Position numbers and translations under genes: made by a program | Shown: positions 1 to 64,000 of the stretch, one piece after another | Position numbering within the stretch: the stretch's first letter is position 1 | Layout of the letters: each line of letters starts with the position of its first letter | The notes under the pieces: generated by a model | What the model saw: only the letters and a program-made list of their open reading frames with translations | Database searches by the model: none | What the model was told of the DNA's origin: nothing | Assembly (NCBI GenBank): GCA_014584465.1 | Contig: JACTMU010000082.1 | Location: 1-64,000, forward strand | Origin: Pseudomonadota bacterium | GTDB taxonomy: Bacteria; Bdellovibrionota; Bdellovibrionia; Bdellovibrionales; JACTMU01 | DNA: 64,000 nucleotides | Reading direction: 5' to 3'

Positions 1-5
1 CACGC

Positions 6-35
6 GGGGTTATGTCTGGTTATGTGGGGTTATGT
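6..35. repeat. Three tandem 10-bp repeats
   Basis: Three consecutive 10-base units of the form NNGGTTATGT (GGGGTTATGT, CTGGTTATGT, GGGGTTATGT). The period is close to one helical turn. The array may continue upstream of the window edge. No coding role is visible because the period is not a multiple of three. It could be a protein-binding array or chance. Confidence 0.5.
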
Positions 36-125
36 TTGGCAGGTCGTGGTGCGGCAAGTACTTGAAATGATTTGCTAAGAATTTCGGGTATTTAGGGGGG
101 TTTGTGAAAATCGGATGCGGTTGTC

Positions 126-199
126 TGGAGGTGGTGACCGGATTTGAACCGATGTACGCGGTTTTGCAGACCGCTGCCTAACCCCTCGGCCACACCACC
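126..199 (-). tRNA. tRNA-Cys (anticodon GCA)
   Basis: On the minus strand the acceptor stem GGTGGTG (199-193) pairs with CACCACC (136-130), followed by discriminator U and an encoded CCA (128-126). The anticodon stem GCGGT/ACCGC frames the loop CTGCAAA, giving anticodon GCA. The T-arm carries the TTCAAAT loop. U at the discriminator position is the identity base expected for tRNA-Cys. It lies about 80 bases downstream of the comM-like gene on the same strand. Confidence 0.96.
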
Positions 200-278
200 T
201 AAATGTCAGATTGTGGCAATTGACGGGGTGGCTCATATTGACTTGTTCAAGGGGGAGAGTCAAAAGGATTTTTTGCGT

Positions 279-1727
279 TCAGAAGAGCTCACCTTTGAGA
301 GATAGAACGGGATAGATGGTCAGCTGTGAGGCCTCTTCCAGGTGGCTGAGCTGGATCGTCGATTCATGGTCCAAGAGTGCAAGAGTATGGGCAACCTTGA
401 GAAGTGCAATGTATCGGCGACGGCTTTGATTGCAGTTTGGGATGAGATTCTTCAGAGTGAAGGAATCAAGTTGTTTCTCTAAGCAGGCTAGATCTGTATG
501 GGTGTGTGGGGTGTTGGCCAAACCCTCCATTCTTAGGCGCTGACGAATGGAATCAACGTGCGATTTTATCTCACTGAGTGAAGTGAGTTTTTGGGTGGCT
601 TGAGTCGGGTTTTGCCAAGTGTGACTGAGTGCTACAATGTGGAAGCGATCGAGAATGGGGCCTGAGAGGCGTTCGAGATAACGTCTGCGTCGGTTGAGTT
701 GGCACCGACATCGATGGGTTTGAGTTGGAACATAGTCGCCACAGGGGCAGAGATTGGTCGTTGCAACAAGAATAACTTCGGCCGGTAGGTTTTCAAGATG
801 GCCTGCGCGTCGGATTGTGATCCTACCTGCTTCAACTGGCTCGCGCAGGGCCTCTTGGACTTGTGGAGAAAACTCGAGGAACTCATCCAGCAGGAGAAGC
901 CCCCCATGAGCACGCGTGATTTCACCTGGGACGATCGGTTGTCCTCCTCCGATCATCCCCAGGCTTGTGGTGCTGTGGTGAGGAGCGACAAGGGGCCGCC
1001 ATTTGAGTGAATCACCAAATGATCTGGCAATTTGCCGAGCCTTTTGAAAGGTTCTGGGATCAGGGTCGTTGAGGAGAGGATGGATCGATTGAGCAACCGT
1101 GCTTTTCCCAGTGCCTGCAGGTCCAGCGATGAGGAGTGGATGCTCACCAAGTGCGACCACGGCCAAAAGGCGTGCAACCTCCTTGGTGAAGTGAATCTGC
1201 CGGATTTCTGGGGGGGAGAAGGAAGAGGGCGTTGGGGACGCCTTGATCGGTTGTGGCGATGCAAGATCTTGAAGGGTTCGGAGCCCCAACAGGTCAAATT
1301 CATAGGGTCGATCAGGAATGCCCGTGTAGAGTGGGAAGTTAGGTTTGCTCACGAGGTCCTCGAGATCATCCGGCACATGAACTTCCCCAGTAAGCGAGAG
1401 CTCTCCGTAAAGCTCAGGTGTGGAATTTAGGGCCTGCTGAGGCAGAACTTGCCCAGTATGCCACAAAATCCCTGCGGCAACGGCAAGATCAAGTCCTCGG
1501 CTGCTCTTTCGTTCATGGTTGGGTCGTAGGTGAACGAGCACACGTTGCCCGCTGGGGAGATTAAAACCCTGGTGACGCAACGCAGACCGAATGCGCATCT
1601 CACTCTCTTTGATGATCGCATCCGGAAGACCAAGGAACTGAATTTGCGGGAGCCCAGGGACAAAACTGATCTCTACTTCGACGGGTTGGATTTCATGGCT
1701 ATAGCGACAGTAAGATTTCAAAATCAT
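279..1727 (-). CDS. comM: ComM/YifB-family AAA+ ATPase (Mg-chelatase-like)
   Basis: 482-residue protein of the YifB/ComM family, a cytosolic AAA+ helicase that in competent bacteria promotes branch migration during natural transformation (family knowledge). The N-terminal ChlI-like domain begins with a run containing VPGLPQIQFLGLPD and continues with SSRGLDLAVA. A P-loop GPAGTGKST lies near residue 205, a Walker B LLLLDEFLEF near 280, and the Mg-chelatase signature REPVEAGRITIRRAG follows. A cysteine cluster (CPCG...CRC) near residue 325 and the arginine-finger region SGPILDRFH are present. Length is slightly under the usual ~505. The ATG has no clear SD. The tyrosine recombinase is encoded 120 bases upstream on the same strand. 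Confidence 0.92.
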   Translation of the reverse strand: MILKSYCRYSHEIQPVEVEISFVPGLPQIQFLGLPDAIIKESEMRIRSALRHQGFNLPSGQRVLVHLRPNHERKSSRGLDLAVAAGILWHTGQVLPQQALNSTPELYGELSLTGEVHVPDDLEDLVSKPNFPLYTGIPDRPYEFDLLGLRTLQDLASPQPIKASPTPSSFSPPEIRQIHFTKEVARLLAVVALGEHPLLIAGPAGTGKSTVAQSIHPLLNDPDPRTFQKARQIARSFGDSLKWRPLVAPHHSTTSLGMIGGGQPIVPGEITRAHGGLLLLDEFLEFSPQVQEALREPVEAGRITIRRAGHLENLPAEVILVATTNLCPCGDYVPTQTHRCRCQLNRRRRYLERLSGPILDRFHIVALSHTWQNPTQATQKLTSLSEIKSHVDSIRQRLRMEGLANTPHTHTDLACLEKQLDSFTLKNLIPNCNQSRRRYIALLKVAHTLALLDHESTIQLSHLEEASQLTIYPVLSLKGELF

Positions 1728-1847
1728 GGTGCATTGAAAGACTGCAAGATCTGTGGATCCTCGAGTGGCATGGAAACAGATTTAGGCAATGAGTTGATTC
1801 GAATTTCGGTGGACCTTGACCGACAGCATGTTTTGCGTCAGAGGCCC

Positions 1848-2720
1848 TTACACCTTTTGGGAGGAGAGAGGGTGGTGGTGGTTGATGGTATCAGAAAGAG
1901 TCTTAGAGGTGACGGTTGTGTAGATTTGTGTGGTTTGGATGGACCGGTGCCCCAAAAGCAACTGAATGCTTCGAAGATCTGCTCCAGCCTCCAGAAGCGA
2001 GGTTGCACAGCCATGACGGAATTGATGGGGCGAGACGGGTTCTTCAAATCCAGCTCGTTTGGACCAGCTTGAGAGCCATCGCCAAATGTCAACTCGACTG
2101 GGGCGACGTTTTCGATCATTCACGATCACTGTGGGTCCAGTTTGCGGGTTTACGAGGTGAGGTCGAATCTCTTTAAGGTAAACTTGAAGCTCTTGGTTCA
2201 AGTTGGCAGTTAAGGGCACGATTCTTTGTTTTCCCCCTTTCCCTGTGATGGTGATCGTGAGGTCGGTTGCGTGGTAGTCGGAAAGATTGAGAGAGATGAG
2301 TTCGCTGACTCGACACCCTAGACCAAAGAGCAGAAGGAGAGTTGCCTCATTTCGTGCAGTACGAAAGAGATTCTCGGTCTTGCAGGAGTCAAAGAGTTTG
2401 TAGAAGGTTTCGATCGAGACCAGCTGAGGGAGCTTGGTGTGAACCCTCGGGAGGTGAAGCTCTTGAATTTGGGGAGATTTATGGCCTCGACTTTCACAAA
2501 ATCGCAGATAGGTACGAATGCAGCTTAAAACTCGTGCTTGAGATCGTACGCTCAAACCTCGCTTCTTCATGAGATCATAAAAACCAGGAAGGTGAGATGA
2601 GATCTTTAGGTACTCGTCATAGAGTTCAAGATCTCGTCGGTAAGCCATGATTGTGTTGCGGCTTCTTCCGCGAACATTCTGGAGGTCTTCAAAAAATTCA
2701 ATCCACAGTGGTAATGCCAC
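1848..2720 (-). CDS. Tyrosine recombinase, XerC/XerD family
   Basis: 290-residue site-specific recombinase. The N-terminal SAM-like core-binding domain (about 1-95) carries RSRNTIMAYRRDL. The catalytic domain shows the full tyrosine-recombinase set: Arg137 (GLGCRVSEL), Lys161 or Lys164 (TGKGGKQR), His232 and Arg235 (HQFRHGCAT), His258 (LLGHRSIQTTQ) and nucleophile Tyr267. Length and architecture match chromosomal XerC/XerD, which resolve chromosome dimers at dif. I cannot tell C from D. No integrase-type extra domain or att site is visible, so a housekeeping role is preferred over a mobile one. The start is GTG at 2720. Confidence 0.9.
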   Translation of the reverse strand: MALPLWIEFFEDLQNVRGRSRNTIMAYRRDLELYDEYLKISSHLPGFYDLMKKRGLSVRSQARVLSCIRTYLRFCESRGHKSPQIQELHLPRVHTKLPQLVSIETFYKLFDSCKTENLFRTARNEATLLLLFGLGCRVSELISLNLSDYHATDLTITITGKGGKQRIVPLTANLNQELQVYLKEIRPHLVNPQTGPTVIVNDRKRRPSRVDIWRWLSSWSKRAGFEEPVSPHQFRHGCATSLLEAGADLRSIQLLLGHRSIQTTQIYTTVTSKTLSDTINHHHPLSSQKV

Positions 2721-2792
2721 CTCATCAAACTACTTTGTCCCCAATTTGGAGGCAAGCAGGAAGATGAGGGATTGCAATAGGACTAGGCCTTC

Positions 2793-3485
2793 TCAATAGT
2801 ATGCATGGTAGAGAGAGAAGCGACACCATGCAGGTGGAACAATGCCATTGATGGACAAGATTTCTAGGTTGTTAATTCCTTGCATGGCGTAGTTGTAACT
2901 GCCACCAAGGTAGTGGCCTCGAATGGCCGAGGTGGGCATAAAGTAGGTCAGTCCCACCTCCATCTCAATGACGACACCATTGCCAGTCGCCTGCAAATAA
3001 AGTCCCGACACTTCACCCGAGCCTGAATTGTAGTAACCAACATCCAATGGGATCACATTGTAGAGTCCTGGAGGCATTGGATCTGGAAGGCCCGCCAAAT
3101 CGAAATCACAGATATAGGGGCTTGAATCGATCACATACATTGAACCAATGCCATAAACTTGGCCGTTGATGCCACCATACCCAATTCGTCCAGGGTAGGG
3201 GTGTTGATTGTAGAGTCCTTGATCTCCGATGATTTCAAGTCCCATCTCAAGGCCAATGTCATAATCATCGGCTTGACCAAGGGCGGTTCCCATTGAGACT
3301 TCCGTGCCAAACCACGGATAGACCGGGCCCACAACGGGTGGGACGACCGGTGGTGGGTTGTAATCATTGCCATCGTCTCCCTTTTTGCCGCAGCCATTTA
3401 AGATCACAAGTGCTAGGCCTGCAACGCAAGCTAAGAGGACTCGCTTGGCATTCATAACTTTGTGTTTTCCGACTGACCTGTTCAT
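2793..3485 (-). CDS. Predicted lipoprotein, unknown function
   Basis: 230 residues. The N-terminus has a signal peptide ending in the lipobox LNGC, then a Lys/Gly/Asp linker and a proline-rich stretch (PPPVVPPVVGP). The mature part is rich in Gly, Tyr and Asp and has alternating hydrophobic residues suggesting beta structure. No known domain was recognised. The ATG at 3485 is set by an AAGGAG eight bases upstream; a second Met at residue 11 would give a tighter signal peptide but lacks an SD. It lies 28 bases downstream of another lipoprotein gene on the same strand, so the two are probably co-transcribed. Confidence 0.8.
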   Translation of the reverse strand: MNRSVGKHKVMNAKRVLLACVAGLALVILNGCGKKGDDGNDYNPPPVVPPVVGPVYPWFGTEVSMGTALGQADDYDIGLEMGLEIIGDQGLYNQHPYPGRIGYGGINGQVYGIGSMYVIDSSPYICDFDLAGLPDPMPPGLYNVIPLDVGYYNSGSGEVSGLYLQATGNGVVIEMEVGLTYFMPTSAIRGHYLGGSYNYAMQGINNLEILSINGIVPPAWCRFSLYHAYY

Positions 3486-3513
3486 CTTACATACTCCTTC
3501 ATTGGACTCCCAT

Positions 3514-4245
3514 CTAATTTTTCATGGCAGCGCTACGGCTTAATCCTGAAAAAGTTCCTAGTTTCTTATACTCTGTTGGATCTACAGAGCTGTCGTGATC
3601 ATTTTTTGCATGAGGTTCCAATGGGTTCCCTGAAAAGGATGCTCTACAGTCATAGGGGCCCATTTCGATCTCCCAACAGGGGGTATCTGTGGGGTTGGTT
3701 GGCGCATTGGTCGTGCCGTGGTTTTTATACCATACAGAACCCGAGACCTTGTCACTTGTGATTCCATCGCCAAGATTCTCTGTCTTTTCTATTATGAAGG
3801 CAATGGCTCCAAACTCATCTTCTAAGATGGATTGGAACATCTTCTTTTTCTTAGTGACTTTCACCCATTTGTTGTCGCCAGGGTAGTCGCCATTTGTGGT
3901 GAAGACACCACGATGTTCGATGCCAGAGTCCGTAAAGGTGATTTCGATCTCACCGCCGTATCGACCATCATTGTTGGCTTCAAGAGAGACTGTGAGGATC
4001 ACATCCGAAGGAGCATTGACGGCATCTTGGATGTAGTCAGCCAGACGAGAGTTGGAAGAAATCCTGAGTTTGACGGAGTTGCTGGAGAGGGTAGTCCCCC
4101 CATCATTGTCATTGGGATCGGTCGTGTCAGGTGGGGGATTGGATGCTGGAGGGGCCTCATAGGAGTCCTTCTCAGAGGCGCAACCGACAAAGAGCCCCAA
4201 TTGAAGAAGCATTAAAAGAAGGAAGAGTCCTCTTTTAAATCTCAT
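3514..4245 (-). CDS. Predicted lipoprotein, unknown function
   Basis: About 243 residues from the ATG at 4245, chosen because GGAGG lies nine bases upstream; the frame stays open 51 bases further. The signal peptide MRFKRGLFLLLMLLQLGLF is followed by lipobox VGCAS, so Cys is lipidated. An Asp/Pro/Asn-rich linker follows, then a domain with beta-like alternation (LRISSNSRLADYIQDAV and VILTVSLEANNDGRYGGEI). No family was recognised. It probably forms a two-gene unit with the lipoprotein downstream. Location is expected at the inner face of the outer membrane or the cell surface. Confidence 0.8.
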   Translation of the reverse strand: MRFKRGLFLLLMLLQLGLFVGCASEKDSYEAPPASNPPPDTTDPNDNDGGTTLSSNSVKLRISSNSRLADYIQDAVNAPSDVILTVSLEANNDGRYGGEIEITFTDSGIEHRGVFTTNGDYPGDNKWVKVTKKKKMFQSILEDEFGAIAFIIEKTENLGDGITSDKVSGSVWYKNHGTTNAPTNPTDTPCWEIEMGPYDCRASFSGNPLEPHAKNDHDSSVDPTEYKKLGTFSGLSRSAAMKN

Positions 4246-4728
4246 TAAATAAAACCTCCATTGCTCTAAATTGGGCTTTCGCACAGTCACCACCATGTGG
4301 GTTTATGAAGAGAGCCCATTCCATAGAATCTTTATGCGAGAGTTGTGCCGAAGTGAGATTGATTTTGTAACTAATTGAAATTTCTTAATTTTATCACCAT
4401 GTAGAGAGGTGTTGAGCACTCCCTTGAGTTGTCAAAGTGCCGCATTTGGGCTCTGGGACAAGGTTCACTTAAAGAAATTCATAGTGATTTCAACTGGTTA
4501 CTTAACATCTTGGAGATGCAGCAAGATTGACTAACCTTTTGACAGGTGGTCTCATCTCTTTTTTGCCAAAAGAGGCAAATTGAGCATAGAAAATGAGCCA
4601 ATAGGCCGATATAGGAAGTACAAAGTCTATTGTGGAGAAATTCTATGAAGTTCGTTACCTTGATGAGTCTGGCTGCAATCAGTTTTTTTGCAGTTCGCGT
4701 ACTTATGGCGATCCTGTAGGGGGCTACA
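4246..4728. other. AT-rich intergenic region, 483 bases
   Basis: This stretch separates the two lipoprotein genes from the SpoIID-type gene. It should contain the promoter of the lipoprotein pair, but no convincing -35/-10 pair was found. A short hairpin TTTGCC/GGCAAA lies near 4563-4580. The only coding candidate is a 24-codon hydrophobic reading frame on the plus strand, listed separately. Longer open frames overlap the SpoIID gene and look spurious. Confidence 0.5.
4645..4719 (+). CDS. Possible 24-residue hydrophobic peptide
   Basis: A short frame ATG to TAG encodes a peptide beginning MKFVTLMSLAAISFF, with one Lys at the start and one Arg in the middle, resembling a single-span small membrane protein. 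GGAG lies about nine bases upstream of the ATG. Nothing but the SD and hydrophobicity supports it, and it could be chance. Confidence 0.25.
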   Translation: MKFVTLMSLAAISFFAVRVLMAIL

Positions 4729-5961
4729 TCAATGAGCCTTTGCCACTCTTTGAAGGAGTGAGCGTTGCACCAATCGCGCTTGAGGGTAGTAGTGTTCAAG
4801 AATTTTTTCGTAGCTCAGCCCCTTTCGAGCCCAATATCGAGACCCCCACTGACAGAGTCCAACTCCGTGTCCATGTCCCAGACCCGCAATTGAAAACCCA
4901 TTCTGCCTCGGTTCAATCTTGAAATTGGCACTCTTCATCTTTTGAAATCCCACAATTTGGCGAAAATCCTGGCCACTCAATCGCACACTTTGATCGTTCC
5001 AGGAAATCTCGACCTGATCCACTCGCCCCGAAAGAAATCGTTTACGAACGGATACATCGTGAATTTCAGTCGCTTTGGATCCAACTTGTAAGAGATCTGG
5101 GAAAACACTCTGGATCTTTTTTCTGAGCTCGTTTTTTGAAAGTTCCACCTTCCACTGTGCATGAGGGCTTGTGGGGCAGCCTCGATCTTGTGTGGTCCCG
5201 AAAAATTCACCATTGGACCAAACATGATCAGGCTCTTCCGTCACCCCACCGCAATCGGCATGGTAGTAGGCGCGAAGAATATCGCCACCAGAATCTGAGA
5301 GCACCAGTCCCTTTGTGGATTGCACAATGTTGCGCATCTTCTTCGCGAAATGGGGGGCAAGCTCGTTGGGTCCATAGATCCGAAAGACCTGATCTTCAAT
5401 CGTATCTTCAAGGTGGTACCTGGATTCGGATTGAGTTTTCAGAGTGGCCAACGTGTAAGAGCGGGTTGCAACCACCTGGGCTTTGAGTGCTTCGATCGGC
5501 CACGATCCAGGCATTTCAGAGGGGAGGACGCCCACAAGGTAATCCTCTAAGCCTACGAGCCCAATGACTTCAAACTGCCCTCGTGAAGTTGGAAAAAGTT
5601 GAAGTTGAGAAGGAACAAATTTGCGTCCAATTCTGAGAGATTCGCCAGAAATGAGAAGAGTCTCTCCTAAAATTCGAAGCAAAGAGCCATCATTTGTTTG
5701 GATCTGCCAAAGTGGTCCTCGGTCGGTGTTATCATAGGAAATTGACGAGCGGACTTCCGATGAGATACTGATCTTTCGGCCTGAATTTGAAATAGAGATG
5801 ACGATCTTGGTAGGTGAGTGGAGCGTAACTCGCTTTTTACCTCGGTAAATTCGAACTCGGATTTCATCATTACCCCAACCCCATCCCATTGAGGAAAAGC
5901 CCACAAACAGAATGAGCAGTGTCCCCCAAATGAAAAGCATTTTGTAGTTCTTCGTTTTCAT
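4729..5961 (-). CDS. SpoIID/LytB-domain protein, probable exported peptidoglycan lytic enzyme
   Basis: 410 residues with an N-terminal hydrophobic segment (LFIWGTLLILFVGFSSMGW) suggesting export or membrane anchoring. The SpoIID domain is clear: VGVLPSEMPGSWPIEALKAQ, then VVATRSYTLA, and near the C-terminus GHGHGVGLCQWGSRYWA followed by YEKILEHYYPQA. In sporulating bacteria SpoIID is a lytic transglycosylase acting on denuded glycan; homologues in non-sporulating bacteria are assigned similar cell-wall roles. The catalytic Glu in PSEMP is retained. The gene lies downstream of the stomatin/NfeD genes on the same strand, with a 55-base gap. Confidence 0.88.
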   Translation of the reverse strand: MKTKNYKMLFIWGTLLILFVGFSSMGWGWGNDEIRVRIYRGKKRVTLHSPTKIVISISNSGRKISISSEVRSSISYDNTDRGPLWQIQTNDGSLLRILGETLLISGESLRIGRKFVPSQLQLFPTSRGQFEVIGLVGLEDYLVGVLPSEMPGSWPIEALKAQVVATRSYTLATLKTQSESRYHLEDTIEDQVFRIYGPNELAPHFAKKMRNIVQSTKGLVLSDSGGDILRAYYHADCGGVTEEPDHVWSNGEFFGTTQDRGCPTSPHAQWKVELSKNELRKKIQSVFPDLLQVGSKATEIHDVSVRKRFLSGRVDQVEISWNDQSVRLSGQDFRQIVGFQKMKSANFKIEPRQNGFSIAGLGHGHGVGLCQWGSRYWARKGLSYEKILEHYYPQARLVQRSLLQRVAKAH

Positions 5962-6016
5962 TGTTTTACACGAAAGAGTTCAACAAATACTGATGTTGCT
6001 ACAAGTTGCCGCGCCA

Positions 6017-6775
6017 TTACTGTTGGCCTGCTTCGCCTCCTCTCTCTATAAAGGCATTGATCATATCCACTGGAAGTGGGAATATGATGGTCTTTGTGGA
6101 CTCCGTTGAAATTTCGGTCAGTGTTTGGAGGTAGGCAAGCTGTAGGGCCGATGGAGAACTCGCAAGTGTTTTCGAGGCCTCTGCAAGTTTTGAGGCCCGT
6201 TGGACCTCTCCTTCGGCGCTGATGATCTTTGCTCTTCTCTCTCGTTCCGCCTCTGCTTGTCTTGCCATTGCACGTTGCATTTCCTTTGGCAGATCGATGT
6301 GCTTGAGCTCTACGGCCGTAACCTTAATGCCCCAAGGTTCCGTGTCTCGATCCAAAATATCTTGAAGGCGATGGTTGATCTTCTCACGATTTTGTAAGAG
6401 ATCGTCAAGTTCGAACTGCCCAAGAACCGATCGCAACGTTGTCTGAGCAAGTTGAGATGTCGCAAAATAGTAATCTTCGATCTTCGTGATTGCCGATTCA
6501 GGATCGGTCACACGAAAATAGAGGACCGCATTCACCTTGAGACTGATGTTGTCAACCGTAATGATATCCTGAGGTTGAACATCCATCGTGACGGTTCGAG
6601 TGTCCAAGCGAATCAAACGCTCCACCCCCGGAATAAGAATGATAAGTCCTGGGCCGCGAGTTCCAACATAGCGGCCAAATCGTAAGACTACGCCACGTTC
6701 CCATTCGGGTAATATCTTGATCATCGAAAAAAGAATGATCAAACCAAAAACAATAAGAATAACAATAAATGGCAC
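6017..6775 (-). CDS. Stomatin/slipin-type SPFH membrane protein
   Basis: 252 residues. An N-terminal membrane segment ([18 protein letters not shown]) is followed by the SPFH/prohibitin domain with [20 protein letters not shown] and [17 protein letters not shown]. The C-terminal helix contains the Glu/Arg/Ala-rich [17 protein letters not shown] typical of slipins. These proteins oligomerise in membrane microdomains and are partnered with NfeD-type proteases. The gene follows the NfeD gene by 11 bases, the classical slipin-NfeD arrangement. Confidence 0.93.
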
Positions 6776-6786
6776 CTCTACCTCCC

Positions 6787-8115
6787 TTAACTCTTTTCAA
6801 CCTCAAGGAGAAGCCCCTTGTGGTGAATGATTCTTACACGGTCATTTCGTTTTAGATCTTGTTTCGAGTGAAACTTCCAAGTTTCCCCTTTGAGTTCAAT
6901 AAAACCTTTGGTTCCGTCCGGCGTAGATTCAAAAGCTGTAACGACGGCAGTCTCTCCGATGAGATCTGCAGTTGTTCCCGATCTCTTAAGACCTCGCGTT
7001 GAAAAGGCGAGCCACGCTAAGCCCAACATGGCACCGGCGCAGATCAAAACCGTAGGTAAAATGGTGACCAAAGGGATCGTGTAGCCGCTCTTTTCGATGT
7101 CGAAAAGAAAGAGGCTTCCAACGAGAAATGAGACTGCACCTCCGATGCCCAAAGCTCCAAAGCTTGGGACAAAGGCCTCGGTCACCATTAAAATCAGGCC
7201 TAAAAGAATGAGCGCAAGTCCTCCCCAGGTCACATTGAGCTTATGAAAAGAGATCAGAGAAACGATCAAGCCCATAGCTCCAGCCACACCTGGTACGATG
7301 ACTCCTGGATGGGTGATTTCAAAATAGAGAAGTGCAAGACTTCCCATGAAAAGCAAATATGCAAATTGTGGATCTGTAAGAAAGTCGACCACAGTGTATC
7401 GTAAGTCAGGACCAAAGATACGGAGAGGACCGGTCCCAACAACTCCCTTACGACTTGAATTTAAGACGACTTCACGTCCTTGAGCAAAGGTCAGAAACTC
7501 GGAACGATCATGAACAACCGCATCGATTGCGCCCTGTTTTAGCGCTTCGTGAGCGTCGAGAGCCTTGGCCTCAGTGACGATCTCTTCGCCAAACTTCTTT
7601 GATCGCTGGCGCAGACGTGTGAGCCCTTCAATCCAACTGATGGTGTCATTGAGGATCTTTTTTCGAAGGTCCTCGGGCATCTGATCTCCCATTCCTGAAA
7701 CTGGAGTGGCAGCACCAATGTTGGTCGCAGTCACCGCTCCAGAGACGTGACATGCTTGAAGGATGATGGCTCCTGCACTTCCTGCATGTCCTCCTGATGG
7801 TGAAACGAGGCACAAAATGGGGACTTCGGAATTGAGAATGGATTCAACGATCAATCGAGTGCTTTGAAGGCTGCCGCCTGGGGTGTTGATGAGCACAAGT
7901 ATGGACTGGCAACCCCATTTTTTGTTCTTTTCTAGCGTTCTTTCAAAATAGTCCACCGTTGCAGGTCCAATGGTTCCGCTCACCTCAATCTGGGTGGTGC
8001 ATTGGTGAGAATCATGCTCAGGGGACGAGGCCTCTACAAAGGAGCCGATGATTGTCATGACCCACCCAAGAGTGGTCGCAAAGATCATAGATCGATCAAG
8101 ACGGCATCCCCTCAT
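6787..8115 (-). CDS. NfeD-family membrane serine protease (long form)
   Basis: About 442 residues from the ATG at 8115, which overlaps the upstream stop as ATGA and is preceded by GAGGGA. The order is: signal or membrane segment, ClpP/SppA-like protease domain ([15 protein letters not shown]; nucleophile Ser in [11 protein letters not shown]), several transmembrane helices from about residue 230 to 370, and a C-terminal OB-fold NfeD domain ([15 protein letters not shown]). Long NfeD proteins cleave stomatin C-termini in the archaeal model pair (family knowledge). A longer start at 8151 is possible but would overlap the upstream gene more. Confidence 0.92.
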
Positions 8116-8627
8116 TTCAAATCCCTCATGATCTCTTGAAGATCGCTCCAAGAGTCTCTTTTATCTTCAGGGGATGAGATTAGATCACTGGGTGAAAATG
8201 TAACATAATACTTTATAGCCCCATTGAAAGTACCGGGACCACGTACCTGACGAACAGATGTCGGGTGTCCAACCCACATTGAGGCTGTATCATTTCCGAA
8301 AAGAACAACCAAGCTCAGCTGGTTCTCCTGGATCCAACCATCTAAATGTTTGCGAGCGTCCATCTCATTTCCGAGGCAAACACAATGGGTGGTTGAACTC
8401 CAATTCAGATTCATAGCCTGGACCATCTTCTGAAAAAGGGTCAACGTCGGTTCGGGATAGGAGAGAAGTTCCAAGGAGGGGTTGGTTTCCTTTCGGAATT
8501 CAAAGAAGCCAATCTGATAGCGAGGATTCGGAGCACGGTTGCACCCCAACGGCAGGGTCACATTTTCAACCCCTAGGACATCTTTGAGATAGTTAAGTCG
8601 TGCTTTTCGAGCGGACGCGCTCCTCAT
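8112..8627 (-). CDS. Uracil-DNA-glycosylase-fold protein, probably non-catalytic
   Basis: 171 residues, ATG preceded by GGAGAG. The C-terminal half follows the layout of family-4/5 uracil-DNA glycosylases: a helix with Cys and acidic residues, the strand LSLVVLFGNDTASMW (cf. the family's VIVALGxxAAxxL), a VRQVRGPG segment (cf. LRG) and FSPSDLISSPEDKRDSWSDL, in the place of the family's HPaaLLrnpxxKrexWxDL. The His of the HP motif is replaced by Ser and no GxxPG N-terminal active-site loop is visible. A structural or binding role is therefore more likely than glycosylase activity. It overlaps nfeD by four bases and is translationally coupled to it. The assignment rests on motif order only. Confidence 0.6.
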   Translation of the reverse strand: MRSASARKARLNYLKDVLGVENVTLPLGCNRAPNPRYQIGFFEFRKETNPSLELLSYPEPTLTLFQKMVQAMNLNWSSTTHCVCLGNEMDARKHLDGWIQENQLSLVVLFGNDTASMWVGHPTSVRQVRGPGTFNGAIKYYVTFSPSDLISSPEDKRDSWSDLQEIMRDLK

Positions 8628-8966
8628 AAATAAGATCTCTCCTTTTCAACCGCGGGGAACCATACCGTAGGGTCCAAGAGAAAAGCACTAAGAAAATGGC
8701 CTTAGGGGGAGGCTTGATTTGGCTAGAATTCGTGTAAATAGCGAATATTGTTATCGATTTCAAATTGTCGCAGAGAGCGAAAAAAGTCCCCACAGTGAAG
8801 TTTTTACAGGATTCGAGCTGGCATCTGGTCAGGTTTTGATCCATTGGAAAGAATTGGTCTTATGGTTTTCGTCAAAGTGGCCGACGAACTGGGTGCTCAT
8901 TAGGTTCGCTTGAAGGGGGTAACTTAAGTGAACGGAACACTCGAATCGATCGCATGGAGGCAAGAT
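8628..8966. other. Divergent intergenic region
   Basis: This 339-base region lies between the minus-strand UDG-like gene and the plus-strand zinc-binding gene, so it must hold promoters for both. No near-consensus sigma-70 pair was found. One low-confidence small reading frame (8719-8913) is listed separately. Confidence 0.4.
8719..8913 (+). CDS. Possible 64-residue protein, weak candidate
   Basis: A TTG-started frame is preceded by a strong SD-like AGGGGGAGG six bases upstream. The product is mixed in composition (begins MARIRVNSEYCYRFQIV), with Trp-rich C-terminal segments. It matches nothing I recognise. It is listed only because the SD is good and no other gene explains the stretch. Confidence 0.25.
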   Translation: MARIRVNSEYCYRFQIVAESEKSPHSEVFTGFELASGQVLIHWKELVLWFSSKWPTNWVLIRFA

Positions 8967-9167
8967 ATGGATACACAGGATGTGGCTTACCAAAAGCCTG
9001 AATCTCACATCACCGATTTCATTGAAGAGCAAAACAACTGCTGCATTTGCGGGAGTCAGTTAGAACTTCGTCATCAGATCAACCACTACAACCTGACCGT
9101 GTGTGAAGAGGCACGGTGTTTGGCATGTGGAATTCGCAATCGAGTGCGGAACTACACGGTTCAATAG
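8967..9167 (+). CDS. Small zinc-ribbon-like protein (66 aa)
   Basis: The ATG at 8967 is set by GGAGG six bases upstream (the frame is open from 8928). The product has a CCICGS knuckle and, about 30 residues later, CLACGIRNRVRN, a CxxC/CxxC zinc-ribbon layout, with additional His residues between (LRHQINHYNL). A short acidic N-terminus precedes it. Such small zinc proteins are often regulators or RNA-associated, but no function can be assigned. It converges on the receiver-CheX gene across a hairpin. Confidence 0.7.
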   Translation: MDTQDVAYQKPESHITDFIEEQNNCCICGSQLELRHQINHYNLTVCEEARCLACGIRNRVRNYTVQ

Positions 9168-9177
9168 CGATGAACTT

Positions 9178-9200
9178 GCCATGCCTCTATGAGGCATGGC
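9178..9200. terminator. Hairpin between convergent genes
   Basis: A perfect 10-bp stem GCCATGCCTC/GAGGCATGGC with loop TAT lies between the stop of the zinc-ribbon gene (9167) and the end of the receiver-CheX gene, and includes the latter's stop codon (9187-9189). T-tracts are poor on both sides, so it is either a weak bidirectional terminator or an RNA 3'-end stabiliser. Confidence 0.5.
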
Positions 9201-10191
9201 CAATCTTGATTTTGCCGTCCAGAAGGGAAGATCCTAACATCAAACCAATCTGACCATTAAAATCGGAGTTCTCTGTTTTAAACTCGACGCAGAAGTAGAC
9301 GAACTGTTCGTCATTTGCGATATTGAGGTACTGATTTGCGGCGTCTGCTGTGGCAACTTTATGAAGTTCTGGAACTTCGGGAACGATGTGGATGCCTAAG
9401 TTTTGGCATATATGAATCAAACAAGTATTCATCATGACGTTTCCAATTTCGCCCAAAATATCCTTTTCTGCATCGACAAAATCTTCGCCTTCAAGTGGCT
9501 GGCCCGCAAGGTAGTGGACAAGTTCTTTGCTTGTGGCATTAGAAAAGATCATAAAGACGACCCCTTCCTTTGGGGCATTGATAAAGATCCGAATCAAATT
9601 GAAGTCGACAAGTGTTCGAAGATATTTCTCTTTAAGTTGCGCAAGGTAAAGCTTTTCAATGTTTGGGAGAGTCAGCAAAAAGTCGTATTTCTTCCCCATG
9701 ATGGAACTTAGCTCCGAGGTTGCATTTTGAGCCCCCTTAAGGAATAGGTCGCTCAATCTTTCTCGAAATTCACTGGAAAGTGTTTCATAAGAGGAGGAAT
9801 GTTTCGGAGTTGCTTCTGTCTCCTTTTGAGTTGAAGAGCACAGAGCGAGCAACTCCTTGAGTTGTGTTGGAGCAATGGGTTTTTTAATATAGCACATCTC
9901 ACTTGGAACTTGGGTCTCTCCCGTGACAAAAGAGGCATTGGCCGAAAGCATAACCATCTTACTCATTGGGATCTGAGCTTTGAGTTGATCAGCGAGTTCA
10001 AGCCCATTCATTCCCGGCATGTTGTAATCTAAAAAAGCCAGTGAAAATGGGGTGGTGGATTGCTGGACCAAGGTCAAAGCTTCATTTCCATCGCATGCAG
10101 AGATCACCTCACACTGAGGGTAAAATGAGAGGATGGTATCTTTCAGACGGTTGACGGCAAATCGACTGTCATCGACGATCAATATTTTCAT
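9187..10191 (-). CDS. Receiver plus CheC/CheX-type phosphatase fusion
   Basis: 334 residues; ATG preceded by AAGGAG. Residues 1-120 form a CheY-like receiver: acidic pair IVDDS, phosphoacceptor Asp in LAFLDYNMPGMNG, switch Ser in MLSANA and Lys in IKKP. Residues about 150-334 form a CheC/CheX-like domain with the active-site pattern ExxN in KDILGEIGNVMMN. Such domains dephosphorylate CheY-P. It is the last gene of a four-gene signalling operon. The fused receiver may control the phosphatase or be its substrate (inference). Confidence 0.85.
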   Translation of the reverse strand: MKILIVDDSRFAVNRLKDTILSFYPQCEVISACDGNEALTLVQQSTTPFSLAFLDYNMPGMNGLELADQLKAQIPMSKMVMLSANASFVTGETQVPSEMCYIKKPIAPTQLKELLALCSSTQKETEATPKHSSSYETLSSEFRERLSDLFLKGAQNATSELSSIMGKKYDFLLTLPNIEKLYLAQLKEKYLRTLVDFNLIRIFINAPKEGVVFMIFSNATSKELVHYLAGQPLEGEDFVDAEKDILGEIGNVMMNTCLIHICQNLGIHIVPEVPELHKVATADAANQYLNIANDEQFVYFCVEFKTENSDFNGQIGLMLGSSLLDGKIKIGHAS

Positions 10192-10204
10192 CGTGGTCTC
10201 CTTC

Positions 10205-10813
10205 TTATGAGTACACTTTTTCGAGGCCTCGTACGAGAGCGTCGATCTTGTCTGTTTCTAGCAAAAAGCTGATGTGTCCTTTAAGGTCTGTGGTGGCAAG
10301 ACTGAATCCCATGCGCAGGTAGATCACGTCCGTAATGGAGCGGTTCTCTCCAAGGCGAAGCACTTCTCTGGGTGTACCTTTACTGATCTTTGGAAGTTCT
10401 GTGGAGATCTCTTCTCCCATTGCAGATCCAATTGCTCCGAGGCATGAGTTTAAAACAATGTTTCCAACCTCACATAGAGCATCCATTTCGATGTCATTCA
10501 TGAGATGCGTGGTCTCCTCACTTCCGAGCATGATCTGGACCAGACGAAGACTCGCCTCTTCAGAATAGATCATCACCGCGGTTCCTTCAAAGGGTCCACT
10601 GTACTTTTGAGAGACTCCGAAAATGGCATCTCCAGAGACCTTTTGAATTTCCTCATACAGTTTCTCGGTGGCCATAATCGAAACAGCCGGTATGCTGAGA
10701 ATCACCTCATGTTGATGATTGGTCAGCTCTGAAAGAGAGGCCGCGGCTCTTCCAACGCCAATGTTGATCGTCTCTTTGAGCATCTCTTCTTGCCATTCGG
10801 TCAATGTACTCAT
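10205..10813 (-). CDS. cheC: CheC-family CheY-P phosphatase
   Basis: 202 residues. Two CheC active-site motifs are seen: MLKETINIGVG (Glu14, Asn17) and MDALCEVGNIVLN (ExxN, about residues 114-117). Family members hydrolyse CheY-P. The gene lies 13 bases upstream of the receiver-CheX gene and 16 bases downstream of a stand-alone receiver, its likely substrate. No CheA, CheW or MCP is encoded in the window, so the input is the PAS kinase of the same operon rather than a standard chemotaxis array (inference). Confidence 0.88.
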   Translation of the reverse strand: MSTLTEWQEEMLKETINIGVGRAAASLSELTNHQHEVILSIPAVSIMATEKLYEEIQKVSGDAIFGVSQKYSGPFEGTAVMIYSEEASLRLVQIMLGSEETTHLMNDIEMDALCEVGNIVLNSCLGAIGSAMGEEISTELPKISKGTPREVLRLGENRSITDVIYLRMGFSLATTDLKGHISFLLETDKIDALVRGLEKVYS

Positions 10814-10829
10814 CGTGTGAAGTCTCCAC

Positions 10830-11198
10830 TCATATGAGGTTGTGCTCTTCGAGAAGGGCGCGGAGCTTCTCTTTGGTCAAAGGTTTTGCAATGAATTGGG
10901 AACCCAGGGCCTTGATCTTTTCTGCTAGAATCTGTTGAACATTGGCTGAGCAGATCACAACTTGACTGGGTTTGAGATCCTTCACAAGAACTTCAAGGAC
11001 TTCGTAGCCATTCATAGGTGCCATATTGTAATCGATCAGGGCGAGTCGGATCTCACTCTTATTTTTCTCAAAGAGACTCAAACCTTCTGGACCAGATGTA
11101 GCACTTACAACCTCAATTTCTGGATTGAGCTCGTGTGAGAACTTCCCCGCCATCAGAAGATGAACTTTACTATCATCGATGACCAAAATCTTATTCAT
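10830..11198 (-). CDS. Stand-alone CheY-like response regulator
   Basis: 122 residues forming one receiver domain: acidic residues in VIDDSK, phosphoacceptor Asp in LALIDYNMAPMNGYE, Ser in VICSANV and Lys in FIAKPLTKE. There is no output domain, so it signals by protein-protein contact or as a phosphate sink. AGAGG lies eight bases before the ATG. It sits between its probable kinase (11235-12440) and CheC. Confidence 0.92.
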   Translation of the reverse strand: MNKILVIDDSKVHLLMAGKFSHELNPEIEVVSATSGPEGLSLFEKNKSEIRLALIDYNMAPMNGYEVLEVLVKDLKPSQVVICSANVQQILAEKIKALGSQFIAKPLTKEKLRALLEEHNLI

Positions 11199-11234
11199 CT
11201 TTAAACCTCTCTTTGATGTTGTGTGTCTCCAAGT

Positions 11235-12440
11235 CTATGAGACTAGATTAATCTGGTTAGGTTTGGCCGCAGCAGGGAGAGAAATTTTAAACTCTGTGCC
11301 AACGCCCTCCTCGGACTTTACTTCCAGCTTACCACCATGTTCTTCTATAATACTAAATGAGATTGAAAGTCCAAGTCCTGTCCCTTTTCCAACTTCTTTG
11401 GTCGTGAAAAAAGGATCAAAGATCTTGCCAATGTTCTCCTTGCTGATGCCTTGACCATTGTCGCCAATGACCAGGACCACTCGGTCATGATCCAGTGTCG
11501 AGGAGACAGAGATCATCTTTCCGGAGGGGCGGGCACTCGTGTCGAGAGCATCGGCAGCGTTGCTAATGAGATTGAAGATGACCTGCTCGATCCGATTGGG
11601 GTCAACGAAGACAAAAGGGTCGCTTTGATCCAACAAAAGGTTGACCTTAATCTCCTTAAGGCGAAGGCGTTCGCTGAAAAGAACAAATGCATTTTCAATG
11701 ACCTTGTTGATGGCGCAGAGATCTTTTTTGTATTCCGACTGTCGAGAAAAGTCACGAATTCGCGTGATGATCGATTTGATTCTCTGACAGTTGGTATTAA
11801 TATCATCTATGTAACCTTTGATCTGGTCATAGGTCACATGAGTCGATTTTTCAAATCGGGCTCGAATTCGATTGTTAAACCCCATGATGAAAAAGAGTGG
11901 ATTGTTGAGTTCATGTCCAATCCCGGCACTCATCTCTCCCATAGAGGCAAGTTTAGCCGATTGGACCAACTGCTGTTGAGTCTCTCGAAGTTGTGTCAAG
12001 GACTTTTCAAGTTCGGATTCAGCCTTCTTTCGTTCTGCGACCTCTTTTCTTAGAAAACTCTCCCGATCAAAGGAGGTCGTAATATCAGTGATGTTGATCA
12101 AGCAGTAAACAGTCTGATCTGCGGCAAGAAGGGGCTGAATGGAAGATCGGTGAAGTATCTTTTGAGTCTCATTGTGGTAAAGGGGAAAGGGATGTGGGTT
12201 GAAGCTTTGTGAGAGCAGGGTACTTTTTCGAAGTTCAAGAGCTCTTCGAATCGCAATCAGGATTCGATTTTCGACATCAAAAAGGTCCGTTAATTTAGCT
12301 CCATGTTTTTTTCGTCCTTTGGTGACGAGGTGGTCTTCAAACCACTTGTTCCAGTATATGACCTCAAGATTCGAATTAAGAACAAAAAAACCGTGGTCGA
12401 CCTTATTGAGTATACTGTGGTAAATCTCTTGAGGAAGCAC
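11235..12440 (-). CDS. Cytosolic PAS-domain sensor histidine kinase
   Basis: 401 residues without membrane segments. An N-terminal PAS domain (GFFVLNSNLEVIYWNKWF) is followed by a second PAS-like or linker region ending in a coiled coil of Glu/Lys. The HisKA helix carries the phosphoacceptor His in MSAGIGHELNNPL. The ATPase domain shows the N box NAADAL, G1 IGDNGQGIS, F box DPFFTTK and G2 GTGLGLSIS. The start is GTG at 12440 without a strong SD. It is the first gene of the kinase-receiver-CheC-CheX operon and presumably phosphorylates the two receivers. Confidence 0.92.
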   Translation of the reverse strand: MLPQEIYHSILNKVDHGFFVLNSNLEVIYWNKWFEDHLVTKGRKKHGAKLTDLFDVENRILIAIRRALELRKSTLLSQSFNPHPFPLYHNETQKILHRSSIQPLLAADQTVYCLINITDITTSFDRESFLRKEVAERKKAESELEKSLTQLRETQQQLVQSAKLASMGEMSAGIGHELNNPLFFIMGFNNRIRARFEKSTHVTYDQIKGYIDDINTNCQRIKSIITRIRDFSRQSEYKKDLCAINKVIENAFVLFSERLRLKEIKVNLLLDQSDPFVFVDPNRIEQVIFNLISNAADALDTSARPSGKMISVSSTLDHDRVVLVIGDNGQGISKENIGKIFDPFFTTKEVGKGTGLGLSISFSIIEEHGGKLEVKSEEGVGTEFKISLPAAAKPNQINLVS

Positions 12441-12530
12441 ATGTTAATTTTCCGCGAAAACAATCCAGGAAGCAAATAAGGAGGAGCTTGATCTTGATAA
12501 AACCTGGACCAACTGACGGGTCTGTGCGTT

Positions 12531-13688
12531 TCATCGCTTCTCACTTAAAAGTTCAAGTCGGCGAAGTTCTTTGCTCACCTCTGGGGGAATCGAGGTTCCA
12601 CTGCTGCCCGAATAGCCTGAGTAGATGCTCTCTTGGTAGCGGGCAAAGCACGTTTCGGCAATGACGGAGTGTGCGCTCGATTCGATGCAAGCCTTGTAGT
12701 AGTGTTCGTGAAGTGTCCAGTAACCAAGATCGCGTAGAGCTTCATAACAAAGCGCCACGAGATAATAGAGGTGAGCTCTCTCTTTGGACTTGCTCTCAGA
12801 GAGAGCCTGGTGAACAAGATCGGAGGCTCTCAAATAGAGAAGGTCACCTGCGCGATCCGTAGGATAACTTTGCAGACGTTTGGCCTCTTCGAGAAGAGAT
12901 TCAGCTCTTTTGATCTTTGCCTCTGCAGTTGTAAGGCGGGCGGGTTTCTCTTTGATCCAGCTCTTGACATTTTTCTTCCAACCTTCCGCATCCTTTCTAA
13001 GAAAAAGGGGGATGTTGGGTTGACTTAAAATCAATTCAATAATCTTTAGAGTTTCCACTGGGTTTTCTCGATATCGGACCGAAATGGACATTGCATATCG
13101 GACCGCTCGTTCCCAATCAAAGGGCCTTTCTCGTAAAAGTTTTTGATCTAAAATCACTTGTTTAAAGGTCGAGAGCGCCAAATCAAACTGGCGCGTTGCA
13201 GCGTATAACTCGCCTCGGGGGATCGGGGGGAGCGATTTCACCTCGGTTCCGAGACCAAGTGCGAGGAATTGAGGGCCAGTTTGATTGCGCGTGTGGCAGC
13301 GGATGCAAAAGCCAGAAACCGTACTGAGGATGTTTCGTGCATATTCACGGTGCCCCAGCTTGAGGCCATTGTAGGCTCGTTTGATCTCTGTGTCGAAGGC
13401 GTTGGACATAAACTCAAGTCCCGGGTCATGAAACTTTAAAAAGTTGTGTTGGTTCATTTGATGAGAGAGCTCTGAAAGATGCTGCGTGTTTTTTTCAATC
13501 ACCTCTCGGTTCTTGTCCTGATGAAAGGCTTCACGATCAATGATGTAGGGGAGTAGGTTTGAGAGCGTTGAAGCTAGATCATGCATTCCAGAGCGAAGGG
13601 ACTCTGGTTGGGCCTCCTTCTTTTCAGTCTGGGAGCACGAAAAGAAAAATGGAAGAGTGGCAAAGAGAAGAAACAAAAGATGATTCAT
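12531..13688 (-). CDS. Lipoprotein with a single CxxCH haem-c motif
   Basis: 385 residues. The signal peptide FLLFATLPFFFS precedes lipobox Cys (FFSCSQ). Near residue 128 is CIRCH, one haem-c attachment motif, in a context (helix, then CxxCH, then TRNQTGPQF) resembling class-II-like or DUF-type cytochromes. The second half is helical and TPR-like, with many Arg/Lys/Ala. It could be a mono-haem cytochrome lipoprotein, or the CxxCH could be incidental. No distal Met ligand is obvious. It lies between the signalling operon and the Omp85 gene, same strand, and looks separately transcribed. Confidence 0.7.
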   Translation of the reverse strand: MNHLLFLLFATLPFFFSCSQTEKKEAQPESLRSGMHDLASTLSNLLPYIIDREAFHQDKNREVIEKNTQHLSELSHQMNQHNFLKFHDPGLEFMSNAFDTEIKRAYNGLKLGHREYARNILSTVSGFCIRCHTRNQTGPQFLALGLGTEVKSLPPIPRGELYAATRQFDLALSTFKQVILDQKLLRERPFDWERAVRYAMSISVRYRENPVETLKIIELILSQPNIPLFLRKDAEGWKKNVKSWIKEKPARLTTAEAKIKRAESLLEEAKRLQSYPTDRAGDLLYLRASDLVHQALSESKSKERAHLYYLVALCYEALRDLGYWTLHEHYYKACIESSAHSVIAETCFARYQESIYSGYSGSSGTSIPPEVSKELRRLELLSEKR

Positions 13689-13772
13689 ATAAACCCCTCG
13701 TTCAAATTGGACCTAGAACAAACTCAGTGCATATAGCACCAGACTAGCGGAAGAAAATGATTGCAACAAGAA

Positions 13773-16610
13773 CTAAAATGAACCAATGGAAAAGTGAAAT
13801 CGGTAGGGAGCTTCATTTTCTTTCTTATCGAGGACAAATCCCATCTCAAGATTGATGGAGCCAACAGGAGTTTCAAAATTGACACCGAAACCAGCAGCGT
13901 CCCGATACTCGTCTGCAAAATCATATCCTGCGATGCGCACGCCTCCGCCATCATAAAAGATGGTGGTGCCAATGTTATCGAAGAGATGAATGCGAGCTTC
14001 CGACTTCAAGAGGTAAAAGAGGCTCTCAATGGGCACTACAAAATTCTGTTTGACATCAAACGCCGGATCGTTGGGGGGGCTGAGCTCATTTTCGTCTGGA
14101 ATCTTATCATGTTCAAATCCACGAATGGTGGATCTTCCACCTAAGCGAAACATAATCGCCGAGGGGACACCACCATTGACTTCTCGACTGAGGTTCACCA
14201 AGTAGCCACCTCTTAAAGAGTTTGCCAGGACGACACGCCCCCCCAAAGGGGTGTAGGTGGAGAAGGAACCTGTAGATTTGACAAATTGAATTCCACTGGA
14301 ACTCCCAATCTCGGGATCGGAGTATTGAAGAAAGAGCCGAAAGAGGTGTCCTTTTTTGGGTACAAATGGGTCGTCTCGATAGTCCCACTGGAGCGAGGGC
14401 CCTGTGGTGACAATCTGTTGCACTTTGGTCAAATCCTCAGAAGCTTCGGGATCGGACATCGTGCGTGTTTTGATCCCTGAAATATCTAAAATGTTCCAAA
14501 TTCCCTTAAAGTGGGAGGTGAAGTCACGCTCGACTAAGAAATTGATCTCGTTGTTCTCGAAGACCGTCAACTTTCCAGTTGCGGCATTGAACTCACTGAT
14601 CTCTTGATTTCGCGTGATATTGATTCGGCCGCTGGTCTGGGATTCAAAGAGAAAGGGTTCGTAGTATCCAGAGGTGAAACTGTGTTCAAGATACTTGTCC
14701 TCACCAACATTGGAGTTGAGTTCAAGACGCCCACTGATGGCTCGTGCCGTCCCATAAATGTTACGAAAGGCAAGACCTGTAAATCCACGTAGGGTCAACT
14801 TTCGTTCATTATTCACTCCAAATCCAAACTCAAATAGGCCCGGATTGCGTTCCACAACATGGACCACAACGGTTCGACGGGCAGTTTGAGACCCCTCTCC
14901 AACCGTGGCAATCTCCACGTGTGAGAAGAGTCCGGTGCGCTGAAGGTGACGGATCGATTCCGAAAGTGCAAGCGGCGTCAGAATATCTCCTTCTTGAAAT
15001 GAAAGACGTCGAGTGATGACGTAGTCCTTGGTCAAACTATTTCCTTCGATCGAAATCGCACCAACTTGAATTTGAGGACCCTCCCATACGTGAAAGAGCA
15101 AAGATGCCTGCGTGTTCGTTTCATTGTAGGAGATCAGGCTCTCCTCATTGAGTAGAATCATTTCAAGATAGCCTCGATCTCGGTAATGGTTTCGAAGAAG
15201 GCTGAGACTCTCTTCAAAATCGGAAAGCTTTAGGGGTGCTCCCGTTTTCAGAGCAATGACTTGGGACAACTGATAATCAGAAAAGACACCATTGCCTGAG
15301 AAGGCAATCTTTCCCACCTGTGTGAGGGGTCCCTCATCCACAGACAGCTCAAGATCAACCCGTCTGCCATCATCAATAAATATTGGACGAAGATAAGTTG
15401 TTTTGGCCTGAAAAAAACCTTCGTTTTGAAGGTGAAGTTTTAGGTTTTCAACTCCCTTTCCGATCTCCTCTTGGTTGTAATAGCCATCTTCCGTGACTTC
15501 TCCACTGTTTTCCAAAATAAGATGGACGTAGTATTCTGATGGCCTTGAGATACGGCCTGATACATGAACTTCACGAATGCGAACCTTTTCGTGCTCCTCA
15601 ATGAAAAGGGTGATTTGTCTGGCAAATCGGTCGGGATCAACTCTCTGTTTGTATTCGATCTTGGCATGAGAATAACCATTCTTATGATAAAATCGTTTGA
15701 CATTTTCGACCATCAAAAATGGAGGATCTTCCAGCGGAATGTTTCCCAAATTTTCTAGAGCAATCTTTCGCATTTGATAGGGTGAAAAATCCAGCAAACC
15801 CTCGAAAAAGATCTCGTAGATAAAGGGATCTTCAATTTCAAATGTGACCTCCGCATCCCGCATTCCATTGCTGTAGTGAATCTTGACATCAGAAATGCCG
15901 CATTTGAGGTAGTTCTTGTCCACGAAAAAATCTGTGATGGATCTTCTCAACTCATCTGAGACCGAATCCGATAGGGGTTTGCCGATGAATTGGGCTGCTC
16001 TCCCCCTGAGCTTTTGATTGAGGTCGAGATTGTCAGAATCGATGTAAACCCTTTTGATACGAGTCAATTCACCCTCAGAGATCTGAAATCGAAGTCGGAC
16101 CGAACCTGATTCCAACTGGTCGACCTTGCCCTGAATCTTTGTCTTAAGGTAACCCAGTGATCCATAGTAGGCTTTGATGTTTTGGGTCGCCTCAACGAGA
16201 ATCTTTTGGGTGAAGATGAGCTGCTCCTTAATCTTAAGGTGAACTCTGAGATCGTCTTCTGCAACCTCCTTAAGACCTTCAAAGAGAATCTCTTGAATCT
16301 CTCTTCGGCTTAAAAGTTTGATTGTGATGACATGGGGATCTGGCTTCGATTTAGGTTGTGTTAGGTAGGCCGAAACCGATTCGTATTTCCCTGAAGAGAT
16401 CAACTCCTTTACAAAGTCATCAATCTCCTCCAATGTGACATTTGGTTTAAAGTAGATCGGGAATTTCTTTTGAAGTTTTTGAACTTCTGACCGTGAAATG
16501 CCCTGAAAAACGACTTGTCGAGCGGGTCCGGAAGCGTGGGCTGGGAATGAGGAAACGATCAGCGTGATCACGAAAGAGATAAGAAAAAAGGCTGAGGTTT
16601 TCCAACTCAC
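13773..16610 (-). CDS. Omp85-family outer-membrane protein with about seven POTRA domains
   Basis: 945 residues with a signal peptide (FFLISFVITLIVSSFPAHA). About seven POTRA-like repeats fill residues 30-600, each starting with a short strand such as EILFEGL, YEIFFEGL, IREVHVSG, VGKIAFSGNG or VGAISIEGNS. The C-terminal barrel begins with FEFGFGVNNERKLTLRG, carries the Omp85 L6 motif IRGF (GGRSTIRGFEHD) and ends in Phe (FHFSIGSF). Omp85 proteins insert or export proteins at the outer membrane. BamA has five POTRAs and TamA three, so seven is long. The GTG start overlaps the TamB stop as GTGA, which suggests a TamA-like partner of TamB. Confidence 0.9.
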   Translation of the reverse strand: MSWKTSAFFLISFVITLIVSSFPAHASGPARQVVFQGISRSEVQKLQKKFPIYFKPNVTLEEIDDFVKELISSGKYESVSAYLTQPKSKPDPHVITIKLLSRREIQEILFEGLKEVAEDDLRVHLKIKEQLIFTQKILVEATQNIKAYYGSLGYLKTKIQGKVDQLESGSVRLRFQISEGELTRIKRVYIDSDNLDLNQKLRGRAAQFIGKPLSDSVSDELRRSITDFFVDKNYLKCGISDVKIHYSNGMRDAEVTFEIEDPFIYEIFFEGLLDFSPYQMRKIALENLGNIPLEDPPFLMVENVKRFYHKNGYSHAKIEYKQRVDPDRFARQITLFIEEHEKVRIREVHVSGRISRPSEYYVHLILENSGEVTEDGYYNQEEIGKGVENLKLHLQNEGFFQAKTTYLRPIFIDDGRRVDLELSVDEGPLTQVGKIAFSGNGVFSDYQLSQVIALKTGAPLKLSDFEESLSLLRNHYRDRGYLEMILLNEESLISYNETNTQASLLFHVWEGPQIQVGAISIEGNSLTKDYVITRRLSFQEGDILTPLALSESIRHLQRTGLFSHVEIATVGEGSQTARRTVVVHVVERNPGLFEFGFGVNNERKLTLRGFTGLAFRNIYGTARAISGRLELNSNVGEDKYLEHSFTSGYYEPFLFESQTSGRINITRNQEISEFNAATGKLTVFENNEINFLVERDFTSHFKGIWNILDISGIKTRTMSDPEASEDLTKVQQIVTTGPSLQWDYRDDPFVPKKGHLFRLFLQYSDPEIGSSSGIQFVKSTGSFSTYTPLGGRVVLANSLRGGYLVNLSREVNGGVPSAIMFRLGGRSTIRGFEHDKIPDENELSPPNDPAFDVKQNFVVPIESLFYLLKSEARIHLFDNIGTTIFYDGGGVRIAGYDFADEYRDAAGFGVNFETPVGSINLEMGFVLDKKENEAPYRFHFSIGSF

Positions 16611-19600
16611 TTGAATTCCACCTTGTAGCGCATGTCGATTCCAACCTTTTCAGGTGTGTCTTCTTGAGTCTGAGAAATGCCCTGCTCAAGTTCAGTTTGC
16701 TCCATCCAGAGAATGCTCGACCAATTTTCATTGACTTGATATTCAAGCACACCTTCGGTCTTTGACTTTTGACCAAGAGTCTGACTTCCTTTCACGAGGA
16801 GTCGTGGTGTCCACTGTTTTGAAACGGTGAATTTGGGTGCTCCGGTGTTGATGGTATCATTTTCCGATGAAATTTGAAATTTGAGCCCAAAGGGGTTTTT
16901 CAATGTGTCTCCGAGCGCCGATTTCGTAAATATCTGGGTGCCCAGTTGGACGGAGGATTGATAAACCTGGGTCGTGGTCTGTTCAAGCTCTTCGGTGGTA
17001 AGTCCTAATGTGAGAAGTGATATGATGTTCTCTTTTGTAAGAGGCGGCTGGCTTGAAAGATCAATCGAAGGATTCTCTGATGAGCCTTGAAGGGTAAGCC
17101 CCACATCGTACTCCTTCACGCGCGAAGATGCGGAAATATAGAGTTGAGCCTGGTCCGGTTTGTCGCGCTGAAAAACGATGTCCGAGGCTGTAACTTCAAA
17201 CGGGGTATCTTTAAAGAAGATCTTTGTCCCCTTTTTAAGTTTGACGCTTCCGACCATTTGGGGTCGGCCGGCTGGCCCTGTGAGTTGGACGGAGCCTGTC
17301 ACTTCGCCATCGACCAATGAGTTCTCAAGTGTGAAGTGATCTCCAAGTTCCACCATCAGATCCACCAAGAGGGGGTCACTCTGGTTCTGAAGAATCAGTT
17401 GTGGCAAGAAGGAGGCACGTTTGGTTAAAGTTTTCTTCGTCGCTTTGGAATCGAACTCTCGCGTAAAAAGGCCCTTCTTGATTTTGTAGCTCCCACTTAA
17501 GAGAAAGGGGAACCAATCTCCAGAAAAGAGAAGTTCTCCAGAGCCTTCAGAGTGAACCTTTTCAGGAAAATCCAATGAGATATTTTGAAACTGCGCCTTC
17601 ACGCGAGTCGGTATATTCCGAAGAGCCTTAAACATGATCGTTCCATCGGCGCTTAGATTTCCTCCTGCCATTTTTGCCGTAAGACTGTTAATGATCAGCT
17701 TTGATTGGCTGAACAACAGATCGGTTCGAACTCCCTCGAAGGGATAGGGAAATTCGCTCAGTTTTACATATGCGCCTTCAGAAAAAGCTGACCCCAGCAT
17801 TTCCATCTGGTTTCGTTCGCCACTGAACTGAAAGGAGAATCCCAAATTTCCACGAAGTTCTTCAAGAACTGGGGCAAAGAGAGTTAAAAACTCCATATTG
17901 ATTTTGCCGATCAACGTTGTATTGATTCTCTTTTGAGAGGAATCAAGGGCTTTGAGCTCGATCAAACTGTCTTTCCCGGATAAGACAAACCCTTCGGTGT
18001 TCAGAACGCCATTTGCAAATTTGGCCCTCAAAGGTGCTTCATGGCCGATCGAAACTGGACCTCGGCGAAGGATCAATCGGTCGATGTCGATCTTTCCAGA
18101 GGCATTCCAAAGACCATCTCTGGGCGAGGAGAGATCAATGACTCCTGTGATTTCAGAGGTGAAGCCTTTGGGTTGTGTTCCGGTAAGAATGGACAAGAAG
18201 GGAACGAAGTTCCAACGTGATGTCGAAAAGTAGAATGAAAAAGGGGAGGCCTCCTTAAGAGGAAGGAGAAATCGTGTGATCACGGTGGAACTCATAAGAT
18301 TGGCTGAGCCTTCCACCGCGTCTGAAGAGAAACGAACCTTCATCTCCGAGTCCCCCAGGCGCTGACTGTTCATCGTTGTATCGGTGAGTTGGCCCTTGAG
18401 TTCAATGAAAGGATGTCGGACAGGGCCTTCCAACTTCATAACAAAGGAAGCCTTGCCATTGAGCCCCCGCGCAAGGTGATTGATGGTCTCAGATTCTTCA
18501 AGGCGAAGATCTTTTCCTTGGATTTCCGTTTGGATCGTTCCGTCAGGGTGCCCCTTCCCAGTCAGGATGACCACCGATCGCCCCTTGGAAAGCTGCACTC
18601 GGTCTACAACAGCCTCTCCGTTTTTCGCGTGAACATTGAAGTGAATTTGATCAAAACTTTCGCGGTCGATCGTTCCTCGGTAAAGAGTTGAGTCCAATCG
18701 ATAGGTGAGCTTTGTGAAATCAAATGGTCCCGAAGCGGAGAGCTTCCCCGTGCCAGATCCCGAGATCTCAACGGGGATCTTGATCTTACGCGAAAAAATT
18801 TCAGCAAGATTGCGTGCTTCCACATAGGGAAAGGAGGCCACGACAGACAGAGTTGCTTTGGAAAGATCAATGTCAATCTCTCCGAAATATCTGGAAGCCC
18901 CATAGATGCCTTGAAGATTTTGAAACAGAAGATGGCCCTTCTTGTAGAAGAGTCGGGAGGTCCACTCTCCCATGGCGTAATTGTCGATCCAAAAGTTCGA
19001 TGTTTTCAGATCCATATAGAATGACGAGGTCGAGGAATTTCCCTTAATGGATCCCTTGATGCGGGTCTGTCCCTCAAATGGAACGGTGATCAGTTGAGTG
19101 AGGTCGCTAAAGAAGAACTCGTCTGTTTCATATTCACACTCAAATCCAGTAAGAAATTCAACGTAACCCGATGATCGTCCCTGACTCTTTTCAAGCTGAA
19201 GCTGTGCACTGTACTTGACGCCACGTGGGTCGATTTCAATATCTCCTCGAACCATTGCCTCGTTCATCTTGACAATGGGAAACTGCGCGGCCCCTTCCCC
19301 CACCGCAACATCAAGGTTTCGAGCACGCGCCCAACCACCCCTACATTGTATGGACAAGTTTGGATGGAGTTCGCCCGAGCAGGGGATTTCAGCATCAATG
19401 TCCAATAGGACCGGTATGGGACCTATTCCCAAAGTTAAAAGGAGCTTCTGGAGTTCAAATGCTTGCGATTTCAAAACGGTAGAGAAGAGGATCTTCTCTT
19501 GGAAATCCACGTGAAGCTTGTCTGCATAATAGCTCCCGGAGTCATTCGACACAGCCAACGTGTTCAAGATCAGTTTGGACGATTCAAACAGGCCATCAGC

Positions 19601-20542
19601 TACAAGTTCGCCAACCGTAAACTGATCCACTTTCAAATCGGTGGTCTTTGTTCGAAAGTGGTTGGAGATGAGCTTGCCGGCGCTCCAGGTCAAATCCATT
19701 TTAGCCTTCAAATGACCAAAAAGTGTTGGGAATTTCTGTTTTGGTAGGTAGGTGGTCAGCCACGTGTTCACGCTGGGAAGTTCGAGGGAGGCAAGGATCT
19801 CTCCCTGCGCTTTTAATGACTTTAAGTCCTCTTCTAAGTTGGAGAGAACTCCTTTGCCATTGAAAAAAGAGTTTCCCTTAAGGATTTTGACTTGGTCCAC
19901 CTCAATGACATCTTTGTACCAACGGCCCGCAACTCCAAATCCCACGGTGACGGGATTAGGAAGTTGCTTCATCTGAAGGGTGAGTTGAGGTGAGTTTGCT
20001 CCTATCTTCAAAGAGCGATTTTCACGTTGAAACTTAAGTTGAAGATGTTCGATCAACACCTGGCTCTTTGAACTTTGCTCATCGGCTCTGATTCGAGCAT
20101 GTTCAATTTGAACTTTTGAAAGTGGGACAAAGTGAAGAAGCTCAAACGTCTTGGCCAACGAAAACGAAAAATCTCCACGTTGTTTGATGTTGAACGAAAG
20201 GGTAATGTCTGGCCGTTCAATCTTTACTTGGTCGATCAAAAGTTGTCCCTTTAAAAGACGAAACAGATCAGGTCGAACGGTCATACGTTCAACCCTTCCC
20301 GGTGAGAGATGAGAAGAAAGTGTCTCATTTGGAACAAAGGAGATCTCCTTAAAGTGAACTTCAACAGGAAAGAAGGAGAGTTCTATGCCTCTGGCTAGCA
20401 TTTTAATCGGAAGGAAACGTCGACTTGTCTCCTCGATTTGAGAGAGAATCCAAGTCTCAACAGAATGAAGATGGTAGCGTCCCATGAAGCCGATGAGAAA
20501 AAAGAAGGCAGCAGTGAGGATGGGGACATAATACTTCTTCAT
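16607..20542 (-). CDS. tamB: TamB-family AsmA-like envelope bridge protein
   Basis: 1311 residues. One N-terminal transmembrane segment (ILTAAFFFLIGFMGRY) is followed by a very long beta-rich body of repeated amphipathic strands (bridge-like lipid-transfer fold) and the C-terminal DUF490/TamB domain, with KLKKGTKIFFKDTPFEV and LYISASSRVKEYDVGLTL near residues 1110-1160 and ENIISLLTLGLT after them. TamB spans the periplasm and is linked to phospholipid transport and, with Omp85 partners, to outer-membrane assembly. Four-base overlaps at both ends (ATGA with the TPR gene, GTGA with the Omp85 gene) indicate coupling. Confidence 0.9.
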   Translation of the reverse strand: MKKYYVPILTAAFFFLIGFMGRYHLHSVETWILSQIEETSRRFLPIKMLARGIELSFFPVEVHFKEISFVPNETLSSHLSPGRVERMTVRPDLFRLLKGQLLIDQVKIERPDITLSFNIKQRGDFSFSLAKTFELLHFVPLSKVQIEHARIRADEQSSKSQVLIEHLQLKFQRENRSLKIGANSPQLTLQMKQLPNPVTVGFGVAGRWYKDVIEVDQVKILKGNSFFNGKGVLSNLEEDLKSLKAQGEILASLELPSVNTWLTTYLPKQKFPTLFGHLKAKMDLTWSAGKLISNHFRTKTTDLKVDQFTVGELVADGLFESSKLILNTLAVSNDSGSYYADKLHVDFQEKILFSTVLKSQAFELQKLLLTLGIGPIPVLLDIDAEIPCSGELHPNLSIQCRGGWARARNLDVAVGEGAAQFPIVKMNEAMVRGDIEIDPRGVKYSAQLQLEKSQGRSSGYVEFLTGFECEYETDEFFFSDLTQLITVPFEGQTRIKGSIKGNSSTSSFYMDLKTSNFWIDNYAMGEWTSRLFYKKGHLLFQNLQGIYGASRYFGEIDIDLSKATLSVVASFPYVEARNLAEIFSRKIKIPVEISGSGTGKLSASGPFDFTKLTYRLDSTLYRGTIDRESFDQIHFNVHAKNGEAVVDRVQLSKGRSVVILTGKGHPDGTIQTEIQGKDLRLEESETINHLARGLNGKASFVMKLEGPVRHPFIELKGQLTDTTMNSQRLGDSEMKVRFSSDAVEGSANLMSSTVITRFLLPLKEASPFSFYFSTSRWNFVPFLSILTGTQPKGFTSEITGVIDLSSPRDGLWNASGKIDIDRLILRRGPVSIGHEAPLRAKFANGVLNTEGFVLSGKDSLIELKALDSSQKRINTTLIGKINMEFLTLFAPVLEELRGNLGFSFQFSGERNQMEMLGSAFSEGAYVKLSEFPYPFEGVRTDLLFSQSKLIINSLTAKMAGGNLSADGTIMFKALRNIPTRVKAQFQNISLDFPEKVHSEGSGELLFSGDWFPFLLSGSYKIKKGLFTREFDSKATKKTLTKRASFLPQLILQNQSDPLLVDLMVELGDHFTLENSLVDGEVTGSVQLTGPAGRPQMVGSVKLKKGTKIFFKDTPFEVTASDIVFQRDKPDQAQLYISASSRVKEYDVGLTLQGSSENPSIDLSSQPPLTKENIISLLTLGLTTEELEQTTTQVYQSSVQLGTQIFTKSALGDTLKNPFGLKFQISSENDTINTGAPKFTVSKQWTPRLLVKGSQTLGQKSKTEGVLEYQVNENWSSILWMEQTELEQGISQTQEDTPEKVGIDMRYKVEFK

Positions 20543-21597
20543 GAAATTTCACGCTTCCAATTGCACAACAGCGCGTGTGCAGAGCGGTAACTAGGACGGA
20601 TTCTCACGATTCCCTCCAAAGCCGTAATGGCGCTTTCTCGTTGTCCCAAACCCCAGAGAGCTAGAGCCCTTCCGTAGGAGACCGCAAAATGGGTCTCAGG
20701 GTCTGTTGCGTACCGTTGGGCCAAAATGTAGCTTTCACTCATAAGATCCACATATTGGGAGGCGCGACAAAGCAGTTCAAAGCGAAGCCAATCACGAAAG
20801 AACTCCTCAGTCGTGAGCTCTAAGATTTCGAGCCCTTGACGGGGACACTCAAGAAAGAGCATCAAAATTGCAAAATCGTAACCACAAGAGGGGTTGCCCC
20901 GAGTCAATTCCAATAGGGCTCCTTGCAGAGTCCTTATAGTCGTCTCCTCTTCAAAGGTCAAAACTTCGGATTCATTGGGCGACATTTTCTTTAGAGGCTT
21001 CTGTCGAAAGTTTGCAATTATGTGTGAAGCACGACTGTTCTCCAACTCACTTTGAAAACGCAGGAGGTGAGGATCCTTTGGAGTGTCCCTAAGAAGTTCG
21101 TTGAGTACCTGTTCGCACTCATCAAGTAGGTGATCGTTTCTTAGAATTTCAAATTTTTGTAAAAGATCGGTTCGTCGTTTTTCCCGTTTTGCTCGACGTT
21201 TTTTCTCTATTTTTTCTCGTAACTCCACGACACGGGGCTCTTGTGCGTCTAAATTGTGAGACTTGACCAAACTCTCAATTCGTGACTCGCGTTTGGCCAG
21301 CTCGAAAATAAGGTCCTTCTTGTCAAGGGGAAGTTGCATTCGTAGAATCGTCAACCCCTCCAAAAGCTCCCCCCAACAGACCGGCTGTTTGTTGAAGAGA
21401 AGGTGAATGCAGAAACGAAAGAGCAGGGAGAGTTGCCCCGTATTCAAGAAGAAATTGGCGTAGGACTCAGTCCGACTGCAATCAAGAGGCTCCTTTGTCT
21501 CTCCTACCCGTTTGAGCAAAGTTTCGCCAACTTTCTTCACATTTAAGGAGGTGTCTTCGAGAAGTCGAGCGATTTCAAGCTCTGGATGAAGACTCAT
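20539..21597 (-). CDS. TPR-like cytosolic protein in the tamB operon
   Basis: 352 residues, mostly helical. A highly charged coiled-coil stretch (LREKIEKKRRAKREKRR) occupies about residues 125-150 and the C-terminus has TPR-like helices (FAVSYGRALALWGLGQRES, then ITALEGIVRIRPSYRSAHAL). There is no signal peptide, so it is cytosolic or peripheral. It lies between efp and tamB with a four-base overlap into tamB. No specific family was recognised. The operon suggests a role with envelope assembly, but that is inference. Confidence 0.75.
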   Translation of the reverse strand: MSLHPELEIARLLEDTSLNVKKVGETLLKRVGETKEPLDCSRTESYANFFLNTGQLSLLFRFCIHLLFNKQPVCWGELLEGLTILRMQLPLDKKDLIFELAKRESRIESLVKSHNLDAQEPRVVELREKIEKKRRAKREKRRTDLLQKFEILRNDHLLDECEQVLNELLRDTPKDPHLLRFQSELENSRASHIIANFRQKPLKKMSPNESEVLTFEEETTIRTLQGALLELTRGNPSCGYDFAILMLFLECPRQGLEILELTTEEFFRDWLRFELLCRASQYVDLMSESYILAQRYATDPETHFAVSYGRALALWGLGQRESAITALEGIVRIRPSYRSAHALLCNWKREIS

Positions 21598-21604
21598 TCA
21601 ACCA

Positions 21605-22168
21605 CTATTTGTTCGCTCGTTCGAGGTACTCACCCGTTCTTGTGTCGATCTTCAAGAGATCTCCCTCGTTGATATGAAGTGGAACTTGGACGGTGAGGCC
21701 TGAATCCATAATGGCGGGTTTGGTTGCACCTGTGACCGTGTTCCCCTTGAAAGCGGGCCCAGTCTCCTTGACTTTCAAAATCACTGTATTGGGAATCTCA
21801 ATTCCTATGGCACGGTCATTGAATAAGACAAGGTCCACATCAAGCTCTTCGACAAGATAATGAATTTTATCGCCAACATCTTCGTCATTGAGATCAATCT
21901 GTTCAAAATTCGAGCGGTCCATAAAGTGGCATCCAGATTCGTCACGGTAGAGAAAGGAGACCTTTTTGGCCATGACATCGGGAACACCAAACTTTTCACC
22001 AGATTTAAATGTACGCTCCAAATTCGTGCCAGTGATGATATTTTTCAACTTGGTTCTAGTGAACTGATTGCCCTTTCCAGGTTTAACATGTTGGAAATCG
22101 ACAACCACATAGGGTTGATCTTCGATTAAGATTTTGAGCCCCTTTTTGAAGTCACTTGTCTCGTACAT
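21605..22168 (-). CDS. efp: Translation elongation factor P
   Basis: 187 residues, the normal EF-P length, with KOW-like N-domain and two OB domains. The modification loop HVKPGKGNQFTRTKLKN places the conserved lysine at position 32 (34 in E. coli numbering). The C-terminal signature LKIDTRTGEYLER is present. EF-P relieves ribosome stalling at polyproline stretches, which occur in several lipoproteins here. No EpmA/EpmB or EarP gene is visible, so the modification type is unknown. It is first in the efp-TPR-tamB-Omp85 gene string. Confidence 0.97.
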   Translation of the reverse strand: MYETSDFKKGLKILIEDQPYVVVDFQHVKPGKGNQFTRTKLKNIITGTNLERTFKSGEKFGVPDVMAKKVSFLYRDESGCHFMDRSNFEQIDLNDEDVGDKIHYLVEELDVDLVLFNDRAIGIEIPNTVILKVKETGPAFKGNTVTGATKPAIMDSGLTVQVPLHINEGDLLKIDTRTGEYLERANK

Positions 22169-22258
22169 AACGTGTTCCTCTTACAGTCGATTCGATGCCC
22201 ACTGGGGTTTCATCCCAAGGATTCTTTGGTCCAAGTCGAATTCTGCCAATATTAGAGC

Positions 22259-23056
22259 CTAGTTTTCACTCCTTTGTCGAGCTGAAATTCGGTCCAAAAG
22301 TGTTTTTAGAAGCCCTTGTTTCTTCTTGCGAAGGGACCGAATCATCTCTTTGTACTCGGAGGCAGCGTCTTGTTGGTCCCTGCCTGTGAGAAGGGCGAGG
22401 CGCCGATGGATCTCTGGGTGGTCGCCCCAATGGGCAAGCCCATCATTAAGGATTTTAAGTGCTCGCTCAATGTCATTTCGGACGGTGTAGGCATCGGCTA
22501 AAGAGAGAGTTCTCTCAATCTGACGCATCTTTCCGTCAAGAGAAGAGGAGTCTGAATTTCGTGTGGTCAACCGCTCCAGCAATGGTTGAGACGCCGGTTC
22601 AATCTCACTCTTTGCGTCGAAGAGATCGGGAGAGTATTCGTCCGCAGTGAGACTCTCGAGTTTTTTTATCGCTTCACAGGCACCTTTGTCGTTTGGATTT
22701 AGGAAGAGAACCATCTTGAAGGCACTGAGTGCCTCTTTGGGGCGGCGCAACTCAAGAAGTGTTTGAGCAAGTAAGTTGTGGGCCAAGATATTTTCAGGGG
22801 AGAGTTCGGTTGCGCGGTTTAAATGGAGCGCAGCATCTTCGTACTCCTTAAGATCGATCAAAACCTTGGCGATGGCAACATGACCACTGGGGAAGTCGGG
22901 GTGGCGTTTGACCCCATCCCGACACACTTTGAGAGCTTCATCCAGGAGTCCCATCTTACGGTAGGCCTCTCCGAGGGGGGCAAAAACCTTTGAAGAGGGG
23001 TCCTTTTGATAGAGCACCTGATAACGTTCGATGAAGTCGTAATTTACGTGGGTCAT
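22259..23056 (-). CDS. TPR-repeat protein
   Basis: 265 residues without signal peptide. Tetratricopeptide units appear from the N-terminus: SSKVFAPLGEAYRKMGLLDE, then FPSGHVAIAKVLIDLKEYED, then ILAHNLLAQTLLELRRPKEA, and a further unit near residue 200 (YTVRNDIERALKILNDGL). TPRs are protein-interaction scaffolds. It stands alone between efp and the divergent ruvC, with its own predicted promoter. Specific function is unknown. Confidence 0.82.
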   Translation of the reverse strand: MTHVNYDFIERYQVLYQKDPSSKVFAPLGEAYRKMGLLDEALKVCRDGVKRHPDFPSGHVAIAKVLIDLKEYEDAALHLNRATELSPENILAHNLLAQTLLELRRPKEALSAFKMVLFLNPNDKGACEAIKKLESLTADEYSPDLFDAKSEIEPASQPLLERLTTRNSDSSSLDGKMRQIERTLSLADAYTVRNDIERALKILNDGLAHWGDHPEIHRRLALLTGRDQQDAASEYKEMIRSLRKKKQGLLKTLLDRISARQRSEN

Positions 23057-23103
23057 AGGCTTCTCGGAAAAAATTTGCGCTCTGGGTTAATCATCCATTA
23101 AGA

Positions 23104-23132
23104 ATCATGAGTTAGTTGCGGACCGAGGTCAA
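23104..23132 (-). promoter_or_regulatory. Predicted sigma-70 promoter for the TPR gene
   Basis: On the minus strand, -35 TTGACC (23132-23127), a 17-base spacer and -10 CATGAT (23109-23104) lie about 50 bases upstream of the ATG at 23056. Matches are 5/6 and 4/6 to consensus. A hairpin repeat sits just upstream at 23150-23186. Confidence 0.45.
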
Positions 23133-23149
23133 GAGGCGTTAGAGTCAAT

Positions 23150-23186
23150 AGTGGCTGGCGCGAAACCTGCTTTCGAGCCAGCCACT
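23150..23186 (+). repeat. Hairpin repeat, copy 1
   Basis: A 37-base imperfect palindrome: outer arms AGTGGCTGGC/GCCAGCCACT, inner arms CGAAA/TTTCG, loop CCTGC. It lies between divergent genes. It shares the core GAAACCTGCTTTCG with the copies near 25.9, 37.8, 44.8 and 45.7 kb. Confidence 0.85.
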
Positions 23187-23250
23187 CAATGGGTTCAATG
23201 TGGTTGTAGAAACCATTTTCGTAGAATCGACGTGGTAGGAACAGCGAGAT

Positions 23251-23802
23251 ATGGTCATCTTGGGAATTGATCCAGGCAGTCAGGTTGCAGGATTCGGAGT
23301 GCTTCGAACCCTAGGGGACTCCATCGAGGTTGTGGACTATGGAGTGATTGGAAAGGCCAAAGGGCTGCCGTTTTCAGTTCGATTGGAGCATTTGGGAAGG
23401 GAGCTTCGCAAGCTCTTTGGTAAATTTACCCCCAACTGCGCGGTGATTGAACAGGTGTTTCTTGGAAAAAATGTCAATAGCGCATTTCGTTTGGGTCACG
23501 CGCGAGGGGTTTGTCTCTATGAATCGGTGCTTGGTGGAGCCGAAGTTGTGGAGTACTCCACACGAGTTGTGAAAAAGGGTGTCACCGGAAGAGGAAATGC
23601 AGACAAGGAAGAGGTGCAGATCGCTTTGAGTCGACTTTTGAATCTCACGCAGAAGATGCCACTGGATGCGTCGGATGCGCTTGCCTTAGCCTACTATCAT
23701 GTGTTGAGGCTGGCAGCTCGGGAGAAACTTTTGCGTCAGACTCTGAGAGAAACTCAGGTTCCAAAATGCCAAGAAGGAGTAGATGGTGATCGGCTATCTT
23801 GA
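23251..23802 (+). CDS. ruvC: Holliday junction resolvase RuvC
   Basis: 183 residues. RNase-H-fold endonuclease that cuts four-way junctions handed over by RuvAB. The four catalytic acidic residues are in place: Asp7 (LGIDPGS), Glu67 (AVIEQVF), Asp139 and Asp142 (LDASDALALAYYH). The DNA-binding region VVKKGVTGRGNADKEEVQ is also conserved. The C-terminal tail of about 25 residues is slightly long. It overlaps ruvA by 20 bases and begins the ruvC-ruvA-ruvB operon. Confidence 0.97.
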   Translation: MVILGIDPGSQVAGFGVLRTLGDSIEVVDYGVIGKAKGLPFSVRLEHLGRELRKLFGKFTPNCAVIEQVFLGKNVNSAFRLGHARGVCLYESVLGGAEVVEYSTRVVKKGVTGRGNADKEEVQIALSRLLNLTQKMPLDASDALALAYYHVLRLAAREKLLRQTLRETQVPKCQEGVDGDRLS

Positions 23803-24382
23803 AGGTGAGATCGTAGATTTTGATGATGAGCAGATGACCTTGATGGTTCAGGGAGTTGGCTATGAACTCCACTGTCTAAAGGGGACCCTCTCATCCCTTC
23901 AGGTTGGGGAGAAGCTTCAGATGTGGGTCTACACCCACGTGAGGGAAGATCACATCCATCTTTTTGGATTCTCTCAAAAGTCAGAAAGGGAGATCTTTCT
24001 CTCACTCATCGGCGTCAGTGGCATTGGGCCCAAAATGGCCATTGCAATTCTCTCTCATGTTGCAACAGATCCATTGATCAAGATGATCGAGCAGGGTGAC
24101 GTGAAAGGGCTTTGCACTCTCCCCAAGATTGGTAAAAAGACCGCAGAGCAGATGATTTTGTCTCTCAAAGGAAAATTGCATGGTGGTACGACGGCCGTGA
24201 TGCGCGGAACATCGGCGTTGCCATCGGTCCATTCCGATATGGTTTCGGCTCTTGTCCATCTTGGGTATCGCCTATCGGATGTTCATCGTGCCGTGGAGGC
24301 GTTACCCAAAGAGATTGAATTTCAGGAGGGCATTCGTCGTTGCTTGGCTCAGCTCAGTGAAATTCATTCCCATGAAGTTTGA
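23783..24382 (+). CDS. ruvA: Holliday junction branch-migration protein RuvA
   Basis: 199 residues, typical length. The N-terminal OB fold (MVIGYLEGEIVDFD...VQGVGYELHC) is followed by helix-hairpin-helix motifs (LIGVSGIGPKMAIAIL and LCTLPKIGKKTAEQMILSLK) that bind junction DNA. The C-terminal domain III (VSALVHLGYRLSDVHRAVE) contacts RuvB. It starts inside the end of ruvC, so the two are coupled. Confidence 0.97.
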   Translation: MVIGYLEGEIVDFDDEQMTLMVQGVGYELHCLKGTLSSLQVGEKLQMWVYTHVREDHIHLFGFSQKSEREIFLSLIGVSGIGPKMAIAILSHVATDPLIKMIEQGDVKGLCTLPKIGKKTAEQMILSLKGKLHGGTTAVMRGTSALPSVHSDMVSALVHLGYRLSDVHRAVEALPKEIEFQEGIRRCLAQLSEIHSHEV

Positions 24383-24411
24383 TGTGTTGAGGGGAAACCA
24401 AAAAAGGGGGA

Positions 24412-25431
24412 GTGTTGATTTTAGAGAGTGATGAGCATAGGGGAGTCCTAGATCAACGAGAGACGACGCAGGAACAGAATTGGGAGGGAACCCTCAGGCC
24501 CTCACGCTTTGACGAATTTCCTGGGCAAACGAAGGTTAAAGAGAAGTTGGAGACCTTTGTGCAAGCTGCAAAGGCGCGAAAAGAGCCCTTGGATCATGTG
24601 CTCTTGTGTGGGCCACCCGGTCTTGGCAAGACCACCTTGTCCTACATCATAGCTCGCGAATTTGGGGTCGAATGTTATTCGACATCGGGTCCTGCACTGG
24701 ACAAGAAAGGCGATCTTGCGGCGATTTTGACGAGTCTCAAGCCCAACAGTGTCTTTTTTATTGATGAGATTCATAGGCTTCCTCGTCATGTCGAGGAGTA
24801 CCTGTATAGTGCGATGGAAGATTTTACCCTTGATATTGTAACTGGTGAGGGGCTTGGAGCTCGTACGATGAAGTTCCAATTGATGCCATTTACATTGATT
24901 GGAGCCACAACCCGAACGGGAATGCTCCATGCACCGTTTCGCGATCGGTTTGGAATTGTAGAACGTCTGAACTATTACGATCCCGCGGACCTAACCAAGA
25001 TCGTCGGTCGGTCGGCAAAGATTATGGGTGTGGAGATTGTCGAAGGTGGGGCGATCGAGATTGCTCGAAGGTGCCGTGGGACTCCGCGAATTGCCAATCG
25101 ACTGCTTCGTCGTGTTCGGGATTACGCGGAAGTTCATGGGACAGGGAAGATCACCGAAGAGATTGCCTCGTTTGCATTGGCTCAACTTGAAGTCGACCAG
25201 CGTGGACTGGATTCAATGGATCGACGCATACTCTCTCTTATTTGTGATAAATTTGATGGTGGTCCCGTTGGAATTGAGACCCTTTCTGCGGCCCTGAGTG
25301 AAGATCGTGATACACTGGAAGATGTCTATGAACCTTATCTTCTCCAAGAGGGGCTTATCACCAAGACTCCAAGAGGTCGAATGGCCACCGAACTCACCCG
25401 GCGTCATTTGGAAAATTCCTCCTTGATTTGA
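24412..25431 (+). CDS. ruvB: Holliday junction branch-migration motor RuvB
   Basis: About 339 residues. AAA+ ATPase with [19 protein letters not shown] at the front, Walker [11 protein letters not shown], Walker [10 protein letters not shown], sensor/arginine-finger region [18 protein letters not shown] and a C-terminal winged helix ([19 protein letters not shown]). It pumps DNA through the RuvA-bound junction. The exact start is uncertain: GTG at 24412 and TTG at 24415 share the GGGGGAG upstream. It follows ruvA by 29 bases. Confidence 0.97.
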
Positions 25432-25534
25432 AGCCAATCCTGGAAAAGAGTCGAGGGAAGCGGATTCCGCGAAGAGCCATCGTTGGAGCGATGAGCTTGA
25501 GAGTTCCCAGAACTATAGGAAGGAGAGGTGTTCT

Positions 25535-25906
25535 ATGTTTCGCAAAGTCGCTATCTTTATCGCTCTTTTGGTTGTGGTAGGAGTGGCCTCGGTGAGCCTG
25601 CTTGAGTTTGCGGATGCCTCTCCGGCACCTGAAGGAGGTTTCCCGGTGGAGATCGATCTTCCCCAGCTCGACTGTGCTATGATTGTAAAGATGACCACCT
25701 ATGGGGATCAGAAGCTGGGTGAGCTCTACCTTCAGATTGAGGATGTTATGGGAAGATGGGCCAACGAGTATCCCGTCACCGATGAGGAGAAGAGGGAATA
25801 TGAGGAGGTCTATGCGAAATCCGTTCCTCTTCGCTATGAGCAGCGGCTCATCATCTTTGGAAGTGAACTGTTGGACGGCTATCGGGCCAAATATTGCAAT
25901 CCGTGA
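25535..25906 (+). CDS. Small exported or membrane-anchored protein, unknown
   Basis: 123 residues; ATG preceded by GGAGAGG. An N-terminal hydrophobic segment (FIALLVVVGVASVSLLEF) followed by ADAS is a plausible signal peptide. The mature part is acidic and helical, with two Cys (LPQLDCAMIV and the C-terminal AKYCNP) that might form a disulphide in the periplasm. No family was recognised. It lies about 100 bases after ruvB and ends just before hairpin repeat copy 2. Confidence 0.72.
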   Translation: MFRKVAIFIALLVVVGVASVSLLEFADASPAPEGGFPVEIDLPQLDCAMIVKMTTYGDQKLGELYLQIEDVMGRWANEYPVTDEEKREYEEVYAKSVPLRYEQRLIIFGSELLDGYRAKYCNP

Positions 25907-25924
25907 GCACCTCAATGGCCGACT

Positions 25925-25963
25925 TAGTGCCATGGCTCGAAAGCAGGTTTCGCGCCAGCCACT
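25925..25963 (-). repeat. Hairpin repeat, copy 2
   Basis: Inverted relative to copy 1. On the minus strand it begins AGTGGCTGGCGCGAAACCTG and ends TTTCGAGCCATGGCACT. The right arm carries a small change (CCATGGCACT for CCAGCCACT). It lies between convergent genes and overlaps two bases of the TAG stop of the last pilin/tail-fibre gene. Confidence 0.8.
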
Positions 25964-27656
25964 ACTTGACGAGGACGTGAATCGTATCGGTCTCTTTGAG
26001 CTCACCTTGATCGTCCACTCCGCATGAGCTCATCGCGCGCCCTACAATCTGAAAGGAGGGTGGCTTGGATTCATCCGAGGCCAAAGCTCGAAGGTGCCCA
26101 CGTTTTGTGGAGGTTACAAGAAGATCCCCCTTTTTAAGAGGGGTTCCCTTATGGCTGCACACCACTCGGGTCTCTTCGGAGAGGCCCATGAGGGCAATGG
26201 GGTACCAGCCACGACAGGCCTCATCGCCTCGCCACTCTTGAGTGTTGAGGATTCCAAGATTGATCCCATTTTTTGCTCCCTCTGAGGCGAGGGTGTGTGC
26301 GCAACCTCGTCGAAGAACCATCTCTGCAAGCTCTTGAGCTACTCCAATCACGAGACGACTGCGATCCTCTTGGCAAGGGGCAAGTTTTCCCGAAGCTTGA
26401 TCAAGGCACATGACACTTCCATTGTCGGGCGTTTCACTGACTTGCATCATCTCAGAGACGACAGAACAGGAGGTGCAACTCTCAGTTTTAAGCCCGATCT
26501 CGCCCGAGAAGTGGCCAGCATAGAATTTCCCCCCGCTCGTTGCGTATCCGAGTCGCCCTTGGGCCTTCGTATTTCCATTGTTGTGGGCGGTGGATTCAAG
26601 GGCAATGTAGTCGTTGCTGGCAGTCCAATAGGCTGACTTCGATCGAGCGATGAGTTTGGAATCACTATCTTTGTAGTAATAATCGCTTAGGGAATTTGTC
26701 TCGTAGATGGAAAATTCGCCCGCACGGTTGTCGCTTCCACTGGCAACGTCGGCACGCAGGCCTGATTCATAGTTTTGAGTACCAAGATTGCCAACTGCCG
26801 TATGAACTCGAGCGATCGTTTGGCTCGTATTGTCTTTCAATACAAAAGAGCCGGCATTCAGGTGTTGCTCGTTGGGGTCTTTAAAAAGACTCTCAGAGTA
26901 AAAGACTCGCTCTTTGTATTCCGTTGAACTCCCGTCGACGATGGTCTTAGAAGGTCCGAAGAATTGCAGCTGATGATGGGTATCATCTTTGATATGAAGA
27001 AGGTTTTGCGGAGCTTCGCCACTTGGCAGACCGATTCCGACATTACCTCCGTAGTTGATCCCACTGGACTGCGATGTCCAATCCGCTGGCCCCTCGAGAG
27101 AGACGCCATAACATTCGGATATAGTACTGGCATTGGTATCAAAATTAACAGCCAGATTGATAGAGAAAGTTCTTTCACGGCTTGCCAAGGATGCCGAGCG
27201 CTTTTGCAGCGTGATGTTGAAGTTGGTGCTACCGAAGTCGTCAGAGTGCTTCTGAATCGCTCCGCCTAGGGTCATCTTTGAAATGGTCACATCGCCAAAA
27301 TCTTGCCCTGTGGAAAAAATAGAATCAAACGGAGGGTTTGCTGAGTTTAAGCGAGAGTAGGAGATTTGATTTGTTGGATTCTTACTCACAAAGTTTCTGG
27401 TACAGACCTCTCTTTCACTTAAAAAAGATCTGATCTGATTGACGAGATCATCCATGTCATATTGCTGGCCAATGTTCTTGTAGGACTTAAGCTGATTGGA
27501 GATGTATTGACTTGTTGTCAAACCTACAACTCCGAAAACGGCAATTCCCGCGAGGAGCTCGATCAAAGAAAACCCCAAGGAGTGCCTCAAGATCTGAGAA
27601 CCATTGAAGCAACCAATCTCGTCTCTAGATTCGGGGTGTTTAACGAATCCAAACAT
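25962..27656 (-). CDS. Prepilin-like/tail-fibre-like surface protein, paralogue C
   Basis: 564 residues. After a ~28-residue leader comes SLGFSLIELLAGIAVFGVVG, a canonical type IV prepilin signal: cleavage after Gly, Phe+1, Glu+5, hydrophobic helix. The middle includes GGNVGIGLPSGEAPQNLLHI, the NVGIG...LHV element common in tail-fibre-type proteins. The last ~170 residues hold CTSCSVVSEMMQV, NGSVMCLD, IGVAQE, a cysteine-rich section and KKGDLLVTST, resembling the C-terminal domain of tail-fibre and surface proteins. Predicted pseudopilin-anchored adhesin. It overlaps the preceding paralogue by 17 bases. Confidence 0.8.
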   Translation of the reverse strand: MFGFVKHPESRDEIGCFNGSQILRHSLGFSLIELLAGIAVFGVVGLTTSQYISNQLKSYKNIGQQYDMDDLVNQIRSFLSEREVCTRNFVSKNPTNQISYSRLNSANPPFDSIFSTGQDFGDVTISKMTLGGAIQKHSDDFGSTNFNITLQKRSASLASRERTFSINLAVNFDTNASTISECYGVSLEGPADWTSQSSGINYGGNVGIGLPSGEAPQNLLHIKDDTHHQLQFFGPSKTIVDGSSTEYKERVFYSESLFKDPNEQHLNAGSFVLKDNTSQTIARVHTAVGNLGTQNYESGLRADVASGSDNRAGEFSIYETNSLSDYYYKDSDSKLIARSKSAYWTASNDYIALESTAHNNGNTKAQGRLGYATSGGKFYAGHFSGEIGLKTESCTSCSVVSEMMQVSETPDNGSVMCLDQASGKLAPCQEDRSRLVIGVAQELAEMVLRRGCAHTLASEGAKNGINLGILNTQEWRGDEACRGWYPIALMGLSEETRVVCSHKGTPLKKGDLLVTSTKRGHLRALASDESKPPSFQIVGRAMSSCGVDDQGELKETDTIHVLVK

Positions 27657-29319
27657 GAATTTGGTCCCTCTCTTTGGTTTGTCCGTTGGATGTTTTTGAA
27701 CATAGGCTCATGGCGCGGCCTACAATCTGAACTCCATGAACCGGTTCTCCATCTTCCAGAGCGCGTAAAAAACCCTTTCGTGATGAGGATACAAGAAGAT
27801 CACCATAGCCTAGAGGTGAACCATCAGAAAGGTGACAAATCACATTGGTGAATTCAGATACTCCTGACAAGGCCACCGGATACCATTTTTTACATTCAGG
27901 CTTGTCCCGAAACCCATCCGTGTTGAGGACCCCTAAGTGGAGTGAATTTTCTCCGTTTGCCTGGGTTGTTTTCTCGCACCCCATTCTTAAAATCATCTCT
28001 GCGTTTTTCTGTGCAATGCCGATGATGTCGGGACTCTTGTCTTCAGTACAAGGTGAGATCTTTCCACTTCGTTGTTCGAGGCAAAGGACACTCCCATTTT
28101 CAGGTTGGCCAAAGACGGGCATCATCTCAGAAACTACAGAGCAATTCGTACATGTTTGAGTGAAAACTCCGTCTTTAGAATCAAAGTACCCTCCATAAAA
28201 TGTCCCACCCACTTTGGCGGCAAGTTGACCTTTGGCTTTGTAGCCCCCCGAAGTGCCACTTGAGCCGTAAACGAGAGCATGGAGTCCCGAATAGTTGCTG
28301 CTATCTTCCCAATAGCCGGCGTTGGAACGTATTCTCAAATTGGTGTCACTCTCTTCGTCGTCGGGTACCGAATCCTTGAAGAGGGAAAAGGAGGCAGCTC
28401 GGTTGGCACCCCCGTCTTTATTGATTACGGCGGCTCGGATCCCCGATTCGAAATTGTCCTCACCTCCATTGGACACTCCCATTTCCGTTTTGGCAACAAT
28501 GTTGGAATTGTCCTTGAGTCCGAAGTAGCCAGTAACCCTTCGATCCCTATTCAAGGCGTTTGAGTCAATCGATGAGGAAACAAATAGAGAGCGTTTGTGG
28601 CCACTTGCAGAGTCATCTGCGGGAAATCGCAGAAAGTTGTTACCATTTCGAACATCCAGGCGATAGTCGGGATTAAACCCTAATCCGATTCCGACATTCC
28701 TATTGTAGATGATCTTGTTGGGCTCAAACGGACTTGTCTGCCACAAAGTATTGTTGGTGGCTGTTGAAGAAGAGCAGTAAGTGATCCCACCAGCGTCGCG
28801 CTGGATCAAGATAGAAATGTCTACTGTTTTTTCTCTTGAACCAAAGGATTGTCCGGTCTTTTCAAGAAGAAGAGATAAGGATGTTCGACCTGACGCACTA
28901 GCTGAAGGAGACGCCATATTTCCAAAAAATTCAGATTTGCCTCCGAATCGAATCCCCAAGATGCGAACTCGATTGCTCCCGTACGTTTTTCCAGACTCAA
29001 ACGTTGTGTCTCCGTCAGCATCAACAAGACGAGAAAGATGGGTTTGAATTGATGGATCTTTTCCATTGAAGTTGGCAAGACAGTCATCACTGTCCCTGAG
29101 TCCTCTCTTAATATCATCAACCAGGGAGAGAATCTCCTCTTGCTGTTCAACGTTTCGCATGGCCTTGAGTTGATTTGAGGCAAGTTGTGTTGTCGCAAGT
29201 CCTAAGATAGAAGCGATGACGACACCCACCATTACGGAAACAAGAGATGTTCCCTTTTGGCTCGAACAAGCGCAAAAATTGCTCAAACTAGAATGTCTAT
29301 TTGTACTTGACCAAAACAT
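27640..29319 (-). CDS. Prepilin-like/tail-fibre-like surface protein, paralogue B
   Basis: About 559 residues from ATG 29319 (TTG at 29322 is adjacent). Same architecture as its neighbours. The pilin-like helix is QKGTSLVSVMVGVVIASILG with Ser instead of Glu at +5, followed by TTQLASNQLKAMRNVEQQ, closely matching paralogue C. NVGIGLGFNPDYRLDVRNG lies in the middle and CTNCSVVSEMMPV, NGSVLCLEQ and GYGDLLVSSS near the end. Loss of Glu+5 questions normal pilus assembly. The start overlaps the end of paralogue A out of frame. Confidence 0.8.
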   Translation of the reverse strand: MFWSSTNRHSSLSNFCACSSQKGTSLVSVMVGVVIASILGLATTQLASNQLKAMRNVEQQEEILSLVDDIKRGLRDSDDCLANFNGKDPSIQTHLSRLVDADGDTTFESGKTYGSNRVRILGIRFGGKSEFFGNMASPSASASGRTSLSLLLEKTGQSFGSREKTVDISILIQRDAGGITYCSSSTATNNTLWQTSPFEPNKIIYNRNVGIGLGFNPDYRLDVRNGNNFLRFPADDSASGHKRSLFVSSSIDSNALNRDRRVTGYFGLKDNSNIVAKTEMGVSNGGEDNFESGIRAAVINKDGGANRAASFSLFKDSVPDDEESDTNLRIRSNAGYWEDSSNYSGLHALVYGSSGTSGGYKAKGQLAAKVGGTFYGGYFDSKDGVFTQTCTNCSVVSEMMPVFGQPENGSVLCLEQRSGKISPCTEDKSPDIIGIAQKNAEMILRMGCEKTTQANGENSLHLGVLNTDGFRDKPECKKWYPVALSGVSEFTNVICHLSDGSPLGYGDLLVSSSRKGFLRALEDGEPVHGVQIVGRAMSLCSKTSNGQTKERDQIHVWIR

Positions 29320-30967
29320 CAATTACATCCCTTTTTGCGGTTTTGCCATCAGAGTTTTTCGCGCATTCGTCCATAGCGCGCCCTGCAATTTGAAAATCAA
29401 GAACCTCTTCGTTGTGATCAAGGGCGCGAAGAAGTCCTACCGTTTGCCCTGAAGTGACCAAGATGTCTCCTCGTTGAAGGAGAGACCCGTCGGGTCGTTG
29501 ACAAAGGACATGGGTCTTTTCCGAGACTCCGGCCATGGCAATTGGATACCATCCCTTGCAGCGTGACTCCGTTCGCCATCCTTTTGTGTTAAGAGGGCCA
29601 ACGATCATTCCATTTTCACCGTTCTTTTTGAGGGTTTCCGAACATCCTCTACGAAGAAGAATCTCCGCATTTTCCTGCGCAATGCCTATGACGGAAGAGC
29701 TTTTATCGTGGTCACAGGACTTGAGCATCCCACTTTTACGGTTGATGCACATCACAGTCCCATTGTGAGGCTCCTCTTCGACCTCCATCATTTCGGCAAT
29801 GACCGAACACGCACTGCAAGCCGTAGAGCGAAAACCTACGGCTCCCTCGAAGTGGCCTCCGTAGTAGGTTCCACTCACTTTTGCTCCCAAATAGGCGATA
29901 GCCTGAGGATTGGAGGTTCCACTAGAATTAAAGATACGAGCTTGAGCTCCCGTGAAAGTATTGTTGTTTTCCCAGTAACCAAAACGAATTCGAGCCCTAA
30001 GATCATTATCGTCCTCGTCGTTTTCGAGAGTCCCGCTTTTGAAGAGTGAAAAGGCAGCGGCTTTGTTCTCTCTTGCCTTTACAATGTCGGAACGAACACC
30101 TGTTTTGAAGCTGGCCGAATCCTCGTTGGACGAGGTAAGACGTACGCGAGCGAGGGTGTCAGCGCCAGCAAGGAGCTCAAAGGTGCCTGTTTCGACCTTG
30201 TCGGTTGTGGAGATCATCGTGGTTGTGGAAGCAAAGGTCGATTTGGCAATAGAATTTTCAACATCTGTACTCGGAACATAAAAGCTTCGCCCACTGCTCT
30301 CTTGAATGTGAAAGAGCGCATCGGGTTTGAATTTGAGATCGTCACTCAAACCCACCATTTTTGTCGTATTGATCCCGAACAGCTGATTGGTCGAATCATC
30401 TGCAGTTTGCCAAAATGAGTTTCCCCCGTCCATCTTGAGTTGGCATTGATCAAGTCTATTGTTGTCAAAGCTTGCAGAGATCTCCAATTCAATGGTTCGT
30501 GAGTTGGATCCGAAGGTAGAACTTTTATTTTCGAGTTCGATTTGAAGAGGAAATCTAAAATAGGTATGGAGAGAAGTTGCACGATTGCCAGCGTCGCTTG
30601 AAATAAAGAACTCAGTCTTTGAGCCTCCGTACTTGATTGTTTTGATCTGAAGAGTCTCATTTCCATAGGAATAGCTGCTTCCAGTGGAGAACCTTGAAAC
30701 GCCGTTGGCATCCACGAGCTCGCTAAGAGATTTCACATTTCCGAGGCTGCCAGGTGTTGTGTTGCTGAGATTGGTCGTGCAAACACCTTCGGCACTGAGG
30801 AAGACGCGAAGTTGGCTCTCGAAGGCATCGAGTTCTGATCTGGTCTGTTTGGTCTTCACATTTTTGAGGTGATTGGAGGCAAGTTGCATCCAGGAATGGG
30901 AGGCGATGGCCAAGATGCCAATCAAAACCGTCAGGAGTAGAAGTGAGGAGCCTCGTGCGTTCGTCAT
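29297..30967 (-). CDS. Prepilin-like/tail-fibre-like surface protein, paralogue A
   Basis: About 556 residues from ATG 30967, with GGGGA about nine bases upstream and a short leader MTNARG. An upstream in-frame GTG at 31012 is the alternative. The helix SSLLLLTVLIGILAIASHSW lacks Glu at +5. Shared features with B and C are the ASNHLKN segment, a Cys about residue 65, and C-terminal CSACSVIAEMMEV, NGTVMCIN, IGIAQENAE, LRRGC, ILVTSGQ and IAGRAMDEC. It is the first of the three-gene array, which looks like tandem duplication followed by divergence. Confidence 0.78.
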   Translation of the reverse strand: MTNARGSSLLLLTVLIGILAIASHSWMQLASNHLKNVKTKQTRSELDAFESQLRVFLSAEGVCTTNLSNTTPGSLGNVKSLSELVDANGVSRFSTGSSYSYGNETLQIKTIKYGGSKTEFFISSDAGNRATSLHTYFRFPLQIELENKSSTFGSNSRTIELEISASFDNNRLDQCQLKMDGGNSFWQTADDSTNQLFGINTTKMVGLSDDLKFKPDALFHIQESSGRSFYVPSTDVENSIAKSTFASTTTMISTTDKVETGTFELLAGADTLARVRLTSSNEDSASFKTGVRSDIVKARENKAAAFSLFKSGTLENDEDDNDLRARIRFGYWENNNTFTGAQARIFNSSGTSNPQAIAYLGAKVSGTYYGGHFEGAVGFRSTACSACSVIAEMMEVEEEPHNGTVMCINRKSGMLKSCDHDKSSSVIGIAQENAEILLRRGCSETLKKNGENGMIVGPLNTKGWRTESRCKGWYPIAMAGVSEKTHVLCQRPDGSLLQRGDILVTSGQTVGLLRALDHNEEVLDFQIAGRAMDECAKNSDGKTAKRDVIDVLVKYK

Positions 30968-31245
30968 TAGTGTTTTTCCCCAAAAACATTCTCGAATCAT
31001 GGAATCGATCACTCGTGTTGGCGCTCAGAGAATTTCGAATAGACGTCCGTTCTCAGATCTTACTGATTTCCACCATTTTTGATTTTACATGAAATGGTCT
31101 CTTTTTCAGAGAGAAAAGATGAAGAAGCTCTTCTTTCTCAATTTGATTCGTAATTTCGTTCTATGGTGGCACAATGCTGTTTCACATGAAGACACTGCAA
31201 CTCGAATTTCAAATGCGTCACACTTTGTGGCAAAGACCACGCGTC

Positions 31246-32106
31246 TCATAATGAGCCAAGAGTTTGCTTCCAAATCTGAGGCCAGACGCCTCGAAAGAAG
31301 TGATCTGAGGCTGTGGCGATCTGATGAATGGGAATATGGTTTCGTTGAGCGAGCTCTTTTGTATAGTCGATTGGAAACCACTCATCTTCGTTGGGTTGGT
31401 AGATTTCGACGTAATCCCTAATAAAAACCAGAAGATCTTCGAGTTGAAAGGCAGGGGCTACGACAATATCAGTCAAGGCTCTTCCCAGTAAGGAGAACTG
31501 AGGATTTGAGATGCCCTCAAACTGGTTCAGATAGTCCCTGCAGCCGTTTTTCACCCAAGATTCAGAATCACACCAGTGATCCGATGCAAAAAATTCATTC
31601 AACTTGGATTCACGCTCAAGCGGAAGCCCCACAAAGTTCGTAAAGATCCATGGTTTTTGACTTCGGTAGACAAATCGAACAAATTCGCAGGTGTTCAAAA
31701 TCGGTGCGAAAAAGAAGAGGCGCTCAAATGTTCCAAGTGCCTTGGCGATGTTTGCCAAATAGATGCATCCACCACTGTGTCCTAAACCATAGAAGGGGAG
31801 TTCCTTAGGCAAGTGCGCCTGCCTCCAGTTCAGAAAATCCCCAGATGCCAGATCAAATGCAAAGCGACCACGCGCCTTCCCGTGGCCGCGAGGATTGTAA
31901 AAGATAAAGTGAGAATCTCCTCTCTCAAAAAGCGATTCTGGCAATGTCTTGATGTAGGTTCGAACGTCTCCCAACCCACAGGGGCAAATGAGAATGTATC
32001 TTTCTGGGGAGATCGGTCTCCACTGACCCACCTCGATGGTTTCACCATCGGAGGCCGAGAAGATTTGAAGACTCTCTTCTAACTGAGACTCTAAAGAGAA
32101 TTGCAA
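31246..32106 (-). CDS. Alpha/beta-hydrolase-fold protein
   Basis: 286 residues. TTG start at 32106 with AGAAGG upstream. Features of the fold are a first strand RYILICPCGLGDVRTYI, the oxyanion-region strand HFIFYNPRGHGKARG and a nucleophile elbow GLGHSGGCIYLA (GxSxG). The catalytic His is probably in TASDHFF near the C-terminus. The substrate is unknown; lysophospholipase or esterase is possible given its partner. It overlaps the upstream PAP2 gene by 16 bases. Confidence 0.78.
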   Translation of the reverse strand: MQFSLESQLEESLQIFSASDGETIEVGQWRPISPERYILICPCGLGDVRTYIKTLPESLFERGDSHFIFYNPRGHGKARGRFAFDLASGDFLNWRQAHLPKELPFYGLGHSGGCIYLANIAKALGTFERLFFFAPILNTCEFVRFVYRSQKPWIFTNFVGLPLERESKLNEFFASDHWCDSESWVKNGCRDYLNQFEGISNPQFSLLGRALTDIVVAPAFQLEDLLVFIRDYVEIYQPNEDEWFPIDYTKELAQRNHIPIHQIATASDHFFRGVWPQIWKQTLGSL

Positions 32107-32798
32107 CGAAAGACCTTCTCCTTAAACCTCACTGGAGAGAGGTTTCTAGGTATGAGTGTGTAGTATTCAACCTTATGGATGAAGTACCAGTAGACAGCAT
32201 AGCCAAGAAGCAAACCTAAGATGACATCGATCAGGTAGTGCTGTTTGGTGGCCATGGTTGCAAAAGCCACAGCCGTAGCCCAAAAGAAGTAGGGAAGAAA
32301 GAGCCATCGCTTTTTTCCCTTGATTTCCAAAAAGACAAATGAAGCAAGATAACAGCTGCTGACGTGCAAACTGGGAGCGCAATTGCCAGGGGTGTCGGCC
32401 TGTCGAATGAAGTTCAAAATAAAGGCGGAACCAGGGTCTGCATCCATAGGCATGGGGAACAGCAGCCGAGGAAAGGAGGTTGGATAGGCAAAGAAAAGCG
32501 CACTGCTGATCAACTGAAGTGCGATGAAGGCACACACAAAGCGGTTGGCCATCTTAAGATCGTCGTCCATAAAGAAGGCCGAAAGGATCAGAAAGTACTC
32601 GCTCAAGTAAACCCAAACCATCGATGGCCAAAACGGGATCAGGTGGTCGACAGCGGTCATGGGAAGGAGCTGAGGTTCAAAGAGGGGGAAGTGGTTGGAC
32701 ATCATATAGAGGATTGCAGCAAAGATGGCACTTCCAAAACCCACGGTAGCTTTGTTTCTAGGATGGACAAAGTAGGGTAGGGCTATCGATTGATTCAT
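32091..32798 (-). CDS. PAP2-superfamily membrane phosphatase/phosphotransferase
   Basis: About 235 residues from ATG 32798 (GAGG upstream; ATG 32813 also possible). Six hydrophobic segments are visible. The PAP2 motifs are GNCAPSLHVSSCYL (PSxH-type motif 2) and MATKQHYLIDVILGLLLGY (motif 3 with catalytic His and Asp). The layout matches inositol-phosphorylceramide-synthase/AUR1-like and lipid phosphatase members. It likely acts on a lipid phosphate in the inner membrane. The overlap with the alpha/beta hydrolase gene suggests a joint lipid-metabolism role (inference). Confidence 0.85.
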   Translation of the reverse strand: MNQSIALPYFVHPRNKATVGFGSAIFAAILYMMSNHFPLFEPQLLPMTAVDHLIPFWPSMVWVYLSEYFLILSAFFMDDDLKMANRFVCAFIALQLISSALFFAYPTSFPRLLFPMPMDADPGSAFILNFIRQADTPGNCAPSLHVSSCYLASFVFLEIKGKKRWLFLPYFFWATAVAFATMATKQHYLIDVILGLLLGYAVYWYFIHKVEYYTLIPRNLSPVRFKEKVFRCNSL

Positions 32799-32836
32799 GC
32801 AATGCATCCTCATTCACGTGGAAGGGGAATGGGCTT

Positions 32837-32866
32837 TTGACCCCACCATCCACATCATTGTATATG
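32837..32866 (+). promoter_or_regulatory. Possible promoter of hbd-ech-icmF
   Basis: TTGACC (32837-32842), an 18-base spacer and TATATG (32861-32866) lie about 40 bases upstream of the GTG start of hbd. Matches are 5/6 and 4/6. The spacer is one base longer than optimal. Confidence 0.4.
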
Positions 32867-32908
32867 AACACGAAGTTGGGGAATTTTTCAACGAAATGGA
32901 GGGAAGTT

Positions 32909-33766
32909 GTGAAAATCTACATGGTTGGAGTCGTAGGGGCTGGTCAGATGGGAAACGGCATAGCCCAAGTTTTGGCTGCCAAAGGGTACCGGGTCATGTT
33001 GGTCGATCTTAACAGAGAGGCTCTTGATCGCGGGTTGCAGGTAATTTCCCAAAGTTGTGACCGTCTGATCAAAAAGGAGAAGATGAGTTCAGCAGAGAAG
33101 TCCGACCTTATTGGAAAAATAACGCAGTCCACAAAAATGGCCGATTTGGCCCCATGTGACCTTGTGGTTGAGGCCGTGACCGAAAATGTGGAGGTGAAGC
33201 TTCAGATCTTTCGGGAGCTGGATCGACTGGTAAAGCCAGAGGCCATTTTGGTTTCAAATACCTCCTCCATCTCGATCACTCAAATTGCAGCTGCGACTGC
33301 AAGGCCCGAAAAGGTGGCTGGGATGCACTTTATGAATCCCGTTCCGTTGATGAAACTTGTTGAAGGAATTCGTGGGCTTCAAACCAGTGATGAAACCTTC
33401 AAAGTGTTGTCTGATCTCACCCAAAAACTCGATAAGGTGTTTGTGGAAGCTCGTGACATGCCGGGCTTTGTCGTCAATCGAATTCTCATGCCGATGATCA
33501 ATGAAGCTGTGTATGCCCTCTACGAGGGGATAGCAGACGCAAGCGGCATTGATGAAGCTATGAAGTTGGGGACCAATCAACCGATGGGGCCACTCACATT
33601 GGCCGATTTCATTGGACTTGATACCTGTTTGGCGATCATGAAGGTGCTTTACGAAGGGCTTGGAGATAGCAAGTATCGGCCTTGTCCTCTACTTGTAAAA
33701 TATGTTGAAGCAGGTTGGTTGGGTCGAAAAAGTGGACGGGGGTTTTATGAGTATGATCGCGCTTAA
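32909..33766 (+). CDS. hbd: 3-hydroxybutyryl-CoA dehydrogenase
   Basis: 285 residues from GTG 32909, chosen for the GGAGGGA just upstream and the family's short N-terminus; the frame is open from 32837. The Rossmann motif GVVGAGQMGNGIAQ binds NAD(P). The catalytic region is NTSSISITQIAA and GMHFMNPVPLMKLVE, containing the catalytic His. The C-terminal domain has DMPGFVVNRILMPMINEA and GPLTLADFIGLD. It oxidises or reduces 3-hydroxyacyl-CoA in butyrate or fatty-acid metabolism. It overlaps the enoyl-CoA hydratase gene by 20 bases. Confidence 0.95.
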   Translation: MKIYMVGVVGAGQMGNGIAQVLAAKGYRVMLVDLNREALDRGLQVISQSCDRLIKKEKMSSAEKSDLIGKITQSTKMADLAPCDLVVEAVTENVEVKLQIFRELDRLVKPEAILVSNTSSISITQIAAATARPEKVAGMHFMNPVPLMKLVEGIRGLQTSDETFKVLSDLTQKLDKVFVEARDMPGFVVNRILMPMINEAVYALYEGIADASGIDEAMKLGTNQPMGPLTLADFIGLDTCLAIMKVLYEGLGDSKYRPCPLLVKYVEAGWLGRKSGRGFYEYDRA

Positions 33767-34532
33767 ATCACTTGGAGCAAGCGGGCATGTGGGTCTTTTG
33801 TCTATTGAGCGTCCTGAGGCACTCAATGCACTCAACACACAGGTTCTCGATGAGTTGAACCAAGCTTTAGATCAAATTCCAAGGTCCGCCTACAGGGTCT
33901 TGATTGTGACGGGCTCAGGTGAAAAAGCCTTTGTGGCAGGAGCCGACATTAAGGAGCTTGATGGATTGAGCCAAGATGAAGCCAAGAGCTTTTCCCAAAA
34001 GGGGCAATCGGTTTTTTGCAAGATGGAAGAGCTTAAAATTCCGGTCATCGCCGCGGTCAATGGTTTTGCATTGGGTGGCGGTCTTGAGCTTGCCATGGGT
34101 TGCGATTTTATTTTTGCAAGTGAGAATGCCAAGTTTGGTCTTCCAGAGGTCACCCTTGGGATTATGCCAGGCTTTGGTGGCACGGTTCGTCTCTCACGGT
34201 TTGTGGGGCTTCCACGTGCCAAAGAGATGGTCTACTCGGGTCAGATGATCTCGGCTCACGAAGCTCATCGAATCGGTTTGGTCAATCGTCTTTTTCCAAG
34301 TGTGGCCGAGCTCTTGTCAGAGACGCAAAAGTTGGCTGAAATCATCGCCACTCGAGGTCCTTTGGGAGTTGCGGGAGCCAAAGAGGTGACTCACCGGAGC
34401 CATTTTTTAAACCTCGACGAAGGGTTGCGACTTGAGGCTCAAGCCTTTGGCAATCTGTTTCAAACAGAAGATCAGAGGGAGGGAACAAAGGCCTTTATTG
34501 AAAAGAGGAAGGCCCACTTTCAGGGGAGGTAA
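33747..34532 (+). CDS. Enoyl-CoA hydratase/isomerase (crotonase family)
   Basis: About 261 residues; ATG 33747 follows GGGGGT (ATG 33753 is an alternative). Crotonase motifs: IERPEALNALNTQVLDEL, oxyanion-hole FVAGADIKEL and NGFALGGGLELAMGCD. Both catalytic glutamates expected in hydratases are present (LPEVTLGIMPGFGGT and the upstream GGGLELA region). It hydrates 2-enoyl-CoA, the step before Hbd. It is embedded between hbd and icmF, overlapping the former and five bases from the latter. Confidence 0.94.
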   Translation: MSMIALKSLGASGHVGLLSIERPEALNALNTQVLDELNQALDQIPRSAYRVLIVTGSGEKAFVAGADIKELDGLSQDEAKSFSQKGQSVFCKMEELKIPVIAAVNGFALGGGLELAMGCDFIFASENAKFGLPEVTLGIMPGFGGTVRLSRFVGLPRAKEMVYSGQMISAHEAHRIGLVNRLFPSVAELLSETQKLAEIIATRGPLGVAGAKEVTHRSHFLNLDEGLRLEAQAFGNLFQTEDQREGTKAFIEKRKAHFQGR

Positions 34533-34537
34533 GGATT

Positions 34538-37500
34538 TTGAATCATCACATCCGCATTGTTACGGCAACGAGCCTTTTTGATGGCCATGATGTTTCGATC
34601 AATATGATTCGAAGACTCTTGCAGGATGCAGGGGTTGAGGTGATCCACTTGGGTCACAACCGTTCCGTTCAGGAGGTGGTCCTTGCTGCTCTTCAGGAAG
34701 GGGCTCAGGGTGTTGCAGTGAGCTCCTATCAAGGTGGTCACATTGAGTACTATAAGTATCTGCGAGACCTCTTGAATCAGATGGGGGCTCCCTATGTAAA
34801 GATCTTTGGGGGCGGAGGGGGTGTGATCGTCCACTCTGAGAAGTCTGAAATCGAGGCTTACGGAATTTCAAAGATCTTTCATCCTGAGGATGGCCGAAGA
34901 CTCGGTCTAGAGGGGATGGTGGAGTTGGTCGTAAAGGAGTGCGATTTTGACCCTGTGAAGGCGTGGGTTCCCCCCCAACGAACCTCTTTTTTGGAGGACA
35001 GGATCCCTCACAGTGCGGTTGGAATGGCCGTCGTCTCACTAGAAAATAGTGGAAATGTTTCAGCTTCGTTGATTGAAGGAGTGGGTCAGTTTCAACACAT
35101 TGAAACGAGCCCACCGCCTGTGGTGGGAATCACGGGTACGGGAGGAGCAGGCAAATCGAGCCTGGTCGATGAGCTGATTCAGAGATTTTTGAACTCTTTC
35201 CCGGACAAACGAATTGCGGTTCTTTGCGTGGATCCCACAAAGAGAAAGAGTGGAGGAGCGCTTCTTGGCGATCGCATTCGGATGAACTCCCTAGGAAGAG
35301 GAGGTCTCTTTGTTCACTCTTTGGCGTCGCGCAGCTCTGGAAATGAGCTTGCCGCGGCAGTCCCGCGAGTTTTGGAGTTTTTAAAGGGGCTGGATTTTGA
35401 TCTCATCGTTCTTGAAACTTCAGGGATCGGGCAATCTGGCTCTGCAATTTCGGAGATCTCCGACCACTCCATCTACGTAATGACTTCAGAGTTTGGAGCT
35501 CAAAGCCAGCTTGAAAAGATCGACATGCTTGACTATGCCGACCTCATTGCGATCAATAAGGCCGATCATCGTGGATCACTTGATGCCGTTCGTGATGTTG
35601 AGATTCAATACAAAAGGTCTCACAAGATTTTCGATTCCAATGTACGACTTCCGATCTTTTTGACCCAAGCGGCTCAATTCAATGATGGCGGTGTCAACGA
35701 GCTCTTTTTCGCCCTTTGCGAAAAACTGGATTGGAAGAGAACTGAGGACTCTCAGCTACCTAAGTCCCATCGCGAAGTGATCATCCCCTCAGAGCGCCAA
35801 AAGTATCTCTCCGAGGTGGTCGATGCTGTTCGGAACTATCGAAAACGGCAAGAGGAGCTCTCGGAAAGGGCATCCAAGGCAGGTACGCTTTTTGGGGCCA
35901 TGAAACTTGTTCCGCAATTTAAGGAGTTATTGCAAAAGAGTTTTGAAGAGGTGGCCCTGACCCAGTCGGAGATGGACTTTTTGATCTCATATGAGCAGAT
36001 CTATGAAGATTATGCGAAGGAGCACTTCACCTATGTCGTGCGAGGAAGGGAGATTCAACAGCCCCTTTATCGAAAGACATTGAGTGGAACCCCCATTCGA
36101 AGGGTGGTCGTTCCTAAGCTCACCGATTGGGGGGATCGCGTTCGTTATTTGAGTTTTCAAAATGTTCCTGGAAACTTTCCCTTTACGACCGGAGTTTTCC
36201 CGTTGAAGCGAGAAGAGGAGGAGCCTGAACGGCAGTTTGCAGGAGAAGGACCACCAGAGCGCACAAATCGAAGATTTCACTACCTCTTGAGGGATTCGGT
36301 GGCCAAGCGTCTTTCAACGGCCTTTGATTCGGTGACCCTCTACGGACAAGACCCCGATGAGCGACCTGACATTTATGGAAAGGTTGGAGAAAGTGGTGTA
36401 AGTGTTCCCACGTTGGACGATCTTAAGCGACTCTATGCGGGGTTTGATCTTTGTGATCCATTGACCAGCATCAGCATGACGATCAATGGACCGGCCCCCA
36501 TGATGCTGGCATTTTTTTTCAACGCTGCGATGGACCAGCAGATCGAACGGAGATCTTCCGAGCTCAAACGTCCACTATCTGAGTCCGAAGTCAGAGAAGT
36601 TAAAATTGAGACTTTAAAGAGAGTTCGAGGGACCGTCCAGGCAGACATTCTTAAGGAGGATCAGGGGCAAAACACCTGCATCTTCTCCATCGACTTTGCA
36701 TTGAAACTCATGGGAGACATTCAACACTATTTCATCGACCATGGCGTGCAGAATTTCTATTCTGTAAGCATCTCAGGGTATCATATTGCCGAAGCTGGGG
36801 CCAATCCGATCACTCAACTGGCCTTTACCCTTGCCAATGGCTTTACCTATGTGGAGTACTACCTTTCTCGAGGGATGAAGATTGATGACTTTGCGCCAAG
36901 CCTCTCCTTCTTCTTTAGCAATGGACTTGATCCTGAGTACAGTGTGATCGGTCGAGTGGCTCGTCGAATTTGGGCTGTGGCGATGCGTGATCTCTACAAG
37001 GGAAATGATCGCTCTCAAAAGCTCAAATATCACATTCAGACCAGTGGCCGCTCGCTTCACTCTCAAGACATCGATTTTAATGACATTCGAACAACCCTTC
37101 AGGCGGTGATTGCCATCTTTGACCACTGCAATTCGCTCCACACCAATGCGTTTGACGAAGCGATCACGACGCCCACAGAACATTCAGTTCGACGTGCCAT
37201 GGCCATTCAAAAGATCATTCATCGCGAGTTTGGCATTGCCAAAAATGAAAACCCTCTGCAAGGAAGTTACTTCATTGAGGAGTTGACCGATTTGGTGGAA
37301 GAGGCGGTCCTTCTTGAGTTTTTGCGGATCAATGAACGAGGGGGAGTCCTTGGAGCCATGGAGCGGCAGTACCAAAGATCCAAGATTCAGGAGGAGTCGA
37401 TACATTACGAACACCTCAAACACAGTGGAGAGCTTCCGATCATTGGGGTCAACACCTTCATTGATCCTAAGACGCTCAAAGAGGACTTTGTGCCTGAGAA

Positions 37501-37735
37501 AATTGAGATGGCACGCGCCACTTCCGAAGAGAAACGCTCTCAGCTGGATCGTCTCCATGCGTTTCAAGAGAGGAATCGTAAAGATTGCGAGCGAGAGGTC
37601 AGGCACCTCAAGCAGACGGCATTAAAGGGAGAGAATCTTTTTGAGGCATTGATGTCGGCCTCAAGATATTGCTCACTTGGGCAGATGACCGAAGCCCTCT
37701 TTGAAGTCGGCGGAAAGTACCGACGCAACCTATAA
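34538..37735 (+). CDS. icmF: Fused isobutyryl-CoA mutase IcmF
   Basis: 1065 residues from TTG 34538 (GGAGG eight bases upstream). Three parts are fused: a B12-binding domain with LFDGHDVSINMIRRLL (DxH for cobalt ligation) at 1-135; a MeaB-like G-protein chaperone with P-loop GTGGAGKSS near 200 and NKAD near 342; and the mutase catalytic barrel from about 530 with ERTNRRFHYLLRDS, KRLSTAFDSVTLYG and RPDIYGKVGESGVS. The family isomerises isobutyryl-CoA and n-butyryl-CoA using adenosylcobalamin, with GTP-driven repair. With hbd and ech it links branched-chain and butyrate-level acyl-CoA metabolism. Confidence 0.96.
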   Translation: MNHHIRIVTATSLFDGHDVSINMIRRLLQDAGVEVIHLGHNRSVQEVVLAALQEGAQGVAVSSYQGGHIEYYKYLRDLLNQMGAPYVKIFGGGGGVIVHSEKSEIEAYGISKIFHPEDGRRLGLEGMVELVVKECDFDPVKAWVPPQRTSFLEDRIPHSAVGMAVVSLENSGNVSASLIEGVGQFQHIETSPPPVVGITGTGGAGKSSLVDELIQRFLNSFPDKRIAVLCVDPTKRKSGGALLGDRIRMNSLGRGGLFVHSLASRSSGNELAAAVPRVLEFLKGLDFDLIVLETSGIGQSGSAISEISDHSIYVMTSEFGAQSQLEKIDMLDYADLIAINKADHRGSLDAVRDVEIQYKRSHKIFDSNVRLPIFLTQAAQFNDGGVNELFFALCEKLDWKRTEDSQLPKSHREVIIPSERQKYLSEVVDAVRNYRKRQEELSERASKAGTLFGAMKLVPQFKELLQKSFEEVALTQSEMDFLISYEQIYEDYAKEHFTYVVRGREIQQPLYRKTLSGTPIRRVVVPKLTDWGDRVRYLSFQNVPGNFPFTTGVFPLKREEEEPERQFAGEGPPERTNRRFHYLLRDSVAKRLSTAFDSVTLYGQDPDERPDIYGKVGESGVSVPTLDDLKRLYAGFDLCDPLTSISMTINGPAPMMLAFFFNAAMDQQIERRSSELKRPLSESEVREVKIETLKRVRGTVQADILKEDQGQNTCIFSIDFALKLMGDIQHYFIDHGVQNFYSVSISGYHIAEAGANPITQLAFTLANGFTYVEYYLSRGMKIDDFAPSLSFFFSNGLDPEYSVIGRVARRIWAVAMRDLYKGNDRSQKLKYHIQTSGRSLHSQDIDFNDIRTTLQAVIAIFDHCNSLHTNAFDEAITTPTEHSVRRAMAIQKIIHREFGIAKNENPLQGSYFIEELTDLVEEAVLLEFLRINERGGVLGAMERQYQRSKIQEESIHYEHLKHSGELPIIGVNTFIDPKTLKEDFVPEKIEMARATSEEKRSQLDRLHAFQERNRKDCEREVRHLKQTALKGENLFEALMSASRYCSLGQMTEALFEVGGKYRRNL

Positions 37736-37754
37736 GGAATGCTTATGACAAATT

Positions 37755-37784
37755 CGCCGAAATGAGGTTTTGCGTCAGCCACTA
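37755..37784 (-). repeat. Degenerate hairpin repeat, copy 3
   Basis: On the minus strand it begins AGTGGCTGACGCAAAACCTC and continues ATTTCGGCG. The left arm and the AAAACCT loop side are conserved, while the right arm is degenerate. It lies in the 70-base gap between icmF and the methyltransferase gene. Confidence 0.6.
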
Positions 37785-37805
37785 GGTATGAGTCATGAGG
37801 CCAGA

Positions 37806-39092
37806 ATGAAATCCATTGAGTTGAAAATCGTTCGAAACAGCTACGGGGGTCGTGGCATTGGCCATGACCACGGTAAAGTTGTCTTTGTTCCATTTGCTGT
37901 GGAGGGTGATCATCTTCAAGTTGAAATTTTCAAGGAGTGTGAAAGGTACATGGAAGCAAAGATCGTCTCGGAGCTTTCTTTCAATCCGAAACGAAATGGG
38001 CCTATTCCATGCAATGAGTTTGGGAACTGTGGAGGTTGTGATTGGCAGGGGATAGACATTGACCAACAGATTCTCTGGAAAGAAGAGATGCTCCTGGATT
38101 CGTTTGTGCGAATTGGCGGATTTCACAGTGAAAACCTTCCAAAGGTCCAAATCACGAAGTCACCTTTTCAGTGGAGCTATCGTAACCGAATCATGCTCAA
38201 AGGCAAAATAGAAGGTGGAAAGATCTCTGTTGGCTATCTCAGGCGAAGTTCTCACGAAGTTGTTTCGATCACTCGATGTGAAATTGCCGGTAGGATCATC
38301 AACCTGTTTCTGTGTGATCTTAAAGAACTCACTGTCGACAATTCCGTAAGGCCAGTGACTTTTTCCATGGAGATTCAGGAGTTTCCAGATTGTGAAGATG
38401 ACACCCAAAGCTTTGTGACCGTGGTGATTTTGACTCAAGAAAGGAGAGAGGATCTTCGAGAAGTCATTGAGTCAATTTCAAGATTGTCTCGGGTCAAGTG
38501 GTGTGGGTTTCGTGAAGATGCAACGGGCCGATATTTCAGTCTTGATTCGAATACGAGATGGACTCAACCAGGGATATTTCATCAAGTGAATCTTTTGGTG
38601 AATCAGAGAATGAGAGACTATCTCTTTTCGAAGGTCCATCTGCGACACCAGAGGGTTCTTGATCTCTATTGCGGATCGGGAAATCTCTCCATGGATTTGA
38701 TAAGCTCGGATCGCTTGATTGAGGGTGTTGAAGAGTCAGATGATGCCATTGAATGCGCAAAGAAAATGGTGGTCCTTAGAGGAGCCTCAACACAAGCCCA
38801 CTACAGGTCTCAAAACGTGAAATCTTATTTGAAAGATCGAATCAAAAAGGGTGATTGCGCAGCGGATTTGGCCATTCTTGATCCGCCTCGTGCCGGATTT
38901 AAAGAGATTGTTCCCCTTCTTTTGCGGATGAAAATCCCGGAGATGATCATCTTCAGTTGCGATCCCACCACTTTGGCCCGGGATCTCAAGGCGCTCAAAG
39001 AGGTCTATCGGATCGAGGAGTTGTTGCTTTTTGATCTCTTTCCACAAACCTACCACTTTGAAACCGCCGTCCACTTGAGGTGCCACACTTGA
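37806..39092 (+). CDS. RNA m5U methyltransferase, TrmA/RlmD family
   Basis: 428 residues from ATG 37806 (GAGG upstream; the frame is open from 37770). An N-terminal TRAM-like domain (VRNSYGGRGIGHDHGKVVFV) is followed by a 4Fe-4S motif CNEFGNCGGC plus a later Cys (ITRCEIAG). The SAM-binding motif is VLDLYCGSGNLSMDL. Motif IV is LDPPRAGF, and the catalytic cysteine is in FSCDPTTLARDL near residue 384. The family methylates U in 23S rRNA or tRNA; the iron-sulphur cluster favours the RlmD (U1939) branch. The stop runs into a large hairpin, and the last codons lie within a short direct duplication. Confidence 0.92.
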   Translation: MKSIELKIVRNSYGGRGIGHDHGKVVFVPFAVEGDHLQVEIFKECERYMEAKIVSELSFNPKRNGPIPCNEFGNCGGCDWQGIDIDQQILWKEEMLLDSFVRIGGFHSENLPKVQITKSPFQWSYRNRIMLKGKIEGGKISVGYLRRSSHEVVSITRCEIAGRIINLFLCDLKELTVDNSVRPVTFSMEIQEFPDCEDDTQSFVTVVILTQERREDLREVIESISRLSRVKWCGFREDATGRYFSLDSNTRWTQPGIFHQVNLLVNQRMRDYLFSKVHLRHQRVLDLYCGSGNLSMDLISSDRLIEGVEESDDAIECAKKMVVLRGASTQAHYRSQNVKSYLKDRIKKGDCAADLAILDPPRAGFKEIVPLLLRMKIPEMIIFSCDPTTLARDLKALKEVYRIEELLLFDLFPQTYHFETAVHLRCHT

Positions 39093-39174
39093 GGTGCCAG
39101 GCGTATTTTTCGGATGCGGAAGGTCGATTTGGATGATGTTAACTCTTTGCATCCGAAAAATACGCCTGGCACCT
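39092..39174. terminator. Perfect 26-bp hairpin between convergent genes
   Basis: Arms 39092-39117 (begins AGGTGCCAGGCGTATTTTTC) and 39149-39174 (ends TACGCCTGGCACCT) are exact reverse complements. The loop is 31 bases and TTTTTC follows on the plus strand. It sits exactly between the stop of the methyltransferase gene and the end of the MoaE-MoeB gene, so it can act as a terminator. The GGTGCCAGGC end resembles REP/palindromic repeat units found scattered in many genomes. Confidence 0.8.
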
Positions 39175-39177
39175 TTT

Positions 39178-40665
39178 TCAGTCGAGGCCGTAGCTGTAGA
39201 AGTGCTCAAAGCCGATCGTACGGAGTTGCTCAGCCAACATACGGCTTCGCAAGCCCTCGGAACAGACAAGGAGGTACTTCTTGTTGGGATCTAGATTGGT
39301 GTAGGGTTCAAGGGGCATAAGGGCATCTCTGTGAAAGGGGAGTTCAAGAGCTGGTTGTGGGAGCGTCTCTTTCTTTCGCTCTTCGGGAAGCCGAATGTCG
39401 ACCCATTCATAGTCTCGAAGGTTTTGGAGTGAACGATCTGAAACCTCCCACTCTTTGACCTTTCGAATGTAGTTCTCTTTCTTGAAAGGGATGAGCGTAG
39501 CAGACCTTCCACAAAGAGGGCAGTCAAGGTCGCGGTCTTGAACAAGGGAAAAACTCTCAAACGTAAGAAGGTTGAGGATTCGTGTCTCCTCAGTCGTGGG
39601 AATCTTCAGAAGTACCTTGAGAGCCTCAAGGGCCTGAAGAGACCCAAAAACACCTGCAACTGCTCCCAAAGTGCCTGCCTGGGTACAGGTGCCTGTGCAA
39701 CTGGCCTCTGGTTCTTCGGGCCAAGTGCACCGAAGGCATCCACCACTTCGCTCATCAAAGAGACGAATCTGACCCTCAAATTGATAGAGGCTTGATTGCA
39801 CCAAGGGGATCTTTTGATCATAGCAGTAGTCGTGGACTAGGAACTTAGTGGTAAAATTGTCGGAGCAGTCCAGAACCAGATCAAAGTCGGTGATTAGGCT
39901 CTCAATATTTTCAGCCGTGAGACGATCGGAGCAGTAATCGACCTCAATGTGGGGATTCATTTGCGAGAGTCTTTGAGCTGCAATCGGGGCCTTCAATTTT
40001 CCGATGTCATCTTTTTGGTAGAGTGTTTGGCGATGGAGGTTGCTTGGGTCGACCCGGTCCGCGTCACACAGAGTGATGTGTCCAACACCTGCAGTCGCCA
40101 AATAGGTGAGCGCAGGGCATCCAAGGCCACCAGCCCCTATGACGAAGAGGTGCGACTCTTCCAAAATCTTTTGCCCCTTTTCTCCAATCTCCGAAATTTG
40201 GAGCTGCTTTTCGTAATAGTCCTCTTTGGCGATAGAGTGATGGGTGTGGCTGCACTGTTGGCAGTTGACCCATGTGGCATCCCCACTGAGGTAGTACTCC
40301 TTCTTCCAAATGGGAAGTCGCACCTTGAGTTCATCGATGACATATTGACAAGCCTTAAAGCCATCCTTTCGGTGGGCCGAGGTGACTCCGACCCAAACGG
40401 CAATCTCTTTAATATTGAGATGTCCAATGCGGTGAACACACTGGATCTCAAAGACATCGTAAAGAGAGCGGGCTTCGTTTAAGATCTTCTCCGCCTCCAA
40501 GAGTGCCAGATCAGAATAGGATTCATACTCCAGCGAGGCCACGGCCTGTCCCTCATTGTGATTACGGACGAGTCCTTCAAAAACCACAAGAGCCCCGGCC
40601 TGAGGATTGGACATTTGCGAGGTAAGGCTTGAAGAATCAATCGGATCCTGAGTTAACGAAAACAC
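39178..40665 (-). CDS. moaE-moeB: MoaE - MoeB/ThiF - rhodanese three-domain fusion
   Basis: 495 residues from GTG 40665 (GGAGG eight bases upstream). Residues 1-145 are MoaE, the large subunit of molybdopterin synthase: VFEGLVRNHNEG, AHRKDGFKACQYVIDELK with catalytic lysines and PIWKKE. Residues 150-390 are a MoeB/ThiF adenylyltransferase: GAGGLGCPALTYLA, DCSDNFTTKF and zinc cysteines CLRC...CPLCG. Residues about 395-495 are rhodanese-like with active Cys in LVCSEGLRSR. One chain thus carries a synthase subunit, the MoaD activator and a possible sulphur donor. Its MoaD partner is encoded four bases upstream. Confidence 0.93.
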   Translation of the reverse strand: MFSLTQDPIDSSSLTSQMSNPQAGALVVFEGLVRNHNEGQAVASLEYESYSDLALLEAEKILNEARSLYDVFEIQCVHRIGHLNIKEIAVWVGVTSAHRKDGFKACQYVIDELKVRLPIWKKEYYLSGDATWVNCQQCSHTHHSIAKEDYYEKQLQISEIGEKGQKILEESHLFVIGAGGLGCPALTYLATAGVGHITLCDADRVDPSNLHRQTLYQKDDIGKLKAPIAAQRLSQMNPHIEVDYCSDRLTAENIESLITDFDLVLDCSDNFTTKFLVHDYCYDQKIPLVQSSLYQFEGQIRLFDERSGGCLRCTWPEEPEASCTGTCTQAGTLGAVAGVFGSLQALEALKVLLKIPTTEETRILNLLTFESFSLVQDRDLDCPLCGRSATLIPFKKENYIRKVKEWEVSDRSLQNLRDYEWVDIRLPEERKKETLPQPALELPFHRDALMPLEPYTNLDPNKKYLLVCSEGLRSRMLAEQLRTIGFEHFYSYGLD

Positions 40666-40669
40666 TTAC

Positions 40670-40915
40670 TTAACCTCCTGCGACCGGTGGAATAAAGACG
40701 ATGGTGTCATTTTGTTTCAAAGGAACACTCATCTTTGCAAATTGATTATTAATGGCCACACGCAGTTGATGTGGTTTGAGTGAAAAATGGTATTTCTTCG
40801 CAAGTTCATCAAAGAGTGCTTCGGCTGTGGCTGCTGAAGAGGTGATCTTCTCTTCGGAAAAGCCCGATTGCTCCCTCAATGTAGCATAATATTTAATTGT
40901 ATATTCTTGGTTCAT
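40670..40915 (-). CDS. moaD: Molybdopterin synthase small subunit MoaD
   Basis: 81 residues; AAGGAG precedes the ATG. Ubiquitin-like beta-grasp protein with the C-terminal IPPVAGG whose final Gly is adenylated by MoeB and then thiocarboxylated. It contains YYATLREQSGFSEE near the start as in family members. It overlaps mobBA by 23 bases and is followed by the MoaE-MoeB fusion. Confidence 0.95.
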   Translation of the reverse strand: MNQEYTIKYYATLREQSGFSEEKITSSAATAEALFDELAKKYHFSLKPHQLRVAINNQFAKMSVPLKQNDTIVFIPPVAGG

Positions 40916-42017
40916 GGGACTCCTTTAAATATTGTTCCCTCTCAAGAGGGGAGTTGATGTTGTCCAATGCGTGAGCACGGATGGGTTTCAAACGTCGAAT
41001 GCCGGAATTCAGTAATATCTTTCGAGGGCACTCAATCCTTAGGCCCAGGAAATCGAGCAGCCTCATACGACTCTTTGGTTCATAGATAGCGCACAGAGGC
41101 TCAGGGAGTCCCTTTTCATCCGAACTGTCAAAGGCCGTGGCGATCTTAAATGGAGCCCTCTGATCCACGAGATGTTTGAGCGTGGCGTGATCCAAATGGG
41201 GGAGATCACAGGCCACGACAAGCCAGGCCGCTTCAGGATGTTGAGTCATTGCCGAAAGAATTCCTCCCAAGGGACCAAAGTCAAGAAAGCGGTCATAGAT
41301 CATCTCAAGATTCCCAATGGGACTTTCCCACTGATTTTGTCGAGCCGAAACAAAGCTCTTTTCACAATGAAAAGAGAGCATCTCAAAGAGGTGTTCCACC
41401 TGACTTTTCCCATGGTAATTCATTAAGGCCTTATCTTGCTTCATGCGTCGGCTGTATCCTCCTCCCAATACAAGACCATAGAGGGGTGGGATTTGAGATC
41501 TAAAGTAATCTCTTATGATTTGAGAGATCCCTTGGACATCGTCTCGATGGAAATAGGGAGTGTCGGGCGAAATCGATTTCAAGAGGCGTGCAGGTGGCTT
41601 ACGAAAGGGGCCAACCACTGCGATCACAGGTGAAAATGGACTTAAATCATCTTCCGTAAGTAGGGACATCTCCTCATTAAGTAGGAGCACTTTTGGATGA
41701 GGTCCCAACTTGTAACCTTCTATGAAAAGCATCTCTGTACCCAACAGGGTCTTGCGTGCGCTCACCAAATCCTCGGGAGATCTTCGAATCTCAGCTTGAT
41801 GATGGGGGTCTGTGATCTTGACGGCGGAAGCACCCATGTCCCAAGCAACGAAGGTGTCTTTTCCTGGATGATCCATTTCGAAATGGTGTGCGTCGTGCTT
41901 CAAGTATCCCACATGAAATTCTCGGCTAAACTCTTGAATCAACTTAGAAATGAGTGTGGTCTTCCCAGAACCAGAGTGTCCACAAAAGCCCATCTTAAAG
42001 GGGTGATCAAAAGTCAC
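40893..42017 (-). CDS. mobB-mobA: MobB-MobA fusion, molybdenum cofactor guanylyl transfer
   Basis: 374 residues. N-terminal MobB GTPase (1-170): P-loop GFCGHSGSGKTTL and YLKHDAHHFEMDHPGKD. C-terminal MobA nucleotidyltransferase (about 175-374): signature LVLGGGYSRRMKQDKALM and ACDLPHLD. MobA attaches GMP to Mo-molybdopterin, giving the MGD form used by DMSO-reductase-type enzymes; MobB aids this. The presence of MobA implies bis-MGD enzymes elsewhere in the genome. It overlaps moaC by 11 bases and moaD by 23. Confidence 0.94.
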   Translation of the reverse strand: MTFDHPFKMGFCGHSGSGKTTLISKLIQEFSREFHVGYLKHDAHHFEMDHPGKDTFVAWDMGASAVKITDPHHQAEIRRSPEDLVSARKTLLGTEMLFIEGYKLGPHPKVLLLNEEMSLLTEDDLSPFSPVIAVVGPFRKPPARLLKSISPDTPYFHRDDVQGISQIIRDYFRSQIPPLYGLVLGGGYSRRMKQDKALMNYHGKSQVEHLFEMLSFHCEKSFVSARQNQWESPIGNLEMIYDRFLDFGPLGGILSAMTQHPEAAWLVVACDLPHLDHATLKHLVDQRAPFKIATAFDSSDEKGLPEPLCAIYEPKSRMRLLDFLGLRIECPRKILLNSGIRRLKPIRAHALDNINSPLEREQYLKESHEPRIYN

Positions 42018-42468
42018 TCTTTCCTCCCTTTTTGGCTACAAGGTAGGTCTTTTCGATGGCCATGTTATGAGAAAGGGCCTTACACATATCATAGATGGTG
42101 AGGGCTGCCATGGTGGATCCCACAAGGGCCTCCATCTCCACTCCCGTTTTGTGATGGACCTTCACGGTGCAATCGATGACGACTCTTTTTTGTTCATCAA
42201 GTTCAATGGAGATCTTGCAGCTCTCCAATTGAAGTGGGTGGCAAAAGGGGATCAGAGTTCCAGTCTGTTTGGCGGCTGTTGTGCCAGCGATGATCGCCGT
42301 TTGAAAGACGGGTCCTTTCTTGCTTTGAATCTCCTGGCCATCAAAATGAGTTAACACTTCCGGGGGCAGAAACACGATGGATCGAGCCGTGGCTTCGCGC
42401 AAGGTGACCTCTTTCGAGGATACATCGACCATGGTCGGTTGGTTTTTTGGGTCTAGATGCGTAAACAC
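42007..42468 (-). CDS. moaC: Cyclic pyranopterin monophosphate synthase MoaC
   Basis: 153 residues from GTG 42468. This start was chosen because GGAGG lies five bases upstream and the protein then begins VFTHLDPKNQPTMVDVS, as in the family; a longer frame from 42510 would overlap moaA by 41 bases. Conserved segments are PFCHPLQLESCKI, VKVHHKTGVEMEAL and YDMCKALSHNM. It converts the MoaA product to cPMP. The moaA stop (TAA) lies one base before the GTG. Confidence 0.95.
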   Translation of the reverse strand: MFTHLDPKNQPTMVDVSSKEVTLREATARSIVFLPPEVLTHFDGQEIQSKKGPVFQTAIIAGTTAAKQTGTLIPFCHPLQLESCKISIELDEQKRVVIDCTVKVHHKTGVEMEALVGSTMAALTIYDMCKALSHNMAIEKTYLVAKKGGKSDF

Positions 42469-42469
42469 A

Positions 42470-43411
42470 TTAGCCTCCAATTTGATACATATCTTGTTTG
42501 ATGTGCTCAATGCGTGAATAGGGTTTCATCTCCATGACTTTGCGAAGAATCCTCGAAAGTTCTTCAGGGTCCAAACTTCGAATGGAGACTCCCTTTTCCG
42601 ACATGAGGCATGCTCTTAAAAATCCGTCGGCACTCAGTCGAATCCTTGAGCAAGTATGGCAAAAGGGCTCTGTTTCAGATGCGATAAATCCAATCCGAGC
42701 TCCATGGGAAGTCGTAAAATTAAAGGAAGTTGAATCAAAATCGACCTGAGCTGGATGAAGTTCAACCTCGTTGGAAACACGTCGAATGATCTCGCGAGCC
42801 GGAATCAGCTGGCTTTCGGTGCGATTCCACACCTGCCCAATCTTCATGAGTTCTAAAAACCGGACCTCAATCTGATGACGTGCAGAAAAATCGACAAAGT
42901 CGATGAGCTCATCATCGTTTATACCACCAATCACCACGGTGTTGAGCTTCACATTAAATCCCATCTCCTTAGCCTTTAAGATTGAAGAGAGAACTCTTCG
43001 AAATCCTTGGTAAGAGACCATCTTGTTAAAGCGCTCTTCATTCAAACTATCAAGACTTACGTTAAGAGAGTGGCATTGAGTGCTCATCAAAAAATCAAGA
43101 TGCCGGTCCAGATCGTATCCGTTGGTGGTCATTGCAAGTTTTTTTAAGGGAAGTTGAGACAAGGCGCCTACGATCTTTTGAAAATCTCTACGTAACGTCG
43201 GCTCACCCCCAGTCATTCGAATTTGTTCAATGCCACATCGAACGAGCTCCTGGCAGGTGTCGAAGATCTCCATTGGGGTTAAGTAGTTTTTAGGAGACAT
43301 GAATTGAACGTCCTTGGGCATACAGTAAAAGCATCGAAACTGACATGCATCCAAAAGAGAGAGTCTTAGTTTTCGAATTTTTCTACCGGAAGAGTCAATC
43401 AGATCGGACAT
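42470..43411 (-). CDS. moaA: GTP 3',8-cyclase MoaA (radical SAM)
   Basis: 313 residues. The radical-SAM cluster is Cys23-x3-Cys27-x2-Cys30 (LLDACQFRCFYCMPK). The second 4Fe-4S cluster is at FCHTCSRIRLSADGFLRAC. MTGGEPTLRRDF is the GGE motif. The C-terminus ends in Gly-Gly (MYQIGG), the conserved tail needed for catalysis. It begins cofactor synthesis from GTP. Slightly shorter than E. coli MoaA. It lies six bases after moeA. Confidence 0.97.
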   Translation of the reverse strand: MSDLIDSSGRKIRKLRLSLLDACQFRCFYCMPKDVQFMSPKNYLTPMEIFDTCQELVRCGIEQIRMTGGEPTLRRDFQKIVGALSQLPLKKLAMTTNGYDLDRHLDFLMSTQCHSLNVSLDSLNEERFNKMVSYQGFRRVLSSILKAKEMGFNVKLNTVVIGGINDDELIDFVDFSARHQIEVRFLELMKIGQVWNRTESQLIPAREIIRRVSNEVELHPAQVDFDSTSFNFTTSHGARIGFIASETEPFCHTCSRIRLSADGFLRACLMSEKGVSIRSLDPEELSRILRKVMEMKPYSRIEHIKQDMYQIGG

Positions 43412-43417
43412 AGGTTG

Positions 43418-44635
43418 TTAGCTCCATGGATGAAAAGGGTAGGCTTTGCCGGCTTGAAAGATGGACTGAGTCTCTTCAAGTTCAATAAAGCCATCACTAT
43501 GAGAAAGCGAAGAGTAGTCACCTGAGCCATTTCCCCAAACCGGAGTTGCATGAAGCTGGCCAAGGTGATCTTTGTTGATGCGTACGGGTAAAAAGTAGGT
43601 GAGACTCTTTCCAAAGCCGATCTCCTCAGTCAAAAAGGCCCCCATTGGTTGGTCTGGGGGTCTGCCCATGTACTGGTTGAGGGAGGGCACAACATAGCGG
43701 TGGAACGAGATCAGTGTGGAAACTGGATTTCCGGGAAGACCAAAGACCAACGCCGTATGAACTGCCTCACTGAACTTTCCAAACCACATGGGTTTCCCTG
43801 GACGTTGGCGCACTTTGTGAAATATCTCAGAGACCTGAAGCTCTTTAAGCACTTCTGGTAAAAAGTCGTACTCTCCCATTGAGACGCCCCCAGAGAGGAT
43901 CAGATAATCAAAAGATTTCACGATCGATCCAAGTCCTTCGAAAATCACCTCACGATCATCTCTAAAATGAAACTGTTCAATGTTGTGAAAATGGAGCGTC
44001 TTGAGGCAGGCGAAGATTGCAGGGATATTGGAACGACGAATCTGGTGGACATCAGGAACTTGGTCGATGTCGACCAGTTCATCCCCAGTGCTGACCAACG
44101 CAATTCGCGGTGGCCGGGTCACTTTGAGGAGTCCCTTCCCAATGGAAGCTGCCACGGCGATCTGTGGTGACAAGAGAGTGGTAAAGGGTTTTAGTAAAAG
44201 AGCTCCAGTCTTATGATCACTGCCTTCCTGATGAACATGCATATAGGGTTCAATTTCTTGAGCCAGGCTGTCTGAGACAAACACAACTCCCCCAGAGACC
44301 TCCAAATCCTCAATTCGCAGGACACAGTCCGCTCCGTCGGGAAGCACAGCGCCGGTCATCACTTGAATGGCATTGTGGGGATTTGTGAGTTTCCGTGGGG
44401 GGACCCCAGCTCTCTGTTGCCCCTCAACTGCAAACTTACGCTGCCCCTCAAGAAGAGCGGACCTGGCAAAGGCAAAACCATCCATCGCAACTCGGTGAAA
44501 GGGAGGGATATTACGGTCTGCTCGGAGTTCTTCTCTCAAAACAGACCCGCATGCGTCACTGATCGACATGGAGTGAGTTGTTCCAAGGGGCGTCTGTTTT
44601 GAGATGAGGCTCTGAGCCTCTTCAATTGAGATCAC
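43418..44635 (-). CDS. moeA: Molybdopterin molybdenumtransferase MoeA
   Basis: About 405 residues from GTG 44635 (AAGGA just upstream; a TTG at 44650 has no SD). Typical MoeA blocks: NIPPFHRVAMDGFAF, QVMTGAVLPDGADCVLRIED, STGDELVDI, SGGVSMGEYDFLPEVLKE, RPGKPMWFGKF and FGLPGNPVSTLISFHRYV. It inserts molybdate into adenylylated molybdopterin. It is the first gene of the moeA-moaA-moaC-mobBA-moaD-moaE/moeB operon, downstream of a predicted promoter. MogA/MoaB is not encoded in the window. Confidence 0.95.
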   Translation of the reverse strand: MISIEEAQSLISKQTPLGTTHSMSISDACGSVLREELRADRNIPPFHRVAMDGFAFARSALLEGQRKFAVEGQQRAGVPPRKLTNPHNAIQVMTGAVLPDGADCVLRIEDLEVSGGVVFVSDSLAQEIEPYMHVHQEGSDHKTGALLLKPFTTLLSPQIAVAASIGKGLLKVTRPPRIALVSTGDELVDIDQVPDVHQIRRSNIPAIFACLKTLHFHNIEQFHFRDDREVIFEGLGSIVKSFDYLILSGGVSMGEYDFLPEVLKELQVSEIFHKVRQRPGKPMWFGKFSEAVHTALVFGLPGNPVSTLISFHRYVVPSLNQYMGRPPDQPMGAFLTEEIGFGKSLTYFLPVRINKDHLGQLHATPVWGNGSGDYSSLSHSDGFIELEETQSIFQAGKAYPFHPWS

Positions 44636-44688
44636 TTGATTCCTTTCCAAAGTGGGAGGCTCAGCAGTTTCCTCTCTGAGTCGTATCG

Positions 44689-44726
44689 TCTTGACGTCAT
44701 AGCCTAGGCCTTAGAGTCGTCAAGAT
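44689..44726 (-). promoter_or_regulatory. Predicted moeA promoter within an inverted repeat
   Basis: On the minus strand, -35 TTGACG (44724-44719), a 16-base spacer and -10 TATGAC (44702-44697). The elements are framed by an 8-bp inverted repeat TCTTGACG/CGTCAAGA (44689-44696 and 44719-44726), a plausible dyad operator for a Moco or molybdate-responsive regulator. No Moco riboswitch fold was recognised in the short leader. Confidence 0.5.
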
Positions 44727-44788
44727 GGGGAACCTTTTTCCTGCCCCACAGACCTACATCCAGGTCTATGAGTCATTGCCAACTATTG

Positions 44789-44824
44789 GTGTCTGGCACA
44801 AAACCTGTTTTCGTGCCAGACACT
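44789..44824 (+). repeat. Hairpin repeat, copy 4
   Basis: GTGTCTGGCAC pairs perfectly with GTGCCAGACAC; the inner part is AAAA/TTTT around CCTG. Arms differ from copy 1 by paired changes (GTGGCTGG/CCAGCCAC versus GTGTCTGG/CCAGACAC), which indicates selection on the hairpin. It lies between the moeA promoter and the orphan gene at 44.9 kb. Confidence 0.85.
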
Positions 44825-44890
44825 AAACGGCGCATTTTCAAACGGGAAATGAGCTACTGTCAACCTTAAAACCTGGATCCGAAAGTAGAA

Positions 44891-45715
44891 GTGGAGATAA
44901 AAATCATCAAAGCTGCTGAAAGGTGTATTTCCTGCGCTAATGAAGGTTCTCGAAGCAGGAAGAATTCAAGCGAGGGCCGAAGGGAACCGATATTCAATAG
45001 GATTCTATTGGAGGAGAGATTCATGGGCAATTTCACATGGGAAGATGGGGTCGTGGATCCTACAGAGTACGATCGATTGAATGTGAAAATCCTTTTTGTT
45101 TTGCAGGAACCCTATTTGAGCAATGAAAATCGCGACATTGGCGCAGAGCGATTAAGCATTATCAAAGAGGGGAGAGTGGGAGGAGATTTCGACGAGTTGG
45201 CCTTTTGGCTCCATGGGCTTTACGAAAAGAGCAAGTTTGAGCCCAAATGTTACAAGAAGATCATTGAGTTGCGAAAGGATCTTCATTTGGAAGACGAAAG
45301 AGCCCTGCTGGAATATCGGAGTGAACATCTTAGCAAATGCTCCTTTCTCTACCTCAAGAAAACAACAACTTTGGGCGAGTGCACTAGGGCACCAGATCTG
45401 AAGAGATATTTGGAGGATCGGGACCACCAATCACGAATTCGCAAAGAGATCATCGATTCCAATGCTGCGATCATTGTCTATTGTGGCGCGACTTGGGTCC
45501 ACAACATCCTTTTTTACAAACATAAGTGGCACCCCGACAACGACATCACCGATGACGGCAATTTGTGCAAAATAGTAGGTGCTACAAGGGCCTATGTGGG
45601 CCTTACCTATCCGCAATCAAGCCCTGAATATCCAGTTCGCGCGTGGAAGTACAACTGCCTCCGAGAAGCTTCACTCTTTGCCGTGCGGGCTTTGCGACTG
45701 GCTCAAGCCGCCTAG
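44891..45715 (+). CDS. Orphan protein, possible uracil-DNA-glycosylase-like fold
   Basis: 274 residues from GTG 44891; an ATG at 45023 has a better SD (GGAGGAG), giving 230 residues. The N-terminus has CISC, then WEDGVVDPTEYDRLNVKILF, running into FVLQEPYLS. The centre has CSFLYLKKTTT and an Arg/Asp-rich helix (LEDRDHQSRIRKEIIDSN) before the strand AAIIVYCGATWV. The order strand-EP, LKKT, helix, strand-CG resembles UDG-superfamily-like proteins, but no catalytic motif is certain. The gene is isolated and bracketed by hairpin repeat copies 4 and 5, which suggests accessory status. Function unknown. Confidence 0.6.
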   Translation: MEIKIIKAAERCISCANEGSRSRKNSSEGRREPIFNRILLEERFMGNFTWEDGVVDPTEYDRLNVKILFVLQEPYLSNENRDIGAERLSIIKEGRVGGDFDELAFWLHGLYEKSKFEPKCYKKIIELRKDLHLEDERALLEYRSEHLSKCSFLYLKKTTTLGECTRAPDLKRYLEDRDHQSRIRKEIIDSNAAIIVYCGATWVHNILFYKHKWHPDNDITDDGNLCKIVGATRAYVGLTYPQSSPEYPVRAWKYNCLREASLFAVRALRLAQAA

Positions 45716-45738
45716 ATCATTTTATCTTACTGCTAAAT

Positions 45739-45777
45739 AGTGCCTGGCGCGAAACCTGCTGCTGTTCTGTTTCGCCA
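45739..45777 (+). repeat. Truncated hairpin repeat, copy 5
   Basis: AGTGCCTGGCGCGAAACCTGC is intact, then an altered loop (TGCTGTTCTG) and a shortened right arm TTTCGCC. The right outer arm is missing. It lies 20 bases after the orphan gene stop. Confidence 0.7.
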
Positions 45778-45819
45778 ATAATGTAACATAATATATATTA
45801 TCAGAATATAGCCGAAAGC

Positions 45820-45859
45820 AAAAAAAAAGAGCTAACCTTCAAAGATCCGGTTAGCTCTT
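45820..45859 (-). terminator. Rho-independent terminator
   Basis: An 11-bp perfect stem (AAGAGCTAACC at 45827-45837 with GGTTAGCTCTT at 45849-45859) is followed on the minus strand by nine T residues. This is the strongest intrinsic terminator in the window. It serves the predicted sRNA and any read-through from the PilZ gene. Confidence 0.9.
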
Positions 45860-45993
45860 CCGCCCAAACAATGACCCGTCCCCTTAGCAGCAGGTCCCTC
45901 CATAATCGTAAACAGATGAAGATAACAAATTTAGTCGATGACCTCTCCTAAATGCCTCTCAACTCTCAATTTCAACTTTTCATGCCGTTTACC
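45820..45993 (-). ncRNA. Predicted orphan small RNA, about 170 nt
   Basis: A near-consensus promoter (46028-46000) points into a region with no credible reading frame, ending at a strong intrinsic terminator (45859-45820). Segments of the predicted RNA can pair, for example GUAAAC near the 5' end with GUUUAC about 90 nt on. It also has G-rich single-strand candidates (GGAGGGACC, AAGGGGACGGG). It begins about 75 bases after the PilZ gene stop. It is not recognisable as 6S, tmRNA, SRP RNA or a c-di-GMP riboswitch. The 5' end is estimated from the -10 position. Confidence 0.55.
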
Positions 45994-45999
45994 TACCAC

Positions 46000-46028
46000 T
46001 TTATAGCGCAATGTGTCTATTTGTTCAA
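46000..46028 (-). promoter_or_regulatory. Strong predicted sigma-70 promoter of the sRNA
   Basis: On the minus strand, -35 TTGAAC (46028-46023), exactly 17 bases, -10 TATAAA (46005-46000). Matches are 5/6 and 5/6. It lies downstream of the PilZ gene and drives only the non-coding stretch to the terminator. Confidence 0.65.
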
Positions 46029-46067
46029 CATATCATTCATTGCTTGGAAAATTTTTCAAATCTGAGA

Positions 46068-47336
46068 TCAGGAGACCGCCTGAAGATAGGTCAAGTTCTC
46101 CTGATAGACGTAGAACTCAATCACGGCTGCCTGATGAGCCGTTGCCGATTGAAGGTAGATCCCAACGAGATATTTCCCCTGCTCATTTGGATACGCGGAT
46201 ATGTGACGTACCTCACAGCTCTTGATCGCCACAGCATGATCTGGAATGGTGAAAGAAAGATTTTGGACTATCTCCCCAACTGCAAAACACCCTAGATCCG
46301 CCTGATCCACTAAAAGTGCCAGTCCGCGGCTGCTCAAATTGTCAATTCGATAGGATTTACTCTCTGCTCCTGAAGCTCCCTCGATGACAGCATAGAGCTC
46401 CTTTTCTGGATAGACCTCCAAACGAAGCTGAGCACGCCTTTGAACCTCATAGACCTCCTCCGGAAAGAGCATTTGAACCATCCGCTCGGAAGACGATGCT
46501 GCGAAGTAGGTTGTGAAAAAGAAACGAGCTCTCCTCGTCGTCATAGAAAAGTAGATCACTTCGTCCGAAGTAAACCATCTCTTAAGGTCAAGACCAAGGG
46601 TTTCAGTGGTCTCATAAGGGGCAATGACAAAGACCTGATTGACATCATCGACCAGGGTGATCAGGACTTCATACTTCTTCGCGCAACTCTGGATCCAAAG
46701 CGAGACCTTGATCTCGTACTTCTTGCACTCTCTGAGGCACGAAAGAATTCGCAGAGGATTTGAGAGTGGATGAAACACGCCCAATGATGCTGCCCCACTT
46801 TTATTTTTTCGGTCAACCTCTTCAGGTGATTCAAGAGGTGGCTTTTTCTTCTCAGTCTTTTGGGAAGAAGGTTCGATGATCTCCTTCGGAGCTGAACCTC
46901 CCTTCCAGAGCGAGTCTGGTTCAAAACACAAGACAGCCGTGATCACCTTATCAAAGAGGTCAAAGGCTTCCACAGATGCATCCACGATCTGAAGAAACCC
47001 AAACTTCCGAAGTTTCGATCCCATGAGCGGAGTGATGAGACCTGTGACGAGAAGAAGCCTCTTCTTGCGAGGTTCAATCTTGGGACCAAACTTATGAATG
47101 AGGTCGAGGTAAAAGATGGCATCTTCTCGATTGGGTGCATGACAAACAAAGACGCCGTGCCCGGGTCCTTTAAGTTTCTCTTTAACCTCTTCATGAGACT
47201 GCAAAGAGATGACTTCAATTGTGGGTTCACGTTCAAGTTTCTTGATCAGTCCACCCATCGCCAAAAAATAGTTGCCGCATGTATAAACTGGAATCTTTTC
47301 CTCAAAACAATTCTTGCGCGAGTTTTTCTGACTCAT
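46068..47336 (-). CDS. PilZ-domain protein with receiver-like N-terminus
   Basis: 422 residues. The C-terminal PilZ domain (about 300-410) has the c-di-GMP-binding RxxxR-type VQRRAQLRLEV and DNLSSRGLAL (D/NxSxxG). A YcgR-like beta domain precedes it (VDDVNQVFVIAPYETTETLG). Residues 10-130 look like a receiver-fold domain (VISLQSHEEVKEKL, RLLLVTGLI) without the usual phosphoacceptor Asp pattern, so probably a pseudo-receiver. A charged Lys/Pro/Glu linker joins the halves. It is probably a cytosolic c-di-GMP effector for motility or surface behaviour (inference). It is transcribed alone. Confidence 0.85.
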   Translation of the reverse strand: MSQKNSRKNCFEEKIPVYTCGNYFLAMGGLIKKLEREPTIEVISLQSHEEVKEKLKGPGHGVFVCHAPNREDAIFYLDLIHKFGPKIEPRKKRLLLVTGLITPLMGSKLRKFGFLQIVDASVEAFDLFDKVITAVLCFEPDSLWKGGSAPKEIIEPSSQKTEKKKPPLESPEEVDRKNKSGAASLGVFHPLSNPLRILSCLRECKKYEIKVSLWIQSCAKKYEVLITLVDDVNQVFVIAPYETTETLGLDLKRWFTSDEVIYFSMTTRRARFFFTTYFAASSSERMVQMLFPEEVYEVQRRAQLRLEVYPEKELYAVIEGASGAESKSYRIDNLSSRGLALLVDQADLGCFAVGEIVQNLSFTIPDHAVAIKSCEVRHISAYPNEQGKYLVGIYLQSATAHQAAVIEFYVYQENLTYLQAVS

Positions 47337-47612
47337 GCCCTACTTATCGGAGGCTCATTTAAAAACTAAACTTCTGTTGAGGATCAGGTTCGCAAGAAAT
47401 TGTCCAACTCATTTACGAAACCTCATTGTAACCCAGATCCGGTCTATCACAAGTTCATCAATTTTTGAGAACTCCATTAAAGTTAATTTTCACAATCACA
47501 ATTTGTAAAGTTTTCAAGACCTTTGTCCGATCACTCCTGTATCAAAGGCCTGTCGTGCTGAAGATCAAAAATCTCCAAATCTACGGATTTGGACTAGAAG
47601 AGGAGAGATACT

Positions 47613-49700
47613 ATGAATCGCACAAAATTGATCGCACTCATCACGGCTCCACTTGTTTTCATTTTACTTACAGGTTGCAACCCCGTCGCGTTTGAACTCA
47701 ATGCCGAAGGCCAGAAGGCACGAGGACTTCCATCGATCCTCATCAATGAAGGCGCCGAGTTCACGAATTTGCAAGAAGTTCAACTTGCACTTCATAAAAA
47801 GAGCGCAAAGTGGATGTATGTCACCAATAATTCCGATTGTGCATCCGGTGGAGAATGGGAACCTTACAAGACAGCGCGAACCTGGAGCCTCAAGAGTGAA
47901 CAACTTAATGGTCCGGCCGATGTTTTTGTAATTTATCAAGATGAGTTTGGAGAACAAACAACCTGCGTCAGCGACACCATAGTTCACGACGATGTTCCTC
48001 CATCGGTGGAGTTCACTCGATTGCCCAAGGCTCTGGGGAATCAAAGTGATGTTCACATTGAATTTCAGGGTGACGACCAGGGATCTGGGGTTGACCACTT
48101 CGAGTGTCTCACGGGAGAAACAGCTGATTATGAAGAGTGTCCAACTCCGTTTTTCTCAACGTTTGAAGAAGGTCCGCAGCGCTTCGACCTTCGTGCCGTC
48201 GATCGAGCTGGCAATCGGTCGGAAACCATCACCTACAACTGGGTGATTGACCTGACTCGCCCTACGATCTCCTTTACTCTTGTGCCACAACCCTGGATCA
48301 ACACTCAAGAGTCCAACTTTGAGTTTGTCGCGGAGGATGAAAATGGGATCACGGGATACAGATGCAAAGAGCCAGGCGCCTCTGACTTTTCATCGTGTAC
48401 AAACAAGCTGACACTCAGAGCCAACATGGAGGCAAGTTCGACCCTCGAGGTGATCGCCACCGATGGTGCTGGCAATGAATCCCTTCCTCTATCACACACC
48501 TGGCAAGTGGATGTGACTGGTCCAGTCATTACGTTTTCATCAATTCCCGTCAACATGAAGACCCACTCTAAAGCCACTCTAGCCTATCAAGTAGAGGACC
48601 TGCAGTCGGGACTTAGCCGAGTCGAGTGCCAGTGGAATGATGCTTTTCTACCTTGTGACTTCAGTGATACCAAACTTCTAGAGAACTTACTTAAAGGTGA
48701 CTATGAATTTTCAATTCGAGCCTGGGATCAGTTGGGAAATGAGAGTCAAGAGCGTGTTCAATGGTCGGTCATTCCCGCTTACAATGACCAACACAAGCAG
48801 GTCCATGTGGATGCTCCCCCAGCGATCGACCTCCTGATCGTGGTGGACAACTCTCTCTCTATGTCTGAAGAGCAACAAGAAATGGGGCGTCGATTTAACG
48901 CTTTCATCGATGAACTCGACGGTCTCGACTGGCAATTGGGGATCACCACCACAGACCCTGGCAATGCAACCGAAGGCAAACCCACTCTTGCAGGAAGCAA
49001 TGGAACTCTGCTGAATTTCATGGAATTGGACCAATCTCGCGGTTCTTATGAGGATCTCTACGTCCTAGACTCACAAATGGAACCCTCCACAGCGACCACG
49101 CTTTTTCAAAGAACGATTCATCGGTCTGAAACGGGTTCCAATTGTGAACAAGGGCTCTTTGCATCACAAAGAGCCGTCGAACGCATTCGATCCAACCGGG
49201 AGAATCGAGACCTCTTTCGTGATCAATCCCACCTTGCGGTCATCGTTCTCTCTGATGAAGATGAATGCAGAAGAAGTAAGGTAACACCTCAAAGTTGGAT
49301 TCAAACCCAACGTCAAACCTGGGGAATGGAAAAGACCATTGGCTTTCATTCCATCATCACTCAGCCAGGAGATCGAGATTGCGCAGAGCGTACGGACCAC
49401 AGCGAAGGCCACACCTATTCCGAACTTTCTCGAAGAACCGATGGAATCATAGGCAACATATGCAGCGACAACTACACCGACCAACTCAAAACCATTGGTG
49501 GGAAGATTCGAGATCGCTTGACCAAAGTCGAACTTGCCTGCCCGCCCATTGACATAGATTACGACGGGAAGGTTGATGTCTTAATTGAATCGCAACCCAA
49601 ACCAGACAGAGAAGTTGAGTTCACGGTGGCAGGTTCGACTTTGCTGTTGACTCGACCCTTGCCCCAAGGATCACACCAAATTGAATATCACTGCTTTTGA
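47613..49700 (+). CDS. Large lipoprotein with Ig-like repeats and a vWA domain
   Basis: 695 residues; GGAGAG precedes the ATG. Signal peptide and lipobox LTGCNP. Three Ig-like repeats follow (about 125-395), each with the pattern VDHFECL or TGYRCKEPG or LSRVECQWN and the ending RAVDRAGNRSETITYNWVID-type strand, as in bacterial Big_9-like domains. A von Willebrand A domain starts near 405 with MIDAS DNSLSMS (DxSxS) and continues to about 640 with VIVLSDEDEC. It is likely an outer-membrane-anchored, metal-dependent binding protein. It heads a plus-strand gene string. Confidence 0.85.
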   Translation: MNRTKLIALITAPLVFILLTGCNPVAFELNAEGQKARGLPSILINEGAEFTNLQEVQLALHKKSAKWMYVTNNSDCASGGEWEPYKTARTWSLKSEQLNGPADVFVIYQDEFGEQTTCVSDTIVHDDVPPSVEFTRLPKALGNQSDVHIEFQGDDQGSGVDHFECLTGETADYEECPTPFFSTFEEGPQRFDLRAVDRAGNRSETITYNWVIDLTRPTISFTLVPQPWINTQESNFEFVAEDENGITGYRCKEPGASDFSSCTNKLTLRANMEASSTLEVIATDGAGNESLPLSHTWQVDVTGPVITFSSIPVNMKTHSKATLAYQVEDLQSGLSRVECQWNDAFLPCDFSDTKLLENLLKGDYEFSIRAWDQLGNESQERVQWSVIPAYNDQHKQVHVDAPPAIDLLIVVDNSLSMSEEQQEMGRRFNAFIDELDGLDWQLGITTTDPGNATEGKPTLAGSNGTLLNFMELDQSRGSYEDLYVLDSQMEPSTATTLFQRTIHRSETGSNCEQGLFASQRAVERIRSNRENRDLFRDQSHLAVIVLSDEDECRRSKVTPQSWIQTQRQTWGMEKTIGFHSIITQPGDRDCAERTDHSEGHTYSELSRRTDGIIGNICSDNYTDQLKTIGGKIRDRLTKVELACPPIDIDYDGKVDVLIESQPKPDREVEFTVAGSTLLLTRPLPQGSHQIEYHCF

Positions 49701-49756
49701 CCCGGTTACTGATTATAGTAATTCTCTTCTTAATTGGAACTCGTTATGATCAAAAT

Positions 49757-50737
49757 ATGTTTCGATTGAGAGTATGGGGAGTTCGAGGTGCAGTACCAAG
49801 CCCTCTGACACCCTTGGTATTGCAAGAACGCATTTTCGCAAGGTTCAATGAGTTCTTTGAGATGGGATTCATCTCAGCATCTCATGTGAAGGAGTTTGTC
49901 ACGGCACTCCCCGACTACAAACTCTCGGGATTTGGTGGAAATACCTCTTGCTACGAAGTCTACACCAAGGAATCAAGGATCATCATCGATGCCGGGACTG
50001 GCCTTCGTGAACTTGGCCTCGGCATCAACCATGATCGTAGCCCAAAGAGGAAACGCGAATGCCACATTTTTTTGACCCATTTCCACTGGGATCACATAAT
50101 GGGAATTCCTTTTTTTGCTCCCATACTTAATCAGGAGTTTCAAATTCATTTTTATGCTGTTCAACCTGAGCTGGAACAAGTTGTTCGCTCTCTTTTTCGA
50201 AGACCTCTCTTTGCAATCCCATTTGAAGAACTTCCCAGTCAGATCTCATTTCATGTTCTTAGGCCCCGAGAGAAATTCCTCCTCGGAGATTTTGAGATTA
50301 CTCCGTACATGCTTGATCACACCGATCCATGTTGGGGATTTCGCGTCGAATATCAAGGGCGCGTTTACTCTCACTGCGTCGATACGGAATGCTTTCGTGT
50401 GAGCCGCAAGGACTTGGGCGAAGATCTCGCTCTCTACAGCAACGTGGATCTGATGGTCTTCGACAGCCAGTACTCAATTGGCCACCTTCTTCAGAAGAGC
50501 CCTTCGGGCCATTCATCGGCAACCATAGGCTTGGATCTTGCCATCCGAGAGGGTATCAAGAGAGTCCTCTTCACCCATTACAACCCTAATGACTCCGATT
50601 TTCAAATTCACCGCTACAGGGAACAGACAAGGGAGTACTATGAGGCGGCAATCAATCGACTGAGTGAAACTGGTCGGCGTGTCCACCAGGTTATGTGGGA
50701 TTTCGCAAGAGAAGGAACTGATATCGAAATTGGATAG
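49757..50737 (+). CDS. Metallo-beta-lactamase-fold hydrolase
   Basis: 326 residues from ATG 49757, which matches the usual family start (MFRLRVWGVRGAVPSP). A TTG at 49697 overlapping the upstream stop would add a hydrophobic 20-residue stretch and has no SD. Metal ligands: THFHWDHIMG (HxHxDH), the later His in MLDHTDPCWGF, Asp in FDSQYS and His in LFTHYNPNDSD. The order fits cyclic-phosphodiesterase or RNase-Z-like MBL proteins. Substrate unknown; a nucleotide second messenger is a reasonable guess given the signalling neighbours. Confidence 0.85.
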   Translation: MFRLRVWGVRGAVPSPLTPLVLQERIFARFNEFFEMGFISASHVKEFVTALPDYKLSGFGGNTSCYEVYTKESRIIIDAGTGLRELGLGINHDRSPKRKRECHIFLTHFHWDHIMGIPFFAPILNQEFQIHFYAVQPELEQVVRSLFRRPLFAIPFEELPSQISFHVLRPREKFLLGDFEITPYMLDHTDPCWGFRVEYQGRVYSHCVDTECFRVSRKDLGEDLALYSNVDLMVFDSQYSIGHLLQKSPSGHSSATIGLDLAIREGIKRVLFTHYNPNDSDFQIHRYREQTREYYEAAINRLSETGRRVHQVMWDFAREGTDIEIG

Positions 50738-50748
50738 GAGTAGATGAG

Positions 50749-51246
50749 ATGTCCATCACCACAAAAGAGTTTAGATACGAAAATTTGCAAGAAGATGAGA
50801 CTGTGATTCTCAAAGTGCATGGGTTCATCGATGAAAACGCTGAATTTCCAGAGATCTCAACGCTTAAGGCAGGTCATCTGGTCTTGGATCTCGAGGATGT
50901 GCAGTTGATCAACTCCATTGGAATTCGAAAGTGGGTCCTCTGGCTTCAGAACTCTACGATTCCCGTAACTTTACGGCGATGTGCTCCTCCGATCATTGAA
51001 CAGGTCAACATTCTCTTAGGATTTATTCCTGAGGGGGCCGTTGTAGAGTCATTTTTTATTCCCTTTTTTTGCGAAAAATGCAATAAGAACGTCAATGTGC
51101 TGGTGACTGAAGGAGCGGATTACACCCTCCCTGGAGCACACAGAGGGAAGATCGAAGCACCAAGTTCACAGAAGTGTAAGGTCTGCAGTTCTCCCCTTGA
51201 GATGGATGTGTTGCCACAAAAGTACTTCAAATTCTTAAAACTTTAG
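50749..51246 (+). CDS. STAS-like domain plus zinc-ribbon protein
   Basis: 165 residues; GGAG about 14 bases upstream with a second GATGAG nearer. The N-terminal ~100 residues resemble a STAS/anti-anti-sigma fold: ILKVHGFIDENAEF, then LVLDLEDVQLINSIGIRKWV (the strand-loop-helix where a phosphorylatable Ser is usual). The C-terminus has two CxxC pairs (CEKCNKN and CKVCSSP) forming a zinc ribbon. This combination is not a standard anti-anti-sigma factor. It lies 12 bases after the MBL gene and 22 before the response regulator. Confidence 0.72.
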   Translation: MSITTKEFRYENLQEDETVILKVHGFIDENAEFPEISTLKAGHLVLDLEDVQLINSIGIRKWVLWLQNSTIPVTLRRCAPPIIEQVNILLGFIPEGAVVESFFIPFFCEKCNKNVNVLVTEGADYTLPGAHRGKIEAPSSQKCKVCSSPLEMDVLPQKYFKFLKL

Positions 51247-51267
51247 TCCAGATTGTAAGAGGACGAC

Positions 51268-51942
51268 TTGAGAATCTTGGTAGTTGAAGATGAGCGAAAG
51301 GTGGCCTCTTTTCTAAAGAAGGGGCTTACTGAAAATGGATACAGTGTCGATGTAGCCCATTCAGGAGAGGATGCAAAGAGTTTTGCGGCCGACAATGATT
51401 ATGATCTCCTCATTCTCGACATTATGCTTCCTGATACGGATGGACTGGCTGTCGCTCGATATTGTCGAGCGACAAGTTATAAGGGGCCAATACTTATGTT
51501 AACTGCGCTTAACACCACAAAGGATAAGGTTCAAGGGCTTGATGCAGGGGCCGATGATTATCTTGCCAAACCCTTTGCCTTCGAAGAGCTCTTGGCGCGA
51601 GTAAGAGCTTTGCTGCGCCGATATGGTGATGGAACTCACTCAGTTGAGCTCAAATATGAAGATCTCCACATGGATCTGGTCAAACGCAAAGTGGTTCGAT
51701 CTTCCAGAGAGATCACTTTAACCACAAAAGAGTTTGCTCTTCTTGAGTACTTTTTAAGAAACTGCGAACGCCCCGTATCCAGAACGGAACTTCTTGAGCA
51801 CGTGTGGGATATGGGATTTGATCCTGGAAGCAATGTCGTGGACGTTTACGTCAATATGCTAAGAAAAAAGTTGGATGCATCAGGAGACTCCAAACTGATT
51901 CATACGGTTGTAGGCTTTGGCTACGTGCTAAAAAGGGATTGA
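51268..51942 (+). CDS. OmpR/PhoB-family response regulator
   Basis: 224 residues from TTG 51268 (AGAGG six bases upstream). Receiver: VVEDERK, phosphoacceptor Asp in LLILDIMLPDTDG, Thr in LMLTAL, Lys in YLAKPF. The C-terminal winged-helix has ITLTTKEFALLEYFLRN, then RTELLEHVWDMGFDPGSNVV and VVGFGYVLKRD. It is a DNA-binding transcription regulator paired with the kinase gene that overlaps its stop (TGATG). Confidence 0.95.
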   Translation: MRILVVEDERKVASFLKKGLTENGYSVDVAHSGEDAKSFAADNDYDLLILDIMLPDTDGLAVARYCRATSYKGPILMLTALNTTKDKVQGLDAGADDYLAKPFAFEELLARVRALLRRYGDGTHSVELKYEDLHMDLVKRKVVRSSREITLTTKEFALLEYFLRNCERPVSRTELLEHVWDMGFDPGSNVVDVYVNMLRKKLDASGDSKLIHTVVGFGYVLKRD

Positions 51943-53354
51943 TGTTTCGTCAACTTAGCCTCAAGATCAAATTGACCATCATCTTTGTTCTTATCTTCGG
52001 TAGCAGTCTTATCGCCTTTTCGATTTTCCTGTATCAATCAGTATCAGATGCCTATCAAAGCGAATTTGATCTGGCTTTGCATAACTTTGCGGTCGAAGTT
52101 GGAGACTCCATTGACCTCTCGCTTTTGGGGTATGTGAGCATCGATCGGCGCGTCTTTGAAGAGGATCGAAAGATCTTTCCCTTTTCATTAAATGAAGCCT
52201 TGATTGAGGTTCGAAGCATTGGAGGAACTCCCATGGCCAAAACTCGATCTTTAGGAGATCGAGATTTGCCCTTTGAGCGCAGCAAAGTGAGCAATCTTGA
52301 AAAGGGCTACTTAATTGAGGATTGGAACCCCGAAACCCTTTTCGGGGCCTATAGGAGCTATCGAGTGATCCACTACGCCATTCGCCGTGTGGGGTTTTCT
52401 CGCTTTGTCCTTCAAATTGCCGTTCCGACCCAGATGGTCACGATCCATCAAAGAAAAATTGCAACCATCTTTACCTACTCGGTTGCAGCATTGATCATCG
52501 GGTCCTCACTTTTAGGCTTCTATTTTTCTCATCTTGCACTTGAACCGATCCGTAAAATGATCTCCAAAGCACAATCCATTAAGGTGGAGGACCTTTCGGC
52601 TCGCATTCCCACACCCAACAGCAAGGACGAATTGAACGATCTTGCTGTGACGCTCAACGGTCTTTTAGAACGAATGGAGCGGGCTTTTCAAAGTCAGGAA
52701 CGGTTTGTATCTGACGCCTCACATCAGCTCAAGACACCTCTGGCCATTCTTAAGGGAGAACTCGAGCTTTTGGAACCAACTCCCCAAGTTCACTCTCTTC
52801 AGGAGGAGGTGGATCACCTCATCAAACTCGTCAATGACCTTCTTGTACTTGCTCGCGTGGACACAGGTGCATCGGCCCTGAACTTTGAGCCAGTTCAACT
52901 TGATGAGATTGTCATGAGTGCGGTGGAACGACTCAATCGCTTTGCAATTCAAAAAGGAATCCACCTTCTCGTCAACTTCACACCTGAGTTGCAAGAGGGA
53001 CAGATGGAAACGTTGCGAGTTCGTGGCGATCATGATCTGCTTGTAAGTCTTTTTGAGACTCTTATAGAAAATGCGATCAAATACTCTCCGGAAAAGAGCA
53101 CTGTTTGTGTTGAAATGGCTCGGGGCCCGACGATTCGTATTTTGGATCAGGGACCTGGTTTAGACGAAAATGAGAAGTCTCAACTCTTTGCCCGATTTCA
53201 TCGTGGCAAAAAAGCTAAGGGAAGTACCACTGGTTCGGGACTGGGTCTTGCCATTGCCGCTCGAATCAGTGAATTGCACAGTGCGCGCCTTGAACTCCTG
53301 AATCGATCTTCAGGTGGGCTGGAAGTCCTTTTTCAAATGACTCCCATTTCGTAG
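51942..53354 (+). CDS. Membrane sensor histidine kinase (HAMP type)
   Basis: About 470 residues. First transmembrane helix LTIIFVLIFGSSLIAFSIFL, a periplasmic sensor of about 130 residues, second helix TIFTYSVAALIIGSSLLGFYF, HAMP (LEPIRKMISKAQSIKVEDLS), HisKA with phosphoacceptor His in VSDASHQLKTPLAIL, N box ENAIKY, G1 ILDQGPGLDE and G2 GSGLGLAIA. It resembles CusS/QseC-type kinases. Its start overlaps the regulator stop by one base, so the pair is co-translated. Confidence 0.94.
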   Translation: MFRQLSLKIKLTIIFVLIFGSSLIAFSIFLYQSVSDAYQSEFDLALHNFAVEVGDSIDLSLLGYVSIDRRVFEEDRKIFPFSLNEALIEVRSIGGTPMAKTRSLGDRDLPFERSKVSNLEKGYLIEDWNPETLFGAYRSYRVIHYAIRRVGFSRFVLQIAVPTQMVTIHQRKIATIFTYSVAALIIGSSLLGFYFSHLALEPIRKMISKAQSIKVEDLSARIPTPNSKDELNDLAVTLNGLLERMERAFQSQERFVSDASHQLKTPLAILKGELELLEPTPQVHSLQEEVDHLIKLVNDLLVLARVDTGASALNFEPVQLDEIVMSAVERLNRFAIQKGIHLLVNFTPELQEGQMETLRVRGDHDLLVSLFETLIENAIKYSPEKSTVCVEMARGPTIRILDQGPGLDENEKSQLFARFHRGKKAKGSTTGSGLGLAIAARISELHSARLELLNRSSGGLEVLFQMTPIS

Positions 53355-53448
53355 AGCGACTCTCTTTTGCAGATCTGGGTTAAAATTATTTAATCTCCTT
53401 TTCATCTCCCATTCATATCCGTTTGCTACTCTGTATTTGCTTTTTGAC

Positions 53449-53469
53449 GGGGTAACAGGAAGTTACCCC
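53449..53469. other. Hairpin GGGGTAAC/GTTACCCC
   Basis: An 8-bp perfect stem with loop AGGAA lies just upstream of the SD of the HPF-like gene. A C-rich run and then AAAAAA follow, so it is not a classical terminator. It could shape the leader of the following mRNA or mark the end of the kinase transcript. Confidence 0.5.
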
Positions 53470-53500
53470 CTCCCCCCAACCGATAAAAAAGGAGTGAAAC

Positions 53501-53860
53501 ATGAATCAAAACTTTCAAGACCAAATCATAGTAAAGGGATTCCAAGGCTCTCATCGCCTCGAGCGTCGAATTCGCAAACACGTAGAACGATGGCTCTCTC
53601 AAACCTTTCACAAATCACCATTTGATGAAGGATGGCTTCGACTCTACGTACAAAACGAAGGCGGCAAGAATGATCCTGTTGGGATCTACCTTCTGGTGGC
53701 AGTCAATGAGATTCGCATCAGTGCTTTTGACTATGCCGATGAGGTCATGACGGCACTCTCTCGCTGTTTAAGTGAAGCTTCCAAACAGTACGCAGCTCAA
53801 TCAGGAAGTTCACAGATGTTTTGGTCTCTACCAATCGGACGCGCGTTTCAAGCCGTTTGA
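53501..53860 (+). CDS. Small protein, possible HPF/RaiA-like ribosome-associated factor
   Basis: 119 residues; AAAAGGAG eight bases before the ATG. Basic N-terminus (SHRLERRIRKHVERWL) followed by a strand-rich part (LRLYVQNEG, IYLLVAVNEIRISAF) and a helix DYADEVMTALSRCLSEASKQ. The beta-alpha order and the D/E-x-AL helix resemble HPF/YfiA hibernation factors, but the match is weak. Monocistronic. If right it would act on 30S subunits in slow growth. Confidence 0.6.
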   Translation: MNQNFQDQIIVKGFQGSHRLERRIRKHVERWLSQTFHKSPFDEGWLRLYVQNEGGKNDPVGIYLLVAVNEIRISAFDYADEVMTALSRCLSEASKQYAAQSGSSQMFWSLPIGRAFQAV

Positions 53861-53992
53861 TTTTCGACGAAATTCGGAGTTAAACTGGTGGAATTTAAAG
53901 TTTCCAACTCTCAACCCGCTTTGAATTTGAAAAAACTAAGTGTTTTCCATATTTTAAACGTCTGCACGAGGGCTAGATCCGTGTGTTATGAG

Positions 53993-54033
53993 AAAAGTGT
54001 ACAATTGACACACTTTTGCACTGCCTATTTAAT
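53993..54033 (+). promoter_or_regulatory. Near-consensus promoter overlapping an operator-like inverted repeat
   Basis: TTGACA (54005-54010), 17-base spacer, TTTAAT (54028-54033); matches 6/6 and 5/6. The expected start near 54040 is at or within two bases of the ATG at 54042, predicting a leaderless mRNA. An inverted repeat AAAAGTGT/ACACTTTT (53993-54000 and 54010-54017, 9-base spacer) covers the -35. The downstream gene encodes an XRE-type HTH, so autoregulation is likely (inference). Confidence 0.65.
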
Positions 54034-54041
54034 GGCCACAT

Positions 54042-55499
54042 ATGGATCTACCCCTCGGGAATATCGACTACAATCGCTTCTACAAGCTTTTGGGCCAACG
54101 CCTCCGACGCCTCCGTGAGCAACGCGGCCTCAAGCAGAGCGAAATGGCAAAACTCATCAAGGTGAGTTATCGCCATTATCAGGATGTGGAAGGTGGCAAG
54201 ATCAATCTTCGAGGCGAAACTCTTTTGCGATGTCTCTTGGCTGTCGATTTTGACCTCTACGAAATCAGAGAGGAGTGCCTCCTGTTGACTCCTGACCGCC
54301 GCATGCCTCTTCGAGACCCGACAACATCCCCATGTGGTTTTCAGACGACGATTCTCATTATTGACGATGAGCCTTCGGCTCTTAAATTGCTCCCCGAGAT
54401 GCTCTCAGGAGAGGAGCACCGGTGGAAGATTCTCACCGCGATTTCCTTGAAAGAGGCCCTTCTGGTGGTCCAGAGGGAAAGGATTGACATTGCCATCGTG
54501 GACGTTGCCCTTCCGCTCATCACGGGTTTTGAGGTGATGAACCAATTGAAACAGATGGGAACTCTCTGCTCCTTTATCGTGATGTCGGGAGATGTCTCAC
54601 TTCAAAATTATCGGAAGGCACTTGAAAGTGGTGCCATCGAATTCTTAGAGAAACCTTTTGATGAGTCGGACCTTAAACGCGCCATCATGCGAGCTGAAAG
54701 CTATCAGAAGATTGAACGAGAGCGAAGTGAGCTATTTGAGAGACATCGACAAAGTGAGATTAAATATCGAAAGATGGTCGACACCTCGTTGGATGCAATC
54801 ATCCTTTCAGACGCGTTGACAGGCAACATCCTCGATTGCAATGAGATTTGCGAGAAGATTTACGGTTGGACAAGAGACGAATTGTCTGCCATGAACCGTG
54901 TGGAACTCACCGTAACTAAGGGGGTTGTTGCCGAAGATCTTGATCTCATCCGCTCCAAAGAGGGACACTATCGCATTCCACTAAGGTATCATCAAAAAAA
55001 GAGTGGCAAGCCCATCCCAGTGGAGATTTCTGCAAGCCTCTTCCCCTACAACGGGCGCGAGGTGATCTGTGAAATGATCCGGGACATCTCAGAACGACTC
55101 GCTATGGAAGAGGAGTTGCGCTTCAGTGAAGCCCGATTTCGAACTCTCATTGAGTACGCTCCCGTTGCCCTTTCCATTGCCGATCGTCAGGGTCGATGCA
55201 TCTATGTGAATCGAGCATGGTCTCTTCTCAACGGTCTCGACCTCGACCGCGCCAAAGGCGATGGTTGGTTGGACACAGTTTGTGCTGACGATCGAGAGTT
55301 CGTCTACAGCAATTGGTATGGCATGGTGGAAAGACAGGAGGGACGACCTCTGCGTTATCGTCTCCAAAGTAAATGCGGAAAGATCATCTGGGTCCACGCC
55401 ATCACCAAAGAGGTGGTCGATACTTTTGGAAATCATTGGGGTTACATGAACACCACTTTTGAGCTATCGAAGCTGGTGGAGATGGCAAAGCAAATTTGA
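54042..55499 (+). CDS. XRE-type HTH - receiver - PAS - PAS protein
   Basis: 485 residues. Residues 11-70 form an XRE helix-turn-helix (LRRLREQRGLKQSEMAKLIK, then VSYRHYQDVEGGK). Residues 103-225 form a receiver: IIDDEPS, Asp in IAIVDVALPLITGFE, Ser in VMSGDV, Lys in LEKPFDESD. Two PAS domains follow, one with LDCNEICEKIYGWTRDEL and one with RFRTLIEYAPVALSIADRQ. There is no kinase, cyclase or EAL module. It would be a one-polypeptide sensor-regulator that binds DNA directly. The mRNA looks leaderless. It ends 36 bases inside the convergent pabBC gene. The combination is unusual. Confidence 0.88.
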   Translation: MDLPLGNIDYNRFYKLLGQRLRRLREQRGLKQSEMAKLIKVSYRHYQDVEGGKINLRGETLLRCLLAVDFDLYEIREECLLLTPDRRMPLRDPTTSPCGFQTTILIIDDEPSALKLLPEMLSGEEHRWKILTAISLKEALLVVQRERIDIAIVDVALPLITGFEVMNQLKQMGTLCSFIVMSGDVSLQNYRKALESGAIEFLEKPFDESDLKRAIMRAESYQKIERERSELFERHRQSEIKYRKMVDTSLDAIILSDALTGNILDCNEICEKIYGWTRDELSAMNRVELTVTKGVVAEDLDLIRSKEGHYRIPLRYHQKKSGKPIPVEISASLFPYNGREVICEMIRDISERLAMEEELRFSEARFRTLIEYAPVALSIADRQGRCIYVNRAWSLLNGLDLDRAKGDGWLDTVCADDREFVYSNWYGMVERQEGRPLRYRLQSKCGKIIWVHAITKEVVDTFGNHWGYMNTTFELSKLVEMAKQI

Positions 55500-57767
55500 A
55501 TTGAGATCTTCAATAAGTCTGTTGTTTTCACTTCGATAGATGGGAATGTCATCGACACTCACCACCGGAACAGCTCCCATGAGAGAGTTGAGAAGCCAAA
55601 GTTCTCTTCGTCGCGGATTCTCCTTGAGACTCAATACATCGATGTCTCTTGTTTTTAAGGAGTACCCCTTTTGACCAAACCATCTGAGCGCTCTTTCTCG
55701 AGAGAGACTTCGAAGTTGAAACTTCGAATCAGGTATGTAGATCGATCTTTCGGCCAGATCTATTTCAAGAAGAGAAGAGAAGGCCCCTTCGATCAAGTTC
55801 GAGTGATCATCCACCAAAAGAGCCTCTTCAAAACCATGAGCCTGAGCCCAGAGTCTTGCCATCCGATAGTGAAGGTAGCTGTGACTCTTAATTTCATTGA
55901 GCCAAGAAAGGTGCACCTCTGGAAAGATCTTCGTCCTAAACCCCCACCGCCCTTCTCTCTTTCCTATCGGATCACGATAGGGTTTCGCCGTTACGATCCA
56001 ATGGGGAGGAGATCCAACTTGAGATACTCCAAATGAGATTCTCACCTTTGCCACGCATTTCAAGAGTCCATTTTTCTTGAGCAGCTGGGAGATGATCGAA
56101 GCCCAAGAGATCTGATGAAACTCTTCAAAGTCAAAATGTACTATCTGTGAAAGCTTCTCGAGGCTTCTCTTCATTCGCTCCAAATGGTCTCTCAAAAATA
56201 GAGGGGATTCATGATGGATTCGAATCGTCTCAAAAACTCCAAACCCAAAGATAGGAAACTCCTCTTCCATAGAAAATGGAAGGGATTCCTCGGTAAGGAA
56301 CTCTCCGTTTCTCCACACGTACGCGCCGGACTTGCCCCACGATTGACTTTGACGTGACCGGGCCGAGCGAGTCAAGAGCCTCTCAAATGGTTCGCCCTTT
56401 GCCAAAACCTCACGACACTCTTTGGCAGGATCAGAATCATAAACGATCCCAGCACCAACCGAGTAGGTGAGTGTTCCATTGGCAACAACTGCCGTTCGAA
56501 TGGCGACCGAGAGATCCAGGGTCGATTGAAAACCAATGTAGCCGATCGCACCTGTATAAATGCCTCGGCGAGTGCTTTCGAGTTCATCAATGATCTCCAT
56601 AGCTCTGATCTTCGGACATCCTGTAATGGAACCACTTGGAAAGGTTGCTCTTAAAAGATCGACGAGATCCACCTCAGGTGCAAGATCGGCGTAAAGAAGC
56701 GAGCTCAAATGGTAGAGACTTGAGTACTCCTCAATCAATTTGTGCTTCACGACCACAACCGACCCAACTTTAGCGACACGACTGAGATCATTTCGAAAAA
56801 GGTCGACAATCATCGAAAGTTCCGCATCATCTTTGGGATCCTTTAAAAGCTCCTCTTTCAGCAGAGATTCATTATGGTCTTTGCAACCACGAGGCCTGGT
56901 CCCTTTGATGGGCTGGGCTTGGACCTTGCCACCACGACACATCAAAAACCTCTCAGGTGAATTTGAGATGATTTGATGATCGCCAGCTTGAACGTAGGAG
57001 GAAAAAGGTGCTGGATTGCTCTTCAACAAATCCTTGAAAAGACCAAATGCACTGCCAGAAAACTCATGTTGGACTGATTGAGATAGATTCACCTGGTAGA
57101 CATCTCCAAGCGAGATTCTACGCTTGATCTCTCGAACACCTTGTTCGTACTTGAACTCGAAAAATGGCCTAAGAGTGCGTCCAGATTGATAAAGATGATC
57201 TTTAGGAGTGGTGTTGGTGAGAGGCTGAGCTGAGGTCTGAAATCTTGAGAAGACCGGCTCAATCTGGATGCACTCTCCATTTCTTCGATCCCACAGATAG
57301 AGCTGTTGAGGGATTACGAGATGAAGGTCGGGAAGCCCAACAAGATCTCGAGTCGTTCGTGGCACAGTTTCGATTTCATGGAGAAGATCATAACTTAAAT
57401 ATCCAAAAAGACCTGAAAGAGTGGGAAGATCACCTGACTCATGACCAGAAGTTTTATTCAAAATCTCTCGAAGAAGAGAAAAAGGTGAACCCACAAAAGA
57501 GATCCCTTCACCCAAAAAAGAGGATCGAATCTCCTTTCCAAAGGATCTTATCTCCAGGAGCGGATGGACCGCCAAGAGGTCAAAACGAGAGCGGCCACCC
57601 TCTAGTTCCTCTGTCCCCCCACTGGCAAGATAGACCGTACCAGGAACGTCGGCGTAGCGCTCAACGAGACTTTCCATGCTTTCATGAATGGTGGTGAAGC
57701 GGTGCTCTTTGAGTGCCCCGATCTGATCATCCCACCAGGAGGAGAATTCAAACTCCACGCTTTTCAC
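55464..57767 (-). CDS. pabB-pabC: PabB-PabC fusion, aminodeoxychorismate synthase I and lyase
   Basis: 767 residues. The N-terminal part (1-490) is a chorismate-binding enzyme with PIKGTRPRG (the PabB catalytic Lys near 286), MIVDLFRNDLSRVAKVGSV, TFPSGSITGCPKIRAMEII and GIYTGAIGYIG. The C-terminal part (about 500-767) is a fold-type IV PLP lyase: FGFGVFETIRI, Lys in LNEIKSHSYLHYR, and EGAFSSLLEI. Together they convert chorismate and glutamine-derived ammonia to p-aminobenzoate for folate. It overlaps pabA by four bases and the convergent XRE gene by 36. Confidence 0.95.
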   Translation of the reverse strand: MKSVEFEFSSWWDDQIGALKEHRFTTIHESMESLVERYADVPGTVYLASGGTEELEGGRSRFDLLAVHPLLEIRSFGKEIRSSFLGEGISFVGSPFSLLREILNKTSGHESGDLPTLSGLFGYLSYDLLHEIETVPRTTRDLVGLPDLHLVIPQQLYLWDRRNGECIQIEPVFSRFQTSAQPLTNTTPKDHLYQSGRTLRPFFEFKYEQGVREIKRRISLGDVYQVNLSQSVQHEFSGSAFGLFKDLLKSNPAPFSSYVQAGDHQIISNSPERFLMCRGGKVQAQPIKGTRPRGCKDHNESLLKEELLKDPKDDAELSMIVDLFRNDLSRVAKVGSVVVVKHKLIEEYSSLYHLSSLLYADLAPEVDLVDLLRATFPSGSITGCPKIRAMEIIDELESTRRGIYTGAIGYIGFQSTLDLSVAIRTAVVANGTLTYSVGAGIVYDSDPAKECREVLAKGEPFERLLTRSARSRQSQSWGKSGAYVWRNGEFLTEESLPFSMEEEFPIFGFGVFETIRIHHESPLFLRDHLERMKRSLEKLSQIVHFDFEEFHQISWASIISQLLKKNGLLKCVAKVRISFGVSQVGSPPHWIVTAKPYRDPIGKREGRWGFRTKIFPEVHLSWLNEIKSHSYLHYRMARLWAQAHGFEEALLVDDHSNLIEGAFSSLLEIDLAERSIYIPDSKFQLRSLSRERALRWFGQKGYSLKTRDIDVLSLKENPRRRELWLLNSLMGAVPVVSVDDIPIYRSENNRLIEDLNSNLLCHLHQLR

Positions 57768-58366
57768 AACCGCCTCAAAAGAGCCGTGAAGTTTTCAATC
57801 ATTCGTGCTCCCGATAAAGTGAGAAAGCTTTCTGGGTGAAACTGAACTCCAAAGATCGACCGACTCCGATGTTGAACGGCCATGGGGATCCCATCCTCGG
57901 TCCAGCTTAGAAGCTCTAAATCGGGTGGCAAAGGTGTTTCTGCCACCAGCGAGTGGTAACGAGCTACGGAAACGGGTGATTCCACACCCTCAAAAAAACC
58001 AACTTTATGATGATACACGAGGCTGCTCTTACCATGCATTGGGGATAGGCCAGGTTTGACCACCCCTCCAAAGGTTTTCACAATCAATTGCATTCCCAAG
58101 CAGACTCCTAAGATAGGGACTCCCTTTTCAAAACCCAATTCAGAAATCAAATGAAGGGAACGTGGATAATCCTCGGGCCTCCCAGGACCAGGGCCTAAGA
58201 GAATCCAACTGGGGTTTTCACAAAATTGGCTCTCTGAGAGTTCATCGCTGTAGCGAACCACATGAACCCTATCCACAAAGGGGGAGACTAGATCAACCAA
58301 ATTGTAGGTGAAGGAATCAAAGTGATCGATGACCAAGACTCTCAACGAGTCTCCTTGGACTCCCAT
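57764..58366 (-). CDS. pabA: Glutamine amidotransferase subunit PabA
   Basis: 200 residues. Class I amidotransferase triad: Cys in ILGVCLGMQLI (near residue 89) and His/Glu in FGVQFHPES. LVIDHFDSFTYNLV opens the domain and WILLGPGPGRPEDYP forms the oxyanion region. It supplies ammonia to PabB for 4-amino-4-deoxychorismate. It could also serve TrpE, as in TrpG/PabA dual subunits, but overlaps pabBC. The start overlaps the small lipoprotein gene. Confidence 0.94.
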   Translation of the reverse strand: MGVQGDSLRVLVIDHFDSFTYNLVDLVSPFVDRVHVVRYSDELSESQFCENPSWILLGPGPGRPEDYPRSLHLISELGFEKGVPILGVCLGMQLIVKTFGGVVKPGLSPMHGKSSLVYHHKVGFFEGVESPVSVARYHSLVAETPLPPDLELLSWTEDGIPMAVQHRSRSIFGVQFHPESFLTLSGARMIENFTALLRRL

Positions 58367-58704
58367 AACCGAAAGCCCATAGACTTTGCTGCCTCAAGAT
58401 CACTCTTATTGATCTCATAGAGGTTCAACGCACCCGTTGGAGCCCCACAGAGGGTCACGCGAATCAGCCCATCACTCCCCTTTTTTGCAGAGTAGACCCT
58501 GATCGATCCAAGCTGTGCCTGCATTTCTTCAAGAGAGATCTCGTCACCCATGCCACACTGCTTGCTTCCATCGGTTTTACCCACAAACAGGGTTTCTGGC
58601 TTCTGCCCCAACTTACCATTTTCGGTATGGGCTGGTACTGCACACCCTACGGAGAGCAGAAAACCAAAAACGAGTATGCATCCCGATTTTACTGTGAAGG
58701 CCAT
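58342..58704 (-). CDS. Small lipoprotein, unknown
   Basis: 120 residues; GGGGGTGCG precedes the ATG. Signal peptide (GCILVFGFLLS) and lipobox VGCAVPA. The mature protein contains two further Cys (KQCGMGDE and VTLCGAPTG) and DEISLEEMQAQLGSIRVYS. No family recognised. It overlaps bamB by 16 bases and pabA by 25, so it is part of the same transcript; an envelope role with BamB is conceivable but unproven. Confidence 0.8.
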   Translation of the reverse strand: MAFTVKSGCILVFGFLLSVGCAVPAHTENGKLGQKPETLFVGKTDGSKQCGMGDEISLEEMQAQLGSIRVYSAKKGSDGLIRVTLCGAPTGALNLYEINKSDLEAAKSMGFRLWESKETR

Positions 58705-59822
58705 CGCACCCCCTTTTCAATCCAATCTGCCCGTAGTGAGAAAAGATTGGCCTCATTGGAAATGAACAGGAGACTATGACCTTCTGGATCAATTGTCACC
58801 CTCGAACTGCTTCCCCTCCCCGGTTCAAAATGACCGACCTCCTTACCACTTTGAAGTTGGAGGAATCGAATCGCACCTTGCGTCTCTCCAAAAACCACGA
58901 GCCCCTTATGAACGACGGGTTGCGAGGCAACTCCCCTCCCCTGTAGGTCGTACTCCCAAACTCTCTTTCCACTCAATCGATCCAGAGCCAAGAGCTTACC
59001 CCCACTTGTTGGATGGAGGATCCAGTTTTCGTGGATGGTCACTGGTAGAAAACCTCCCTCTTCGACTCGCCACTCTATTTCTCCCCCGTCGGCTTTGATC
59101 CTGTACAGACCATCGTCATAGGCTGAAACGAGAAGTGAAGCCCCATCAAACACCACAGTTCCATCAACATCAAAAAACCGCTTATTTCGGTTGAGTTGCT
59201 TTTCCCACAAAAAGCTCCCCGTTTTCGAATCAAGTGCCACCAAAAAGCCATCCGCGGAACCCACATAAAGAACCAATCCTTTGAGTGCCGGACGACTTGC
59301 CCCCCGTACACTTTGTGTCAGTGTCGCTCGACGTGAATAGACCCAAACAAGCTTTCCAGAAAATGCATCAAGTGCATAGGTGGAATCATTTCCGCTAATG
59401 AAAAAAACCCTGTTTTGGCTTACATACGGTGCCCCTATGGCTTCGCCCGGTAAAGGAAAGGTCCACAAAACTCTCCCATCACTTGGTTGCAGGCAGTAGA
59501 ACTGCCCATCCTTACCGCCAACATAGAGACGATCCTGTGCGAGTTCTGCTTCAGCTTCAACACCGCCATCAATGAGCAATCGCCACTTGAGATGCCCTGT
59601 CTTTCGATGGTAAGCAGAGATCCCATCGATTCCATTCCCCTGAATCACAAGATCCTTATAGACAACAGGCGCCATTCGGTGAAGCAATCGAGGGCCCAAA
59701 TAGGAATCTTTGAGTGTGTTACGAACCCAATTGGTCTCAACAGAAAAGGTCTTAGATGAAAGTGAAGCTGTGCTACATGAGACCAGCATCAAAATTCCAA
59801 TGACTCCAACGACAACCTTCAC
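58689..59822 (-). CDS. bamB: BamB-like outer-membrane assembly lipoprotein
   Basis: 377 residues from GTG 59822, placed because the upstream extension of the frame is only the antisense-frame shadow of the next gene and because the signal peptide VVVGVIGILMLVSCS with lipobox VSC then begins at once. The mature protein is a beta-propeller of PQQ-type blades (GISAYHRKTGHLKWRLLIDG, LVALDSKTGSFLWEKQL, LLALDRLSGKRVWEYDL). BamB supports BamA in barrel insertion. The yfgM-like gene directly upstream mirrors the E. coli yfgM-bamB order. Confidence 0.9.
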   Translation of the reverse strand: MKVVVGVIGILMLVSCSTASLSSKTFSVETNWVRNTLKDSYLGPRLLHRMAPVVYKDLVIQGNGIDGISAYHRKTGHLKWRLLIDGGVEAEAELAQDRLYVGGKDGQFYCLQPSDGRVLWTFPLPGEAIGAPYVSQNRVFFISGNDSTYALDAFSGKLVWVYSRRATLTQSVRGASRPALKGLVLYVGSADGFLVALDSKTGSFLWEKQLNRNKRFFDVDGTVVFDGASLLVSAYDDGLYRIKADGGEIEWRVEEGGFLPVTIHENWILHPTSGGKLLALDRLSGKRVWEYDLQGRGVASQPVVHKGLVVFGETQGAIRFLQLQSGKEVGHFEPGRGSSSRVTIDPEGHSLLFISNEANLFSLRADWIEKGVRWPSQ

Positions 59823-59823
59823 G

Positions 59824-60624
59824 CTACTTTCCCTGAACTTGGATGAGTCGCGAAAAGCTCTTTCCCGTCCGCCCCACGCTCTTATCTTTAAATTCACTGT
59901 CAATCTTCTTAAACTCGCCAAGTGCAAGATCCTTCTCGCCCAGCAACTGGTGGCACGTTCCTTTCTTAAGTAGGGCAAAAGGGCGCAAATAGGTGTACTC
60001 CTGCCCAGAGGCGATTCCATCAAAAATCTTGATCGCACGATCGCACTCTCCCTTCTCCGCATGGAGGTGACCCCTTCGCACCTCTGCCATTGCATAAAGA
60101 AGGGAGCCCTTGGAAGGCGATACTTCATCCATAACTTTAAGAGCCTCATCAAACTGTTTGTACTCTTCAAATATTTCAGAAATTGTGAGGGCCGCAACGA
60201 CCGACGCCTGGCTCTGTGGATAGGCCTTGATAAATTCCAAATAGCGATCCACCACCATACCATAGTCCTGCTTCAAATCCCCACTGGGAAGTTTACTCTC
60301 CTTGTCAACCACTCCGTCCGAACGATCCTCCTCGGACGAAGAGGCATCTTTGTCGCTCTTTTTTGCAACCTTCTCCTTGGCACTGGCAAAATCCTCTTGG
60401 AGCTTCAGAAGGTCCTTTTCAAGAAGGTAGTAGGCCGCTTGTGCGCTCTCCTCCCTTCCAGTTGAGTAGTACTGAAACGCCACCACAATCGCTCCTCCAC
60501 CAAAAAGAACGAGAGTTGCCGTCACAATGATACGAAAGTGTGCATGCACAAAGGTCCAGAGTTGGCTGGCCGTTTCTACAAAAGCATCTGGTTCCTTTAG
60601 CTCTTTCTCTCGTTTGCTACTCAT
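59824..60624 (-). CDS. YfgM-like membrane-anchored TPR protein
   Basis: 266 residues. A short basic cytosolic start, one transmembrane segment (IIVTATLVLFGGGAIVVAF), a charged Ser/Asp/Glu-rich linker (about 85-110) and periplasmic TPR-like helices (AALTISEIFEEYKQFDEALK and PFALLKKGTCHQLLGEKDLA). This matches YfgM/TPR_21 proteins, periplasmic chaperone-associated factors near the Sec translocon. The stop abuts the bamB start. Confidence 0.78.
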   Translation of the reverse strand: MSSKREKELKEPDAFVETASQLWTFVHAHFRIIVTATLVLFGGGAIVVAFQYYSTGREESAQAAYYLLEKDLLKLQEDFASAKEKVAKKSDKDASSSEEDRSDGVVDKESKLPSGDLKQDYGMVVDRYLEFIKAYPQSQASVVAALTISEIFEEYKQFDEALKVMDEVSPSKGSLLYAMAEVRRGHLHAEKGECDRAIKIFDGIASGQEYTYLRPFALLKKGTCHQLLGEKDLALGEFKKIDSEFKDKSVGRTGKSFSRLIQVQGK

Positions 60625-60686
60625 ATGATTGCCCTACCAATAATGTCATTCTGTTCCAATTAAAAGATAGACCTAAAACCAACCTC

Positions 60687-61799
60687 TTACCGATTCTCAA
60701 CCTCTCGAAGGGTTCCGAAAAGTCTCTGCGTTCGACCCTGGTGATGCTGCTTCAAAAGTCCCAAAATTCGAATGCGCTCTTCGGCCATTCGATCGGCCGC
60801 AAGATAAGTGGGAATGCCATCTCTTTTCGCAATTTGAAAGACCTTCATACAATTGTCGTAAACCTGCGTTGTCTTTTGAAAAGCACGGTCGGGCGAGTAG
60901 CCCTCCAACTCAACAAATACATTCATGAGTCCACCCGCATTGATGACGTAATCTGGGGTGTAAAGAATGTTTCGCTCCTTAAGAATATCACCATGTCGGG
61001 GCTCAGCAAGCTGGTTGTTGGCTCCGCCCGCTATGACCGAACACTTTAACTTATCCACAGTATCATCATTGATGATCGCACCAAGAGCACAAGGAGCCAA
61101 GACATCACAATCAGAGGTCACGATTTGATCTGCTGCTACGATCTCACACCCATGCTCCTCAGAAAGCCTACGACAGCGATCACGATCCAAATCTGCAATC
61201 TTAATGAGTGCCTTCTCCTTTGCAAGATACTTTACCAGATGAGAACCCACGTTCCCCAATCCTTGGACGGCAACACGCAGGCCAGAAAGCGAATCCAAAC
61301 CCAAACGCTCCTTCACAGCGGCCTTCATCCCCATCAAAACCCCGTGGGCCGTATAGGGACTTGGATCACCCGAACCGCCATACCCTTTGGGAATTCCAGT
61401 TACCCATGGAGTCTCCATGTAGACATGCTCCATGTCGTGCACAGATGTTCCGACATCTTCGGCGGTGATGTACTTTCCGTTCAGGGAGTTGACGTAGATT
61501 CCAAAGGCACGAAAGAGCGCCTCCGACTTGTCCTTCTTAGGATCTCCAATGATCACGGCCTTTCCGCCGCCTAGGTTAAGGCCCGCTGCGGCCGCTTTGT
61601 AGGTCATCCCTTTGGACAGACGAAGAACATCAATCAGGGCCGCTTCCTCGCTTTCATACGGCCACATTCGGGTCCCGCCCAGTGCCGGTCCAAGGGCGGT
61701 GTTGTGAATGGCAATAATTGCTCTCAATCCTGTCTCTTTACTATAACAGAATACAATCTCTTCGTGATCACCATGGGCCTTAATTCGATCAAATATCAT
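60687..61799 (-). CDS. ldh: Leucine (Glu/Leu/Phe/Val-type) dehydrogenase
   Basis: 370 residues; GGAGG nine bases before the ATG. The catalytic domain has [31 protein letters not shown] with the active lysines, and [12 protein letters not shown]. The Rossmann domain has [13 protein letters not shown] and [13 protein letters not shown], then [10 protein letters not shown] and [11 protein letters not shown]. It deaminates branched-chain amino acids to 2-oxoacids with NAD+. With IcmF and the Hbd/Ech pair it suggests catabolism of leucine, valine and isoleucine (inference). Confidence 0.93.
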
Positions 61800-61847
61800 G
61801 AACTGACAACCTCCTAAGATTAAGCCCTGTCGAATAGAATTGTAGCG

Positions 61848-61876
61848 AGTTTAGAAATGGCGACTCATGAGTGCAA
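61848..61876 (-). promoter_or_regulatory. Predicted promoter of leucine dehydrogenase
   Basis: On the minus strand, -35 TTGCAC (61876-61871), a 17-base spacer and -10 TAAACT (61853-61848), about 50 bases upstream of the ATG. A perfect 10-base palindrome ACTCATGAGT (61863-61872) overlaps the inner edge of the -35 and may be an operator. Confidence 0.5.
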
Positions 61877-62005
61877 GGAAAAACTCACAATGCCAAGCGT
61901 CGCTCCTGCTTGCTAAATCGAGGAATTGCACCTAGTGTCTCCACCAGACAGTGATTGCAGAAGAGATCAGGAGCCGTTGTGGTTCACCTTTGAAGGAGTT
62001 TACCG

Positions 62006-62827
62006 ATGGATCGTCAGGGTAGTTTGAAGGGCAAAACGATGTTCATTACAGGCGGCAGTCGGGGAATTGGTGAGGCCATTGCCCTTCGTGCGGCAAGGGA
62101 TGGCGCAAACATCATTGTCGCCGCAAAGACGACGGAACCCCATCCCAAGCTCCCAGGGACCATCTATTCGGTTGCAAAGAGTATAGAGTCTGCGGGCGGC
62201 CGAGCTTTGCCTCTTAAGGTGGATGTACGGTTTGAGGAAGAGATTTACGAAGCTGTTGAAAAAGGGGTTAAGCAGTTTGGTGGGATCGATATGCTGGTCA
62301 ACAATGCCAGTGCGATTTCATTGAGTGGAACTCTGGATACTCCTGCTAAGAAGTTTGATCTTATGCACCAAATCAATGTGCGTGCCACCTTTCTAACCTC
62401 TCAGGCCTGCCTACCACATCTAAAAAAATCGGATCGCCCCCATATCTTGACACTTTCTCCACCTCTCAATCTCAATCCAGCTTGGTTTAAGAATTTTTGT
62501 GCCTACACAATGTCGAAATACGGCATGTCGATGTGTGTCCTTGGCATGTCGGAAGAGTTCAAGGAGAGTCGAATTGCAATCAATGCGCTTTGGCCAAAGA
62601 CGATCATTGCGACCGCTGCGATGAACATCGTCGGCGTTGATGGACGTTACGGGCGAACTCCAGAGATCATGTCCGATGCGGCTCACATGATTTTGACTTC
62701 GCCCGAGTTTCACACCGGCAACTTTTTTATCGATGAAGATGTCTTAAAACTCAATGGCGTTGACGATTTTTCTCAATATGCGGTGGACTCAAAATGTGCG
62801 CTGAGGAGTGACCTCTTTCTGGATTGA
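62006..62827 (+). CDS. Short-chain dehydrogenase/reductase, HSDL2-like
   Basis: 273 residues; AAGGAG seven bases before the ATG. Classical SDR: TGGSRGIGEAIALRAA binds NAD(P), NNASAISLSGT is the NNAG-type motif, and the active-site pair is YTMSK (Tyr-x3-Lys). The run HPKLPGTIYSVAKSIESAGG is typical of HSDL2-type SDRs. The substrate is unknown; a hydroxyacyl or sterol-like ketone is possible. It is divergent from leucine dehydrogenase and convergent with the last gene. Confidence 0.9.
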   Translation: MDRQGSLKGKTMFITGGSRGIGEAIALRAARDGANIIVAAKTTEPHPKLPGTIYSVAKSIESAGGRALPLKVDVRFEEEIYEAVEKGVKQFGGIDMLVNNASAISLSGTLDTPAKKFDLMHQINVRATFLTSQACLPHLKKSDRPHILTLSPPLNLNPAWFKNFCAYTMSKYGMSMCVLGMSEEFKESRIAINALWPKTIIATAAMNIVGVDGRYGRTPEIMSDAAHMILTSPEFHTGNFFIDEDVLKLNGVDDFSQYAVDSKCALRSDLFLD

Positions 62828-62831
62828 ACAT

Positions 62832-62858
62832 CGACTTTCAACCCCGGGTTAAAAGTCG
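62832..62858. terminator. Hairpin between convergent genes
   Basis: CGACTT...AAGTCG with an inner AACCC/GGGTT stem lies four bases after the SDR stop and covers the stop codon of the final minus-strand gene. No long T-tract follows on either side. It is a candidate bidirectional terminator. Confidence 0.4.
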
Positions 62859-64000
62859 TAACGAAAACGAAAAGCCAAATCGTAAAAGGTCAATGACTGT
62901 GTCCCTGAAGAGGATTGACCCGACGAATCTGTTGAGTCAAAGTTGTGGGAGTGAGTTTGACGAAGGATCCCTCCACCCATTCTCATCTGACGGTTCAAAA
63001 GAAAGTAGGCAAAACCGCTCAGTTCATAGCTCAATTTGGGTTGAACCGAAAAGGAGACTCCCGAGCTTCCACTTGATGAAACTGGATAGAGATAACTCAA
63101 TCCTAATTCACACGACCATCGAGTCGCAAAGGGCGACTGCACTGAGACACCAAGCGCGAGAGCCATGAGCGAAGGAGTCAAAAATGTTGCAGACCCAGAG
63201 GATGAGAGATCGACAAATGGAAGATTGTGTTGCTGAAGACCTAGCGTTCCAAACCACTGGTCCTTAGAAAAGAGTAGTTTCTCTTTGAAAAGAAAGCTCC
63301 CATTCAGGGCGACCATTTGCCAGGCATAGTTATTGGATGCCGCAACCTCGCCGTTCGTCTGAGCCTCTTTAGGTTGACCAGGCATTGTGGTGTATTGAAA
63401 AGCTCCTCCCCACCTTCCTTTGTGCAATCCTCCTCGAATGGAAATGGATGGAAGAGCCGCTAAACCAACGCTGAGAGCTCCTTTTCCGCCTTGTTCGTGA
63501 TCGATTTTTTGAGAGGTGTAACCCACCCCCCCTTCAATCCAGTATCGGATTGAGGTTTCTCGCTCAAGCTTGAGATTCTTGTGAACCTTTGCATTTATTT
63601 TTACTCCGTCACTTCGTACCTCAAGAAGGATTTGCAGAATCCGTCTCTGCTGCCTTGTTTTGTAGATCTGCACGGGAATCTGAGAGACTCCCAGAGGCAG
63701 ACGCAGTTGAAGTTCAAAATAGCCCTCTTCGTCGGATTTGGTTCGCAGGAGGCGTTTTCTTGCACGACGTTCCTCGGCGCCTCCATCTGCGCTTTGCGGA
63801 GAAAGGCATTCTTTCGAAATGTAACCGACTCCTGATTCACGTTGCACTTTTCCCCATTCGGAGGTCTCCATCTCAACCCAAAGGGTTCCCCCTTTAGGGA
63901 GGGTCTCCAGAACTTCCGAGGATGCGTCCGTAGTTCGATAGACCTTGCAACTTTGAATGAGCTTTTGGACATTTTGCTGGGATTTCTGTCCACCCTTGAG
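62849..64000 (-). CDS. SH3b-domain/outer-membrane beta-barrel protein (partial, N-terminus outside window)
   Basis: At least 383 residues. The frame is open to the window edge at 64000, so the Met at 63871 is internal. The first ~65 residues visible form an SH3b-like module (CKVYRTTDASSEVLETLPKG, then TLWVEMETSEWGKVQ and GVGYISKECL). A charged linker with EERRARKRLL follows. From about residue 130 there are repeated amphipathic strands ending AFRFRYDF, a C-terminal Phe typical of outer-membrane barrels. It may link cell-wall sensing or binding to an outer-membrane barrel. It converges on the SDR gene. Confidence 0.78.
   Translation of the reverse strand, partial: LKGGQKSQQNVQKLIQSCKVYRTTDASSEVLETLPKGGTLWVEMETSEWGKVQRESGVGYISKECLSPQSADGGAEERRARKRLLRTKSDEEGYFELQLRLPLGVSQIPVQIYKTRQQRRILQILLEVRSDGVKINAKVHKNLKLERETSIRYWIEGGVGYTSQKIDHEQGGKGALSVGLAALPSISIRGGLHKGRWGGAFQYTTMPGQPKEAQTNGEVAASNNYAWQMVALNGSFLFKEKLLFSKDQWFGTLGLQQHNLPFVDLSSSGSATFLTPSLMALALGVSVQSPFATRWSCELGLSYLYPVSSSGSSGVSFSVQPKLSYELSGFAYFLLNRQMRMGGGILRQTHSHNFDSTDSSGQSSSGTQSLTFYDLAFRFRYDF

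Follow-up and report, generated by a model that had tools for sequence, protein, structure and literature searches.

Pilins that bear large additional modules have been described in several settings. A 2021 InterPro survey placed prepilin plus S74 (IPR012902–IPR030392) among the common architectures and read S74 as a possible peptidase activity (PMC8179133). In these modular pilins, as in PilB and PilC of Streptococcus sanguinis, a large functional module is grafted C-terminally onto the pilin module, and the proteins described here are built likewise. TcpB (Vibrio cholerae TCP) and CofB (ETEC CFA/III) are minor pilins whose extra β-rich domains form a trimer that has been modelled at the pilus tip, domain 3 being of the H-type lectin fold type (PMC9565799). 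Among predators, the KilL-M-N Tad-pilus tips of Myxococcus are interchangeable minor-pilin tips of three proteins each, rich in disulphides (PMC12075869), and the MATs of Bdellovibrio bacteriovorus are trimeric fibres whose paralogues exchange tips (PMC10769870). Stalks of a similar kind in MYRF and in phage tailspikes are trimeric and are followed by a chaperone domain (PMC8326128).

The window, by which we mean the whole 64,000-nucleotide stretch of DNA analysed here, corresponds to contig C73 of a genome of 3.75 Mb in 120 contigs, that of a relative of the predator Bdellovibrio. It carries three consecutive, co-oriented genes on the minus strand, in the gene order P0003 (29297..31012; 571 aa if the longest open reading frame is taken), P0002 (27640..29322; 560 aa, ATG at 29319) and P0001 (25962..27656; 564 aa). 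A preliminary description had set the limits of the array at 25962–30967; its three adjacent genes stand, and the reading frame of P0003 runs on to 31012, 30967 being an in-frame ATG that gives a 6-residue leader, MTNARG. P0003 and P0002 overlap by 26 bp and P0002 and P0001 by 17 bp, with good ribosome-binding sites ahead of the ATG of P0002 (an AAGGGA-type site before 29319) and of P0001. All three genes are open and full length, and ten non-leader cysteines are kept in each product. In alignment the three proteins, whose N-terminal helices had been called alignable, match end to end, the other two being 40% and 36% identical to P0001. A promoter and terminator scan gave counts at chance expectation or hardly above. 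On one side of the array lie ruvCAB-like genes, and on the opposite side a hydrolase-like gene and a PAP2 gene; none of them offers a functional clue.

Each protein begins with a prepilin-type N-terminus of differing strength, as had been proposed. P0001 (LG|FSLIELLAGIAVFGVVG; 27519..27587, minus strand, covering the signal and the start of the helix) is the sole window copy with Glu at +5; its LG|FSLIELL signal is canonical and scored 24.9 bits against N_methyl in the genome scan (cut-off 21.2), the whole protein scored 20.1 bits, just under the same Pfam cut-off of 21.2, and TIGR02532 gave 17.6 against a cut-off of 16.3. The prepilin-like signal of P0002 (KG|TSLVSVMVGVVIASILG; 29191..29265, minus strand) reads KG|TSLVSVM, with Ser at +5, and was assigned from a sub-threshold N_methyl score of 14 bits together with the alignment. 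That of P0003 (MTNARG|SSLLLLTVLIGILAIAS; 30878..30967, minus strand) reads RG|SSLLLLT, with Leu at +5; it had no HMM match to the prepilin signal and was recognized by alignment. In gene order the +5 residues are thus Leu, Ser and Glu, exactly as first reported. A profile of the N-module, built on residues 1 to ~220 of the three window proteins together with 15 relatives, matched the helix region of solved pilins (geopilin, E = 8.8 × 10−7), and two cysteines of the pilin module (C85 and C182 in P0001) are invariant in 50 of 50 aligned members. An AF2 draft of P0001 placed a helix at residues 30–79 (50 residues) followed by four strands, at low confidence; the mean pLDDT was 40 for the whole protein and 41 for the C-terminal module (three-row alignments each), so low that no fold could be confirmed. 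MATs are not pilins: after a signal peptide they carry a β-rich N-terminal domain, whereas the family here has a prepilin signal and a pilin module; an N-terminus of the MAT kind (Sec signal peptide plus a ~130-aa β-rich domain) was not found in the window proteins.

The N-module ends in a tail-fibre element, NVGIG..P..L.V. It is intact in P0001 (NVGIG...L.I; 26997..27044, minus strand) and P0002 (NVGIG...L.V; 28651..28698, minus strand), in agreement with the preliminary description, and degenerate in P0003, where the alignment places MVGLS at 30311..30358 (minus strand). The family profile matches the crystallized MAT fibre Bd2133 over this element (8ond; E = 8 × 10−7, a whole-sequence value summed over several repeats), and weakly matches other MATs and the MYRF stalk. 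The combination of an NVGIG..P..L.V β-helix element with tail-fibre- or chaperone-type ends is found in MAT fibres as it is here, and in both cases paralogues of a predator lineage exchange their tips (PMC10769870).

All three proteins end in a GDLL/G2-type module of ~180 aa (P0001, 25965..26504; P0002, 27643..28179; P0003, 29306..29845; all minus strand). The module is 50–52% identical between the window copies and has eight invariant cysteines, which upholds the earlier claim of a shared cysteine-rich C-terminus. Searches of the window proteins against Pfam, NCBIfam, PHROGs, PDB, phages and plasmids returned the pilin signal and nothing further; P0002 had no matches in the phage and plasmid collections, and scans of viral contigs with the C-terminal module and of genome contigs with the full alignment returned nothing. 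A consensus query for the pattern 'PIALVGKV...GDLLTTS.TPGHAMKA...VIGKAL' matched plasmid proteins of Cyanobacteria, Actinomycetota, Bacteroidota and Pseudomonadota, as well as proteins of jumbo phages, two of whose records annotate the matching protein as 'baseplate wedge subunit and tail pin' and 'virion structural protein'. Ten of these outside proteins were aligned (A6); they represent a widespread "ADxAE...PIALVGKV...GDLLTTS...VIGKAL" family that is mostly unnamed by Pfam. Compared by hhalign, the window modules matched A6 with a probability of 97.8% (E = 1.3 × 10−12), and the N-module, used as a negative control, reached 0.1%. An hmmsearch with A6 across all open reading frames of the fetched loci found the three window proteins (E = 8.9 × 10−10, 6.1 × 10−6 and 1.1 × 10−5; next best, 0.21). 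Because A6 was built from outside proteins alone and still finds these three, the match is not due to chance.

A6 shows a weak relationship to phage chaperones. It matched the tailspike chaperone domain 28nb (E = 9.8 × 10−4) and the neck-appendage fragment 3gqh (E = 0.017), and 4 of its 10 members have Peptidase_G2 matches. The window proteins have no direct Pfam match to Peptidase_G2, and their kinship runs only through A6; with that intermediate, the profile comparisons support the tail-fibre-type C-terminus and the Peptidase_G2 kinship suggested earlier, the relation of the window module to the intramolecular chaperones of tailspikes and neck appendages being indirect and weak. Like those chaperones, the module stands C-terminally after a fibre, and the pattern DxAE...G.V..L...VVGVVS...VALVG.V is common to both through A6. 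The window copies differ in having an insert of ~40 residues, eight cysteines and, in each of the three, a Val where DxAE has its Asp, with the Glu kept. The solved 3gqh fragment starts at this Asp, which presumably has a role in cleavage at that site. Given the Val in every copy, no cleavage is expected there, and the end module would probably be retained as a tip rather than cleaved off. The window proteins contain no Peptidase_S74 domain with SDxxxK, so an SDxxxK match in P0001 was set aside as chance, and they contain no H-type lectin domain. In a sample of 291 genomes from the phylum, this genome alone had a GDLL module of this make-up. One further match in that sample (E = 0.0045) has three internal stops and is not credible. 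The A6 search of the fetched loci likewise found no other sampled member of the N-module family with a GDLL/G2-type ending.

The N-module itself is present in 246 of 369 Bdellovibrionota genomes at E ≤ 1 × 10−9; up to 8 candidates were scored per genome, so the copy numbers are minimum values, and other prepilins may account for the weakest matches. What follows it varies. Among 50 members scanned, 14 end in Peptidase_S74 (SDxxxK being kept in most of those inspected), one in an H-type lectin (locus L050) and one in a Hint-type domain, and many have no assigned domain. Both Peptidase_S74 and the H-type lectin are familiar from trimeric fibres or tips. At locus L045, three N-modules are 82–87% identical and their ends just 30–37%, a sign of end exchange; a fourth copy lies 526 bp away. 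In the window, the ends (39–46% identical) are more alike than the N-modules (30–33%). The residue at +5 is Glu in 20 of 49 scorable members and another residue in 29 (one of the 50 could not be scored), and the Gly before the cut site is kept in nearly all.

We consider the window proteins to be pilin-anchored tail-fibre chimaeras, an assignment well supported by these comparisons. Evident in the sequences are the predicted prepilin/pilin module, fibre element and chaperone-type module, the tandem overlapping genes and, family-wide, an apparent exchange of ends; processing by PilD, a trimeric state, location at the tip and adhesion are what we infer. The reading that we favour, with a probability of about 0.6, is that three co-expressed modular minor pilins form a trimeric spike at the pilus end that binds a surface. 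The prepilin signal would put each protein in the inner membrane, PilD would cut it after the Gly, and the N-terminal helix would join it to a type IV filament. A tail-fibre-type stalk would come after the pilin module, and the disulphide-rich end module, putatively kin to the tailspike intramolecular chaperones of phages, would drive trimerization. The trimer, homomeric or heteromeric, would constitute a spike at the pilus end and would bind a surface, plausibly prey or another cell. Fibre element and chaperone-type end together suggest trimeric fibres. When pil and gsp genes were looked for, as the preliminary description had proposed, the genome proved to encode PilD (prepilin peptidase; PF06750, E = 5.4 × 10−33), several ATPases of the PilB/GspE superfamily (PF00437) and secretins. 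Counting against a minor-pilin spike are the low confidence of both structure models, the lack of pilus genes beside the array, the indirect link to Peptidase_G2, the P0003 signal, which the HMM missed, and the absence of Glu+5 from two of the three window copies.

The signals and the +5 residues bear on how many of the copies could assemble. The preliminary description held P0001 alone to be assembly-competent; P0002 and P0003 would then be decaying or decoy copies, and the restriction of Glu+5 to P0001 and the degenerate fibre element of P0003 would fit such a scheme. It is nevertheless very improbable: the three genes are open and full length with their ten non-leader cysteines intact, most scorable family members (29 of 49) have a residue other than Glu, and all four genes of L045 have Ser at +5. 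Since Glu+5 is so often absent, its absence is not readable as inactivation, and the notion of decayed copies was rejected. Glu+5 is not universal among minor pilins in any case, GspK being one that does without it. The weak signals of P0002 and P0003 and the same 29 members without Glu+5 could also mean that the proteins are periplasmic or surface fibres for which the prepilin-type helix is an anchor only, with no entry into a filament; we think this improbable, as the whole pilin module and its invariant cysteine pair are conserved, beyond what a mere hydrophobic helix would need, and the Gly before the cut is so widely kept. A role as pseudopilins, in which the proteins belong to a type II secretion system or another type IV-like machine and serve export rather than adhesion, draws on the several secretin/ATPase sets in the genome and on the fact that prepilin signals do not distinguish pili from pseudopili. 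This too is unlikely. The T2SS-like cluster, on contig C94, already has prepilin genes of its own and is unlinked to the array; membership of a gsp operon, a trait of T2SS pseudopilins, was not found for the array, and neither the window genes nor the genome machinery scans placed a pilus or secretion gene beside it. Exchangeable fibre-type ends also fit binding better than export. On another contig, C91, prepilin genes adjoin a 1,391-aa open reading frame with a weak PilY1-like stretch; a Pfam scan of that frame gave no matches.

Within the favoured spike, the three products may be obligate partners, one of each in a single heterotrimer, for which GspI-J-K, capping the pseudopili of type II secretion systems, and the KilL-M-N tips of Myxococcus offer parallels. 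The three overlapping genes are nearly equal in size and their fibre parts close in length (179, 181 and 188 residues), and near-equal triplets occur in other genomes (525/525/525 at L131, 494/524/490 at L134 and 372/355/364 at L201). Mixed +5 residues recur inside single arrays (the window, L046, L132 and L201, and the pairs L055, L135 and L195), and Kil minor-pilin tips have been modelled as heterotrimeric (PMC12075869). However, some triplets have Glu+5 throughout, phage fibres and MATs are homotrimers, and among 86 sampled arrays 73 were single genes, 5 were pairs and 8 were triplets, a ratio biased by the inclusion of loci chosen for their tandem look. With most family members being single genes, homotrimers must be the usual state, and we regard an obligate heterotrimer as a tentative possibility. 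The fuller proposal, in which a heterotrimeric pilus-tip spike of three pilin–tail-fibre paralogues has retained a disulphide-locked chaperone-type domain and turned it into the ligand-binding tip, is more doubtful.

A trimeric pilus-end spike of minor pilins would be of a known kind, because pilins with S74 (PMC8179133), trimeric tip pilins (PMC9565799) and exchangeable predator tips (PMC12075869) are all in print. Relatives that carry S74 have exactly the prepilin plus S74 architecture listed in the survey, whereas the window copies themselves end in the GDLL/G2-type module; neither the conserved ~220-aa N-module nor tandem triplets are described there (PMC8179133). Among the papers searched, none paired 'prepilin' with 'peptidase S74', an absence that weighs little, as the survey words it otherwise. 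The window copies differ from TcpB and CofB in carrying a distal part of tail-fibre type and no H-type lectin, a domain that among the members scanned was seen in the relative at L050. KilL-M-N are Tad-type minor pilins with different and unrelated-looking distal domains, for which a tail-fibre module is not reported (PMC12075869). New features are an ending of GDLL/G2 type, a MAT-type element within pilins, an N-module conserved across the phylum and triplets that recur.

The recognition of diverse prey by Bdellovibrio-like predators is an open question, and one answer in print is the MAT fibre. A further set of tail-fibre-type proteins, carried on pili, would connect pili with the recognition of targets. 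The way in which pilin module, MAT-type element and chaperone-type end are combined across the family also provides a testable reading, as trimeric spikes, of the pilin–S74 proteins once listed as possible peptidases. If the spike does prove to be heterotrimeric with such a ligand-binding tip, Bdellovibrio-type bacteria would bear on their retractable pili receptor-binding spikes resembling those of phages, the tips being swapped across the phylum.

A C-terminal ADxAE...GDLLTTS...VIGKAL module, a profile relative of the one that ends the array proteins, is found in proteins of many phyla and of jumbo phages (loci L089 and L091–L099), most of which are annotated as 'hypothetical protein'. Pfam gives only weak Peptidase_G2 matches to the module at these loci, with no dedicated family, and a family model for it seems to be missing.

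Within the window, adjoining genes for an Omp85/POTRA protein and a TamB protein (13773–20542, minus strand) are a TamA–TamB-like pair. A 123-aa open reading frame with a signal-like N terminus (25535–25906, plus strand) is convergent with the array and has no Pfam match. Elsewhere in the same genome, on contig C91, prepilin genes are followed by a 1,391-aa open reading frame with a weak, below-cut-off PilY1 match (19.5 bits); this locus (L141:1886–9671) is possibly the ordinary pilus-tip operon.

In genome G255, three tandem pilin–fibre fusion genes with abutting reading frames (L131:1544–6266), each encoding exactly 525 aa, closely parallel the window triplet but, unlike it, have S74-type ends. 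Four family genes cluster in genome G023 (contig C110, L045:3828–9599), the last with a C-terminal Hint-type (Vint) domain; their N-modules are up to 87% identical, whereas their ends share 28–37%. The cluster looks like tips swapped on an unchanging pilin carrier.
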